Shown here: positions 1 through 64,000 of the stretch, piece after piece | Position numbering within the stretch: position 1 is the first letter of the stretch | How the letters are laid out: each line of letters begins with the position of its first letter | Assembly (NCBI GenBank): GCA_947462335.1 | Contig: OX381713.1 | Location: 18,592,381-18,656,380 of the forward strand | Reading direction: 5' to 3' | Source of the DNA: Harmothoe impar | Lineage: Eukaryota; Annelida; Polychaeta; Phyllodocida; Polynoidae | Length of the DNA: 64,000 bases | The notes under the pieces: model-generated | Told to the model about the DNA's origin: nothing | What the model saw: the letters and a program-made list of their open reading frames with translations, nothing else | The model's database searches: none | Translations under genes and position numbers: made by a program

Positions 1-1008
1 TAAAATGATGATTCTGGTTCTAGCACAACGAGATGTGTTTCATAATACAAAATTTTGGTTAGTTAGTGGGTTTGATTTTTTTTTTTTTTTTTCAAACTTA
101 AGCCTTATAGCTAATTGTCAGAAATTGAATCCCGAACTCGACTTATAGTCCCAATAGTCCCAAAGTTAATAGTTCCATAATGATCTCAAATAGCCATTTC
201 ATTCAACATTTGAGAGAAAATGGCAAGGATCGGCCTTGGATTGGCCTAGAGTCAGGTAACCTAAAACACAAATTTTGCCTAAGGTGCTAATTACATGGGA
301 CTTGGCAGGGGTGAGCTGCTCACCAGGGGTGTGTTAGTAGCGAGCAGTTAACAAATGCTCATTCATTGGCAGACATATTGGCTGTAACTTACTTTTAAAA
401 TTACTTGCTACGACTGCTGGTTAAACTCGTTAACCGTTTAGCGTGGACCTCCTTTTGTGCTGTGCCTTGCATGAGTTGCAAGGTCAGGTGATTCTCACAA
501 GGAGAAAGCAGCAGCAGCTGGAAGGACTTACTCTTTGTGGATGAGCTTTACTGTAGCCTGCTTGTGAAGTGCGACCAGAAAAAAGGCAACAGAGAAATAA
601 AATCCAACCTTTTTGTCTGCCGCTGCACTGACACCTTGCGAGCTACTCCAGCTGTGGTATAGCCTATCCGATGATATACATTATAGGCCCTACTGATATT
701 TGCTGTCAGTCATCTAGTTCATAGTTTTCATTTGATTAGAGATGGAAATACATAATTATTATCAAATCAACAAGGAATGAGTCGAATAGCGGAAATCATA
801 AAATATAACTCGGCGGATAAAACAAGCCATATTGTGTTAGTGCTCTAATTTTGTCAAATTCAAAGTTAAAATCTAGCAAACCATGTGCTGAAAATGAAGA
901 CTTTGCATTTATTCCCAAAATGATGTAATGATATGTCTCGTATCCGTTTTGATTTCCTATTTAGGTGTAGTTTAATGCTGCAGAATACTGCAGAATAGTG
1001 CAGAATAC
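1..1008. other. Unassigned AT-rich DNA
   Basis: No exon with convincing coding character or splice context was seen here. There is a T-run near 77-92. Short direct repeats of the form TGCAGAATACTG occur at about 977-1010, just upstream of the solo LTR. Confidence 0.5.
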
Positions 1009-1325
1009 TGTAGTGGGAGCGGCGGATCGAGTGGCGGATCCCACGTCGTCTGGCGGATCCGGCGGATCTGGCGGATCTGGCAGATCTGGCGGATTCCGCT
1101 AGACGGCGTGGCGGTCGCCACTCTATATAAGGATCCGCAGCGGAGCTGGCGGATCACTCTCTATCCAGCAACTGAAGCGCGCGGATGTCAGCTCTCGCTC
1201 CTGCTACACCGAATTGATGTGCCTTGTACTTATTCTTGAGACCATAATATAGTTATCCCTGAACCTTAATTGGAGCTGTGTCTTGTTCTATTTCCTAGCT
1301 AAGTGTTTGCCCTAGTCCTTTTACA
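1009..1325 (+). mobile_element. Probable solo LTR of a retrotransposon
   Basis: A 317-bp segment starts TGTAGTGGG and ends TTTTACA, the TG...CA termini of an LTR. ATAC lies immediately on both sides (1005-1008 and 1326-1329) as a possible 4-bp target duplication. Inside are tandem GGCGGATCT-like 9-mers (about 1020-1095) followed by a TATA box, TATATAAG, at about 1124, which is what U3 plus a core promoter would look like. No gag/pol sequence is nearby, so a recombined solo LTR is inferred. The alternative is an ordinary TATA promoter of an unseen + strand gene. Confidence 0.5.
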
Positions 1326-1329
1326 ATAC

Positions 1330-3862
1330 TGTACATGGAGAACATTATGCTTTGAAAAGCCACGTAAGTTTCAATGTCGGCTTTCCCTGGCTGAGTGCTA
1401 AATCAATGCTCTCTTTACTGTACCATAGATACTGCGACAATGGTACTGTAAATTTGGGCCATATCTGGAGCATGTGGTAGCCTATATTTTTTTCCATTCA
1501 CCTGATTAAATGTAGGTCCTGGAGGAAACCCTTTTGTCGGATAACACCTTTTTTGTGATTCCATACAATGTCTATTGAATGCAGGGTTTAGTCTGAGTAA
1601 CATCAGCATGTAATACAGATCATTAGTTCTTGTAAGGCTTAGCTCATCATCATACTGTTGACGCCATTTCTTTATAATATGGCAACAAGAATGGTAAATG
1701 GGTTATTTCTGGCAACATAATCTTGCATTGTGTTTGGCCTTTCCCCATTAGCTTATGATTTCCTTATAGGAGCATTCTGCTTTGTGTGCCTTTCCAATAA
1801 TTTTCTGTAGCTTATCACGTTCATATTTTATTCGTTTCTTTTGCAATGAATATTCTTCTATATAAATGTACATTTGACCTAGAAGTTCCATTGTCATATT
1901 TGAATATCTCCCAACAAGAGCAGTGTATGTTGATTCCTTTCTCTCAGATGTAAACAAATTCACAGCATCGGAAATGCAGACATACACAAAAACAGTCAGG
2001 TTTCTGTTTCCACAGGGGTTTCCTTGCCTGCGGCGCAGGCATTTCAATATGGTTGCTGTAATGAATGAATTTAGGTCAAGGGCAAACACTGTTTCAACCC
2101 CTTCATCACCCTGATATGACACACCACACCGAATGCTGGCTGTTGGAAGAGGGAAATAAGGTGAAAGATTAAAGAATGCCAGCTTGTTAGCATGTAGCAG
2201 GGGAGGCTTTATCTATGGGAATTGTCTGAACATCACTATGGAAAACACTTTGGAATTGCTTCATGACTGGACAATCTGGAGAGACAAGCTTTGTGCATAT
2301 CCTGGGAAATGCTGTTGACAATTCCTTAGGCAACCGTCGTGTGCATTTACATATCACATATCATATTGTGACGTCTATATCTGTATTATTGGAAGAGGTC
2401 ATCCTAAAGCCAAAACACAGTCCTACCATCTACTGACAATTCAATAACACCCAGACTTACTTCTGCCTGCAGGAACAAATTCACTATAGCTACTTCACTG
2501 ACCAATCGGCATGCATCCCCATATACAACGGACGTTCCTCCCTGTCCGACTGTAGCCTAGCAATAAGCAGTAACCCGGGGCTGTTTCCGGGAAGACCTCC
2601 TCATAAATCCACTTCAGGACGAGTGTGGAATATAGTGGACACTGTGTCGGCATACGGTTGACTAGCGCTGAAATTATTGGGGACCTACATTGGCTATAGT
2701 CGAGACTTTTATATATAGGAATATTATACAGCTTGTATTGGAATTTCAAGCTGGTCCATTCTAAGGGCACCATAATTGCTGGTGTAAAGGATTGCTTCTA
2801 CGCCTAACTCGCATATATAAGGACCCTTAACTTTGATACATTTTATAAGCCACATAGAAGGGTTGATTATAGTAACTTTAATGCTGTTGTATACATTAAA
2901 AATACTTGCGTATAAGCTGCACTCTGACCATTTCCTGATCCTATAAGCCCCACTGACCATCTGACTTGTGTACTGGCCTATATATATGCGAGGTTTTGAA
3001 GTGCATTATATTATCTATCAAAGGTCTGAGGTTATTTCAAGTGTTCACGGGGTGAACCTGGTTGCTATAGGAAGACGTCTTTTCAAAAATAAATAACGAC
3101 AAAATTGACTCATCAATCCAAGCAACTACAAATCCCAGAAAACTTAGTGTAGTGACAACCCAATTACAATTACTTCATGTATAGTGTGTCCATAGTGTGG
3201 AAAGCCGTATGACCACAGGTTTATTCAGACAATATGATATGGAAGCAAAGGTATGCATCTTACCCTGTGACATACAAGATCCAATACATTCATGTTGGGT
3301 TGCTTAAGCTTTTTACTGTACATTCATAGCTTAAATTCCAGTTTGGTTAAATGAATATATTTTTCTGCAATATTTATGACATTTTGTATCAGAATCTTCG
3401 ACACAATCCATGGTCATACAACACCGTGCCAACTCATTTCCGTACAGAGTTCATATTTGCTATGTCTCAGATGTTAATGTCTATGTTCAATGACTGAGAG
3501 GGGGGGGGGTAGAATAATTTTGTTCTGGAACAAAGACTTTCCTCACTGAATCGATGGGACTGTACGAGGAAATAGAGACAACACGTTGTGTCAGCATCTC
3601 TATAGAAATGAGTCCAGACAGAGCTTAATTGTCAAAGGACACACAATGTCGCATTCATATTTTTGTCAAAACTTAGATAATTACACTGATTGTTACCGGT
3701 GAATATGATCTCCCTTTTCAAATAACACCACAGGCAAATAGACTAGCCGTGGTATGAATAGACATATGTTCAGTTCACGATGATCTTTCCCAACGTCCCA
3801 AGCGTTGCTGTCAATACGAATAAATCTCAGGATATTTTTTTCATGTCACAGTGTATTTGGCG
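1330..3862. other. Unassigned DNA with a diverged MITE
   Basis: Apart from the weak minus-strand ORF, nothing solid is seen. The stretch at about 2790-2960 contains GCGTATAAGC-like words related to the inverted-repeat family that is clearer at 14662 and 17802, so it is probably a decayed copy of that family. Confidence 0.35.
1748..2122 (-). CDS. Unrecognised ORF or exon, 124 codons
   Basis: I do not recognise this reading frame. It is open for 124 codons on the minus strand, and its last third is rich in Lys, Tyr, Glu and Ile in a pattern compatible with a short coiled coil (IEEYSLQKKRIKYERDKLQK). A plausible splice acceptor (CATATCAG) lies close to its 5' end, so the true coding part could begin at about 2110 as an exon. 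A second minus-strand ORF at 1415-1609 lies downstream and could be a further piece. Without similarity evidence it could equally be a chance ORF or a transposon remnant. Confidence 0.22.
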   Translation of the reverse strand: MSYQGDEGVETVFALDLNSFITATILKCLRRRQGNPCGNRNLTVFVYVCISDAVNLFTSERKESTYTALVGRYSNMTMELLGQMYIYIEEYSLQKKRIKYERDKLQKIIGKAHKAECSYKEIIS

Positions 3863-6800
3863 AAGGAGTTCTTCATAAAACTATATACGGTACCATATAG
3901 GGATTAACTCATCTGTTGAATCAGAAAGGCTAAACAAAAAAAAACACGCTGTGTTCTGACTCAATACTACTGACGAGCAACAGCTTTGCTGTAGTACAAA
4001 ATAATTGTATTCCTAAAGTCCTCCTCCAATGATGTTATTATGTCGAACATAATTATGTATATACATTTTCTTCTTTAGTACACTTGTGGGTCTTCATGAC
4101 TCAGAATTTCACCATTAGGAATTTCTGCAATAACTTTAGATCAAAGTGTGCGTATCTCCTCTATATAATTGCAAGATCCCCATAGATAAGACTTTGACAG
4201 ACTGTACTAAGTGCTTTGCTGCACGTACTCGAAACCTAGCCTGGGCCACTTAAAGGCGTTATTTGAATTTGACATTTCAGGCTTGGCAATGCTTTATAAT
4301 CATTTTGTGTATATTGTCGGTAATGCGGATGGATTTCTGACGGAATCATTCAGAACTCTTAACATTCTAATATGTCACCCGAGGTATACAAAAGCCAATA
4401 TGGATTTCTCACTGCATGGACCCAACAGTCGATCGCAAATCTCTATGAGTAGACATATATCATGAGAGTAATAATAACCTCTATATAGTATACTCAAATT
4501 ATCTATATCATAAAGGCTTCTACATGCAGGGGCCTGTTAAGATCGAAAGTCAGAAGGCTCTTACAATGAAGCTGCCACTTTATGTATGCTAAGGGGATTG
4601 TAGTATAATCTACCATGCATATATTCATATATAATGCGACTTTAGCCCGTGGTTATTTTCAATATAGTGGATTATGCTGCTCAGTGCAAATCACAAAAAG
4701 GATCTGTGGATTTCTTCAAATCTCTTTAATTTTGTTCATACCCCATCAATCACGGCATGAATGTCATGGATGCCTAAAGCGAAGGATAGCCAATTGCCTT
4801 GACCTCATCTAGCTAATATTTTGACTGTAGTACACGCAATCATTGGCCCGTAATAACAGGGAGGCAGGTGCCCTAACTATCCAAGAGCTATCTGCTGCCA
4901 ACGTCTATAACATAGTTTAGCAGAAATTGTCCAATTCTACCATTAATTATAATGAGCTTTTTATCAACTCCATTGCCTCATCAACGGATTTAAGATACTT
5001 TAGGCCATACTCGCACATCTCTTTTAGATCAAGCGGGTCGTGTTGAAGTGCAATATTGGTTCCTTTCAAAGACTTAGAATCAATGCAAACAATATGCAAG
5101 CAGCAAATTTAGTAATGAGTAGTGAGTCAGAATAACAGAGAATTGATAAAGAACTGAAAAGGTGACAAATTATTTAGATTTAATTCAAGATACTACTATA
5201 GAAACAAAACAGAGGGTAAGGGTTAAGTTAAGTGCTAGTGACAACTACGACCAGGAAGGAGAAAGCGGGAAAGGGCTATCAACGTCAAGCTCTAAGTGGA
5301 GTGTCAGCTGTGATCTATGGAACCATCACAGTAAGATGGAAGTGGCCAGTGGGGATTGCACAAATGATGTATAGGTGACCGGTATAGTCAGCAGTTAGAG
5401 CTCCAGCTGAAATTTAGCCACTGAGGGATAGAGATAGGCAATGACTTATTAGTTAAGCTAAATATGTCAACACCACTAAGGAGTTCTTCATAAAACTATA
5501 TACGGTACCATATAGGGATTAACTCATCTGTTGAATCAGAAAGGCTAAACAAAAAAAAACACGCTGTGTTCTGACTCAATACTACTGACAAGCAACAGCT
5601 TTGCTGTAGTACAAAATAATTGTATTCCTAAAGTCCTCCTCCAATGATGTTATTATGTCGAACATAATTATGTATATACATTTTCTTCTTTAGTACACTT
5701 GTGGGTCTTCATGACTCAGAATTTCACCATTAGGAATTTCTGCAATAACTTTAGATCAAAGTGTGCGTATCTCCTCTATATAATTGCAAGATCCCCATAG
5801 ATAAGACTTTGACAGACTGTACTAAGTGCTTTGCTGCACGTACTCGAAACCTAGCCTGGGCCACTTAAAGGCGTCATTTGAATTTGACATTTCAGGCTTG
5901 GCAATGCTTTATAATCATTTTGTGTATATTGTCGGTAATGCGGATGGATTTCTGACGGAATCATTCAGAACTCTTAACATTCTAATATGTCACCCGAGGT
6001 ATACAAAAGCCAATATGGATTTCTCACTGCATGGACCCAACAGTCGATCGCAAATCTCTATGAGTAGACATATATCATGAGAGTAATAATAACCTCTATA
6101 TAGTATACTCAAATTATCTATATCATAAAGGCTTCTACATGCAGGGGCCTGTTAAGATCGAAAGTCAGAAGGCTCTTACAATGAAGCTGCCACTTTATGT
6201 ATGCTAAGGGGATTGTAGTATAATCTACCATGCATATATTCATATATAATGCGACTTTAGCCCGTGGTTATTTTCAATATAGTGGATTATGCTGCTCAGT
6301 GCAAATCACAAAAAGGATCTGTGGATTTCTTCAAATCTCTTTAATTTTGTTCATACCTCATCAATCACGGCATGAATGTCATGGATGCCTAAAGCGAAGG
6401 ATAGCCAATTGCCTTGACCTCATCTAGCTAATATTTTGACTGTAGTACACACAATCATTGGCCCGTAATAACAGGGAGGCAGGTGCCCTAACTATCCAAG
6501 AGCTATCTGCTGCCAACGTCTATAACATAGTTTAGCAGAAATTGTCCAATTCTACCATTAATTATAATGAGCTTTTTATCAACTCCATTGCCTCATCAAC
6601 GGATTTAAGATACTTTAGGCCATACTCGCACATCTCTTTTAGATCAAGCGGGTCGTGTTGAAGTGCAATATTGGTTCCTTTCAAAGACTTAGAATCAATG
6701 CAAACAATATGCAAGCAGCAAATTTAGTAATGAGTAGTGAGTCAGAATAACAGAGAATTGATAAAGAACTGAAAAGGTGACAAATTATTTAGATTTAATT

Positions 6801-7092
6801 CAAGATACTACTATAGAAACAAAACAGAGGGTAAGGGTTAAGTTAAGTGCTAGTGACAACTACGACCAGGAAGGAGAAAGCGGGAAAGGGCTATCAACGT
6901 CAAGCTCTAAGTGGAGTGTCAGCTGTGATCTATGGAACCATCACAGTAAGATGGAAGTGGCCAGTGGGGATTGCACAAATGATGTATAGGTGACCGGTAT
7001 AGTCAGCAGTTAGAGCTCCAGCTGGAATTTAGCCACTGAGGGATAGAGATAGGCAATGACTTATTAGTTAAGCTAAATATGTCAACACCACT
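3863..7092 (+). repeat. Young tandem duplication of 1,615 bp
   Basis: Copy 1 runs 3863-5477 and copy 2 runs 5478-7092. The same sequence recurs head to tail with a constant offset of 1,615 bp and only a handful of single-base differences, for example near 3974, 4261, 4742, 4835 and 5410. The short ORFs inside both copies are repeated with it and show no other sign of being genes. The junction shares only AA/TAA microhomology, so the event looks like a recent non-homologous or unequal-exchange duplication. An assembly artefact is possible, though the scattered differences argue against simple duplication of the same reads. Confidence 0.95.
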
Positions 7093-8985
7093 AAATGCAG
7101 GTGACCTCATATTTCTAAGTTTTCACTAAACTAATTTCAATCGATCAATTCAATCACCTATAAGTTACTTGATACTTATTGTAAATCACACGTTCAATGT
7201 TTTTTCTATACTGATATAACCCCCTACCCTAGAACTACCAGCTTGTAATACCATTATTCTGATGATGCTAGCACTAAATCACAGTATACATTATGCATAT
7301 GAGAGCCCCAAAGACCATTAACTTAATCTTGTCCTACAGTAGATATGGGCTGTCGTGTAATAAGTGTTTGCTGTAGCCCTGTTATACCCCTTTAAGGTGT
7401 GTTATTAATCACACTCTGCACCTAATCAATTACAATTACCACGGCCATACCAAGGCCAGGATACCAAGCGGAAGTCCATAATGACAATACACAACACAGT
7501 TATGGTTGGTGATGGTGAAAAGGTGATTTGTCAATATGCTGCCAAGAGACCTTCCCACAGCCATCTCTAGTGCAATCAGGATCCCCATGGGGCTGGGCAA
7601 TCTAATGAGAATCCATGCAGTAGATAACGTCTTAGAGTTAACTATAGCTTTTAACACAAATCACTCCAAATGCGGCCAGGGACAGCCACTCATTCTCATG
7701 TCCATCATCTATTGCTGTATTCCTGGGGTTGTATACGGCCGAATTTATATAAGATAGAAATGACTGAATTCTCAGAGGAAATAAATCTAGTAGGTTCCGA
7801 GAATGGAATAACTGGACTGTACATACATATGGCTAAACCTCTTTTCAGGTAATGTATCTGTGTATACCCCAATATCCCCGAAACAGCCCAATCGGCGGTG
7901 GACATGATGTCACATAGCGTTTACTGTTGTAAGCAGTTCTAGCAGTCCGCCGTGCATGTCCCATTGAAAACAGCGGACCAACGTTCAAAGGACCAACACC
8001 ATGACCAACACCATGATCTGACGTCTGCATGCCATGTTGCCAGGCAACCTGGCAGGGCTATGGCATGTTGCTGCGCAACATGACGTCGTCATGATGACGT
8101 GACGTCACGAAGCAAGATGGCGGACCTTTGTTTACAAGATCTAGTTACCTTTATTGTTAATTACTATGAAACGGCTAAACATAACTATCTAGATGTATGA
8201 CCTATCAAAATGCCCGGATTGATGATTTCTCTTCGGGAAACACAGTGTTTAATACTGTCAACCATAAGTTAGCAGATGATAGAAATTGACAGGTGTCAAA
8301 AGTTGGTGTCAACGGTTGACAATTATTGATCTCTGATTGATTTCTTTGGTGCAGAAATGAACGTCTTACTATAATTCCTTGTTCACTAAGCTAAGTCCCT
8401 AGGCAATGATATAGCACCCTAGTGGGCATACCATAACTGTAGTGGACGATAGTATATATTCTGTCTGCCCGAGTGAAAAAAACAACAACTTGTATAACCA
8501 TATTGGTATGCAGTCCCCACATACTACTGCATACTGCTACCTGTTAGTCTGTTATAGATTCAGGTGGAGCTAGTAAGAGCTTGCTATATTATAAAGTTTG
8601 GGTCCCCACATAAATGCCACTGATTTAGTGGTGGTTGTGTCACTAAATTGGCGTGTGCCGTCAACATCATACTTTGCTCTGGATAAAAAGTATGCATTAT
8701 TATCAGCGTCTAGCTATCTGAGGTTCACGACATATGTGAGTGTCTGTCTTACTCCGGGTGTTTTCCGTGTATAAAAATCAACATTTTACAGCCGTGAAAT
8801 AGGAAATTAGTTATCACATCTACCCATATGATAGATCCTTTCCATCTGATACATATCATTTCGAAAGCTATTGGAGTGCTTTTTATTTATTGTTTGAGAG
8901 AACATTCTAACTTGGGTTACCATGACAAACAAAAAAAATTCTTTTCACTGTTCTTAAACAATATATTGCCAATCCCAAGAGTATA
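7093..8985. other. Unassigned DNA with CRE/YY1-like motifs
   Basis: No exon was recognised. At about 8040-8125 there is an unusually motif-dense GC-richer patch: short inverted repeats around GTTGC/GCAAC, a TGACGTCA cAMP-response-type palindrome near 8100, and AAGATGGCGG (YY1-type) at about 8115. This could be promoter-like DNA or a repeat remnant. Confidence 0.35.
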
Positions 8986-9208
8986 CATACACTGTAAATA
9001 GTTAATGTAAGTACACAGTAGAATCTACTGTGGAGCCACAGAAGAATATACTGTGGAGCCACAGAAGAATAAACTGTAGAATGGATTTACAGTAGAATCT
9101 ACTGTAGATTTATAGTAGATTCTACTATTTACCTACAATGAACTGTACATCTAGAGTATAATCTACGCTAGACCTACAAAAGGGCAACCAACTCTTCACA
9201 GTGTATGG
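8986..9208. mobile_element. MITE-like ACTGTA palindromic element, copy 1
   Basis: The ends are inverted (CATACACTGT ... ACAGTGTATGG). The interior is a run of palindromic words built from TTTACAGTAGATTCTACTGTA-type halves. A second copy with the same layout, including GGCAACCAACT near the right end, lies at 13989-14157. No ORF is present, so this is a non-autonomous inverted-repeat element. Confidence 0.6.
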
Positions 9209-9401
9209 CTCTGCTCTCTTTAGTTGGGAATTGTGTCTATTTGGTTTTGGAGGCCTACTGACTCGTGGAACGTCCAGCTCGTGAGATTCAATCATCAGTA
9301 TGAGACTCATGGACCTTTGTCTATTATTTTCTACTCTCTATGAAACTGCTGTTGACGTGCACGTCCAGATGTCTAACCCATGTACTGTGGTTGTGTTGTA
9401 G

Positions 9402-9511
9402 ACATGGCGGGACCGGTACCTGATGTGGGACCCCAGCAAGTACGAGGATATCCGCGCTGTCAGGATGGACCCCAGCCTGGTCTGGATCCCTGATATCATG
9501 CTCTACAACAC
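9402..9511 (+). CDS. nAChR-like exon: loop A region
   Basis: This 110-bp exon begins after TTGTAG and ends before GTGAGT. It encodes [11 protein letters not shown] through [11 protein letters not shown], the signature of the strand carrying agonist loop A. It is entered in phase 0 and left in phase 2, as in many nAChR genes. Confidence 0.93.
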
Positions 9512-12500
9512 GTGAGTAACGCTTTTCTTACTTCTACTATTTATAAAGGATAAAACCAAGTATAAATTCGCAGTTTAGAGCTTATCAGTACATTCGTTAG
9601 AAATGTTGCAGAACGAACAGCTGTGCCATGGCTAGGTTTCATATCAAATTGATAATTTGTTTGTGAACATATTTTTAATAGTTTTTTTATCGATTATTTA
9701 TATTAATCAAAACGCCAAATAACCTACTGAAAGAAGGAAGGAAGCGAAGCTTTGTTGATAAACGTAACTATATTCATAAGATTTAGAGATTGAAAGATGA
9801 TTTTATGAGGATAAGATGAGTTGTGTATTAATGCCATTGTGTAAAATGAGAGTACATAAATACATGAATTATTGAGATGATATTTATAGAGGTAATTGAA
9901 AATTATGTAGAACATAAATATTGCAGGTGAGGGTGGGTGGGAGACAATGTATGGATGATGTGTGTAGGAGGGGAAAGAAGAGAGAAGTGGACAAGGGCCG
10001 CGGCCGATAATATATAATGACACTAGCGCTTTAGGCTATGGGGGCCGCCATCTTGACTCAGAGCAACGCATTATGGTTAGGCCCCCGACTTCATAGCAGT
10101 GCATTATGGGTTAATTTCTTATCAGTTCCTTCGTTCAAGGTATGAGAGAAGGGGATTAGTTTGATAAGGAGATGGGGTGTAGCCCCCATCTTCCTGAGGT
10201 ATCAGGATGTGCGAGTGCCGTATACATGTGGGTTGTGGGTAGTACCGGATCCTAACACCAGAGGGGGCTGGGGTGGAGTAGTTGGACACCTGGCTAAATC
10301 AATGACGGCCCCTATACTCAACAACCACATGAAGCTACTATTAATTTGATATCAAATAATATGGATAATTAGCTATATCTGCTTACTTTATAGAATGCCT
10401 CTTATAATGTTGATAATTACCCCTAACATCTGTATATATTACATCAAATGCCAGTGCGAAAACACAGATGAGTGAACCGGTATATAATTATAGTACTTTA
10501 TTTTCTCTTTTTTTTGAGGGGCATTGTGAAATCAAACTGGGACATGCTAGTACGCTCCTACCAGACCCGGGGGATACATGAAAAAGGTTTCCTGACCACG
10601 TACAAGAAACCAAAAAACCTACAGTCCTACCTAGTCCTTGCAAAGCTGGGTAAAGCACCTAGTGACTTACCCAGTGTAAAGGTCAATGTCTGCAAGACCA
10701 AGAACTGTGGATATTGCACCCGCATGAACTTTACTGGCAAAATTAGATGTACCTCCATGGGGCGCACCTACTCCAGTAAGCAGCATGTGTGCTGCAAGAG
10801 CTCAAATCTGATCTACTGCCTCGTCTGCAAAAGATGTGGTAAAATGTACGTAGGCCAGACACAAGCTCGTCTGATGGACAGGTGCCAAACACACCTGAGG
10901 AACACCAGAACTGATGTTAAAATGAGCATCGTCGGTGCCCATTTTAACTCGGCCTTCCATAAAAAGCTGGATGATTTGGAGATCTACACAGTAGACTTCA
11001 TTAATGCTCCCCCCTTGAGTGACAAGGCCGCCTACCTGAGAAATCTCATTGACTTCAATTGGATTCAGAGACCTTTTAGTGCGGGATAAAAACTGGGATA
11101 CATTTGTACCAGGGACTAAGTATAGGCCTAGCCAATGCCCGATCCCACCTGTGAGATGGTCTAGCACCCTTCGAGACTCTGATCTAGCACTGTCATAAAA
11201 TTTTATTTAACCACCTCGGCATTTTAAGGTATAGGCCTACACAGGGTTTTTTGAGAATCTTTAGTCTATCTGAAAATTCATGGTACACCCTTTAGATTTC
11301 CCTTGTAAATCTAGAGCCTAGAAATTAAATCCTAGAAAAACTCGGGACCACTGGCAATTTAATTGTCACTGTTTTAGCTTGATATTTGCTTGATAATAAG
11401 GCTAGCGTCCGCAATAGTGGATATGATAGTCAACGGTTATAGAAAGTACCATATGCAAATTTAATTTACGGGAGACACTGAGTTCCTGGCCATTGTCCTG
11501 TTAAGAATAATCTATGATACCTCTAGTTCTATCCTCCCTCCTGTAAACAGGTTCTATTTAAATGATGTATAAGGGAATTGTGTTGTTTGCAATAGGGACA
11601 TGCAATCCCTTCACTACATGGTTTACCCCGTCCAGGTAAGCCATTGTCACTGGTAAAATGACATGTTGAAAGTATCTTTCTGTTGTTAGTGGCTTCCTAT
11701 GGGCTGCTACCGTTGGCTAATGTGTAGGTAACATGACAACATTTTGTTACATCTGTGCCAAAATCAGATAAATCCCAGTGAACCCTTTTCAGACATCAGT
11801 AGTGTCCTCATGCTCTCACACTGGCACTACTGATACTTCTAAGGTCTCTGATAAATGATAGATAAGTAAGTACAGTTACAATTAGCGAGAGGAAATCAAA
11901 GGGGCCTTGAAGGACACCCTGATTTAACTTTAAATAGATGATGACAACACATTTTAAAACCCTACTTCTACTTTAGCAGGCACACAATACTGTTTATTCT
12001 CTCAAAACTAAAATAATTATAATGCGACCAGTGGACGTCATATCATTGTGTATCCCAGCAGGTATAGTTTGGGTCAAATTTAACTTTATGTATTCTTTAT
12101 TCACTCATCTGTCTTTCCAGAGTAGTTTACTCAAAGCAATTAGCAAGCGGGGAGGTGCATAAATAATATCCCCATCCCCATCAAAGTTAGATTGGGTGGG
12201 GCCATTGTAATAGTTCCTCTGACAGCTATTTAATATTAAATTTAAAACGTTACATTTCCCAAGCACTTTATATATGAGAAAAGATGTTCTGATTAAAATG
12301 TCGTTCGAGGGACTAAGAAGTCTAGAGTTAGATGTACGTGTTACCATTCACCTCCACTGCTCACTGCCCCAACACTAGAACACTGTAGAGTTGGAATGAC
12401 TCCCAGAAGAAATATTTACCACTGCCTAGACAGTTGTTATGGGGAAAAGGGGACAGTGAGTTGTGGCATCTTAGAGACGCATGCATCACATCGGCACTTT

Positions 12501-15500
12501 TTAACACAAAATAATAATTAATCTTCACAGATGAGTTCCTGTAGCAGAGTAACATAAGTAAACATGATGAATAAATACATGATTTTGCTCTACTGTTGAT
12601 TTACTAATTGACATGCATCGATGATCTGTATTGAACAAAGAGTTCTGATAGAAAAAAAATATATAGCAAAACAGAGCACGCATATACAAATGTTTTGGAT
12701 TTGAACAACTGAGGAACAAGATAAAAGGCATGGCATATCCGGTTCTCAATAAAATCATGTACATTGGCTGTTTGTTTAGCAGATTTTAAAGGTTGACAGT
12801 GAATTTCGATATTGCATGGGCAGATCAAGGCCTTTGTCAGCACATTGTCTACGATCTTTTGTGTCATTGTTCTGGAAATATTGGACAGGGTTTTTCTTGA
12901 ATCTATGGTCTGTTGAAAGCAAAATGGGAAACTTAAATTAGAAATTAGTTATTGTTTCCTAATAGGGCACAAAGGTTTTGCGAAAGTCAGGTCATTAGGT
13001 CTTTAGATTAAAGATAACCTTTATCGTAACTATAAGATGATGTTTGTTTATGTTAGTACAGTCGAAAATCAAACTTTGTAAACCCTACTTTGATGTACCA
13101 TCCATGGAAGATGGTGACCTCCTTATAGTTACATGTATATGCAAAAAGGGTTCATTTAGGGGGCATTGTAGTACTCGGCGAGAGTGCTGTGTATTCCCAA
13201 TGGTGCAACGTAATGCAAACATGCCACGATGTGCACACTGGGTTAAAATCTCGAGTATATCCAAATGCCAGCAAAACCAGAGGGAATAGGAGTGAATAAA
13301 GAGGCAATCATAAGGGAAGTATGGTCTATCTGAACATAATGCACATAAAGGCGGCACTTCACTACAGCCACACAGCTACCTGCGGAACAGGGCGTTCTTT
13401 TAGGTATTTTGTCCTCGAATATTTCGCTGTGTTTTGCTGTGTTGTATCCTTGTTTCGCCTTATGTATCGCCATGAACATGGCCAAACACTTGGTAAAACA
13501 CAGCGAAACAAAGTGAAATATTCAAGAACAAAAGATCTAAAAGAAAGCCCTCTTTCGCAGGTAGCTGTGTCACTCTATAGGATTCCTTGCTTAAGTTTAA
13601 GAAGAAAAATAGAGCCCTATAAACATCGGATGTGCTAGCCTTGATCCGAAATAAATATTTCCCTTCATTCCTCTTCAGAGCTGATGTGGATGTAGCGAGT
13701 CGGCAGGCACAGGTGATCATTACGAGTGACGGCACGGTGGCCTGGTACCCTCACACCATCTTCAGGTCGTCCTGTTCTATAGACGTCACCAACTTCCCCT
13801 TTGACTACCAACAGTGCCACATGTGGTTTGGCTCCTGGACATACAGGTACCGTATAAAATACCCTCAATAATATTAATTAATATTTAAAAATTCTACAGG
13901 AATTAAATTTTAATTCCTGTAGAGGACGTTGTCGTTGGCGTGCTTTGCAAAGGGCAGCTCTCCTTGTTTTAAAATATCATTACAGGTCTACACTGTAAAG
14001 AATAAGTGTTGGTACACAGTCAAATCTACTGTATATTTGCAGTCATCTACTGTAGCTTTACAGTAGATTTTACTGTGCACCTACAATAAACTGTACACCG
14101 ACAGTAGATTCTACTCTTTACCTACACAAAAAAGGCAACCAACTATTTCCAGAGTTTTTTAAGCAATACTTAGTTGTACTGTAGTGAGGTAATATCGTTA
14201 TATTCTTGAGTGCTTAGCTATAGGGTAAGGAGACATCATGAAATTAAAGTAGGTGTGACGTACATTAGAACAGGACTTGTTAGCACTCAGCCAATAACAA
14301 AGCGTTTCGCAAAAAAAAACTCAACCAAACTTCGACTTCTTATGGAAACCCTTCAAGAAATGGTGAATGTTCTTGAATTACTTTGTAAAACTGCAGACAT
14401 CGAATTAGCTCTAATGTGGCCAAGAGTGTCCTTCAATATGGAAATTACCTTGATAGTTCCTAAACGAATTTGGTGACAGCCCTTTTTGTTGAGTGTAATT
14501 GATCATGACACCGTACTTTGCTAAGTGGACATATATATGGGTGCCGTTGGTCACTTTACTCAAACTGACCGCAATTACAAAGGCTTGGCTTTAGAAAGGT
14601 TACTTTAGCTGTTTTGGTGCTGTATAGAGATGTGTTGTGGTACATCCCCTAAGTGCTGGACTACCGTAAATTCTTGCGTAGAAGCTGCAGCTAGTACACA
14701 ATTCAGATCGCCAGTGTGGCTCGACCTAAAGTCGGGGCGCGGCTTATACATGCGTTTTTATAAGTACTTTACTGTCCTAAATTAGCAATTCTTAGGCCCT
14801 CTTCCAGGCTTTTAGGGCTTGTCAGAGTTAAGGGTGCAGCTAAAATCTGTGAGTTAGGCTTATGTATGCGAGAATTTACAGTACCATAAATGGCTGACCA
14901 CATCATCTACGAGACTGACGCTAGATGGCAATGCGGGTGTGTCCTGGGTATATATACATCTGTTTTCAGCTGTACATGGCTACTCTACTAGAAGAAAAGA
15001 GAGAGGGTCGCTAAAAAGGAGCATCATTGTAGTTATATTCTAATGGTACAGGTCAAATGTTACATCTGTCCTTGCATTCACAAAATTGTGTCTCTTAAGT
15101 TGGTACTCACTATGGTCTTTTGTATTGATCCATTTACCCTGAGATAATTATATTGTGCTATATATTCTATCAAAACCACAGTCCACGATGCTGTTATTGT
15201 GTTAATCTGAACAAAGTTTTAGGTAATCATTAAATGTTGTCATACAGCTTGGATTGAATTGCAGAGCTATAATGTACATTTCTGTTAGCTCTAATTGTAA
15301 AAGTTATGGGTTAGGGGATTATTAATATGCTACTCCATGATAATTCAGACGTCAGATGGCCAGAAGTTGCCCTTAGGGGGACTTTGCACAGCCTGGAGGC
15401 TGGAGAGCAATGAGGTCTAAAATGGCCATAGTGTATACATGTCAAGACAAAACCAGACACACTAAATTATGATTAATAACTATTATATTGTTCAGAAACG

Positions 15501-18500
15501 GTACACATTTTGAATACAATGATAGTCACAAGTCAGCAATGTAAATATTGGTCCCTAAACTGCTAAAGTCACCCACCAAAAGTACTGGAGAAACCTGTTC
15601 AATCCTGAGTAGTCTGGTGTGTGTGTGGAAGCTGTCTGGGGCTGAGTAGCCAGTGCCCACCCCTTACATAGAGCGAAGTGGACGGTCATGGGGGCATTCA
15701 GAAACCCCTCCCGTTACAAAATCATCTGATAAACATGACGAAAGTTAATTGATATCCATGTTCAATTTGAAAATTTGATTTGCCCTCATTGTAAAGAAGC
15801 TCCAGGTGCTGCTAATGATGTCCTCCATGTTTAGTTGTGCAGCCAACCACCAGGTGGCCACTGACCCTGACTAGTGGACGAAGGAACTAGTGGATAAGGG
15901 TTTCTATTATATTGATATGTCAACAGCTCTACATATTTAACTTATTCTAACAATATGAAGTATTTCCCAATATCTGTAATATGCTCTCTAAAGAATATAA
16001 TTGAGAGGAAACAAACACAGAATAAATTATCCAAAGAATGAAATACTTATATCCTCAGCACTGCCATAGCGGGCCAATGCGTATAGTAATATAAAGGGCA
16101 TCCTTAGCACTGCCATAGCAGGCCAATGCGTATAGTAAAAAGGGCCCCCAGAAAGCCAAGATGTTGCATTTGCATTGGAAACAATACACTATGGCAGTGC
16201 ACCTCCAGAGAGTACCGGCAGTCCTAAGGATATAGGTGTCTATTGCACATTGGCCCTGCTAAGCTGCTATTACTGCCCTGCCATATAGTGGTATAGAGCT
16301 CATAGCCCTTGTGGACTTTCACCCACCCTCATCATACTTAACCCTCTTACTATGGGGGCAGGGGGGAGGTGTAAAAGGGCTTACTTCTTTTTAGTTTAAA
16401 GGGGGCAGGGGGCAGCGAAATGACCACTAAGAATGTGCATTGGAAAGCATTGCTGAACACCCCTCGACCCTCTTCTTAACTCTTATCACTCTTTAACCTT
16501 ATTTTGCACATAAAAATGTGACTTTATTTTTACGTCCAAACTGTCAGAAAATAAGTTAATCTATCTTACAGCTTATAAGCCTACCGGGCTTTTATTATAT
16601 AGCGAGGAAAGCCAATTCGGTTCCCGGAAAAGCTCTACAGGTTATACTCTTTGTATGACATATCCTATATCAAGAGCAATTAGGGTTAAGTTACGAGGCC
16701 TTTCTGACGCCCAATAGCTCCCCAATTTCCTCCCTTATCCTATGCGACTGATATGACCAAGGTTTGCTCAAGTTTCAAGAAGTATTTTGACATGTTCTCT
16801 TTGCCCAAAAGGTGGTTTCATCAATGTACTAGGAGCTTTTTGGTTAGTCCAATAACAGGGGGCCTGGCTTTAGAAAGGTTACTTTCATCACTCTTTAACC
16901 TTATTTTGCACATAAAAATGTGACTTTATTTTTACGTCCAAACTGTCAGAAAATAAGTTAATCTATCTTACAACTTATAAGCCTACCGGGCTTTTATTAT
17001 ATAGCGAGGAAAGCCAATTCGGTTCCCGGAAAAGCTCTACAGGTTATACTCTTTGTATGACATATCCTATATCAAGAGCAATTAGGGTTAAGTTACGAGG
17101 CCTTTCTGACGCCCAATAGCTCCCCAATTTCCTCCCTTATCCTATGCGACTGAGATGACCAAGGTTTGCTCAAGTTTCAAGAAGTATTTTGACATGTTCT
17201 CTTTGCCCAAAAGGTGGTTTCATCAATGTACTTTGGAGCATTTTGGTTAGTCCAATAACAGAGGGACATCATTTTGAAACGGATTAAATAGTTGATGATT
17301 ACTTCTTATTTCATTTTTTTAGTTCCAAGGAGCTAGACTTGAGTATGGCCTTCCCTGGTGGTATTGACCTCACAACGTTCCAGACAGACTACAAGGAGAC
17401 ATGTGCATGGAACATCATCAACACTACCTCAGAACGAAAGGTAAGCCTGTGAAGCTATGTGTATATTCCTATAGGGCACCTGGTCGTTGATAGCAGCACC
17501 ACCTGTGCTAAGTTGAGAACCTTCAGTACAGGCCCTTGGCCACTAGGTAGAGCAGCTAACCGGGGGTTATAACATCACAGGGCAGGCCACTATTGCTTCT
17601 GTCTGAAGTGGTCTTCAGGACTTAGCCCTTCAGTGAGTAGGCCTAGTTACTGAGGGCCAATGCTATTCACATATCTTCAGGGTAACACAGACTGATGCAA
17701 TTACTATCCTGACTTAGGCCCCATCTAGAGGGAACCAAAGGAAGCACCGGGGGTTGACATGGCCGCGCCCATGGCCTAACCCCTAGGAGCCCTATAACTA
17801 TGGTACTATAAATTCTCATGTAGAAGCTACTACGTTCGAGGTGCTGCTAATAAAGGAGTTCCATAAGTACATGAGTTTCATTAGTACTAGTCTCTCTGAG
17901 GCTTATAGGATTTGTCCAAGTTAACAGTGCAGCTAATATGCAAGCTTAGCTTATATATGAGAATTTACGCTACCATTAGGGAAAGCTAACCTCACTATTA
18001 TCTGTATATTTTCAAAAGTATTTTCCTTCTCACCAACTAATCACTAATTCATAGAAACCTCACAATCTGCCTGTTTCGGTCATCATAGTTAAACTGAAAG
18101 TAATTGACAACTGTTATTACCGCGCTGCCATACATGTGCAGCCTACTGCTTTCAATATGAGGGCCTTATACTCTGCACACTTGTCATAATGCTCACATGC
18201 AATTACAGCATGGCTTTATCATAGAGACATCTGTCATTCCAGCGGACCTTGTTTTACAGGGTGTACTAAAGTCCCTTTTCCCAGGCCATGTCACATATAG
18301 TTTCCTTTACCTCTAGACATGCTAAGTGTCATTGGTTGACCCTAGTCAGCACGCTACATGTTGCATCATGTAGCTCCGCAGTGAACACTCTGACAAATAA
18401 TCTAAACCTCATCTCTTGCACCCAGCAATATTTGTATAACAGCAGAAAGCACCATATATACATACAATGTCACCGCCTAATTAATACCTACTGTAAACTC

Positions 18501-21500
18501 AGGTAACTGTCATACTATACAGATTAGTGTAACCATGTAACACCACAAAGGAAATAAATTGATAGCGTCAGCCAGACGTTCCTTATGTTGAGTCAAGCAT
18601 TATAAAGGCTTTTAGGTCAGGTTTTGCCAGACCATGATATCGTATGACCATGCTGTACACTCCTTACAAAGCCTGGCAATACTAGACCTTGTGAGGCCCC
18701 TAAGTCTCAAAAAGCCCCTATCCCTCAAATATCTGTGGGATAGGGGCCTTTTGAGACTTAGGGCACACCTGAAGTCCCTATATGTCAAAAAGCCCCTATC
18801 CCACAAATATTTGAGACATAGGGACCACATTCACACAGCCCCTATCTCACAAAAATGTGAAAGATAGGGGCCATTTGAGACATAGGGACATGTCAGGCCC
18901 CTATCCTACAAAAGGTCCCTAAGTCTCAAAACCCCTATCCAGCAAAAGCATTTGTAATCAATTTTTAGGACTAGTTCATACTTCTGCAATAAGAAATCAT
19001 CCCTCACAAGAACACAATCATTCAAGGTTTGGCCAAAAGAAATAGAAAGAAGGAGGCACCTGTGAGGCCCCTATCCCTCAAAATGTCCCTTTCCCTCAAA
19101 TATTTGTGAGATAGGGGCCGTTTGAGACTTAGGGCCCACCTCAGGTCCCTATATAGCAAAAAGTCCCTATCCCACAAGATTTTGAGACATAGGGACCACA
19201 TTTAAACAGCCCCTATCTGACAAAAATTTGTAGGATAGGGGCCATTTGAGGGATAGGGACATGTCAGGCCCCTATCCTACAAACAATCCCCAAGTATCAA
19301 AAGCCCTATCCATCAAAAACCTTTGTAATAATTTCTATGACAATTTCTTGCTTCTGCAGCAAGGAAGTAGGCCTCACGATAAGTCAAGGGTGCCTTCTGG
19401 GGTCTATATCTATAGCCTGCAGACTGACACCTGTTATCACTTTGTACGCTCTAAGCCATGATGAGGTATATTTTTCAACCTAAAACAGGTATGTGTGTCT
19501 CACAAAGTAATTTGTGATTCTTTTTGAATATGAATTCATTGGCAGGATTCATAAAAACATAACAGATTGGTGAGGAAAATGTTTCTTACCTAGAACTATT
19601 AAAGTTTTAACCCATAAAATAGGCTTTAATAGTTAGATAAGGGCGTTATAAGGCTCGAGGTTTTGAGGAGTTAGAATTATATTAATCAATCCATGTATAT
19701 TATTATCGTGATCTGCTCTGGAGAAATAATAGCACATCTCTAAAGAGATTTAGTTTTTTGGGGAGGGGGCAAAATCCCCCCCCCCCACACCTCTATTTCA
19801 GTCAAAATATTCCTTGGGCCTCTCGTCAAAAGGTTACGCTCGCCCCTTTTTTTCCTACAATGGGCCGTACCACTAATTTCTTTTCAGCCCCCCCTGCCTC
19901 ACAGGAGTGATTATATTTTTTGAGGGATAGGGACATGGAAAAAATATTTGTGTCTTTGGGACTTCACATGGGCCCTATGTCTCAAACCGTTTTGAGGGAT
20001 AGGGGCTGTTTGGCTCATAGGGACTTCACCTGGTCCCTATCCCTCAAACGGACCAATTTTGAGGGATAGGGGCCTTTTGAGGGATAGGGGCCTCACAGTT
20101 GTCCCCCCTTCTGGTAGGTCAAAATTCAACGTGGCTGACCCCTTTACCATATAGATGGACATTTTTTGCTAAAAAGGGATACAATTGTTTTGGTCTTCCC
20201 CCCTTAAGAGGGGACCAAATTTCATTGGTCCCCCCCTTTGATGGGTCCAATTGTTGTTTCCCCCCCCCCCCAAATCCACCATCCCCCGTCGTTAAAAATG
20301 ATCCCTTTTGTTAAAAAATGGACATATTTTGCACCCCTCCCGAACCTAAGGATAGAGTGGTAGTGGGATATTATCCAATATCCTATAAATAATCTATCTA
20401 TTGCACATATCTAGCCGAGGGGACACTTTTTAGGGATAGTGGATTTTGAGAGATAGGGACATGCTAAAAATATTTGTGCCTTAGGGACTTCACATGGGCC
20501 CTATGTCTCAAACCGTTTTGAGAGATAGGGGCCATTTAGCACATAGGGACTTCACCTGGTCCCTATCTGTCAAACAGGCCAATTTTGAGGGATAGGGGCT
20601 TTTTGAGGGATAGGGGCCTCACAGATGTGATCTGCCATGAAAGGGAGTCAGGCATAGCAATATTCTGTAAATGGATTCTAGCTATCCCAGACTCTCTTGC
20701 AGTCTGGTTTATCTGGGCTCTTTTCCCAGGGTTTAGCAGTTTCTGACTCCCTTTAAATTCTTGATTGTGAGGAGACTAGTTATGTCGATATGAAGAGTCT
20801 GGCTGATGAGCATGTCTCTTGTCATGTATGGTGATTGGATAAAAACTATATAGTAGCTCGTACTTCTAGTCCGCTATAACCACAGTGTCTCCCGCACTAG
20901 GAAATTGCCTCTGCATATTTCATGATATATACTTTTTTCATGGAAATAGGACCCTTCAGGGCGGGGTGATATGCGTCTCTTTTTATTTGCAGCATCATAA
21001 TTGCCGCTAACTTAAGCCAATAAATGTAACGCTCCAGCATAAGGACAAGTCATAGTTATTAGCTATAGAGGCAGGGACAGGTCATATCATGCGTCAAAAT
21101 TGTATCGCCCCTCTGATGCCTCTATTTTGTGTTCGTTCGCCTGTGTCCTTAGCAAAGCTGCCACAAAATAGTCGCGGCAGAAAAACAATACCAGTAAGTC
21201 GGAGGATATGACCTGTTCCTGCCGCCATGGACTTTGGGCATTACATGTTTGAATAAAAGTAGGCTGACATGAAACATAGTGACATAGATAATAGCTTTTG
21301 GAAATACCAGATGAGTGTGACAACCTTCTAGTACAAATATCCTATTATACACACATACTTTTTTTCAAATATCATAATTATGAATTCCAGATAATGATTA
21401 TGTTCCTTTTCCCCTAAGGACAAATTGAATAAACTGAGATGTTGAAAAGAGATTGCTTCATGCAGTGATTCTATTTCAAACAGCAGACCTTTTTTAAACC

Positions 21501-24500
21501 GCCTTGAATTTCAAAGAATAATGAATAAGCATAAAGAAATAATGAAGAATGCTTGTATTTCAACAAACTGAAAAAATAACGTATCCTAAACAGAGTGTTC
21601 TCCTCAGGGATGCTTTCTTCCTAGTTCCAATTTCATTTGATATCAGACAGGTATTCCCCTTCAGAGCTTTGCATTTGGGAAATAAGAAGCTGATATGCCT
21701 TTAATACGTCTACCATCACAAATGCAGAAGTTACAGACTCGATGCTCTCAGATGATGTAGAGGGATCTTTTTTTTAAGGGACTTGAAAGAATGCTTCAAA
21801 GTTTTTTCTGCTTTCAATCTTGGATGACTATTTCGAAGGCGAGAGGTTGGGGATAAGCTTGTCTGCCCTCCACTACTTCACTCAGATCTACACTAGGATT
21901 ACTATAGAATTATGATAACACCCACAACGGATTTGGCCTTATCTTAGACTGTATGAAGGTGCACAGAACCACCGTGTTATTATGATTAAATTTAAACACA
22001 TTCAGTGGAAAGGGCAGCGAAATGAAGAGCAATGAACCTGGGTGATGGTGACAAGATTTTGTAACTTCATCTACATCTCCAAAGTACAAGGCAGGCTTTA
22101 CAGCGCTAAACCTCAAAGGCAGCCTTGTCTTACAAAAGTAATTATCAAGGCTTGTTTGATCCCTGGCAATCCTCTTTGACTAAAAGCCTCTACGTCTAAG
22201 GAAACGCATTTCAAACAGTCCTATGCTTAAACTTTATCTTTGAATATGTACAAATGCTCATTATTCCTGCCATATAGAATTACAGTAAAGAATGGATAAT
22301 GCCTGAAGAAGGTTGATCAATTTGACCGAAATGTCAAAAATTTACAAAAAACCACGCATAGCATAATAGATCCAGATGTAGAAGTAAGTACTACACAATA
22401 TAATGGCCTTAATGAGCGTGTCAACAGAGGTCAGTTTTAGGCAAATACGGGAAAGCTCTCCTAGGTGCGCGGACAAACATTATACCGTTATCTTAAACCT
22501 TTATCCAGTGTCTTAAAATCGGGCAGCACTGTTTTATATTGAGACACTGTCATTCCTTACTCTGCGCAGAAGAAAGAAAAAAAGGAAGAAAAAAACGGAG
22601 GCTGGGGGGACAGAGCCCCCCCCCATAAGAAGCATTCAGGTACTAACTTTAAGACAAGTATTAAAAGAGCATCTTAATGATGCGATTAAGATGACGCTCT
22701 AAACGTTTGTTCGCGCCCCTGGAAGAGCTATCCCTGGCATGCCAGTTTTAGTAGACATACTACATTTAATGTCCTCATTTCCCGTTGATGAGTCACTGCT
22801 TCAGGCACATCTGTTGTAATCTCCTTCTTACCCTGTCTGCTTGCCAACTAATCCATGTTGTATTTTCATCTTCAGGTTTTACCATCTGAGGATGTGGAGC
22901 CAAACTTCATAGTACTGACATTTGACATCTTCATGAGCAGAAAGATGGTTTTCTCGTCTTACATACTCACCCTGCCCTGCGTCTTCCTCGCCTGTATCAC
23001 CCTGGTGGTATTCTGGCTGCCCCCAGAGCGGCCGGACAGGACGTCCTTAGGTTAGTATAGCCCAAAGTCCACGGTGGCAGGAACACAAAATATCCTGCGT
23101 TAAAACGATAATTATCACACCTCTGCCGCCACTATTTTGCTACTTCTTCGCCCGGGTTCACGACGAAACTGACGCGAAATGGGGGTGATAGGTGCACAAT
23201 ACTGGTTTTTTTTGCAGGATGCTGTCAGTATGGATTTTGGGCTTATGAGAACATGCTTACTGGTTCCTTCCTTCAGCAATGTTTCATTATATATTGTAGC
23301 ATCACTTTCTATTTCATCATTAATACAATATGTCAACGTTGAACATTATGGGAGGGTCGTTCCCCAAGGTAGCGTGCAGTAACCCTCGGCCATACTGCAT
23401 GCTCCTGTCATACTGCACACTCCTGGGGGTCGCCGTGGGGTCGCCGTGGGCTCGCTATTGGGTCGCCATGGGGTTGCTAGGCGCATGACATACTTTTGGA
23501 TACGTTCAAAATCCAAGATGACGATCTCAGGGATGAAAACAAGGCTTCTGCATGTAAATAAATGTAGTTTTGGTGTATTTTAGATCGATATACCCTAAAA
23601 TAAATACACATTTACACCTTCACTTAAAAGTTACCTTGACAGTGGTTAGTTCATGAACGGTGTCTGTCCATTCTGCATTCGGCCTAGAGCCTCGTGCAGA
23701 ACGGGACAGGCACCACACGTGAAGTAACCACTGTCTTGGCATGCAGCTTAGTCTATGTATTGACACGTTGCATACAGCTACTACATACCTTCTTAGAGAT
23801 GTATTCAATTACATATAGCTGATTGCACACTGCGTATACTTCTCTTTTTTAATAACTTACAGAATGTGTGGAGATTTGCAGTAAAGTAGGCTACATAGAT
23901 AGCAGTGGGCAAGAAGTTGCTCAGTAGGGTTGTAAATGTTATGGTCAGACATCAAGCATTGTTAGTTTGTTCCAAACTATGCGACAATAGCTAAAATTCA
24001 AAGTGCATCTGTTTGGCATACAATGGACCAGGAGGCTCTTTCAGAATAGACTCGTCAGCCGTCATAATGCGATTTTTGTCAATATTTGCAATTGACGAGA
24101 GTATTTGTAACCGGCAAAATGTGGTATTTACTATAGATTTCAACAGAAATTATCATGAAATACTTTTTACTAGTGGTCCCCAAACGGGTTTTGTCACGTC
24201 ACCACTTCCCTACGACCACGTCAGTTGTTCTGAATGAGCCCCCTGTGAACATCCCATAGCATTCCAGATACCGATTACAGTAACAAGCCTGGAGGGTCTT
24301 TCAGAACGGATTTGTCAGTCGTCATAATTGGATTGTCAGGGCAATATTTACAATTGAAGAGGGTATTTGTAGCTGGCAAAATGTGGTACTAACATTTATT
24401 TTCTGTAAGTTTCAACAGGAAATCTTGTGAAAGAAATTCTACTAGTAGTCGGGAAACATGTTTCGTCACGTCACCATTTCCCTACGACCAGTTGTCAGTT

Positions 24501-27500
24501 GTTCTGAAAGACCCTCCTGGAGGCTCATTTAGAACAACTGACGCTTTTGTGGGCAAATTATGACGTGACGAATCATGTTTGACAACCACTAGTAAAATGT
24601 GTTTTAGAAGATTTCTCATTGAAATCCCTTGAGAAAAAAAAGTAAATACCCCATTTTGCTAGATACAAATACTCCCATCAATTGCAAATATTGTAATATT
24701 GTCGCAAATTGAATTATGACGAATGACGAATCTGTTCTGAAAGACCCTCCTGGACTATTGCAATGTTCCCTGGGAGAGTTCTTCTCCTTATGCTAAAGAA
24801 GACACATCAGTCAGAAACTTTCTTTAGGATATTAAAGATATTGTACTTGCGTCAAAAGTTTGGTTTGCAATATGAAAACAACTTTCGAAACATTTGAGGA
24901 AAATAGTCCTTCACAAACATTTGAGTAAACAAAAGGTATTGTAATTTTGAACTTTCAATGAGAGGAACATATTTTGTAATAAAAGTTTGTATAGTTCTGT
25001 TTTGAGACTTCAGTAGACTGCTACTTCTTCTCCTTTTCACTCACCCCAGGCAGACAGCTGAAGTTGTGGCTTCTGTTTTTTGGTTGTTTAATGCCTGTTT
25101 ATCCATTAGACGTATACATTGCAAAGTTACTGAAAAACAGAGTAGAAGTTACATGCAATTATAATATATGTACACGTTTATTTACAAGAAAACAATTATT
25201 TCTGAGTCATTTTCATCTAAAAGTTGTGATGTATTTTAATTACTCTATGAAAGAAAGGTAACATGAAAGCATTAATAGAGTTGTGAAGGTATTAGCCTGT
25301 AAAAGTCATCAACGGTCTATTTATTAAATAAAGGACTTGATATGGGGTATGGTCACACAAAACTAGACGATTTCAAATTAGGTTGACAATTCATTCATGG
25401 TAAAACAGTTACATCAAATACGACAATAAAGTTGATAGGTTTAGGAAAAGAAAGTTGAGAAGCAGCAAATGTGACGCTTGTCAGGTGGGGAATCTAACTG
25501 TTGCAGTGGTCTAAATTGTTGGTGTTGAAATTAATGTATCTCTCTTAAGCTTGATGCACATTGTCAGCAAGAGGTTTGGGTGAAGATTATTGACATTTTA
25601 TGGGCTCCTGGTGTTTATTAACAAACAAACTTTTACCGAAGTCATAGCCCAACTACGTAGTAAATGGTGTATGTTAATTATCTTTGCGAAGCATCAGAGT
25701 TAATGGATAACCTTGAATTTGATTCCATTCTAGTGCAAGTATAATCATTATTATGAACACATACCTTAAACACAAAGTGTAATGTTAGAAACAGATGGCT
25801 TCATGTAGTAATTCTATTTCAAACAGCACACTTTGTCTCATCAAGCTTCATCAATATTGAGACAAATGTGCCGCAGAGTGACATATTTAGGGCATCACAT
25901 CAGTGCTAGCTAGTCTACAATGAACCAGTATTTAGAACTGGCAATGTGGGAGCGCATTGCTATAATAGTAGTGACTACTGAAATCATTTAATAAAGGAAC
26001 TTCCATTGTCTAGTTGACAATTAGTGCTCTTGATAATACTAGAGTAGTATGGCTGGATATCATCCGCTGACTTTCACATTAGGGTGGGCTAATGCATCGT
26101 TGATGCTAAGGATGCATTCCTTTCTGAATACCTTAATTTCAGAATCATTAATTTTGTTAAAACCCGATGCATAGTTTTCGTCGCATTACATCACAAAATA
26201 CCAACTTCCCTGTTTGTTGCAAACTTAATATACATCCCATTTAGGTGAACTCCATGTTTATTTTGAAAAAAAAAAAGTTTTATTTAAAATGGAATGCAAA
26301 TAAATATTTAGGAACTATCTCGGATTACTACTCCAAGCACAGGATGCTACTTAAAATGTCACCTTTTGTTGGCTGAAATCCATCACATAGCAAATGTTCC
26401 CAAGAAGATAAGAAACAGACATGGGTGGAGGGAAAATGTAACCATTGCTGCCTACGTGGAAATACCGTTAAATCGCGTTGCTCTCTCCAATGGGATTTCT
26501 GTTCTGGTTATTTTTGACACTTTGATGGAAGTTTGCATGTTTGGTTTTACCCCTGTCCTTCTTCAAAATAAATATGCTATTGCACAGACCGATTGAATTA
26601 AGAGGCAGTGGGGATTGAACAGGACCGATTTAACGCCGCTCTGTCAAATTGAGACAGGCTTGCATGCTGTGCCATCAGGGTTTCATTCGTGGGTTTTTTA
26701 ATGAGTGATGCATGTCTCATATTGCAAGATTTCATTTGGTTCTGTGACCAATTGCAGATGAATTATTTAAGCCAAGTGTTTGCCAAGTTTCGAAATTACT
26801 TGAAAACCGTCAACCATTGATTAGCGGGTAGAGATACAATGAAAATCTTTTGATAATGCTGACTTTTTTCTTTCGGTTATTGTTGTCTTTTCAAAGACGA
26901 CTAAGGAATTTATCAAATTTTGTAATCATCACCAAATTGTGGTGAAAGGGAAAATTTAAATGAACAGTGATTGAAATGGAATTTTACATTAGAAACATCA
27001 ACTTTGTCTCTTGCAAACAAGGACTATAAATATTACCATTTCACAACTGACTAAGGGCAAACCAAGCACCGACCATTTGCCACTATTGATACAGATGCCA
27101 ACGTATTGTCTCATGATTGTTTAACAATGTGAGGTAAATTTGCACTTTCCACGAAGAATTTATAGTGAAATAGGGGCATGAAATAGTTTCCTGGACAGTG
27201 TACGGCACATGGAGACTATGGACTCCTCTAGGATGCATAAAATGGCATCAAGGTGCATCTGCACGACATACTTTATGCTTAACTTGCAGATTTGGCAGTG
27301 TTTCAAATATCAAGCACGCACAGTATATAACAGTACAAATTCAATTCATATTTTCTTTGTCCAATTACTGTATTTGATATTGGCCTTCTAGCCCACAAAC
27401 AGTAGTTTTGTAATGAGGATTTCACATTATATCCATAGGGCATAATGACTTTTTTAATGGCCAGATTTAAAGTTGCTTGCAAGATTGAATCTCAGAGGCA

Positions 27501-30500
27501 AAGTCATGTGTCGAATCATGGCAAATTCTGACTGTTTGCACTAATAAATTATTGCCAAAAGATTCTCGTAAACATTAGGGAGTTGTCATTTTTTGACAAC
27601 AGGGCGGGTTGGTGGATTTTTATGCGAGCGGTCGGAATCTTTTTGGTCACCCCCCTCAAGGGGTGTATATTCTTTTGGTCCCCCTCTTCAAGGGGTCCAA
27701 ATCTTTTTGGTTCCCCCCCCCCAAACCCACCAACTCCCCCCCCCCCCCCTGTTGTTAAAAAATGACCACTCCCTTACATATAAATGAGGATAATTTGGCA
27801 CATATTACCCAATATAATACACAATGTTTGCATCTTATTCTACTCCCACAGCTATGAGCGCCTTCTCCAGTTTCATGGTGCTTCTCCTTATTTTGGTGGA
27901 GGCCTGCCCTGCTACAGCCTCATCTGTACCATCCATAGGTAAGCTCTTGTTGTCCACGTAGTATGCCGCTATTTTACTAGGAGGCAGGATTTGGGTTTTA
28001 TGGGGGGATATAAAGTGCATATAGATCTAACAATTGGTGTCCACTGCCTCTTTTTACCAATTTATTATTAAATATGCAACACACATTATGTTAGGTTTAA
28101 TCGAAAATTTGGGCTATTGTATCATTTACCGAAATAAAATTATCTTTGAAAGAAAATGATCAACCAACACCATTCCTTTGTGATATCAAATTGTGGCAGC
28201 TCTGTTCTTATTGACTATTGTACCGACTCAATTTCCTTCATCACTATCTAGAATATATACAACTCATATATATATATTGCACACATTGTTACTTGATACT
28301 TAATGACATGTAATTGATACGTTATCACTATCAGGCAAAAGCTTCCTCATGATTTCTTTCATTGATAGTCTCCTTTACCTTTGGTGAAACTACAGAGCAG
28401 GTGTGTATCAATATGTACCGAATATACGGTACATATCTCGACCTGGACTCATGGGTGTAGAGTTAGGTGTCGGGAAAAAAAAAGAGTAGAATCTAAAGTG
28501 CAAACAATGCTGGATGATAAGGAAATAAGTAAAAAAGTGGGAAGAACTCTTCTAAGCAAGAAGGTCAGAACCCCACAGATATATTTCCTCCCTAAAATCC
28601 ACAAAAATGCAAAGGCCCCCCCGGGGAGACCTATAGTTTCTGCCAATGGCTGCCCCACAGAGAGGATCTCCGCTTTTGTGGACATCTTTCTCAAACCAAT
28701 GGTACGGAAAAGTAACTCATTTGTAAAAGACACAACAGATTTCATCAACAAAGTTGAGCGTCTAGATAGACTCCAACCCAACAGTATCATAGGCACACTA
28801 GATGTGACCTCACTGTATACTAACATACCAAATGATGAGGGCATTGCCAGCATCAAGTGTATGTTAGACACCGAGAGAATTGGTGACATAAATCCCAAAA
28901 ATGAGACTCTGATTGAGCTCCTAGGGATGGTTCTAAAAAGCAACAATTTTCAATTCAATGGCCAAAACTTTTTACAAGTGAGCGGCACAGCAATGGGGAC
29001 CAGAGTAGCCCCCTCATATGCAAATCTCTTCATGACCACTCTAGAAAACAAATTTCTAGACAATCATGATAAAAAACCACGAGTGTGGTTGAGATTCATT
29101 GATGACATCTTCTTTGTCTGGGACTATGGGGAAGATGAATTGAAAAATTGGCTGGACTACCTAAACAGTCAGCACCACAGCATAAAGTTCACCTCAGAAT
29201 GGTCAAAATCTGAAATCAGTTTCCTCGACACCAAAGTGAAAAGGGACCAGAATGGGAAATTGTACACCGACCTGTACACCAAACCCACGGACTCAAATAG
29301 CTATTTGAGATACGACTCTGCACACCCCCCAAGTGTGAAAAAGAGTCTACCGTACAGTCAATTCCTACGCCTGCGGCGTATATGCAGAAACGAAGATGAC
29401 TTTGAAAAACATGCCGAGATAAAGGCTGAACAGTTCCGGGAAAAAGGCTATCCCGAAAGTCTCCTAGTCGAGGCCAAAAAACAAGCCACTTCCAAACGGA
29501 GAAATGAATTGCTTGAGGCAAAAAAGAAAAAACAGTCAGAAGAAGAGAGAGTCTTCCTCACAACCACCTTCAGACCACAATACAACAAGCTTGAAAAAAT
29601 TGTGCAACGAAGGTGGGACGAGCTAGGTGAATCCTGCTCAACCAGAGGACTTCAACGCATGAAACTGATGGTAGGCCACAGGAGACCAAAAAATCTCAAG
29701 GACCTACTCGTCAGGGCAAAGGTGGATTACCACCCAGAGAATGAAACGGAGGCCGAGCCAAGGCCACCAAAACCAAACACATGCGTCCACAAACCAACCA
29801 AAAAACACCCGGTTTGTGAAGTTTGCCCGAAAATAGAAAAATCGGGCAAAATCGAGGTAAACTCGAAATGTTCTAAAGAAACAAAAAAGAACATAAATTG
29901 CGGCAGCTCAAACATTGTTTATTGCATTGAATGCAAGTGCTGTGGCAAGAGATACATTGGGGAAACGAAAAGAACCCTACATGACCGTATCATGGAACAC
30001 ATCGGAGATGTGGAACACAAACGATACAAAAAAAGTGAAGTGGCTTACCACTTCAACAGACCTGGACACAAGAAGGATCTAGACATGAAAGTCTACATCC
30101 TGGAGTTCATATATGAACACCCTGAGTCAAAAAGAGCAAACAGACTAAGAAAGACGATTGAATGGAAATGGGTACAAAGGCTGAAGACACTCATCCCGCT
30201 AGGGATGAACATAATGGAAAGTCGCTATGGTTAGATTCGACCCCCCAAATGCCACGTCATTTTTTTCCCGACACCTAACTCTACACCCATGAGTCCAGGT
30301 CGAGATATGTACCGTATATTCGGTACATATTGATACACACCTGCTCTGTAGTTTCACCAAAGGTAAAGGAGACTATCAATGAAAGATTGATCCCCTGAAT
30401 CAAAACCAAAAGCTACCTAATTCTACTGAATCAGTAAGTTAAGTCCTTCACAAGGAGACCCACCTTGTACCAAGGCCCATCTATGACAGGTGGCCCCCCC

Positions 30501-33500
30501 TGACAGCTAAGTCATGACCTATATAAAAAAAACTCACTAGGCCAAATGTGAGTATTTGATGTAAAGTCCATCAAATAAACAATAAAATCATTAAACTAAA
30601 CATGGGATTTAGTATAAAAAATGATTCCTCTGGAATACACCTGATGAGGCTGTGAACAGCTGAAACTCCTCAGAACTCATACTCAACTAATGAAGAGACT
30701 GTTGGCTAACTGTCACATTTTTTTAATGTGTCAACCACTGGAAAAACCAAGTAATTGGAAGTGGGCCTACTGTAGACCCACAACTGAGAAATTTCTTTTT
30801 TAGAAATTAATCAGTTCTTTTTCCAGAAATAAAAAATTAAAATTGCCAGGATGTGGCCTGCATCTGGCAATTAGCCAATCACAATGTCCCTTACATAAAG
30901 TTGAGGTCAGTTGACCCAATTAGCCCAGGTCAGGGCAGGAAGTTCTTACCTGATTCAGTTCTGAAGGAGTAGTGCCGGAGTAAACACCCATTCCTCGTCC
31001 CACACGTTCCTCATGATTTCTTCTTTTTTGGTAAGAAATAGTGGTTTGTTTCAAAAAGGCCAAGATCTACGTATCTTCATCATTTAAAATATAGCCATGA
31101 TTAAGCCATCTGTAGAATCATTGTATAGCCTTCTGTGCTGGGGCATAATTCAGTGATAATAAAAAAGAACATCCATGATAAAACATTTATATTTCTACCT
31201 ATGTTAGATACATGTCCATGTCCGTAAAGATCAGAAACATCAACGGTATGATACTTGAGAAAGAGATTATTTAAAAAGACGGTGTCACCCTTAATTGTTT
31301 AATGAGTCAAATCATGGCTGATGAGCAGATGAAATGAAATTGCTCTTTGTCACTCAACAAAGTCCTTGATTGGATCAATTGCCCACCTCCCCTTTAATGA
31401 CATTAGTAAGGAGATGTCGGAAGTTGGGACAATAGCTTACCTCAATTATCTAATTAAGTTAATCAGAAGAAGAATTACAGTATTTGTTTAAGGACTTGGG
31501 TTGAGTTAATTGTAAGACTCATGCAAATTGTTGCTTGAGCCTACCTCACAGTAGTTGTCTGGTGAGGTAGGCTTATTGGGTTTGCACGGTTTTATGCTGT
31601 AGTAGGAGTAGATCGTACATTTTGACAGTATTGTCTATGAGTATAAGGTAAACCATTCGTTAAGCTTCTGCAGACTCTAGAGAGACTGTTCGCTGTGTTA
31701 CCTGATAAGTTTATACATAAATAGTCAGGGAGCCCTCAGCTAGTGGCAGTTTCCATTTCATTCAACTGTCTATAATTTGATGAGTGTTCTTCAGAGATTT
31801 ATCTATTAAACACCAAAATGACCTTATAATATACCCATTTCATATTTCCTGGATAAGAATGACCATTCCTGGACCATTGCTAGGGTTGAAATGTGTATAG
31901 AACCCAAAAAAAACGAATTTTTAAGTTACGTTCCTTTGAACAGCTCTATGGGATGGAATTTCCTCACAATATGTAATTTTGACGATCTGAATATAATCTA
32001 GATATGATTTTTTAGGGAATTTTGTCTCATTTTGTGGATAATCTTATTTTTACGGTCCCTAGAGCTCCTCAAATAAAGAAAATTGGGGGGACATCGATAA
32101 AATGGAAAAGGTGCCATTTTTCTTAGTCCGAACAGCTTTGTACCCATTCAGCATTGGTCATATGTGTTTAACTTTGGCCAGCTGGGCTTGCCCACCTGGG
32201 TTCCCACTGGTAGCCCTGGACGAAAAGGACCAAAACCCATTATGGGCAAATCAGCTTTTCCAGGTGAAAACACATATGGGCCCCATTAAGCAATGTTGAC
32301 TGGGTAGACCTTAATAATAAGAATAACCCTAAAATGAGACACAGTGCCCTTGTAAATCATGTTTACAGCATATTAGAACCATCATATATGTTAATTCTGA
32401 GGACATTCCATCCGATTAGGGCTATTCAAACAAAGATGACCTAAAAACGAACGTTTTTGTTCCATTCACAATCCATCCCTATCAACCACCCTCTAAGCCT
32501 CAGGAATTTGGATGGGGCTTAACATACGGGCATATGTGAGCAGGCAAGCAGAAAGGATGGTCCCTGCGGGATTAGTTCCGATTTTAGCCACCAGGGGGCG
32601 CCACTTTGGCCTAAAATGAAAGAATTAAGCTAAAAATTGCTCTTGGGTACTTTTTTCTGGAGAATTCAATAGGATTACATAAAACATTCTATTTTGGGTA
32701 AAAAGCTTCTATATTTGGAAGGTAAAAGGAACGTTTTAAAGCCTAAATGGGTGTGCTTGTTGATATGTGTTGCCATGGAAACATGATTTTTATTCCAAAT
32801 AGAGGAAATTAAGACATAAATTGATAGAATGATTTCTGAGGATTGCCATGGTGAAAACTAAATAAGATTACCATTTCTAGATCGAATTTTATGACTTAAA
32901 GAATGAAAATGTATCTTAAATTTCTAATTATCATAAATAATGCTAATTAAATAGGGATATCTTGGAAAATATGAGACATAGAGCTTATTGGGATTTCGGA
33001 AAGGGTGATGCCCACACATATTCATGAAGCCATTTCTCAAAAACTGGAAATAATATCTTCTAGTGTAATATATCACTGGAAAGCTTATGCCATCAATTTC
33101 AAAGTTGGCTTTTTCCTCTGAGTACCCTTTTCCCTTGCCTGTACACATATGATATGCAATTGTCTGACAGAAAAATCATCAGATTATAGACGTTTAAATG
33201 TCTGATTTTTGCCTGATAAGAGGTGGGGACACATTATCCTTAAGAAAAGTCACAAGTGAGCTAGACGTAAGATTTGAGACATGTGGCATAATCAACCGAG
33301 TGTGTCCCATTCACGTGTCTATACTGTATCTAATACGTGGTGAAGCATGAATTCATCACATTTTGCATCTTGGAGTAAACTTACAAATAGTTTCAGATTG
33401 CCACACTATCTTTTGATGGTGTCTTGATGTCTACTACTGTTTAAACATGATGGTCACACTTTCAGGTATCTACTACTGTTTCAACATGGTGATCATCATG

Positions 33501-36500
33501 CTGTCCATTATACTGTCATCCCTGGTTGTCAACCTTTCCCGAGGAGCTGCCTACAGAGTACCCAAATGGATACGAATTGTAAGTATTCTGTGTGTTAAAA
33601 GAAAACATCACCCTATGTTCACGATGGCATCTATGGATAGCCTTGTTATCAATTGACCGAATCCTGAGATATACTTAGCAAATCGGGAAGGTGTTTCAGA
33701 AGAGGTTACATAGTTGGCATAAACTCCCCACTTATGTTGTTTTGGCTATTTCTGGCCCTTTTCAGGCTTATACCCCTACAGAATAACCAGTTTTGCACCA
33801 ATTTATACAAATTTTTGGTATATATCATAAAACATAATAATTCAGGAAATCTCTATTTTTTTGTGTATTGGCCCAATATTTTCCGTTTTCTGGCCCTCCA
33901 AAGGCCCAAAAAATCCAAAAAAACTCAAAAACGCTAAAAATGACATGTTTTACATGCCTCCCAAGTGTACTGAAGCAGTAACAGCTTATTCCTAATATCA
34001 TTTTCTATTAGGTCTATGGTATAGTCAATTGATTCATGAGGATTTCACTAGATATGTTCCGTATTTTTTTCTCCACAGTCATTTAAGTGTGGTTTGTGAG
34101 CAAAATATTCAAATGTCATTTCAGGTTGATACCTCTATAAAGTAAATAAAGAAGATCCACACATTCTCTATTGTATCCCAGATTGTGAGGTAACTCTTGT
34201 GTCTTCTGCTGGAAAAAAGCAATTTTGAAAAATATCCAATAATCTTGCCTCCAGGAGCATATGTCTATTGGGATACATATTTTCCGTCACGGAGTCACCC
34301 GGAATATTCGTCACGGAGTCACCAGCCACCCTGATGAAAATTTAAACCTTCATAAAATTGTTACTACCCAATATATTTAAGTTATCTCTGGTTTTCATGT
34401 GTCCTACCCACTCCCTCTAATGTTCTAATGCAAAAATCCACCATTTTTATGCTCATTTATACAAGAAATAATTTCCGTCACGGAGTCACCCGGGTGACTC
34501 CGTGACGTAAAATAGGTTAATAGGGGTACTTTTGGCCTATACTGTGCAAATTTGGTCTAACCAGATATCATGATGCTTCATATTTCTTAAAGTACACATG
34601 ATCAGGACACTGTAGAGTGAATTTAACCAATAATGGGACCATTTTGAGGAAACTAGGGTAAAGTTGAGAGTATGTAGTTGAAATGTTCATATTTCTGATA
34701 AATGTTCAAAATTCATCGGGCTGTATCTCAAAAACTATTACTCAGAGGATATCCATTCTTGGTATGCTTCAAGATATATGTTGGCCCAGCTTGTAAGCAA
34801 AATTATTAGTTGCTGTGAAGTATTTAAAACAAAATGTTCATGATCATGGATTTTTGGTCACAGAGTCACCTGAAAAAAGGACAATAAACTTCACGAGGCG
34901 ATAAAAACTGAACCGCTAGGGTTAGAAATGTATCAAAAAGTGTTCCAAGGAGCCAAGATATATACCTCTCAATATACTAAACTTGTTTAAACATATTAAG
35001 AACTTTCTGATTTGTCCTTCCTCTATCCTAAAACAACATAAGTCAGGAGTTTGAGCCAGTTATATGCGTTTCATCATGTGATGAGTAGGGATCGTGATAA
35101 GTGTTTCACATAAGATTCTATCTCTATGCAACCAATTTAGGTAACTTCCACCTATTGATGCCCACTGAATTACCTTTTCTCATACCGTACCCACCTGTTT
35201 TAGCGCAGGTACTCAAATTAGCGCATGTTCCGTTTTAGCGCAGGGTAGAAGAGTGTTTCAAAATAATATCAACCATTAAAAATGGATCTCAATTAGGTGC
35301 ATGTCCTGTATAAACACAGGGCTAATGGAAGGATGAAATAAATAAGCGCGGGTGCGCTAAAACGGGCGGATACGGTAACCATTTATTGTTAACATAGCGG
35401 CCTATGTGAGCAAGTGTGATCTCTAGCTTGTCCCCCATGAGAATTCGGGATTATAGATCAGGAGATGTACCATAGAATAAGTGCAAATCTCAACAGTCCC
35501 AGAAGGAAATATTTTGCCTTCTGCTAGCCAAGATACATATAGTCATAGCTCTGCTCTGATGCCCTTGGTTGTATTGGCCATGACACAAGTCCTGTCCAAT
35601 GTACGGGCCAATATACTACTGTCAGATGTCGCTCCATATCATCAACTAATGATGCTTTACCCGCTTGTTGGTTCGGGTTCCTGGACATTACCATTATACC
35701 AGCTGTGCAGAACACCCCTGAGGGAGGGACACTCCTCTGATTAGGGTTGCTTTAAATCTTCTGGGATGGGTATTCGTACAGGTACAATCTTCAAAATGAT
35801 CAAATTGTTACATAGCGTTCTCGTCTGTGCCATTCTTCTTACCGTAAACCAAGATATTCTAGCGCTGGACACATTTTCGCGATTTTCACAGAAAGGAAAA
35901 AAAAACATGTGAAAATGTGTACAATGTGAATATTTATCAAGTATAGTTACAATACCAAAACGTTCAAAAAATCATGGAATTAAATACACCTCAATTTCTA
36001 CTTTTTAGCAAATTCATGGAAATTTATACACGCGAAAATATTTATGTTTACAGTACATGTGTTTGCCATCCAGGAACCACTACTTTCCTGTAATAAGGGT
36101 ACACCTAGCTAAATACGTTTCTCGGTAAGGGTGCATTTTCTGCTTATTTTGCCCTTAGGCTTATATCAATTACGATAGCATGTATAATTATGGAATGCCT
36201 GGCCCTGCACCCCTCTGAGAAGCCGTACCAAATGATGTCCTACTAATTAATGAACATTGTCTTTACAGACGGTAGGAAGCATCCTGGGTCGGATCGTCTT
36301 CCTCCACTCCCACTCTCCTCCTGCCTGGCGGTCTCGACGCCCCAAGGTAGACAAAACACAGGACCATGCCGAGCTTAACCCCATGCACGAGTCCTCCAAC
36401 ACACATGATGGCAACTGCTACGTCTCTGAGCACGTGTACCGGCATGGCCAATCACAGGGCAGCAGCGGTAGTCAGGGCAATTGCGGCTGTTTGGCGAGTC

Positions 36501-36724
36501 GCCATCTAGGGAGCGACATGGAGGGCCAGATAGCGGAGATGCGCAGAGTGCTACAGCGCATCGAAATGAAGATGGAGGACGAGTTGAGGCGGAAGGGAAC
36601 GATGCGCGAGATCGCGGCCGAGTGGCGATACTTGGCGCTGGTTCTGGACCGGCTCTTCTTCTTCTTCTACCTCGCGCTCATCATTGTCTCGCTCTGTGTC
36701 TTATTCCCGCGTGTCTCCCAATGA
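9402..36724 (+). CDS. Nicotinic acetylcholine receptor-like Cys-loop subunit (3' seven exons)
   Basis: Exons 9402-9511, 13679-13846, 17323-17440, 22876-23050, 27852-27938, 33466-33578 and 36269-36724 all have AG acceptors and GT donors. They join in frame to 408 residues plus a stop. The product is a pentameric ligand-gated channel subunit of the plasma membrane. It shows loop A (WIPDIMLYN), a Cys-loop with 13 residues between the cysteines, loop B (GSWTY), M1, M2, M3, a cytoplasmic loop of roughly 90 residues and M4 near the C-terminus. The 110-bp first visible exon has the phase and content of a classical nAChR exon. The signal peptide and first ligand-binding strands are missing and must lie upstream or in unrecognised small exons. 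No vicinal Cys pair is seen where an alpha-type loop C would carry it, so it is a non-alpha or divergent subunit. Confidence 0.93.
10472..11089 (+). pseudogene. 5'-truncated Penelope-like retroelement, GIY-YIG domain
   Basis: The ORF encodes only the C-terminal portion of a Penelope-type polyprotein. A linker with paired Cys motifs (CKTKNCGYC) is followed by a GIY-YIG nuclease ([10 protein letters not shown] ... MYVGQT) with downstream Arg and His and the closing FNWIQ segment. The reverse transcriptase half is missing. The first 20 or so hydrophobic residues are probably not part of the protein. It lies in the intron after exon 9402-9511, in the same orientation as the host gene. Confidence 0.85.
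11140..13368. other. Intron DNA, nothing recognised
   Basis: AT-rich intronic sequence. The short ORFs here have no recognisable motif, splice context or codon pattern suggesting genes. Confidence 0.5.
13370..13571. mobile_element. Foldback MITE in the intron before the Cys-loop exon
   Basis: A nearly complete inverted repeat. ACAGCTACCTGCGGAACAGG at the left reappears, diverged, in reverse complement at the right (CGCAGGTAGCTGT), and similarity continues for about 70 bp per arm. It ends about 100 bp before the exon acceptor. Confidence 0.75.
13679..13846 (+). CDS. nAChR-like exon: Cys-loop and loop B
   Basis: The acceptor is CTCTTCAG and the donor is GTACCG. The exon encodes the segment [11 protein letters not shown], then the disulfide Cys-loop with the conserved FPFD core, then loop B (GSWTY). 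Both Cys residues are intact. Confidence 0.95.
13989..14157. mobile_element. MITE-like ACTGTA palindromic element, copy 2
   Basis: Same internal word pattern and right-end GGCAACCAACT as the element at 8986-9208, with an ACACTGTAAA left end. Two related copies in one 5-kb stretch support a mobile family. Confidence 0.55.
14662..14884. mobile_element. MITE with TACCGTAAATTCT ends
   Basis: Left TACCGTAAATTCTTGCGTA pairs with right GCGAGAATTTACAGTA. The interior repeats GCTTATA and GCAGCT words in inverted order. Related copies lie at 17802-17974 and, more decayed, near 2790-2960 and 62785-63040. Confidence 0.65.
14890..16484. other. Intron DNA with short local repeats
   Basis: No exon seen. 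A short direct repeat lies at about 16053-16137 (TAGCACTGCCATAGC..GGCCAATGCGTATAGTA twice). Partial inverted counterparts lie at about 16190-16260. Confidence 0.5.
16485..17275 (+). repeat. Intronic tandem duplication, period 402 bp
   Basis: The segment beginning ATCACTCTTTAACCTTATTT occurs at 16485 and again at 16887 with almost no divergence, ending near CAATAACAG in both. The junction contains GGCTTTAGAAAGGTTACTT, which also occurs alone at about 14585, so a local repeat may have seeded the event. The second copy ends about 50 bp before the exon at 17323. Confidence 0.93.
17323..17440 (+). CDS. nAChR-like exon: strands leading into loop C
   Basis: The acceptor is TTTTTTTAG and the donor is GTAAGC. 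It encodes SSKELDLSM ... [17 protein letters not shown]. The CAWNI segment corresponds to the GEWDI region before loop C. N-T-T is a potential N-glycosylation sequon. Confidence 0.9.
17802..17974. mobile_element. MITE with GGTACTATAAATTCT ends
   Basis: Left GGTACTATAAATTCTCATG pairs with right GAGAATTTACGCTACC. It is the same family as 14662-14884 but shorter and more diverged. Confidence 0.55.
18691..20622. repeat. Nested hairpin-rich repeat built from GGCCCCTATC / GATAGGGGCC
   Basis: Two left arms (about 18691-18970 and 19062-19345) each start GTGAGGCCCCTA. Two right arms (about 19918-20096 and 20446-20622) each end TAGGGGCCTCAC, the reverse complement. Every arm is itself a chain of short inverted words (CCCTATCCCTCAAA / TTTGAGGGATAGGG). 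The layout is left-left-right-right, as if one inverted-repeat element were nested in another of the same family. The spacer holds C-runs and no protein-coding frame. Confidence 0.8.
20100..20345. mobile_element. C-tract MITE remnant
   Basis: Contains TTTTGGTC..CCCCTT..AAGGGG words and a C-run followed by CACC and GTTAAAAATGATCCC. This layout resembles the better preserved element at 27585-27766. Confidence 0.4.
20640..20754. mobile_element. Short foldback MITE
   Basis: Perfect 12-bp ends AAAGGGAGTCAG / CTGACTCCCTTT, with further inverted similarity inside over about 115 bp. Confidence 0.65.
20760..22452. other. Intron DNA; one repeated 45-bp word
   Basis: No exon seen. The stretch at 21443-21493 (GCTTCATGCAGTGATTCTAT.. 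and AAACAGCA) recurs diverged at about 25795-25833, marking an old dispersed repeat. At about 22300-22340 there is a CCTGAAGAAGG...CCGAAATGTC motif like the hammerhead-derived tails of Penelope elements. Confidence 0.45.
22453..22730. mobile_element. MITE ending before the M1 exon
   Basis: About 25-bp imperfect ends, AGCTCTCCTAGGTGCGCGGA on the left and the reverse complement AGCTCTTCCAGGGGCGCGAA on the right. Confidence 0.65.
22876..23050 (+). CDS. nAChR-like exon: loop C exit and M1
   Basis: The acceptor is TCTTCAG and the donor is GTTAGT. It encodes the approach to the membrane ([13 protein letters not shown]), then M1 with the conserved LPC proline and cysteine ([20 protein letters not shown]). 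It ends in [12 protein letters not shown] at the start of M2. Confidence 0.93.
24028..24753. mobile_element. Three-copy MITE cluster (two direct, one inverted)
   Basis: Copies at about 24028-24243, 24288-24520 and 24514-24753 share CCAGGAGG(G/C)TCTTTCAGAA ends and an interior with GTCACGTCACCA and CTAGTAGT. The third is reversed relative to the others and abuts the second. Divergence between copies indicates separate ages or insertions. Confidence 0.75.
24760..27584. other. Intron DNA, nothing recognised
   Basis: Long AT-rich intron stretch between the M1 and M2 exons. Short ORFs are present on both strands but none shows a motif or splice context. Confidence 0.5.
27585..27766. mobile_element. 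C-tract MITE just upstream of the M2 exon
   Basis: Ends GTCATTTTTTGACAACAGGG and, in reverse complement, GTCATTTTTTAACAACAGGG. Inside, GGGTTGGTGG faces CCACCAACTC, and there is a long C-run. It stops about 85 bp before the M2 exon acceptor. Confidence 0.7.
27852..27938 (+). CDS. nAChR-like exon: pore-lining M2
   Basis: This 87-bp exon runs from CTCCCACAG to GTAAGC and encodes [19 protein letters not shown] followed by [11 protein letters not shown]. The VE..P.T..VP.IG pattern anchors the extracellular end of M2. The residues around the pore are atypical for the family (see findings). Confidence 0.92.
28356..30385 (+). mobile_element. Penelope-like element flanked by perfect 125-bp inverted repeats
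   Basis: Positions 28356-28480 are the exact reverse complement of 30261-30385. Between them lies the open RT/GIY-YIG frame. Penelope-like elements are known for terminal repeats in unusual direct or inverted arrangements, with 5' truncation. Here the 5' end of the protein is missing and an inverted copy of the 3' flank sits in its place. It is inserted in the M2-M3 intron in the sense orientation. The true 3' limit may lie further on, since a hammerhead-like core follows at about 30640. Confidence 0.9.
28507..30234 (+). CDS. Penelope-type reverse transcriptase with GIY-YIG endonuclease (5'-truncated)
   Basis: The frame is open from 28381 without an ATG. The first ATG is at 28507, and upstream codons are just inverted-repeat sequence. 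Numbering from 28381, the RT core shows LPKIHK (70-75), GRPIVS (82-87), [11 protein letters not shown] (140-150), [17 protein letters not shown] (202-218) and the catalytic FIDDI (239-243). A long basic linker has Cys/His pairs, then comes GIY-YIG ([18 protein letters not shown]), with Arg, His and Glu downstream as in active enzymes. Full-length relatives carry about 150 more residues upstream of LPKIHK, which are absent here. The frame has no internal stop over about 1.7 kb, so the insertion is fairly young. Confidence 0.92.
   Translation: MLDDKEISKKVGRTLLSKKVRTPQIYFLPKIHKNAKAPPGRPIVSANGCPTERISAFVDIFLKPMVRKSNSFVKDTTDFINKVERLDRLQPNSIIGTLDVTSLYTNIPNDEGIASIKCMLDTERIGDINPKNETLIELLGMVLKSNNFQFNGQNFLQVSGTAMGTRVAPSYANLFMTTLENKFLDNHDKKPRVWLRFIDDIFFVWDYGEDELKNWLDYLNSQHHSIKFTSEWSKSEISFLDTKVKRDQNGKLYTDLYTKPTDSNSYLRYDSAHPPSVKKSLPYSQFLRLRRICRNEDDFEKHAEIKAEQFREKGYPESLLVEAKKQATSKRRNELLEAKKKKQSEEERVFLTTTFRPQYNKLEKIVQRRWDELGESCSTRGLQRMKLMVGHRRPKNLKDLLVRAKVDYHPENETEAEPRPPKPNTCVHKPTKKHPVCEVCPKIEKSGKIEVNSKCSKETKKNINCGSSNIVYCIECKCCGKRYIGETKRTLHDRIMEHIGDVEHKRYKKSEVAYHFNRPGHKKDLDMKVYILEFIYEHPESKRANRLRKTIEWKWVQRLKTLIPLGMNIMESRYG
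30630..30680 (+). ncRNA. Hammerhead-ribozyme-like core in the Penelope 3' region
   Basis: CTGATGAG, a stem-loop GGCTG-TGAA-CAGCT, and GAAAC follow each other as in stem II and the core of hammerhead ribozymes, which are known from Penelope-like elements. The stem I/III pairing and the cleavage triplet could not be settled by eye, so activity is not claimed. Confidence 0.4.
30700..33465. other. Intron DNA with a hairpin and a CTCF-like site
   Basis: No exon seen. A 12-bp perfect inverted repeat (AGCCTACCTCAC / GTGAGGTAGGCT) lies at about 31538-31574. A CTCF-core-like word lies at 32588-32604. Confidence 0.5.
32588..32604 (+). promoter_or_regulatory. CTCF-core-like motif
   Basis: CCACCAGGGGGCGCCAC is an exact match to the animal CTCF core word. 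It is a single site within a long intron of the receptor gene. Confidence 0.45.
33466..33578 (+). CDS. nAChR-like exon: M3
   Basis: The acceptor is TTTCAG and the donor is GTAAGT. It encodes [20 protein letters not shown] and then [17 protein letters not shown], which matches M3 and the first cytoplasmic residues (the usual MPPWVR position reads VPKWIR). Confidence 0.93.
33600..35180. other. Intron DNA with GTCACGGAGTCACC repeats
   Basis: The word CGTCACGGAGTCACC occurs at about 34287, 34310 and 34476, with a weaker GTCACAGAGTCACC near 34858. The site at 34476-34507 is a perfect palindrome. No exon is seen. Confidence 0.6.
34476..34507. repeat. Perfect 32-bp palindrome
   Basis: Half-site CGTCACGGAGTCACCC is followed immediately by its exact reverse complement. 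Single half-sites recur upstream at about 34287 and 34310 and, degenerate, at 34858. Confidence 0.9.
35183..35377. mobile_element. MITE with TACCGTACCCACC ends
   Basis: Left TACCGTACCCACCTGTTTTA matches the reverse complement of the right end (TACCGTATCCGCCCGTTTTA). TTTTAGCGC repeats occur inside. Confidence 0.7.
35840..36055. mobile_element. MITE upstream of the last receptor exon
   Basis: TACCGTAAACCAAGATATTC on the left and, in reverse complement, TACTGTAAACATAAATATTT on the right. Inner arms GTGAAAAT / ATTTTCAC-like also pair. Confidence 0.6.
36269..36724 (+). CDS. nAChR-like last exon: cytoplasmic loop, MA helix, M4
   Basis: The acceptor is CTTTACAG. It encodes a cytoplasmic loop with Ser/Arg/His-rich content, a charged amphipathic helix ([20 protein letters not shown]), and the membrane-associated stretch into M4 ([18 protein letters not shown]). 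The stop TGA is at 36722-36724. GC content is clearly higher than in the flanking introns. A candidate poly(A) signal AATAAA lies at 37502, though a nearer non-canonical one cannot be excluded. Confidence 0.93.
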   Translation, partial: TVGSILGRIVFLHSHSPPAWRSRRPKVDKTQDHAELNPMHESSNTHDGNCYVSEHVYRHGQSQGSSGSQGNCGCLASRHLGSDMEGQIAEMRRVLQRIEMKMEDELRRKGTMREIAAEWRYLALVLDRLFFFFYLALIIVSLCVLFPRVSQ

Positions 36725-38472
36725 CAGCCGTAATGACGTCAGCACTTATCTTCTGCTGACGTCATTGTTGGTGTTGTCAAAGTTGTATCCTCTACCCTAT
36801 GCCCTCTTTGATGTAGTCTCAGGCCCAAAACAATTTTCGCCCAGGTTTAAATTCGTCTGGCCTGTAGCGGTGGGGGAGGGGGGCATAACAGATCTATTCT
36901 CAGCCGTTATACCTCCCTGCTTTAGTTTTATGTCTTGCAATCTAGGGGGAATTGCAACAATTTCAGAATTGCAGAAACCTTTTTTCATGAATTGCATCGT
37001 GTCTTTTTAAGCTAGCTTTCAATGAGGCTTTTGTTAAGTCTACCATTTGACTCCACTGAGGCCAGTTTTTTGGAAAGTACATCTTGGGAATGATAAAACA
37101 TACAAACAAAAAGTCATGTCTCCGTTGAATATTGAATACACTGTAGGTAATTTGTTTGTGACATTGACATCTGGAAGGTACTTCTGCAATGTTTTTAACT
37201 TGATGAGTAAAATTGCTGCTGTACAAAAGGTTTCAAGTTGTACATATTGTGACTGACTGTTATGGACACCATGTGCCCACATACAATGTTACCTGTATTC
37301 TGACCATCTGGTAGTAGAAATGGCCTGATAAAGATATTTTCCGATTTATCATTGGGTGTCTTGTTAACTAGTTGACTTGCTATGGGCTCCTAAACCCCAA
37401 TGTCCCTTGATATATTAAGGTCCAGAATACCGGTCACTGCTCCACTCCTACTTTTGCAATGAGATGCGCAGCAAGACTTAAATGGGGTATCTGTGGTTCC
37501 CAATAAACCGACAGCCATATCCTCTTAAGGCCAGGGTTCAGACATGATGGAATGACATTGATGTGTTTGTGTGTGCTGAGAACAATATCTGGTAGGAAAT
37601 CACACGATTTCCTCAATATAGCTATCGCATTTATACCAGGAAATTATGATGAAGCCTGCTGCGATTTGGGGATCATCCTCCCAGATTGCAGCACTAAAAT
37701 CCTTGTCAATCCCTTTTTTATGTTTTGCTGTTCTTATTCCTGTAGGGTTTGTCTGCTGAGATACAGTTCCGATTATCAATGTGTATATATCTAGACGTCG
37801 GATACTGGGACAAAGAAATGATGAATTTTTTTAGATATGAATATATTGCGATCCCCTAAGGAGAGACTCTGCTACGCGATCTTTGAGCTATTGACATGAC
37901 ATGGAAGGAGCTCAATGTAAGTGTTATATCGTGTACAACCATGGTGATTTCTGTGAAATTGTTGCGGATTTGGTAACAAAAATCGGAGGAATCTTGAAAT
38001 CTTAATTTACATTTTATATATTGTAAATCGTGTGATGGAGTTCCATATCTGTCTTGCTTTATGATCAATTGAAAGGAAAATGTAGCTATAAGTCATTAAA
38101 TTCATCATTAATACATATATACATTATATATGATCATTTATACTTTTGCAAGGATTCTGCATTTGGGCTAGAATAGCTCACACAAAGGCCTACGCTTTAA
38201 TGACATTAGATTTCCAAGAATAACTTCAAACCTGCGACGAGCTCACAGACAAGAGTATGTCTATTCATACTACTGCAACTTGGATTGCAGTTATCTGTGA
38301 AAATAGTTATAGATGTAAGTCTCTCATGTAACACTATGCCTTTCATGTTCTCAACAAAAAACAGAGGAGTGAAGTATCCCCAAACAATAATGTAAATAGC
38401 ATTATTCCCTCAGTGGTGTACACCAAATGCATAAACTGATAATGGAAAATCAAGTAAAAGTAGCTTTCACTT
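36725..38472. other. 3' flank of the receptor gene, otherwise unassigned
   Basis: Contains the receptor 3' UTR by position, with an AATAAA at 37502. No further gene was recognised. Confidence 0.45.
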
Positions 38473-38580
38473 CCCAGTGGGCACAGAACATTGGATCATC
38501 ATTGAAAAATGGTTGTCAATGTTGATTCAATATTGATGCAACGTTGCTTCAATGTTCAACTGAGTTTTGTGCCCACTGGG
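38473..38580. mobile_element. 108-bp foldback MITE
   Basis: CCCAGTGGGCACA and TTTGTGCCCACTGGG form the ends. The interior is a chain of imperfect ATTGATGCAACGTTG-like palindromes. Confidence 0.75.
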
Positions 38581-38958
38581 TTGTGGCTAGAACCGATATT
38601 GTATGCTGTCAGCAGATACGATAATGGGAGATTACGCTTCCTCTATATCATAAAGATAAATCATATTCTATATTTTCGAAGAGCAAACACAATAGTATCA
38701 GTTAATTAACATGCGTTATTTTACTTGTTGTGAGACTCTGTTGTGTAGACGTTGTAGATTAGAACACTGTCACATGTGTTTCCGGCAGGCCAGAAACTTT
38801 CTTGACATCAGAATAGTTTGTTCAGGAGAATTTGATCACAGATTTGATAAGGATCCTTATATTGTACCGATGCCTTATACGGGACTCTTGAATAGAGTTC
38901 TGGATATGGTCAATGTTCACGTATTGACTGCATTGTGTGCCCTCTCATTATGGGGTTT

Positions 38959-39117
38959 AAAGGGGCTGTCCATAAATTATGTCACGCTGGAGGGTGGGGG
39001 GGTATTGATGTGAGTGTGACAAACAATGATGAGGGCATGGGGAAAAGGTGACAGCAGGGTGAGTGGGTGTGGGAATCTGTCCATGTTTGTGTGTCATGGT
39101 TTATGGATGGCCCCTTA
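38959..39117. mobile_element. MITE of the GGGGCTGTCCATAAATTATG type
   Basis: AAGGGGCTGTCCATAAATTA at the left matches the reverse complement of the right end (AAGGGGCCATCCATAAACCA). The ends resemble those of the larger element at 44705-45928. Confidence 0.65.
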
Positions 39118-39119
39118 AG

Positions 39120-42100
39120 TGCATAGATGCATAAAGATAATACACACGTTTTGTATACATATGAATTCAGATATGGATGTCTTACCGCCTTGACACTGCA
39201 ATTGAAGGACTTAAATAGGCTCTATACGAAGTATCCCTATGTTATACATAAAGATAAACAAGGTTACAGGAGTTCCCGTTTCTGGAGATTGCAGTAGAAG
39301 ATCCATTATCTGCCTGCTCATTGTAGATCGGGTTTTCGATTGATATTCATTGTCCATCTAGATGAATCAAGTGAATAAAGACATATTTACTGGATCATGT
39401 TCCTATGTGTTTCTGTCATCATTGTTAAATGTTAACATTGTTAGATATTCAATTAACTTATAGGTTCTTTAGTAGCAATTCGACTTTTTCTAAGAGTAGT
39501 GTAAATTGTTTTTCAACAATATGATATGAATAATTATGATGTAAGCAGTACACAATAGTGCATATCCTATGGTTCGGATATCGCAAAAATAATTTGCCAG
39601 AGTTTAATTTTGCAGTCTTCTATTTCATAAAAAAAACTGTTAAGTAGAATAGTGCACAACCTGAACTATTGTTTTGATGTATCTATCTCTGTAATGCAAA
39701 TTACTGTGGGTCGGATGAGAGATAAGGATAACATTATCCTATCGTCAGTGTGCACCAGTCTTATACATTTTAAACCCAAACCCACCAGCTATTGAACTTA
39801 GACTTGAAGTAGAGAAGATTACATACTGACACTGGCTAATGTTTTAAGACACAATAGACCCCCACTCACACTCCAGGGCAAAGCGTTGTGATTGATTCAC
39901 ATACATCCAAAATATATAGGAATACCATGCTTCATATCATGAACGAAGCCCCTGCTGAGTCTTGAAGGCATGAAGAGTAAATTTTACTGTAATTGTTATA
40001 TTCCTTTATTCGCTGACTTAGCATGCCCTATGTAAGGCAATAGTGGGAATCTTAATATGCGAAGGTCTTGTCAGAAACTTTGATATATCATAACTGCCTC
40101 AATTCATACATCACCCAGTGATATTGTGACATTATGGTGTTCTTGAGATTTCTATCTGAGACCCTATCTGAATCAACTTCATGGATATAATTAAGTAACA
40201 TATTTTTCTAAAATTTACCGCAAAACGACATTTGTACATCTTACTCAGTGAAACCCTCGTGAAAAATGGAAATCGTACAGGACCTTCAGTGGAGGCTTCA
40301 GCAAGAGTCGCAATTGAGCGAGGACCAGTGCTCATGCCTTTTATACCCACAAGCTTAGCTTTAGGTATGGTAAGATTGTGAAGTTGAAATTACAGTTTTC
40401 CAACTTAAGCAGAACTCTTCTACTTCTACCTTATATCATACAGCAGACATTCACATTGTGAGGTAGCAGGGCGTCATGTGAGCAGGCCTGGTGAGGGTGG
40501 GTAGATATTGCCTGCTTGCAGCTGGAGGCTGGCTACTTGTTATCTACCCTGCTACTACAACCACAGCGTGCTTTACACCTCCTTACTCCATCACTGTCCT
40601 CCCCTCCTCCAGCCCTCCCAGACTCCTCTCCTCGGGGGAATCCATACATCTGTCAGAGAATCGTTAAAGGGCTATCAGTGGATACCCACAGCTAGGCCGC
40701 ACAGCCTGCGGCGTTATGGACTGGGGAATGTAGGTTCATCATCGTGAGTCGATATATATCTGGATGCAGATTGGAAAAGTTGGAGAACATGGATCACATT
40801 TAGGGGGAATCACATCACAATATACACTTACTTGTACTATCAAATGATGAGATCATTTCTAAGATGTAATGAGCATCATAAAGCCTTTAATTATTATAAA
40901 CCATTCTGTTGCAAAGAAAATAAATTAATGGGATCAGTGGAATGAATACTTTTGTTTATTATTGCTTCTAAAAGGTGTTTATCCGAGATCAGGACCAGAG
41001 TGATGTCTGGCAGTGTGCCATAGAGTGTGCGTCTATATTAGCCGGCTATATAAATAGTCGGCTATATATTATACAGGCTTATTAAGAGAAAGATTTCTGC
41101 AATTCGGGACATCTATTGCAATTTCAGCTGAAACTGTTGATATTGCTACCTGTGGTCCTAGAATGTTAACACCTGAGTACTCAGTGTTTAGATGACAAAC
41201 GTGTGTTTTAAAATTAAACACATGTGTCTAAATGCTAAATACCTAAGAACTTTGATATGCAATTTCCCTAGTACAGAATTACTTAATCTGTAAGAATTTG
41301 GCACGAGAGAATCCAATGTAATACCATGGTGAAACTGCAGAAAGCAGCAGTTGTCTAGGAATAGCAATAATGATTTTGCTTGGCACTGAACTTTCGTATC
41401 AGACTCTTAGTGATAAAGACAACAAAGCCTCCACCAAACAATGCCGCTGTCGATAGATAAAAGCAAACACGCTCAATCCTTCGGGCACTATAATGTAGAG
41501 TACGGATGAACTGTATTCAAAGTCCCCACACTCAGGTGATTTAAGCTTTCCATGCAGGTTTATCGTACCTGTATGTGTAGAGGTGCATGGCTCATCTGCA
41601 CTGGTATTCAGGACTCCGACCTTTAAATTCCTGATGCACATGCTTATTTTTCCTCTGCACATTCTTGAGATATCAATTTTACTGTCATCATTATCTTTTT
41701 GTGTGGCCGATTATGCTTTTGATTGAGGAAGAAAATTTAAAGAGCATGAAGACACTTGATCGTTTCAAAACAATGTTAATTTATTTAAATGGCATAACGC
41801 CCTCATTAAAGTATTCAACATTCAGAATGAAACCAGATGTCCAACGTTGATTGGCAGTGTAAACTGGAGGTTACATTTGGCTCATTAGATATAATCAACG
41901 CTACACTGCTGGTGTCAGAACAAATCCTTGCAGCACATATCGGTTTACCTTGCAATACACGGATTACCGTTTGTTTGATTCCCACCAGTGTCTGGACATG
42001 TTTCTCTCCATATTCTCACCACTCGCAATTCACTACATAGCATACTAAAAATAGTACTAGAACTGTGAGCGGGATACTCTCGGTGATTGTGCCACTTTAA

Positions 42101-42530
42101 CCAAACATATCGCGCATATCGCCTATCATGATATGAGACAATGCACATGGCTCTAAGATACTAACGGTCCCAGCAGTTTACCATGGCAGAGGTTAGTGTT
42201 TCTTCAATTTGTAACTTTCTGTTGCAATTTGAGAGGAAGATGTGGACGTATGGCTGATTGTGTTTCACCAATTTATGTCAATATTGCAGAAACGTTGGGC
42301 TATATTACCCACAACGGTGGAATTAGAGAGCTTCAATAAAATCCTTGTATTTCAGCATGATATAAGCAAGGCTCCCATATTGCAAGAAGCTCAAATTGCA
42401 AAGTTGTTGGGGGTATAATACACATTGCAGTTTTTGGTCCCAAATACAGACGGAGGGATATCTGTTTGCTCTTCTGACACGATAAACACCTGAAACCATC
42501 CAAAATTGCTGCCAGGAGATAAATGGATGT
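39120..42530. other. Intergenic DNA, nothing recognised
   Basis: AT-rich sequence with no convincing gene on either strand. Short ORFs lack motifs. A small GC-richer patch at 40470-40740 has no identifiable coding pattern. Confidence 0.5.
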
Positions 42531-42531
42531 A

Positions 42532-43132
42532 AGGTCAAATCCCACAACGCAAAACATGGGCCAGAAAGTGTTGATTATTGACATAATAGCAAAGGGCAAC
42601 TGTTGCCAATATTGTAAATCGCAACACTTGTCCCCCGATTTTAGGGCTCTCCAAATCCCACTGTACCCGATTTGGACAGGGAGAGTATTGCGATTTGGGC
42701 CATGTGGGACATGGTGTAGGGTTTTAAATCGCAACAGAAGGGACTTTGAAATTCAAATATTAAGGAATGTTGATGCAATTACATTACCTGCAACTATATT
42801 CATCATTACATGCATAGCTAAACACTATAAATCACAGAGCAAATCCCCTGTATATATGGAGTATGTGGGATTTGGGTAATGATTAATTAGTGACACAACC
42901 ATTGCGATATAGCAAGAAACCTTGACATATTCCATTAAGCAACATTCTCAAGGCCTTCTGAGGGAAAATATCTAACTTTTTTGATCCTTGGGATTGCCCA
43001 AATCACAAGACAGAGGCAACACTTTCTTGCCAATTTAGGCCTGTCTTAGCCAATATAGTGCCCAAAATCGGCAATAAGACCAATTCACAACATTTTCTGA
43101 CCCCCTTTCGCGTTGTGGGATTTGACCTGTAG
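42532..43132. mobile_element. 600-bp MITE with GGTCAAATCCCACAACGC ends
   Basis: The left end AGGTCAAATCCCACAACGC is matched by the right end GCGTTGTGGGATTTGACCT. Inverted similarity extends about 55 bp (CAGAAAGTGTTG on the left against CAACATTTTCTG on the right). No ORF is found that could encode a transposase. Confidence 0.8.
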
Positions 43133-43742
43133 GCAAGAGAGGTAAAACACACATGTTAAAGAGAATCTCTTACCAGTCAAGAGCGGCCAAAAAATTCATT
43201 ATGGCTATGGGAGTGGACTTTTCTTTTTCAGAAATTAGAATTATGTCAATTATGGTCGACATCCGCCCCCTCATGGTTTAGAACTTAGATATTCTACATT
43301 CGTCCTGGGATGAATACTGACTATAGTACATTCGCCGTCAATGGTTTAAATACTCCTATTCATATGAATTCGTGCTTGACTTCGTTTTCTATGTTTTCCC
43401 CTAAGCAGCATTGTCATGTTCATGTATGCCGAACAATGCTTATAGCCAACTGAGCCACTTATTGAGACGACAGGGAAGGAGGCAAAGGGGCCACAATGTC
43501 TACTAATTTAGATGGCTGTGTCTTTGCGGACGTGACATTGTCATTTTTGCTGAATGGGGTATAGGAAATGGCCCTGGGCGTGTTATACTATAGTATGTAT
43601 TCTCAGCAGTGTAGCCCTTTTACATTATGGAAGGCGTGTTCTTTGTAACACACTGGCACACATGGGAGGTATTGCATGTTATGTGGTAATGTTCCATGTC
43701 ATGAAACAACTGCACACCATTCACAATGCAGTTTTGAGCTGA

Positions 43743-43980
43743 GGCCAAAATGAAAAGGGTTGTTTCAGGTCACCCGACCGACCCTATCAAAACAGAGCCG
43801 ACCCTACGTTTTTTTGCAATTTTGAAGACATTTTCATGTTTTTACCCTTTTTTGGTCAATTTTAGGGGATTCAAAAAAGTTGGGTACATTGATGTTTAAA
43901 AATTATTTTTTTTTAAATCCGACCTACCGACCCTACATTTTCTTGCCATGTTACCTGAAACAAACCTCTTTTTTTTGGCC
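43743..43980. mobile_element. 238-bp MITE with TGA target duplication
   Basis: Left GGCCAAAATGAAAAGGGTTG and right-end reverse complement GGCCAAAAAAAAGAGGTTTG, continuing as GTTTCAGGT on both. TGA flanks both sides (43740-43742 and 43981-43983). Confidence 0.8.
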
Positions 43981-43999
43981 TGAGTATGGTTTATTTAAT

Positions 44000-44700
44000 T
44001 ATATATACTCATGAAACGTTTATATATAGTCACTCAATAAAAGAGCAATTTCCATCAAACAGTATAATATTATGACAGTTTTGCTTGGCAGAGACGCTGA
44101 GGCCCGTCACAGGCTGCGATAGACGCAATCAGCAAAAGGCTCGCGGAATTATAGTTTACAGCCTTGAATGCACTTTGTAAATCGTGTTATGATAGGAAAT
44201 AAGTAGTTTATGTCAACGCCATCCCCAAGATCCCCACCTCAATCTCCCAGCGAGTTATGTTTCACGCTAATGGCACACCTGGACAGGTGCATGGGTCGCC
44301 TGTACTTCGTCTTTGTCTTGATGGAATGCATTCTTTGTTTTTGCACACATTATCAAAAAATCCATTTCATTGTCACAATTGTTTCATTAATTGAGAGTGA
44401 ATTGCAAAAGGCAGGAGGACACTCAAACATTCCACAGCCCAGTTAATGCATTTGTTTAAATGGTCAAAGGCCATCATTGGCATTGATCACACACTTCAAA
44501 CTCAGTTAAATGTGGCAAATTGATTGCATTAAAGATACCCATTGGTGTCAGAGGCAATGCCTAGGGCGTTCATCGTTTTTTTCTCTATATTATATGCACA
44601 CCATCCCTGGTTTAGTCATTCCTATATACCCTAGGCCTGTATTTTGAACCAAGCATATCTGTATAATATATCTATATAAATGCAGTGTATGTGTAAAGAT
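44000..44700. other. Intergenic DNA, nothing recognised
   Basis: No gene, repeat or motif recognised. Confidence 0.4.
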
Positions 44701-44704
44701 CTAT

Positions 44705-45928
44705 GGGGCCATCCATTAATTACATACGCACCAAGGGGGGGTGGGGGGGTTAGGCCAAATGCGTACAGATGCATACAGGGGGGGGGGGGTCTAGGCCCTT
44801 TTTTGCATACGCATTGTGTACGCATAGGGCCGATTTTTTGGTCATTTTGGACTAGAATTGGTACCATTTTAGGTCCAAATATCCAACCATCAACATTTTC
44901 TCAGAGAATTTTCCCAAAATATCATATATTTCTTATCCTTCCCCAATTAGCCATAAGCAAACTCGACCCCCTCCACCAAACTGAGTTCTGCTTTTGCAAA
45001 GTGCCCCCCCCCCCCGCCCATCCAGGAAATTGCATATGCCAGTGGAATGATGCATGGTCACGAGTCCTTAAATGGACCATATTTAGTTTTGATCATCCCA
45101 TCATAGAAGTTTATCAAGTTTTGTATGTACGTGTATGAAATTATATCATGTAATTATTTTTTGTGGGAGAATTTATTAATATCATGGGGGGGGGGTGTAG
45201 TTTCCTTCTTTTCTTGAGGGAGGGGGGAGTATTTCTCAATATCATGCAGTGGCAGATCCAGGATTGTCTAGAGAAGGGGTGCAAACCTGGCCAACCTCAA
45301 GTGACTATAGATCTGTTTCCTGAGCGCGAAGCGCATCAGTTATACTATGAGGGGTATGGGGGTATGCCCCCCAGAAAAAAATTGTTGATCTAGACTTGAA
45401 ATGGTGCACTCTCACGCATTTTAGGACCCCCCACCCCATCCAAATCAGGGGCCCTCAGTCAGGCCCTATGAATCATACTCCCCAACCTCTTTCCCTCTCT
45501 TTTCTTTTCTTGTCCTCCTCTTTTTTCTTTTGTGTGTGTGTGGGGGGGGGGGGGCGACGGGCCTTGCTCCGCCAATGTGTTATGTGGTGGAGGGGGCGTA
45601 TAGGTTACTTTAAGCTTATTGGTACCGTAGTGGGGATGGTCAGAAGGAAGTTATGAAGTCTCCAAACCCCACCCCCCCACCAAGAGTCAGATCGCCAAAA
45701 TAGACTGTCTTCCCCTACATACGCACCTATCAACACTTACAGTTTCTCAGTAAAATTGATAGCATCCCTTTATTTTATTGTGTGTGTGGGGGGGGGGGGG
45801 AGGGGTGAAAGTGAAATGAGTATGTACGCATGGGGGGGGGGTAGTTCAAATGCGTACATGGTGCAACAGGGGGGGTGGGGGGGTCTATTTTGGGCAAAAA
45901 TGTGCGTATGTAATTAATGGATGGCCCC
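44705..45928. mobile_element. 1.2-kb inverted-repeat element with TAT target duplication
   Basis: GGGGCCATCCATTAATTACA at the left and its exact inverse at the right, continuing into TACGCA. The 3-bp TAT flanks both ends (44702-44704, 45929-45931). G-runs next to TGCGTAC words sit inside both ends. The middle (about 45250-45390) contains a further mobile remnant with the CAGTGGCAGATCCAGGA word and a GAGCGCGAAGCGC hairpin. No transposase frame is visible. Confidence 0.85.
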
Positions 45929-46219
45929 TATGCATGCCTCATTGTAATGCATCTGTATGCAGTGATGGATATTGATGCTTTAAAATCGACTTCATTAGTC
46001 CCTGACTAAATTGTCTCTGTTTTACTCGAGCAGCTTTGCCATGCATATGTAGCACATATCGGAAGGAGTCAGCTGAACACACTCTACACTGACTATGATA
46101 ACATTTATTATGTGAAGTATGGGCGTACATTTTTATAGGAGTTAAATGGTACAGGCTCCATCTTTATTGGCAGTGCACGTAGTAAATGATGTTCAGTGAC
46201 AGAGGTGGCTCCTCACGTT

Positions 46220-46221
<2 letters not shown>

Positions 46222-46291
<70 letters not shown>
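46222..46291. repeat. (TC)n microsatellite
   Basis: About 35 uninterrupted TC dinucleotides. Confidence 0.98.
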
Positions 46292-46293
<2 letters not shown>

Positions 46294-46533
46294 TTCAAAT
46301 TTCTATCAGAATCGTTTACTCTCCTAACACATTTTCAGTCTAGCTAGACAGCTGCATGAAAAAAGTTTACATTAGACGTCAGTGACCATGGTGATAAACA
46401 TGTTCAGAGGCATTGTTAATCTCTGCTCAGAAGTTGTCTTGGATAGGATATTAGCAAGGTTTAGATCACGACGTGTACGGCAACGTGTACAGCATAGTGT
46501 ACGTCTACCACAATGCTAAAGGATGGGCTAGAA

Positions 46534-46861
46534 GCAGGCCCGTAACTAGCGGGGTCATCGTTTTGAACGAACCACCTCCCCTCCCTGAAGGAGAAAAAAG
46601 TGTTCAACCCTATCAGACTGTTAAAAGCACATAATTGTCTATATCTCATTTTTTACGGCTTGTAGATCGAACAATTATTAAGGATTCTAGAAACTATGAA
46701 AGAATGATGAGATACACAAAAATCAGCTTTCTCTTTAGATATATCACACTAAGATCCACCTCATATTAGAAAAGTCCAGTTCCACCATTGAAATAATTAT
46801 GTTAAATTCCACCATATCCAAAAACGAACCACCCCGCAAAGAGGGCTAGTCACGGGCCTGC
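46534..46861. mobile_element. 328-bp MITE with GAA target duplication
   Basis: Left GCAGGCCCGTAACTAGC and right GCTAGTCACGGGCCTGC are inverted with one mismatch. GAA flanks both sides (46531-46533, 46862-46864). GAACGAACCACC and AACGAACCACCCC both occur inside. Confidence 0.85.
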
Positions 46862-46869
46862 GAAGTTGC

Positions 46870-48400
46870 CGTACACGTTACGAGAAGGCATATCTAAACC
46901 TCGTTATTGTTCTATTTTCTCCTCCTGTCTGGCACATACCTCTTAAAGGGACCGTATATTATATATTTCAATATTGTGTGTATTTCTTTCATGCTTTTGT
47001 TGTGCATACTTGATATACAAATGTGAACAGTGAAATCAGGCAAAGAGAAAATTATGCGAGCAGGGCCTTAGCAAACGTAATGTCAGCACAGAGTTAAGCG
47101 ACCTTATAACACGCTCAGACGTGACACTCGTATATATAGTGTAGAGAGACACATTCAGTGTGACATGTGCTTCACAGAGACAGGGACGGCACAAATATAT
47201 GTGTAGTGTCTACTAGCCTCAATGCTTACAAGTGCATCACAGAGGGCATGGCTATATTATACAATAGTTTGCCATTTATTATAAACTGCTGTCAGTTTAG
47301 CCAACTTAAAGGTACATTGTAACTTACATATTGATTGCTGCTGAATGCATTTACATATGAATTATGCTATTCCATTATAGATTCAAATATATCAAGTGTG
47401 TCATTCCCTTAAATCTTTTTTAAATGTCATACCATATGCAGACACCACAGAGGATGATATGATTACTTTGTGATGAATAGCAAATTACTAATAGTGGTCT
47501 CTCTGTGATATTATAAAGACTTAACAGCTCTTAGTTTACATATACATATCAAGGATAACACATACTTCACTCATATACTATCAACAACTATCAACGAGTA
47601 CAATACACTTACAGACTTACTAGCTAATACCACCGCTCGCCACTGCGTGGTGTTGTACTACTGCTTGTGCATAATATGACCCACACTGCGGGTACAGACC
47701 ACTCTGGGTCGGTACTGCGGTAGTATCAACATCTATACTGTATGTATGCACGAATAAACCCAAACTACACACCTTTTTATTGCCAACTGTATTTTTCACT
47801 TATTGTCATGCATATTAATTCGTAGATCATAGTAGCTAATACTAAATGAATTTGGACAGGGCAACTGGTCTAGTAGTTCTGATTGACACCAGAGGCCACT
47901 ACTATACAATATCTTTTTCCAACAAAGCCAGATTAAATTTACATTATACAATAATGTGGTGAAACTATATACAAAATTGTTCAAAAATGTTTTAGATACA
48001 AGAATTTTGAGTTAAACCATGTAAAAACATCATATAATGTCATAGAGGCAAATGTTCTCTTCTAAACTTTATAAAAGGTTAATAACACTCTAGTTATAGA
48101 TAGCAACGTTTGTAATATGAACTATATAATATTATATAAAAACGTTTAAGCAGTGTTTCAAAGAAACGTTTTCCAGCAAACCCTGTAAAAAATTTGCAAA
48201 TGTTAAATAATATTTTTGTTGTTGAGTGGGGACGTTGCATTTCTTTTTTTTTCACACTGAATGTGATATTAGGAATGATCTATTTAAGAAGAATGTTCAA
48301 GACGGCAAAAAAAATCCCGAAAGACGCTTCCCAAGCAGAGATTGACCAGGCAACATTGAGCCTCTCAATGCTACTTGACATGATTGGCCACCGTCGGGCA
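46870..48400. other. Intergenic DNA; possible LTR-like tail
   Basis: No gene recognised. The GC-richer patch at about 47600-47790 ends with a canonical AATAAA (GCACGAATAAACCC) and resembles a transcript or LTR 3' end, but I could not find a partner. Confidence 0.35.
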
Positions 48401-48660
48401 ACCCAACCTCAGCCCACCTTGAGCAGCCCACTTTGAAACTGATCTTAGCCAAAATTGGGGAGCCAGATTGGGACCACACTTCAGCCCAGCCATCTGCCCA
48501 GCATAAACCCAAAACAGGCAACCCCCTTTGAAAACGATCTGAGCCTAAATCTGGCAGCCCACTTTGAAACTGATCTGAGCCCGAATCGGGCAGCCTGGTT
48601 AGAGTCACACTTCAGCCCAGGCATCTGGCCAACATGAAACCCAGCTCAGTTTTGCCCAAC
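48400..48660. repeat. Imperfect tandem repeat, about 129-bp period
   Basis: CACACTTCAGCCCAG recurs 129 bp apart, and (G)CAGCCCACTTTGAAACTGATC recurs inside. Confidence 0.6.
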
Positions 48661-49935
48661 TTCAAACAGCCAATCCGAGAGAGTATTAGAAAGCTCACAT
48701 CACATTTTAAATAGCAGGATGAATCTGCACTATAAATGATATAGTCCTTCTTTGCTTGGAAATTCAAACTGAAAATGACAACAAAGCATCCACTAAGCTA
48801 GGCACTTGGATAATTTTTTTTAAACGGTTACAATATATTCTGACTATAACCATGTGATAGAGCACATTGACCCCCTCTCAGAACATTTGGAATTACATTT
48901 GTATCCTAAGTAGAAGTGAAGAAATCAACCAGAACATGCATAGGCTGCAGAAGCAAGCTGATGCTATACAAATGTACACAGCCTGGTGTGGCAAATTGGC
49001 ACCAACTACTAGAGACACTCTGTTCTCTCTTTAATTGCAAGGTAACATGACATATCAGGCTTGCACAATGTTACAATGCTACTTGTGTATATATATATCT
49101 CATTGATTAAACCCAAATCCTACAATATGTGACTTGTATAGCACATTCTTTTATTGATTAAAATGAACAGTGATACCAGACACAGGTGGTGAAACCACAG
49201 ATCAGGTCTCAACCATGACTCACCGGTAACATCTGGTGTTAGGATCTAACATCTTACCAATAGGCTTACATAGGGATACCCAGACTGCTTAACACTGGTA
49301 CATCAAGACAGAACATGACTAATTTAGGGGAATGCAGGAAACCTCTTGGGATTCCACGCAGGAGGCTGGAAACGGACATGTAGCATACTATTGATGTGTA
49401 GAAAGAGGGCCGCATGTTAATACAAAGGGGCCATGAATATTTCAATGAAATTCGCTTAGATAAAGTTGACCTTTACATTTGGATAATTGCCATATTAGGA
49501 CTTACAATTAAATATATTCCCAATGATAAGTAGTGGATAGCCGGCTAAAAGACCTTTCCAATAAGCTAGTGCATGGTCTGTTATCTCTAATAGGAGCTGA
49601 ATAGGAGCAAAAACGAATAGGGTCATTTCAGACAGGCACTCATAAGGGTGCCAATTTTAGTGTGCCACCTGTGACTGCTGGTTTGAGCCCTGCAGTGCGG
49701 TTCTTCCAAGTGCCTAACTAAGCACTACCAATTCAGATAGATTAAAGTGAACTCCTACGCTGTGCCTCCACAATATAGACAGATAATAATTATACAGATA
49801 TTATGCTACTGCACTCTGGCCACAGGTCCTGCAAACTCTATGTATATCATACTCTGCCTGCGTGATGGGCCTATTGTTCATACCTTAGGTTGGATACTAT
49901 TATTATACTCATTCTACTTCTAGAGGAGGAGGGGC

Positions 49936-50020
49936 ATTAGTCTGGGAGGAGGTTATGGGCACAAGTCTGGGAGGAGGTTATGGGCACAGGTCTGGGAGGA
50001 GGTTATCTGGTTATGGGGAC
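49936..50020. repeat. GTCTGGGAGGAGGTTATGGG minisatellite
   Basis: A unit of about 26 bp is repeated three times, with decayed copies continuing to about 50070. Confidence 0.85.
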
Positions 50021-50104
50021 TAATCTGCGAAGAGGTTATATGAACTAGCTCAAGTATTAGAGGAGGTTATGAGAACTCTTTCTTATTTAAAATCCTACTT
50101 TCAG

Positions 50105-50190
50105 TGAGATTTATTGGGATTCGAACCCGTACAGGCATGACCCTGCACTCTCCAGTCCAGCTCTCTAACCACATTGCTACAAAGGAAGGA
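50105..50190 (-). repeat. tRNA-derived SINE-like head
   Basis: Read on the minus strand, TGGTTAGAGAGCTGG (A-box-like) is followed by GGTTCGAATCC, an exact RNA polymerase III B box. The acceptor stem does not close as a real tRNA, so a SINE head or tRNA relic is more likely. Confidence 0.5.
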
Positions 50191-50306
50191 TTTTAATGAT
50201 TAGGGATGACCCACTGATCAGGCACTAAAACACTGTATAATAGTATAAATACTGTCTGGGCTAATCATCTGTTACTCTCTAACTTTAGGCTCTTATACTT
50301 CACTTT

Positions 50307-50312
50307 AGGGTA
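50307..50312. repeat. Target site duplication AGGGTA, left
   Basis: Identical to 61380-61385. A 6-bp duplication is the known hallmark of Polinton/Maverick integration. Confidence 0.95.
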
Positions 50313-50750
50313 AGTAGTATAGTATGTATCGGAACGGGACTATGGTTAACTACTGTTTATTACTCAATCGACATGCAGCCAATCAGAGGCCGCCATTTGG
50401 TCACGTGACCCGTTGCCATGGTAACGTGACCTACTTAGGGCTCTCAGCCAATCAGAAGCCAGCATTCTGGGTGACCTACTGACCTACTTAGAAGCTCTCA
50501 GCCAATCAGAGGCTGGCATTCTGGTAACCATGGTAACGTGACCTACTTACGTCACGTGACCTACTTAGGCTCAGCCAATCAGAAGCTGGCATTCTGGTAA
50601 CTAGGGTAACGTGACCTACTTAGGGTTTGTTTGTAAACAACACCACGTGGCTCTCTTGTTTGTAAACAACACCACGTGACACGTGACTGTTTGTAAACAA
50701 ACAAACAAAAAAGTTATGTAACTTATATATAGAAATAAAAACACAACAAG
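50313..50750. repeat. Polinton left terminal inverted repeat
   Basis: 438 bp, matching 60960-61379 in reverse complement with about eight substitutions and an 18-bp length difference near its inner end. It contains internal repeats of CAGCCAATCAGA, GTAACGTGACCTACTTA and TGTTTGTAAACAA. Confidence 0.95.
50379..50700. promoter_or_regulatory. CCAAT / E-box / forkhead-motif array inside the left TIR
   Basis: CCAAT lies at 50379, 50448, 50502 and 50575, each inside CAGCCAATCAGA. CACGTG lies at about 50402, 50553, 50644, 50673 and 50680. The palindrome TGTTTGTAAACAA occurs at about 50628, 50658 and 50688. This is the density expected of an animal enhancer or promoter, and the right TIR repeats it in mirror image. 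Confidence 0.6.
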
Positions 50751-50777
50751 ATAATTTTTTTTTTTTTCACATTATTC

Positions 50778-50783
50778 TTTATT
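50778..50783 (-). terminator. Candidate poly(A) signal of the minus-strand array
   Basis: AATAAA on the minus strand, just after the last ORF and just before the left TIR. Confidence 0.5.
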
Positions 50784-50811
50784 TTCATTTCAATCAAAAA
50801 AACACACAAGT

Positions 50812-51111
50812 TTATGCTTTTTTAGCTCGCTTCTTCGATTTGCAACAACCCAACAGGCCGCAAAGTCTCACGCCGCCGTCACTCGCACCACCACACCCCG
50901 GACGACTTCTCTCCAATAGACATTGCACGACTTTGGATAAATCCAACACCATTTCGGCAAGGCAGAGAATCTTTGCCTCCATGAAACGGCCGCCATCGCA
51001 ACAACCCGTCACAACAGCATCATCGATAGCTTCTGACTCACTGTCCGGTCGCTCAGCTTTGGGATTTTGCTCATGCGCATGACGCACTTCTTGGGGTTTC
51101 TTGTTCGACAT
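50812..51111 (-). CDS. Small terminal Polinton ORF, 99 aa
   Basis: I do not recognise this protein. It starts inside the 3' end of the protease (overlap about 100 bp) and ends about 60 bp before the TIR. The N-terminal half is acidic and polar. The C-terminal quarter is Cys/Gly-rich and ends in a Lys/Arg cluster (CCKSKKRAKKA). It could be a genuine overlapping gene or a chance frame in the former protease 3' region. Confidence 0.4.
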   Translation of the reverse strand: MSNKKPQEVRHAHEQNPKAERPDSESEAIDDAVVTGCCDGGRFMEAKILCLAEMVLDLSKVVQCLLERSRPGCGGASDGGVRLCGLLGCCKSKKRAKKA

Positions 51112-51418
51112 GCTTCAATTAGGAAATGAACGCAATGAGGTCCACAGGTGTCAGCAGAAGTGTCTTGTAGTTGAACGCGGTTTCTTTGCCACTTGAACGG
51201 AGCAGAGCGTTCCACGAAAGACAAGAACTCCGCACTCAGCTCGACACGTAAAACGCCACCCAATGCTGACCTGGTAAATGTTGCGGATCTCTGTTGCTCA
51301 CGAAACAAGTGTCTTTGATAGGGTGCTTCGGAATAGTGTCACAAGAGAAAACACCAAGGAAACGATGTTTTGTGTGAACGTTTTCCTTCAACACTCTGCT
51401 TATTTCAAGCGTGTTCAT
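51009..51418 (-). pseudogene. Adenovirus-type cysteine protease, frameshifted
   Basis: Polinton proteases are relatives of adenovirus maturation protease and process capsid precursors. The N-terminal part starts at the ATG at 51416-51418 and carries the catalytic His region (GQHWVAFYV, His about residue 52). That frame ends at 51236. The C-terminal part continues in another frame to 51009, with the oxyanion Gln and nucleophile Cys region (QLQDTSADTCGPHCVHFL, Cys codon about 51144-51146). The change of frame falls at about 51236-51262. The acidic catalytic residue expected just after it is not recognisable. A sequencing error is possible. Confidence 0.85.
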
Positions 51419-51447
51419 ACGATACGCTAAGTACCGCTGTCTTGTCT

Positions 51448-52755
51448 TCAGTTCATGTGGTAGTCGGTGATGGGGTGTCGATCTCGGGTCAGCTCGACGA
51501 CGTTGTCGTACACCAAGTAGAGTAGCACCGTTGTTGTCGCTTGTAGCGCCGAGCGGAAATTGACTTCCACCCTCAGCTGACCCGCTCTTATAAGGTTCAC
51601 GCGACACCCGTCGTGCGATCTGTCTGGGGTTAAATCGAGGGGGAACACCGTGTAACCGTTCAGGAATTGATCGTATGAAATACCGCAGGAGCGCGTGCCC
51701 TCGTACATCCCCGTTTCCGTGTGTAGCGCCAAGTACTCTCTCACGGCCGCTTTGGTCTTAAAGTCGGGCACGTAGGCGTCGTTCGGCACTTTCTGATCGT
51801 TCACTATCACTTGAAGCGAGCTGATGTCGTAATGCTTCATCTCGAACGGGTTCTTGGTGTAGCTACCGTTGAAGGCGTCGTGGTCTAGGAAGCAAATCAT
51901 CATCGACTTGGGAAGCTGGCCTGTGTTGGAGTGCGTGTAGCTGTGATCTCTGTTACCTTGAGGGATGGCGTACGTCGTCACCTCCACTCTGTTCACCGGG
52001 TAGTCGAAGGGACCGTGTTCTATCACCGCTCTCTCGTGCGTTTCCGCTACAGCGTCCGCCACCAACACGCGTCGCACGTAGAGCTTTGCTTTGTAGATCT
52101 TCAAGCTGTAGCCTGCGTCAGCGGCGCACATCAGATAGAAAGAGGGCGCTGCCTGTTTCAGAGTGAGATTGATTTCTGTCTCTCCAACGATGAGCTTCGG
52201 TTGATGAGCCAGGTCAAAGTGCAGTCGCGCCATCAGCGAAAAGCGCTTGTTGGAGATTAGCTTCCTGCGCGCTTTGTACCCCGCATTCGCGTCAGTCAAC
52301 GCGTCAAACTGACCAGGCGTATCTTCATGCCACCCCTGGGCGCTCATGACGCCGTTCTTCACGTCTTTGTTGTAGTTGAGTAACCCTTCCAAGTAAGCTC
52401 GGTAAGGGTAGGTCTCGGTGTTGCCAGACACTTTGAAACCGCCGATGGAGACTTGGACGTCTTTGAAGAGCGAGTGAGCCAAGTTGTTCACCGGAGCTAC
52501 CGCGTCGGTGTCCTCGAGCGCCGCTCCGTTCGGTTTCAGCACTTGACATTCCAGATGAAGGTAATTCTCGTTCAGGTCTGTGTACTCTTGCGACTTGTTG
52601 ATGGTGAAATTTATGTTACCTCCATCCTCTAAAGAGTTTTTTGTTTCTATCCCCAGGAAAGACGACTTTAAGATAGTAGTCTGAGTCGGCGCTACGGTGT
52701 GCAGGTCAAGCTCAGAGAGCGTGCACTCGTTACTGCTCTCGTGTACGTAAGCCAT
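51448..52755 (-). CDS. Polinton major capsid protein (double jelly-roll type)
   Basis: 435 residues, uninterrupted. It has the order of motifs of Polinton major capsid proteins. An N-terminal arm is followed by YTDLNENYLHLECQV, then APVNNLAHSLFKDVQVSIGG, then YRAYLEGLLNY in the first half. Later come LHFDLAHQPKLIVG, the YVRRV segment, YPVNRVEV, NPFEM, and FPLDLTPD near the end. The family folds as two jelly-rolls and forms the hexameric capsomers of an icosahedral particle. It has its own TATA-type promoter about 55 bp upstream and is followed, about 30 bp on, by the protease. All expected regions are present, so the gene looks functional. Confidence 0.93.
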   Translation of the reverse strand: MAYVHESSNECTLSELDLHTVAPTQTTILKSSFLGIETKNSLEDGGNINFTINKSQEYTDLNENYLHLECQVLKPNGAALEDTDAVAPVNNLAHSLFKDVQVSIGGFKVSGNTETYPYRAYLEGLLNYNKDVKNGVMSAQGWHEDTPGQFDALTDANAGYKARRKLISNKRFSLMARLHFDLAHQPKLIVGETEINLTLKQAAPSFYLMCAADAGYSLKIYKAKLYVRRVLVADAVAETHERAVIEHGPFDYPVNRVEVTTYAIPQGNRDHSYTHSNTGQLPKSMMICFLDHDAFNGSYTKNPFEMKHYDISSLQVIVNDQKVPNDAYVPDFKTKAAVREYLALHTETGMYEGTRSCGISYDQFLNGYTVFPLDLTPDRSHDGCRVNLIRAGQLRVEVNFRSALQATTTVLLYLVYDNVVELTRDRHPITDYHMN

Positions 52756-52803
52756 TGTGTTCTCTCTTCACGCGGACGACAGACTGACGCCGGCCGCCTC
52801 CAG

Positions 52804-52822
52804 TCTTTTTATTTATACCTGA
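52804..52822 (-). promoter_or_regulatory. TATA-type promoter of the major capsid gene
   Basis: On the minus strand the sequence reads GGTATAAATAAAAAGACTGG, about 55 bp before the ATG. The word GGTAT(A/C)AATAAAAAG also precedes the ATPase. Confidence 0.7.
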
Positions 52823-52834
52823 ACGCCTAGGCGC

Positions 52835-53260
52835 TTACCGGTCGAATACATCCCCTCTACGTCTCTTGCAAGAGCCACCGCCCGTCTGAGGAGAATGCCG
52901 GCGACGTTTCGACCCTTTCTTAGACGCGACAGTCGTCTTTCCTCCCGAGAACGCCGTACTCGCCAGTCTCTTCAGAGCGCCTGCGCCTCGGTCTTTCACG
53001 CTGCTCTTTAAAGTCCGACCCGCCAGCACATCTTTAGCTACGCCCACACCGGCGCGGAGCAGCGTTTTTCCCACCGACTTCAATAGCGGGGTAGCCGAGC
53101 GCATCAGACCTAACAGAGCGCCGCCCAAACCGTGCCCGCTCTGGAAAGAGCGCCCGCTGTACACGTTGATGCCGTTGCCCAGCTGCGCGTTGTAGTAATC
53201 GCTGTACCCTCTGCCGACGGTGCGCCTGGGTGGAAAGTACGGAACGCGTTGACGCATCAT
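52835..53260 (-). CDS. Basic glycine-rich Polinton protein (core or minor capsid), 141 aa
   Basis: The N-terminus is aromatic and basic (VPYFPPRRTVGRGYSDYYN). The middle has a Gly-rich motif and amphipathic helix (GHGLGGALLGLMRSATPLLK, then KTLLRAGVGVAKDVLAG). The C-terminus is strongly basic (KKGSKRRRH, CKRRRGD). Small proteins with this G-x-G, PLLKS, and DVLAG layout recur in Polintons next to capsid genes, and their membrane-active or nucleic-acid-binding part recalls adenovirus small core proteins. The exact role is inferred, not known. It sits between the minor and major capsid genes. Confidence 0.75.
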   Translation of the reverse strand: MMRQRVPYFPPRRTVGRGYSDYYNAQLGNGINVYSGRSFQSGHGLGGALLGLMRSATPLLKSVGKTLLRAGVGVAKDVLAGRTLKSSVKDRGAGALKRLASTAFSGGKTTVASKKGSKRRRHSPQTGGGSCKRRRGDVFDR

Positions 53261-53317
53261 TTTTCTCTCTTTCAGCGCTCAATAGGTCTCAGATGAAGTG
53301 TCACGGTCACCTCGCCT

Positions 53318-54175
53318 CTACCAAATGGGATGGAATGACCGGATCGGTCTCTTAAATAGATGCCGACCTCGGTAAACCTCTTGGATTTCAAGGGGAAATA
53401 ATCCAAATGCGAGATGCGGAGTCAGCAGGACAGCACAGTGTCTCGGCGGTTTGATGGTGACGCGTTTCGTCTTGGCGTCGTACGATAAGATCCGCATCGG
53501 TTTGAGCAAGAAGCTGGCGCCCTCTAGTCTGTCATCTCGCAACGTCTCACTCAAGCGCTCGAGAAGGGTGTGGTTGCTTCCGGTGAAAATAGGAGGTATC
53601 TGGAATATGTTTGGCATGAAACTGCGCACTCCCATGTCTTTCTCCATCTTTTCGATCATCTGTCTTGCTTGATCGCTGATCGCCTTCTTCTTCACCGCCG
53701 GGGACAATAACTGCTTGTATACGGCATTCGTCTGTCTCAAGTCGACCTCTCTCTTGAACCTTTTTGTTTCCGGTTTCAATCGCTGCTCTTCCGACGTGTC
53801 TGATATCTCTTCCACCGTTACATAGCTCGCTTCCTTCCAGCTCAGCGGGTATTTTGAGCTGAACGTTAGCTTGCTCAGACCGTTCGCGTTTTTCATTCTC
53901 TTCCAGTCTACCTGCGGTTTTCTTCCTTCGGCGAATACAGTCTCTTTTAAAACGTTGATCGCCTCCTCTAGCGAACCCTTGGTGCGCAGAGGAACAACGA
54001 TGATCAAGTCGTCGTCGTGCACGTTAGTCCATTCTGTAGGGAGGATGATCTCAGTCAGAGCCGCTTCGTACGCTTCGGGCAGAAGGAGCGGCGAGTCGAA
54101 GTGAGTTCCGAAAGACGTCAAGCTGTTGTCAGGATAATACTCCATAGAGCTGTTGCTAGGTAGGGTGATGTTCAT
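53318..54175 (-). CDS. Polinton minor capsid protein (penton-like)
   Basis: 285 residues beginning MNITLPSNSSMEYYPDN, then SLTSFGTHFDSPLLL and ALTEIILPTEW. This is the family N-terminal signature (ITLPSNSS ... N ... F ... L ... EVALTEI) of Polinton minor capsid proteins, which are single jelly-roll proteins thought to occupy capsid vertices. The Lys/Glu-rich middle is a likely linker. The C-terminal part ends SFHPIW, somewhat short of what I would expect, so a late frameshift cannot be excluded. It starts 21 bp after the integrase stop, in the same direction. Confidence 0.85.
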   Translation of the reverse strand: MNITLPSNSSMEYYPDNSLTSFGTHFDSPLLLPEAYEAALTEIILPTEWTNVHDDDLIIVVPLRTKGSLEEAINVLKETVFAEGRKPQVDWKRMKNANGLSKLTFSSKYPLSWKEASYVTVEEISDTSEEQRLKPETKRFKREVDLRQTNAVYKQLLSPAVKKKAISDQARQMIEKMEKDMGVRSFMPNIFQIPPIFTGSNHTLLERLSETLRDDRLEGASFLLKPMRILSYDAKTKRVTIKPPRHCAVLLTPHLAFGLFPLEIQEVYRGRHLFKRPIRSFHPIW

Positions 54176-54196
54176 TTTTTTTTTTTTTCTTTTTTT

Positions 54197-55333
54197 CTAC
54201 GTTATTTTTTTGACGGGGATCCACTCGTTGAACTTGTCGTCGTAACCTAACCAACGTACGAAAGCTAACTCTTTACCGTCGACGGTCTTGCGGCGCAACA
54301 CCTCGTCTATCAGGTAGTTGTTGTCGTAACGACTCTTGTACACCTTCTGAACCTCTTCCGGGTAGAAGACGCCTTTTATCTCCTCGCCCTTGTCGTCTTT
54401 CAGCTCGAACCCTCTGCTTCCCAACGTCTTAGCAACGTCGACCACTTCCTCGCGCCAGTTTCCCTCGTACCCTTTGTCGAAGGCGCCTTTAGTTCTCAAC
54501 ATCCTCACTCTGTCACCCGGAGCGATGACGTCGACGGCGGACGTCTTTGTTTTTTTCTTCTTTTTCCATATTTCGTCGATTTGTTTGTTAGTTGGGAGAT
54601 CTTGTCGGTAGAAAACTGTTTCGCTGTTTTCCGAGCTGACTTGAGCCGGCGCCATTTTCAACGTCTTGTGGTGAGTGCGATTGTAAGAAGACACTACATG
54701 GTGCAGTACGTCTACGTAGCGATACGTGCGCTTGTGTGTGAAATAACGCCACAGCTTCTCCTTCAGACTGCGGTTCAAGCGCTCCACTAGACTAGCTTTG
54801 ATGTCGTCGTTCTCGCCAGTGAAAAACTGTATGCCCTCGCTCTTCAAGTGATCTTGAAAGATCTTGTTCAAAAACTCTTTCCCCTTGTCTGTCTGAACAG
54901 TGCGCGGTCGTCTCTCGCCAGTGTCTGTCATCTTTCGGAAGGCCTCGGTAACATCAGCGCCGCTCTTGGATTTAATGGGAACGGCCCACGCGTACCTAGA
55001 GAAAACGTCGATCGCCGTCACCATGTACCGGAAGCGGCCGTTGTGAGACGCCAAAGCCTGCATGTCCATCAGATCTATCTGCCACTGCTGATCGATTGCG
55101 CCGGTTATAGTCTTGTTCCTTGCGAATTTTCTCCGAATGGGTTTATGTTTAGTGTAGGCGTCCAGCGACACTAAAGCATCTCGGATGACGGCCGGGTTTA
55201 GGTGGCGAAAATGATGTTTCTGGAGTTTAGTCACGCTAGTGAAACTGGAGGGTGCTTTGACGTCGGTATATCTAGCTACTACGCGCTTCTTTTCTTTTTC
55301 CTTCTTGGTCAGTCTCTTCACTGGTTTGCCCAT
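54197..55333 (-). CDS. Polinton integrase (retroviral type) with chromodomain
   Basis: 378 residues. The N-terminal basic part leads to the RNase H-fold catalytic core with Asp87 (WQIDLMDM), Asp149 (TDKGKEF) and Glu184 (SLVERLNRSLKEKLWRYFT), a complete D,D(34)E triad. The C-terminal domain includes SSYNRTHH and then a chromodomain (YLIDEVLRRK, FVRWLGYDDKFNEWIPV). Integrase inserts the linear element with 6-bp duplications, matching the AGGGTA repeats seen here. Chromodomains are thought to steer integration to modified histones. The frame is intact and overlaps the 387-residue ORF by 16 bp. Confidence 0.96.
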   Translation of the reverse strand: MGKPVKRLTKKEKEKKRVVARYTDVKAPSSFTSVTKLQKHHFRHLNPAVIRDALVSLDAYTKHKPIRRKFARNKTITGAIDQQWQIDLMDMQALASHNGRFRYMVTAIDVFSRYAWAVPIKSKSGADVTEAFRKMTDTGERRPRTVQTDKGKEFLNKIFQDHLKSEGIQFFTGENDDIKASLVERLNRSLKEKLWRYFTHKRTYRYVDVLHHVVSSYNRTHHKTLKMAPAQVSSENSETVFYRQDLPTNKQIDEIWKKKKKTKTSAVDVIAPGDRVRMLRTKGAFDKGYEGNWREEVVDVAKTLGSRGFELKDDKGEEIKGVFYPEEVQKVYKSRYDNNYLIDEVLRRKTVDGKELAFVRWLGYDDKFNEWIPVKKIT

Positions 55334-56481
55334 CGTTGGCCTGTTGGGGGCGTGAACGACGCCGCCGCCGCTAGGCGGTTGCGCCCTTTCCTTTTCTTAC
55401 TCGCCGCGCTCCTATAGGAAGTCGGAGTTTGGAAAAGTTCACTGCCCTCCTCGTCGTCAGAGGATTGATCGTCCACCTGGAGAGAAGAGTCTGCTGCTGC
55501 TACTGCTGCTGCTGCTTCTCCTTCTTCCGAGTCGAAGCTCGGTCGTTTCCGACCTCTGTCAGCAAGCCGTGTGTCCAAGCTTTGGCCAGGTCCGCTCGCT
55601 TTATACAGATGGTTTCCGATCAAGGAGTCTGTGGGAACTGCTTCGCGCAGCGCTTTTGTGAACGGAGAGTAGCCCGCCGGTCTGGGCGCCGTCTTCCTGA
55701 ACCTGGCGGCGTCGTTCAGTAAGTCCACTATGTTGATGCGTAGCTCAGGTGGTATTCTCCGACCCGACATCTCGCGCACCGCACCGTCCTCGTTCCACTT
55801 GACCACACCGGATTTCTCCAATTGTTTGTACAGCGCCACGGTCCGGGTGCGATTCCTCTTGGGAACTTGGTTCACCAACCGCTCAAGTAGGGACGCGCTG
55901 GCTTCTTCAGCAGACTGACGGAGGTGAGCCGGGGGCGAAGAAGTGTAGGACGAAGAGATGTTGCTGTTGTTGGGATTCGCGAGAAAAAATTGCAATCTAT
56001 TCAACAACCTTCGGTATTTCAACATTTTCTCGCGCGATTCCAAAGTGGGATCATTCAACACTAAGTCCAAGTCCCTGTAGATAAACTGTAGCACCTGGTG
56101 CAAGGCCGCGTCGGGATGAAGGGACTGTTCTGCCTGCTTGTGGTAATAGGCCATATCGGCAGGTAGGCGGGCGGCGGTGGCAGGAGCGGAACTCTCGTTC
56201 TTTTCAGTACGCTCATCAGGAAGAGGAGGAAGGTTTGGAGCAGTAGAAGTACTAGCAGCAGCGACTGCAGTAGTAGCAGCGCTAGTAGTAGCAGCAGGGG
56301 GCACATGATGAAGTAGACCTGCTCGTGATGATTTGTAGAGCGTCTCAGGATCCACGAGCGCTAAGCGTTTGTAGTGTTGTTGCTGCTCTGAGTCCGTCAT
56401 GGGGACGACGGTGGCGATGACGCTGGCGGTTGCGGTAGTGGTGGTACTGTCGGCGAGTAGGTGTCGAATGAGGTGTCTCAT
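55318..56481 (-). CDS. Conserved Polinton protein with NIVDLLNDA module, 387 aa
   Basis: A low-complexity Ala/Thr/Ser N-terminus is followed by KRLALVDPETLYKS, a helical region (EKMLKYRRLLNRLQFFL), then VVKWNEDGAV ... INIVDLLNDAARFRK ... SPFTKAL ... LIGN. This last module recurs in Polinton genomes next to the packaging genes, but I know no established function. The C-terminal tail is acidic, then basic (SKKRKGRNR), consistent with nuclear or DNA contact. The start used is 4 bp into the previous ORF (ATGA overlap). A downstream ATG at residue 28 (MTDSEQQQ) is an alternative start and fits the conserved part. Confidence 0.75.
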   Translation of the reverse strand: MRHLIRHLLADSTTTTATASVIATVVPMTDSEQQQHYKRLALVDPETLYKSSRAGLLHHVPPAATTSAATTAVAAASTSTAPNLPPLPDERTEKNESSAPATAARLPADMAYYHKQAEQSLHPDAALHQVLQFIYRDLDLVLNDPTLESREKMLKYRRLLNRLQFFLANPNNSNISSSYTSSPPAHLRQSAEEASASLLERLVNQVPKRNRTRTVALYKQLEKSGVVKWNEDGAVREMSGRRIPPELRINIVDLLNDAARFRKTAPRPAGYSPFTKALREAVPTDSLIGNHLYKASGPGQSLDTRLADRGRKRPSFDSEEGEAAAAVAAADSSLQVDDQSSDDEEGSELFQTPTSYRSAASKKRKGRNRLAAAASFTPPTGQRWANQ

Positions 56482-56810
56482 ATACGGAGAATGCTCTTTA
56501 TAAGCGGTAAGGCCATCCCTATGAGAGCCGGAATGAGGAAACCTCCCTCTTGTACCAAGACGCGTCTCTTTTTTTTGATGGGCGTAGATTTTTTGCCGAC
56601 CTCCCTCAACACGTCAGCCGATTCTCGAAGCTTGTCCAGTTGTTTGTCGCTGAGCGGGATGTTCCCTACCAGTAAATTGTGACAGATCTCACTCAACGCT
56701 GCGATCAGATCGTCGCTTCCAGAGTCTATTAGATGCGAGCAGTCCTTTGGCGAGCACTTAGCTAAGTGCTTGAGAGTACCAAAGTGTCTTTCGAGTAGAT
56801 GAGAAAACAT
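56478..56810 (-). CDS. Small Polinton protein with hydrophobic C-terminus, 110 aa
   Basis: The body is acidic and helical (LIAALSEICHNLLVGNIPLS, then KQLDKLRESADVLREV). A basic hinge (KKKRR) and a hydrophobic tail (GGFLIPALIGMALPLIKSIL) follow. Small proteins with the same E-x-x-x-N-x-L-x-G-x-x-x-L-S and basic-GGF-hydrophobic architecture occur next to the ATPase in other Polintons. The tail could be membrane-active or virion-associated, which is inference. It lies 5 bp after the ATPase stop and overlaps the next gene by 4 bp. Confidence 0.72.
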   Translation of the reverse strand: MFSHLLERHFGTLKHLAKCSPKDCSHLIDSGSDDLIAALSEICHNLLVGNIPLSDKQLDKLRESADVLREVGKKSTPIKKKRRVLVQEGGFLIPALIGMALPLIKSILRI

Positions 56811-56815
56811 TTTTG

Positions 56816-57522
56816 CTACTGCTTTCTCTTGTTCTTTTTTTTGTCTAGCGGTACGAATACTAGCTGAGAGTGTATGGACGTCAAAGAGGAGCGTATTCTC
56901 AGATCGTCAGGTGTTGACTGCTTGAAGTCCAGAAGGAGGTATGAGTGAGGTCGCTTGAGTTCATGGGTAAATATACTAGAGAGGGCCGCCGCGTTGGAGG
57001 GAAACACCTGGCGAGACAGACTAGCTATTTGCCCCATGTCGCGCGGGTTCTTGAAAACGATCATGTAGTGAGCGTTCAGACACATAGTTCGAAAGTCGGG
57101 TGATTTCTGGTGATATATATGACGCTCACGTTCCAGTGATGGGATTATTTAGTAAAGATGTCGGCTACCACTTGCTGATTGGAACTGCTCATCAGATCGT
57201 CCAATATCAGTAGAGTGTGCGGTCGTAAAGCGTCTTCTGCTACTTCCACGTCTCCCGCTATAGACTCTTTGCTAGGAAGACCTTCTCTGAATTCCACACC
57301 GTACTGATTTTGCATTTTTTCAAACAGAGGTTGCCACTCGCCGTAATGGTAAAAAGTCTTTTCCACCGGTGGCGTGACCAAATTGTTCACGTCGCTCAGA
57401 AATTGATCCACCAAGCGCGATTTTCCACAACCCGACGGACCGCTAATGATACAACTAAAGGGTCCTTGTAGTCGAGCGTCGAAATGAATTTCTGTGAAGA
57501 GTTTGCTTTTACTACTCGACAT
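56816..57522 (-). pseudogene. FtsK/HerA-type packaging ATPase, broken by a stop and a frameshift
   Basis: The family packages DNA into adenovirus-like and Polinton capsids. The N-terminal piece (57522-57145) has Walker A (GPSGCGKS, residues 28-35) and Walker B (LLILDD, residues 104-109), then meets an in-frame TAA at 57145-57147. Homologous sequence continues past that stop for about 15 codons in the same frame. The remaining C-terminal piece (LNAHYMIVFKNPRD onward) is in another frame, from about 57085 to 56816. Two independent lesions within about 60 bp argue for true decay rather than a programmed event. Confidence 0.88.
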
Positions 57523-57631
57523 TTTTTTGGTTTTTTTCAGGACGCGTCAGAGAGTAGTTGTGTGTCTGACTGTCTGCTGTGTTTCTCACTCGAACGGTCG
57601 GTAGTGAATGGTTGTGGAGAAAAGTCAGCCG

Positions 57632-57647
57632 ACCTTTTTATTGATAC
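57632..57647 (-). promoter_or_regulatory. TATA-type promoter upstream of the ATPase
   Basis: On the minus strand GGTATCAATAAAAAGGTCGG, nearly the same as the major-capsid promoter word, about 110 bp before the ATPase start. It would drive the ATPase-to-minor-capsid run of genes. Confidence 0.6.
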
Positions 57648-57738
57648 CGGCCGGTGTCACAGTAGCGGCTGCAGAAGTGACTTTTTTCTTTTTTTTTTTT
57701 TGCGGTAAAATTCTATTTTCACTCAATAGCCATAAATG

Positions 57739-57771
57739 TTTGTATCAGACTCCAGAGGAGTCTGATACAAA
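57739..57771. repeat. Perfect 15-bp-stem hairpin in the Polinton spacer
   Basis: TTTGTATCAGACTCC, loop AGA, then the exact reverse complement. It stands alone between the minus-strand gene array and the right arm. Confidence 0.9.
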
Positions 57772-57789
57772 TATTTATTTTTTAAAAAA

Positions 57790-57790
<1 letters not shown>

Positions 57791-57826
<36 letters not shown>

Positions 57827-57886
57827 GGAGGAGGAGGAGGAGGAGGAGGAGGAGGAGATTAATTTTTTTTTTTTTTTTTTTTTTTG
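57791..57886. repeat. GGA-rich purine tract followed by a T-run
   Basis: About 67 bp of pure AG sequence, mostly (GGA)n, followed within a few bases by more than 20 T. This is a strand-asymmetric tract that could form triplex or quadruplex structures. Confidence 0.95.
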
Positions 57887-58041
57887 ATCATTTAGGCAAA
57901 GCTCGTCGCTTTGCCGCTTTTTTTTCTATTTCTGTGTTGTGACACGATCGTCTCGAAAAAGCAATAAGGCGTGTGAGCGCGGCGGTGACAAATACATATT
58001 GGAGCGTATGGTTTAAAATAGTGCGTCCCTATCTTCTTCAA

Positions 58042-58548
58042 TTAGGCTGCGTTGCAATATGCGGGATAACAAGTGACGACGTCGAAACGTTTAGAGACCG
58101 TGTTCACGTCGGCCACAACGCGCGCCCACCGAGTGGGAGCTGCAGTCGCTCCCAAGAAACCGATCAGCTTGTCGAATCGTTTCATAGCGCTTATTCTCAC
58201 TTTATAAGAGGAGGCAGGGTGAGGAGAGTAGCGGCGCTCTTTCTTTTCATGAAACGCCCAACGAGTGGGGGCGCTGAGAGCGGCTGTTATGCAATGGTAG
58301 AGTAAATACTGTTCTGAGAAGACGGCTCTCGGCCATGTTGCTACGTTTTCCTTTTCCGCTCTTGTACAACGACGATTTCTTTGGCGCTCAGCTTTGCTTT
58401 TCTCGAGAATTCGGTACGCTTCAAGAGAAGCGTGAACCTCAACTACGTGACGCTCTCTCCTTTGAGATAAAAAAATAACCGGGCAGTTGAGGAGGGCACT
58501 TTGTTCGCGTGTCCGTCTTTTAGAAACTCGCGCCCTCTGGGGCGCCAT
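58042..58548 (-). CDS. Unrecognised basic ORF in the Polinton right arm, 168 aa
   Basis: I do not recognise it. The protein is basic throughout (ARVSKRRTREQ at the start), with a repeated segment SAPTRWA / AAPTRWA about 45 residues apart, reflecting a duplicated GCGCCC..ACTCG.TGGGCG DNA word. A TATA-like CCTATAAAAGACTGAG on the same strand at about 58766-58780 could be its promoter. The AAAGACTG part is shared with the major-capsid promoter. No resemblance to polymerase motifs is visible. Confidence 0.42.
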   Translation of the reverse strand: MAPQRARVSKRRTREQSALLNCPVIFLSQRRERHVVEVHASLEAYRILEKSKAERQRNRRCTRAEKENVATWPRAVFSEQYLLYHCITAALSAPTRWAFHEKKERRYSPHPASSYKVRISAMKRFDKLIGFLGATAAPTRWARVVADVNTVSKRFDVVTCYPAYCNAA

Positions 58549-58763
58549 ATTTCTTTCCTCCGAAACAAAAAAGACTGAGTGAAAATAAAAATTTAAAAAA
58601 ACAAAAAGCTCAAAGAAAAAAAATAAGCAATAAGCAGACTCAGCTCGAAATTCCCTGCTGGCGTGATGGCGGTGACTGCAGGCGGTGGCGGCGGTCGGCT
58701 GGCCGGCGGTGGCGGTGTCGGGGGCGATGGTAGAAGGGGGTGTGGAAAGAGAGATGCATCTCA

Positions 58764-58781
58764 GTCTTTTATAGGAGCGGC
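58764..58781 (-). promoter_or_regulatory. TATA-like promoter, Polinton right arm
   Basis: On the minus strand CTCCTATAAAAGACTGAG, which shares TAAAAGACTG with the major-capsid promoter. Confidence 0.5.
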
Positions 58782-59087
58782 GAGAGTTCGACTTAGTCTG
58801 ACATTTTCAGCTGTCGCATGCTGACCTGCTGCTATCATAAGAGAAACAAAAGCCCTAATCACGCTTTTCAGCTGGATCCTTCCACCCACCAGACATGGAT
58901 CCAGATGGGAGGGTGGTTTAAAATTAATCCGTGTACCGACTGTCATACAATAGTGTAATTAGTTGAACGCGTGTTACCTGTATAAAGGATTAGCAGGTCA
59001 TGGGCTTAGAGTGTGTATAGAAAAACAACTACAGGTAGCGTGAACAAAGCGACCCCCTCCCTTTCTGTCACTCTGTCTGTGACCAGA

Positions 59088-59262
59088 GGGCGCGCGTGTG
59101 GTAAGCGGCTTAAATCTAAAGAAAAAAAAACACCCTCTCCTGTCGTCAGCAGTCAGCTGGCCGGCGGCTGGAAAATGCGATTAGAGGGATGATGAGCGCG
59201 TAGTAAGCGACTTAAGGCTAATCTAAAGACCTGCCGTGAAAGGGCAGCTGGCCGGCGGCTTG
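59088..59262 (+). repeat. Two-copy upstream element before the alanine-rich ORF
   Basis: Two imperfect copies about 93 bp apart: GTAAGCG(A/G)CTTAA, TCTAAAGA and CAGCTGGCCGGCGGCT, then GAAAA. A third GGCTGGCCGGCGG lies at about 58696. The pair sits just upstream of the TATA box at 59282. Confidence 0.65.
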
Positions 59263-59280
59263 AAAAAAGGGGGGAGTAAG

Positions 59281-59290
59281 GGTATATAAG
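59281..59290 (+). promoter_or_regulatory. TATA box for the plus-strand Polinton gene
   Basis: GGTATATAAG, with a start region about 30 bp on and the first ATG of the alanine-rich ORF about 90 bp downstream. Confidence 0.65.
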
Positions 59291-59377
59291 GGGGAGTGAA
59301 ACCCTATTCGTCATCGTCAATCATCATTCACTCTACTACTACTACTACTACCACCACCACCAGCACCACGCCTCAAT

Positions 59378-60016
59378 TTGCAGATCCCCATGATGGAAAG
59401 TTGCGACCGTGACATGAAGCGGTATGACGAAGCGGCGCGCGAATGTGAAGCTGATGCTGTAGCCTCTGCTACTGCTGCTGCTAGTGCCGCTCATCGTGCT
59501 ACTGCTGCATTTACTGCCGCTGTTAGTGACGCTGGTTGTGATGACGTTGTTGTTGTTGCCGCTGCGGCTGTGACTGCTGCTGTTGCTGCCGCCGATGCAG
59601 CTACTCATGCCGCCGATGCCGACGCTGCTGCTGCTGATGCTGTTGCGGCTGCCGATGTCGCCGCTGATAACGCTGCTAGTGCACGCTCTGCTGCCCTTGC
59701 TACTGTCGCTGCTGCTGTTGTTGCTAATGCTCACGCTACTGCTGCTGCCGCTGCTGCTGCTGCTGCTACCGCTGCTGCCGAGGCTGCTGCTGCTGCTGCT
59801 GATGCTGCTGCTGATGCTGCTGATGCTGCTGATGTTAGCAGTCGCGTCGACAAAGAATCGTCATTTGTCACTCTTAAACCTCCAGTTGAACGCGCGACGG
59901 GTAGTAGGGCTACCAACGCGACGGCTGGATGGTGCAAATGGTGTCGTCGCTTCTGCTCGTGCACTTGCTTTTCTTCCGGTCCTACCTGCTGCTGCTACGG
60001 TATAATAGTGTTATAG
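59378..60016 (+). CDS. Alanine-rich orphan protein with Cys-rich tail, 212 aa
   Basis: The only plus-strand candidate in the element. It has a short charged N-terminus (MMESCDRDMKRYDEAARECE), then about 130 residues that are overwhelmingly Ala with regularly placed Asp, Thr and Val, predicted to be one long helix. The tail is Cys-rich (WCKWCRRFCSCTC). ATGs at 59378, 59390 and 59393 are possible starts. A TATA box and duplicated upstream element support expression. The GCT-biased DNA could arise by triplet slippage, and its antisense strand is also open, so coding status is unproven. I know no Polinton family like it. Confidence 0.45.
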   Translation: MQIPMMESCDRDMKRYDEAARECEADAVASATAAASAAHRATAAFTAAVSDAGCDDVVVVAAAAVTAAVAAADAATHAADADAAAADAVAAADVAADNAASARSAALATVAAAVVANAHATAAAAAAAAATAAAEAAAAAADAAADAADAADVSSRVDKESSFVTLKPPVERATGSRATNATAGWCKWCRRFCSCTCFSSGPTCCCYGIIVL

Positions 60017-60048
60017 TGTTTGAATGAGAACGCGCGTAGTTACACATA

Positions 60049-60902
60049 CCCAGTAAACACAACGACGTTGGTCAGACGTAAATCTACGTTGAATTTTGGT
60101 CTGAACTACGTAATTTTAGTAGGTTTATCAACGTCAAAACATTAAGGTTTATTTACCAATCTCAAACCTGCAGGTCTGATTTACGTAGCTCCTGAAGAGG
60201 TAAATCTATGTTTAACACACTACATATAATTCTACATAGTGGGACTCAGACAAAGACTTGTAATATATTGCAGACAAATTTACATTTGCAAACAATATTC
60301 CTACAAAGTAACTACTATAATTTTCAATCTCATCTCATTCTACATAGTATATTCTTGTAGTTCAATTGAACAGCCTGAAAGTATAGATCTGTTGAATAGT
60401 TTTGGCTGCAGAGAGGCTTTGTAATTCTTCCATTACCACCAATGTGGTGTCCTCACAGTAAAGTGCCTCAAAGCACCTATTCATGCACAGTACTTTAATC
60501 GCCTGTCCTTTATATATAAATATTCTATTGAATACGGTTTATTTGCATGATATTGAATTTCAGAATTAATGAGAATTTACTGCTTGAATGTGGTAGATTT
60601 GTTAAAGAGCTGTAATATTCTCTCCATAATTGATAGTGCTGCCACCTAGTGTGACACGGAAAAGTCATCTACCCAATTGAAGTTGAAAAGTTACGTCGTT
60701 TAACGTAGATCTATGTAGAATCTTTACGTCTGAATGAGGTAGATCAACGTAAATCAGACGTCTACATCTGTTGAACGTAAATAAACCTTAACGTTTTGAC
60801 GTCTACAAACCTTCCAAAATTACCAATCTCAAACCTTTTGGTTGGACATCTACCTAGAGAAACCTCTGAGCTATGTTGGAACTACGTAGGGTGTTTACTG
60901 GG
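60049..60902. mobile_element. 854-bp MITE nested in the Polinton
   Basis: Termini CCCAGTAAACAC and GTGTTTACTGGG, flanked by TA on both sides (60047-60048, 60903-60904). The arms continue with inverted similarity for about 200 bp, including GACGTCAAAACGTTAAGG-like words. The middle (60240-60640) has no usable transposase frame. The family may relate to the CCCAGT-ended elements elsewhere in the window. Confidence 0.85.
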
Positions 60903-60959
60903 TAGACGCTGTAACAGATGTGCTTTTTTTTGAAAATATAATTTTAGCATAACATGAAA

Positions 60960-61379
60960 CTTGTTGTGTTTATTTTCTATATATAAGTTCTTTGTTTACA
61001 AACAGTCACGTGTCACGTGGTTTTGTTTACAAACAAGAGAGCCACGTGGTGTTGTTTACAAACAAACCCTAAGTAGGTCACGTTACCCTAGTTACCAGAA
61101 TGCCGGCTTCTGATTGGCTGAGCCTAAGTAGGTCACGTGACGTAAGTAGGTCACGTTACCATGGTTACCAGAATGCCGGCCTCTGATTGGCTGAGAGCTT
61201 CTAAGTAGGTCAGTAGGTCACCCAGAATGCTGGCTTCTGATTGGCTGAGAGCCCTAAGTAGGTCACGTTACCATGGCAACGGGTCACGTGACCAAATGGT
61301 GGCCTCTGATTGGCTGCATATCGATCGAGTAATAAACAGTAGTTAACCATAGTCCCTTTCCGATACATACTATACTACT
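60960..61379. repeat. Polinton right terminal inverted repeat
   Basis: 420 bp, the inverse of 50313-50750, with the same CCAAT, CACGTG and TGTTTGTAAACAA-type motifs in mirror order. Confidence 0.95.
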
Positions 61380-61385
61380 AGGGTA
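61380..61385. repeat. Target site duplication AGGGTA, right
   Basis: Exact match to 50307-50312. Confidence 0.95.
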
Positions 61386-61479
61386 TGTAAGAAGAGTTTA
61401 AAGGAGGAGCTTATCCTGCTTATGAACTGAACTGTTAAATTAATGTGACTAACCACTTGGAGGTATAGCAATAGACTTG

Positions 61480-61556
61480 GCATGTATGGCTGATGGACTA
61501 GTGGTGTATAGATCTCTCAGTCGGCAGATCAGGGGTTTGAATCGCCATAACGTCAT
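61480..61556 (+). repeat. Possible tRNA-derived SINE fragment
   Basis: GACTAGTGGTGTATAGATCT followed by GGTTTGAATCGCC, an imperfect B box. It is weaker than the fragment at 50105-50190. Confidence 0.3.
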
Positions 61557-62119
61557 CTTTTACTGAAGTTTGTTCATATATTTATACATGTTAAAGGGGC
61601 ATTCTCATCACTCGCACTTGACCACATGGTAGACTAGAACAATACTATAATTGTAAATGGGATACGCTCGGTGAGAATGCCACTTTAATGAGATGAAGTT
61701 TCAAAACCCAGGCCTACAGTTTGAAAGAGTGCTCCTTTGGTTTTATGTTCTACCTTTTGTTTAGTATTATAAAATGTATAACAAAAATACGTTATCTACG
61801 TCAAAATAACGTTTTTAAAGTAATAGCATTTTGCTATAATAAGGAGCCATGGGAAAACGTTATATAACGTTGTATAACCTATTTGTTTACTGGGTGCAGG
61901 TAGGTGAAAAGAAGTATGTATACATGATTACGTTGTGATGGCAAGAGATACATGGCCCGACCAGAGATCCTGGTATCTGTAACCAGGTAGGCTTTGATTG
62001 TATATTTATATAACTTGTGCATCTCTATATGTGCTTGGAGAGTGACCTAGTACTACTTAAAAGTTCAGTGTCTAGCCTGAGCTGGTTTTCTAGTCACCGA
62101 TATTACACTAGCGTTCACC

Positions 62120-62135
62120 ATGGGAAAGACTAAAG
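62120..62135 (+). CDS. Possible short first coding exon
   Basis: CACCATGG is an optimal start context. ATGGGAAAGACTAAAG is followed immediately by a splice-donor-like GTAACG. Sixteen bases are far too few to name a product, and no second exon was found in the remaining 1.9 kb. Confidence 0.22.
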
Positions 62136-62537
62136 GTAACGTACATCTCTATACTTTGTGTATTTACACAATATATATGCAAGTTCTAGACATATCTCTA
62201 CGTACTGATAAGCATATAGGTGTGTCATTCTCATACATAACTGTTTTCCAAAAGTCCAAGTAGCATTATGCAGAGAGCCAAAGATTATATAATTAATCGG
62301 TGATAAATAGTACTTTATTTCATGGTGTATATATATATGGCAGTCCCATATATTTAACCAAAGAACTCACCCCACGAAATAACCGTCACCAGTACTTTAC
62401 GGCCTGTCATCATAATTTATGAGTTACTATAGTAACCACTATGACGTAGGTTCATGTTCATCCCAGGTTGCAAGTGATATCATGGGCTTTATAGACCCCT
62501 GTCTTTGGGGTTGGATGGAAACGTATTTTAGGGTCCT

Positions 62538-62669
62538 CCCAGCTAACAAAAAAACATTTTCCAAACGTTTGTAAACGTTTAGGGGAAAACCTTTTGCGTA
62601 CAAACCCATAGAAAAAGTTTGCGTCCAAACGTTTTAAAAACGTATGCAAACGTTTTATTGTTAGCTGGG
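62538..62669. mobile_element. 132-bp foldback MITE
   Basis: CCCAGCTAACAA and TTGTTAGCTGGG form perfect ends. Repeated AAACGTTT palindromes fill the interior. Confidence 0.8.
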
Positions 62670-63650
62670 CTGTCCCTTTGAAACAAACGAAAAGTAATTT
62701 AAAAGAATGGATGGTAATGCAATATTCAAAGCACTGCATCCTTTGTCAATTACCATGGTATGAATTGATCTTATTATGTATCTTAATTTCTCGAGTGTAA
62801 CTGTAAGCCACAGCTTGTATGCGAGTCAGACTTGTACGGGAATTGGAGTCAGGCTTAAATTTGATATCAAACATGCCTTTGTAGGGTGAGGCTTATACAA
62901 TAGTTTTTATAAGTATAATAATTAGTACAATGTTAGATTAGTAATTTCTAGGCCCCTCGCTCCGCTTGCAGCAATTATCAAAGTTAGGGATGCGCTGCTA
63001 TTATGCAAGTGAGCCTTATATACACGAGGATTTACGATAGTTTTGGTTGCATCTAAACCAATTATTCATTTGTATTGTCCGACTTACATCATGTATTGGT
63101 TTATATATAATTTGATGAATAATGTCAGAAAATTCCTATAATACCAATAAATTAAGCTGAATCATACGTAGTTGGTTGAGTTTTGATGATATCGATAAAC
63201 CTCAAATCGCATTAAATCCCAGGACAACCAGGGATAGGTTTCAATTGCAGGCTTGCAGGCTACCTGTAAATCCTTTAAGATCATGCCTTTTTACGGAATT
63301 GTTTTTGCTTCAAATTCCGGCCACTGATGCATAGATCTTATTGAAATTCTGGATATCCGTGAAGTTCTAAAAGGGATATTTTCTAGGGTAATACATCACT
63401 GGAAGGTATTTCTCTTTCAGTTTTGCCTTGACGAATCCTTTTCCACCGGCTGTATTCGTTTGTCCGATACATTTGTTTTACTAACAATGAACAGATTATG
63501 AGATGTTATAATAAGTGACACAATCTGTGAAAAGGGACCTTAATGCAGCGTATACTAAGGTCCCTTCTCCCAGTACATGTCACGTATTATGACCATACAT
63601 GTCGGTGTGAAATATATTAAAATTGTATCGAAATTTAAATTCCATTAGGC

Positions 63651-63952
63651 CTGTGTCCACTAGCATATATGAGGTCGTTTGTCGTCCGTTAAAACGTGAA
63701 TTCGAATACAAATACAAAATATATGTTTTGTCTCCCTGTGGACACAGCTGGACGACAAAATTCTCAAATACAAAAGTGGAATAGCAATATGCAGGGGTCA
63801 AAAATGGACGTCAAAAGTGAGCATTTGAATATCTAACATGTTTGATTTTTAGTGCAGAAATTGGAATATATGCTCTTTATTCTATTGTAAGACCTCGTCA
63901 ATGTTTGCCCTGGGCAGTCTGGGCAGTAATTTATAACGCCTAGTGGACACAG
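63651..63952. mobile_element. MITE with CTGTGTCCACTAG ends
   Basis: CTGTGTCCACTAG at the left and CTAGTGGACACAG at the right are exact inverses. GTCGTCC/GGACGAC words pair inside. Confidence 0.75.
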
Positions 63953-64000
63953 CATACCTGCAGTTAAAGTAGAATATATCTACAAAATGTATTCCGAGAT

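Follow-up and report, generated by a model that had tools for sequence, protein, structure and literature searches.

A Polinton-type element with a virion gene set and without DNA polymerase B in the genome of Harmothoe impar, and its possible life as a satellite

How is a Polinton copied if it has kept its ends, capsid genes and integrase and carries no DNA polymerase B (PolB)? The question is raised by an element at positions 50313-61379 (11,067 bp) of the window, the whole 64,000-nucleotide stretch of Harmothoe impar DNA analysed here. The element runs from AGTAGTATAG at 50313 to CTATACTACT at 61379. Its terminal inverted repeats (TIRs), which are 392 bp long, 98% identical and end in AG...CT, are those of a Polinton/Maverick, as is the perfect 6-bp target site duplication AGGGTA that flanks this copy. 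A sequence-only reading had claimed AG...CT ends, long TIRs and the duplication (50307-50312 and 61380-61385), and all were recovered when we derived them again. The features are as follows, with the state of each frame in other copies of the family where these were compared.

50307..50312, target site duplication AGGGTA, left
50313..50704, plus strand, left TIR, 392 bp, with repeated motifs
50812..51111, minus strand, 99-aa open reading frame (ORF), no assigned function; open in 10/10 other copies (99-105 aa)
51009..51607, minus strand, adenain-like protease; broken in the window copy (several frames), 150 aa in 10/10 other copies
51448..52755, minus strand, major capsid protein (MCP), 435 aa, double jelly-roll
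52835..53260, minus strand, 141-aa basic protein, virion-type; 140-141 aa and open in 10/10 other copies
53318..54175, minus strand, probable penton (minor capsid); 285 aa in the window copy, 372 aa in 9/10 others
54197..55333, minus strand, RVE integrase with weak chromodomain, 378 aa
55318..56481, minus strand, 387-aa protein (396-399 aa in other copies)
56478..56810, minus strand, 110-aa protein (110-115 aa across copies)
56816..57522, minus strand, packaging ATPase; two frames (broken) in the window copy, 239 aa in 10/10 others
58042..58548, minus strand, p216, conserved, no known family; 168 aa in the window copy (early stop), 216 aa in others
59390..60016, plus strand, Ala-rich ORF with a TATA-like box just upstream; 203-211 aa in other copies
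60049..60902, MITE-like insert, private to the window copy among those compared; absent in 9/9 comparable copies
60988..61379, minus strand, right TIR, 392 bp
61380..61385, target site duplication AGGGTA, right

The left TIR holds four occurrences of AGCCAATCAG, six of AGTAGGTCA and five of CACGTG, and the first two motifs are absent from the 50.3 kb to the left of the element. All three are presumably similar to host transcription-factor sites, and the repeats resemble what might be expected of a combined promoter and origin. A separate tandem repeat, with five units of 25-33 bp, lies at 49932-50076, immediately left of the element. Farther away in the window, the long open frames at 28369-30234 (plus strand) and 10472-11089 (plus strand) look like a Penelope-type reverse transcriptase that carries GIY-YIG, together with another GIY-YIG-like piece.

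The left part of the element is a virion and integration set, with a minus-strand gene order of 99-aa protein, protease, major capsid protein, 141-aa protein, probable penton, integrase, 387-aa protein, 110-aa protein and ATPase. The integrase matches the Pfam family rve (E 5e-14), and its Chromo match of 19.6 bits lies under the 25.1 cut-off; we count the two as the RVE integrase and chromodomain of Polintons/Mavericks. Pfam also identifies the ATPase as Adeno_IVa2-like and places the protease of an intact copy above the Peptidase_C5 cut-off, giving the packaging ATPase and adenain-like protease of that group. An AlphaFold2 model of the major capsid protein (pLDDT 84) matches the double jelly-roll capsids of PBCV-1, Sputnik and mavirus in Foldseek. 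The frame at 53318..54175 is the probable penton on the basis of its position and size, and neither its 285-aa nor its 372-aa form has a family match in Pfam. The virion-type set previously described for this locus is thus present as capsid, protease, ATPase and integrase, with the reservations that the penton has no family match and that protease and ATPase are broken in the window copy.

Relatives of the major capsid protein occur at 94, 81, 79, 79, 73 and 72% identity, and those of the integrase at 99, 94, 80, 79, 79, 77, 76 and 71%; the named capsid matches, in Lytechinus and Holothuria, stand at 32-33%. Relatives of the element were also sought in viral contigs, where none was found. The 99% identical integrase (P0042) comes from a public contig whose 10,510 bp equal one unit of the element; repeat collapse or free DNA could account for this. 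We rejected this contig as proof of free virus DNA because the collapse of repeats yields the same length.

The protein-primed PolB of Polintons/Mavericks is missing from this complete element, as had been noted from its letters. The window element contains no frame of PolB length, and the six frames of 57523-60963 gave no Pfam match. Such Pfam negatives are weak, since hmmscan (E 0.01) missed PF03175 in two PolB frames of the Harmothoe impar genome that scored 102.8 and 105.3 bits in the profile search of the genome. We therefore judge the absence by missing space, by the constancy of the right arm and by tblastx. Counted from the start of p216, the right arm measures about 2.0 kb, which leaves no room for PolB; tblastx of an intact copy (L011, L012) against 20 PolB loci from this genome found no match; and PolB is present in 0/10 fetched copies. 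PolB fragments in the slot, whose discovery in a translated search of 57523-60963 would have counted against the claim, were found neither in the six Pfam frames nor by tblastx. A private deletion in the window copy was also considered and rejected, as the absence is common to 10/10 fetched copies and to 19/20 further right arms, the remaining arm being gapped.

What, then, fills the place of PolB? It had been described as 3.4 kb of unrelated sequence, of which the lack of PolB stands but the extent does not: 57523-60963 consists of about 2.6 kb of family sequence and an 854-bp insert, and it holds p216 and the Ala-rich ORF. The slot is two small genes, open in most copies examined, and not mere filler. 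Five relatives of p216 were found at 70-92% identity, one of which spans only 31% of the query. The protein matches no known family, PDB entry or fold, and its predicted model (pLDDT 34) says nothing on the fold. Because the identity ladder of its relatives is similar to those of the major capsid protein and integrase, p216 appears to have long travelled with their lineage; no contig links them. The other reading frames of the Ala-rich region are open too, so this frame may remain open by codon make-up alone.

The element belongs to a large family. Searching the genome (1.51 Gb, 736 contigs) with P0037, the p216 protein of the right arm, returned 1,880 first-look candidates, a figure that is no copy count, and 150/150 scored places were full length, stop-free and 97% identical to P0037. 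Because the scored places lie on contigs 1-6, with one exception on contig 12, 150 is a floor for the copy number. Ten of these places were fetched in pieces, and their selection by p216 match favours intact copies. The left-part gene order is identical in all ten, and p216, the ATPase, the major capsid protein, the protease and the 110-115-aa, 396-399-aa, 140-141-aa and 99-105-aa frames are open in 10/10; the integrase is open in 8/10 and the penton in 9/10, with all ten minus-strand frames open in seven copies. Perfect 6-bp duplications, each different, flank 8/9 copies that have both ends. These eight copies measure 10,477-10,539 bp, short of the 15-20 kb of Polintons. The ninth (L023/L024) has no duplication and measures 10,638 bp, and copy L027/L028, without a right end, continues into another right-arm piece. 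An open Ala-rich ORF (203-211 aa) is present in 9/9 two-ended copies and kept in 18/20 further right arms; 19 of these arms reach the same TIR at a distance of 1,980-2,016 bp from where p216 starts, and L038 has a gap of N.

The right arms of 28 copies show a median divergence of 0.40% (378 pairs) with a maximum of 2.7%, which indicates that the burst of the family was very recent. These data show that a polymerase-less element whose virion genes are open has integrated repeatedly in recent times. The copy-to-copy changes are few and come from a biased picking, and the penton and the 396-aa gene have many replacement changes. At L001, two right arms of the same orientation lie 3 kb apart, separated by a 200-base N run and a TIR.

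The window copy itself is a decayed member of this family. Relative to the ten fetched copies it carries the 854-bp insert, a MITE-like sequence at 60049-60902 with CCCAGTAAACAC / GTGTTTACTGGG ends, and has lost about 212 bp of the penton gene. Its protease, ATPase and p216 are all broken, and its right arm differs from 28 other right arms by a median of 4.3%.

PolB genes do exist elsewhere in the genome. A PF03175 profile search, in which 83 of 695 candidates were scored, gave at least 129 matches, none of the 129 in the window or in the fetched copies. At least 28 places cover profile positions 12-462, and 26/28 are stop-free; the frames of 27/28 are 1,133-1,189 aa long and one is 713 aa. 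Two PolB frames show a DFE exonuclease motif and DTDS. Simple patterns for SLYP and NxxYG found neither motif in these two frames and hmmscan gave nothing, so that the label PolB is based on the profile match and the two motifs present. Twenty PolB loci (L049-L068) fall into two groups that are about 72% similar to each other, and each group contains near-identical copies. Their GC content is 0.33-0.35 vs 0.49 for the element, and they show no match to it by blastn (window) or tblastx (L011, L012), in a comparison that covers stretches short of their ends and TIRs; 1.47 kb upstream of one PolB locus likewise has no match to the element. A 310-codon frame upstream of one locus looks like a Polinton penton. 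Among L049-L068 we also observed an Endonuclease VII-like match inside one PolB frame, and small basic and Cys-rich frames downstream of the PolB genes. The suggestion that the element would need a helper for replication is upheld in part: a helper is possible because PolB genes occur elsewhere in the genome, but none with the same TIRs was found in the stretches compared.

We propose, tentatively and at a little under an even chance, that this is a PolB-less family of the Polinton lineage which retains its genes for the virion and for integration and has lately expanded to 150 or more near-identical copies, a satellite that would form its own shell and have no replicase. Because it lacks PolB, the element probably must borrow its DNA synthesis, with PolB-bearing elements or the host as possible sources. 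A protein-primed PolB would act in trans on the TIRs and would most likely derive from a PolB-bearing lineage in the same genome; the element's own integrase would insert the copies; and packaging may still be carried out by the capsid proteins, protease and ATPase that the element encodes. The satellite proposal is favoured by the 150/150 stop-free p216 places, the 0/10 copies with PolB, the 7/10 copies in which all ten minus-strand frames are open, the 8/9 duplications, the 19/20 arms, the 0.40% divergence and the at least 28 PF03175 places. It is weakened by the lack of a TIR or sequence in common with the PolB loci, by p216-biased picking and by the few differences available for a selection test. 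Its particles and free DNA are predictions made from genome sequence. It is also possible, if rather doubtful, that the family is a capsid-making, self-integrating animal polintovirus satellite without a replicase that takes its polymerase from another Polinton lineage or from the partner in a two-part virus, and that it has amplified to hundreds or more near-identical copies.

The main rival to PolB in trans is copying by the host. The element could be a transposon proper, moved by its integrase and copied by host replication or repair without a viral polymerase, its virion genes being kept by recency or rare host passage. The intact integrase frame in 8/10 copies and the 6-bp duplications fit such a transposon, and integrase-only relatives of Polintons, such as Ginger, are known; the available text of PMC6431247 names Ginger beside Polintons. 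We nevertheless consider a transposon proper unlikely, as most of the copies examined have open virion genes and full-length capsid and integrase relatives extend down to 71-81%, which is hard to explain for long-useless genes. Becoming an ordinary non-autonomous derivative is a common fate of transposons, and a PolB-bearing master with the same TIRs might still reside in this genome, where 83 of 695 PolB candidates were scored and the PolB elements were read short of both ends. Such a derivation is decidedly unlikely in light of a right arm with its own genes and no deletion scar, 20 PolB loci without a match to the element, and the difference in GC (0.33-0.35 for these loci vs 0.49). Very unlikely, in our view, is a role of p216 or the Ala-rich protein as a replication protein, an initiator or terminal protein that would recruit a host polymerase. 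Although p216 has relatives at 70-92% and adjoins the ATPase, where vertebrate Mavericks carry PolB in the available part of PMC8097293, it gave no family, PDB or fold signal, and its model of pLDDT 34 is neutral.

PolB is the namesake of Polintons and among the genes used for finding them; a vertebrate Maverick survey, by the text available to us, was built on INT and pPOLB matches (PMC8097293). At least 150 near-identical PolB-less copies with a virion set suggest that amplification can do without the replication module, and surveys requiring PolB could miss such families. The element is also a natural system for asking whether Polintons make particles and whether a polymerase acts in trans.

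A transpoviron-like lifestyle had been suggested for this element. Transpovirons are linear, are thought to depend on another virus and encode a pPolB-S1H protein; to our knowledge, they have no capsid genes. The suggestion is a misfit because the element keeps a major capsid protein and virion set, which transpovirons lack, and has no polymerase. PMC11071308, whose accessible passages name transpovirons, describes Polinton-like viruses as mostly without pPolB and RVE integrase and with other replication proteins instead. Polinton-like viruses/Tlr resemble the element in bearing capsid genes and mostly lacking classical pPolB, but in those passages they carry a Tlr-type helicase, PolA or a primase fused to S3H, none of which was found in the element; S1H, S3H, PolA or a primase fusion had no Pfam match in the right arm or left-part frames. 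Meldviruses, as portrayed in part of PMC11071296, have virion genes without PolB and integrase; the element shares virion genes without PolB and differs in integrating and in its amplification. The same passages define Adintovirus by a distinctive PolB with an OTU-like domain, and the element has no PolB. We found no PolB-less, capsid-bearing, amplified Polinton in the literature searched, a scope that left out most subscription journals and makes the novelty provisional.

The closest systems are the Polintons/Mavericks of animals, which likewise have TIRs, 6-bp duplications, integrase, ATPase, protease and major capsid protein in a similar gene order (PMC8097293, available text). The element differs from them in lacking PolB, in its length of 10.5 kb and in having far more intact copies than the vertebrate maximum, since that text gives at most 38 intact Mavericks per vertebrate genome. 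Amplified PolB-defective Mavericks have a precedent there, because the axolotl has 287 Maverick copies, all with PolB fragmented by mutation (PMC8097293). Loss of one whole module also has a counterpart: some Polintons, according to the portion of PMC4028283 at hand, have lost the capsid module, with major capsid protein, protease and ATPase gone, and the present element is the reverse loss, in which PolB is gone and the virion set is kept.
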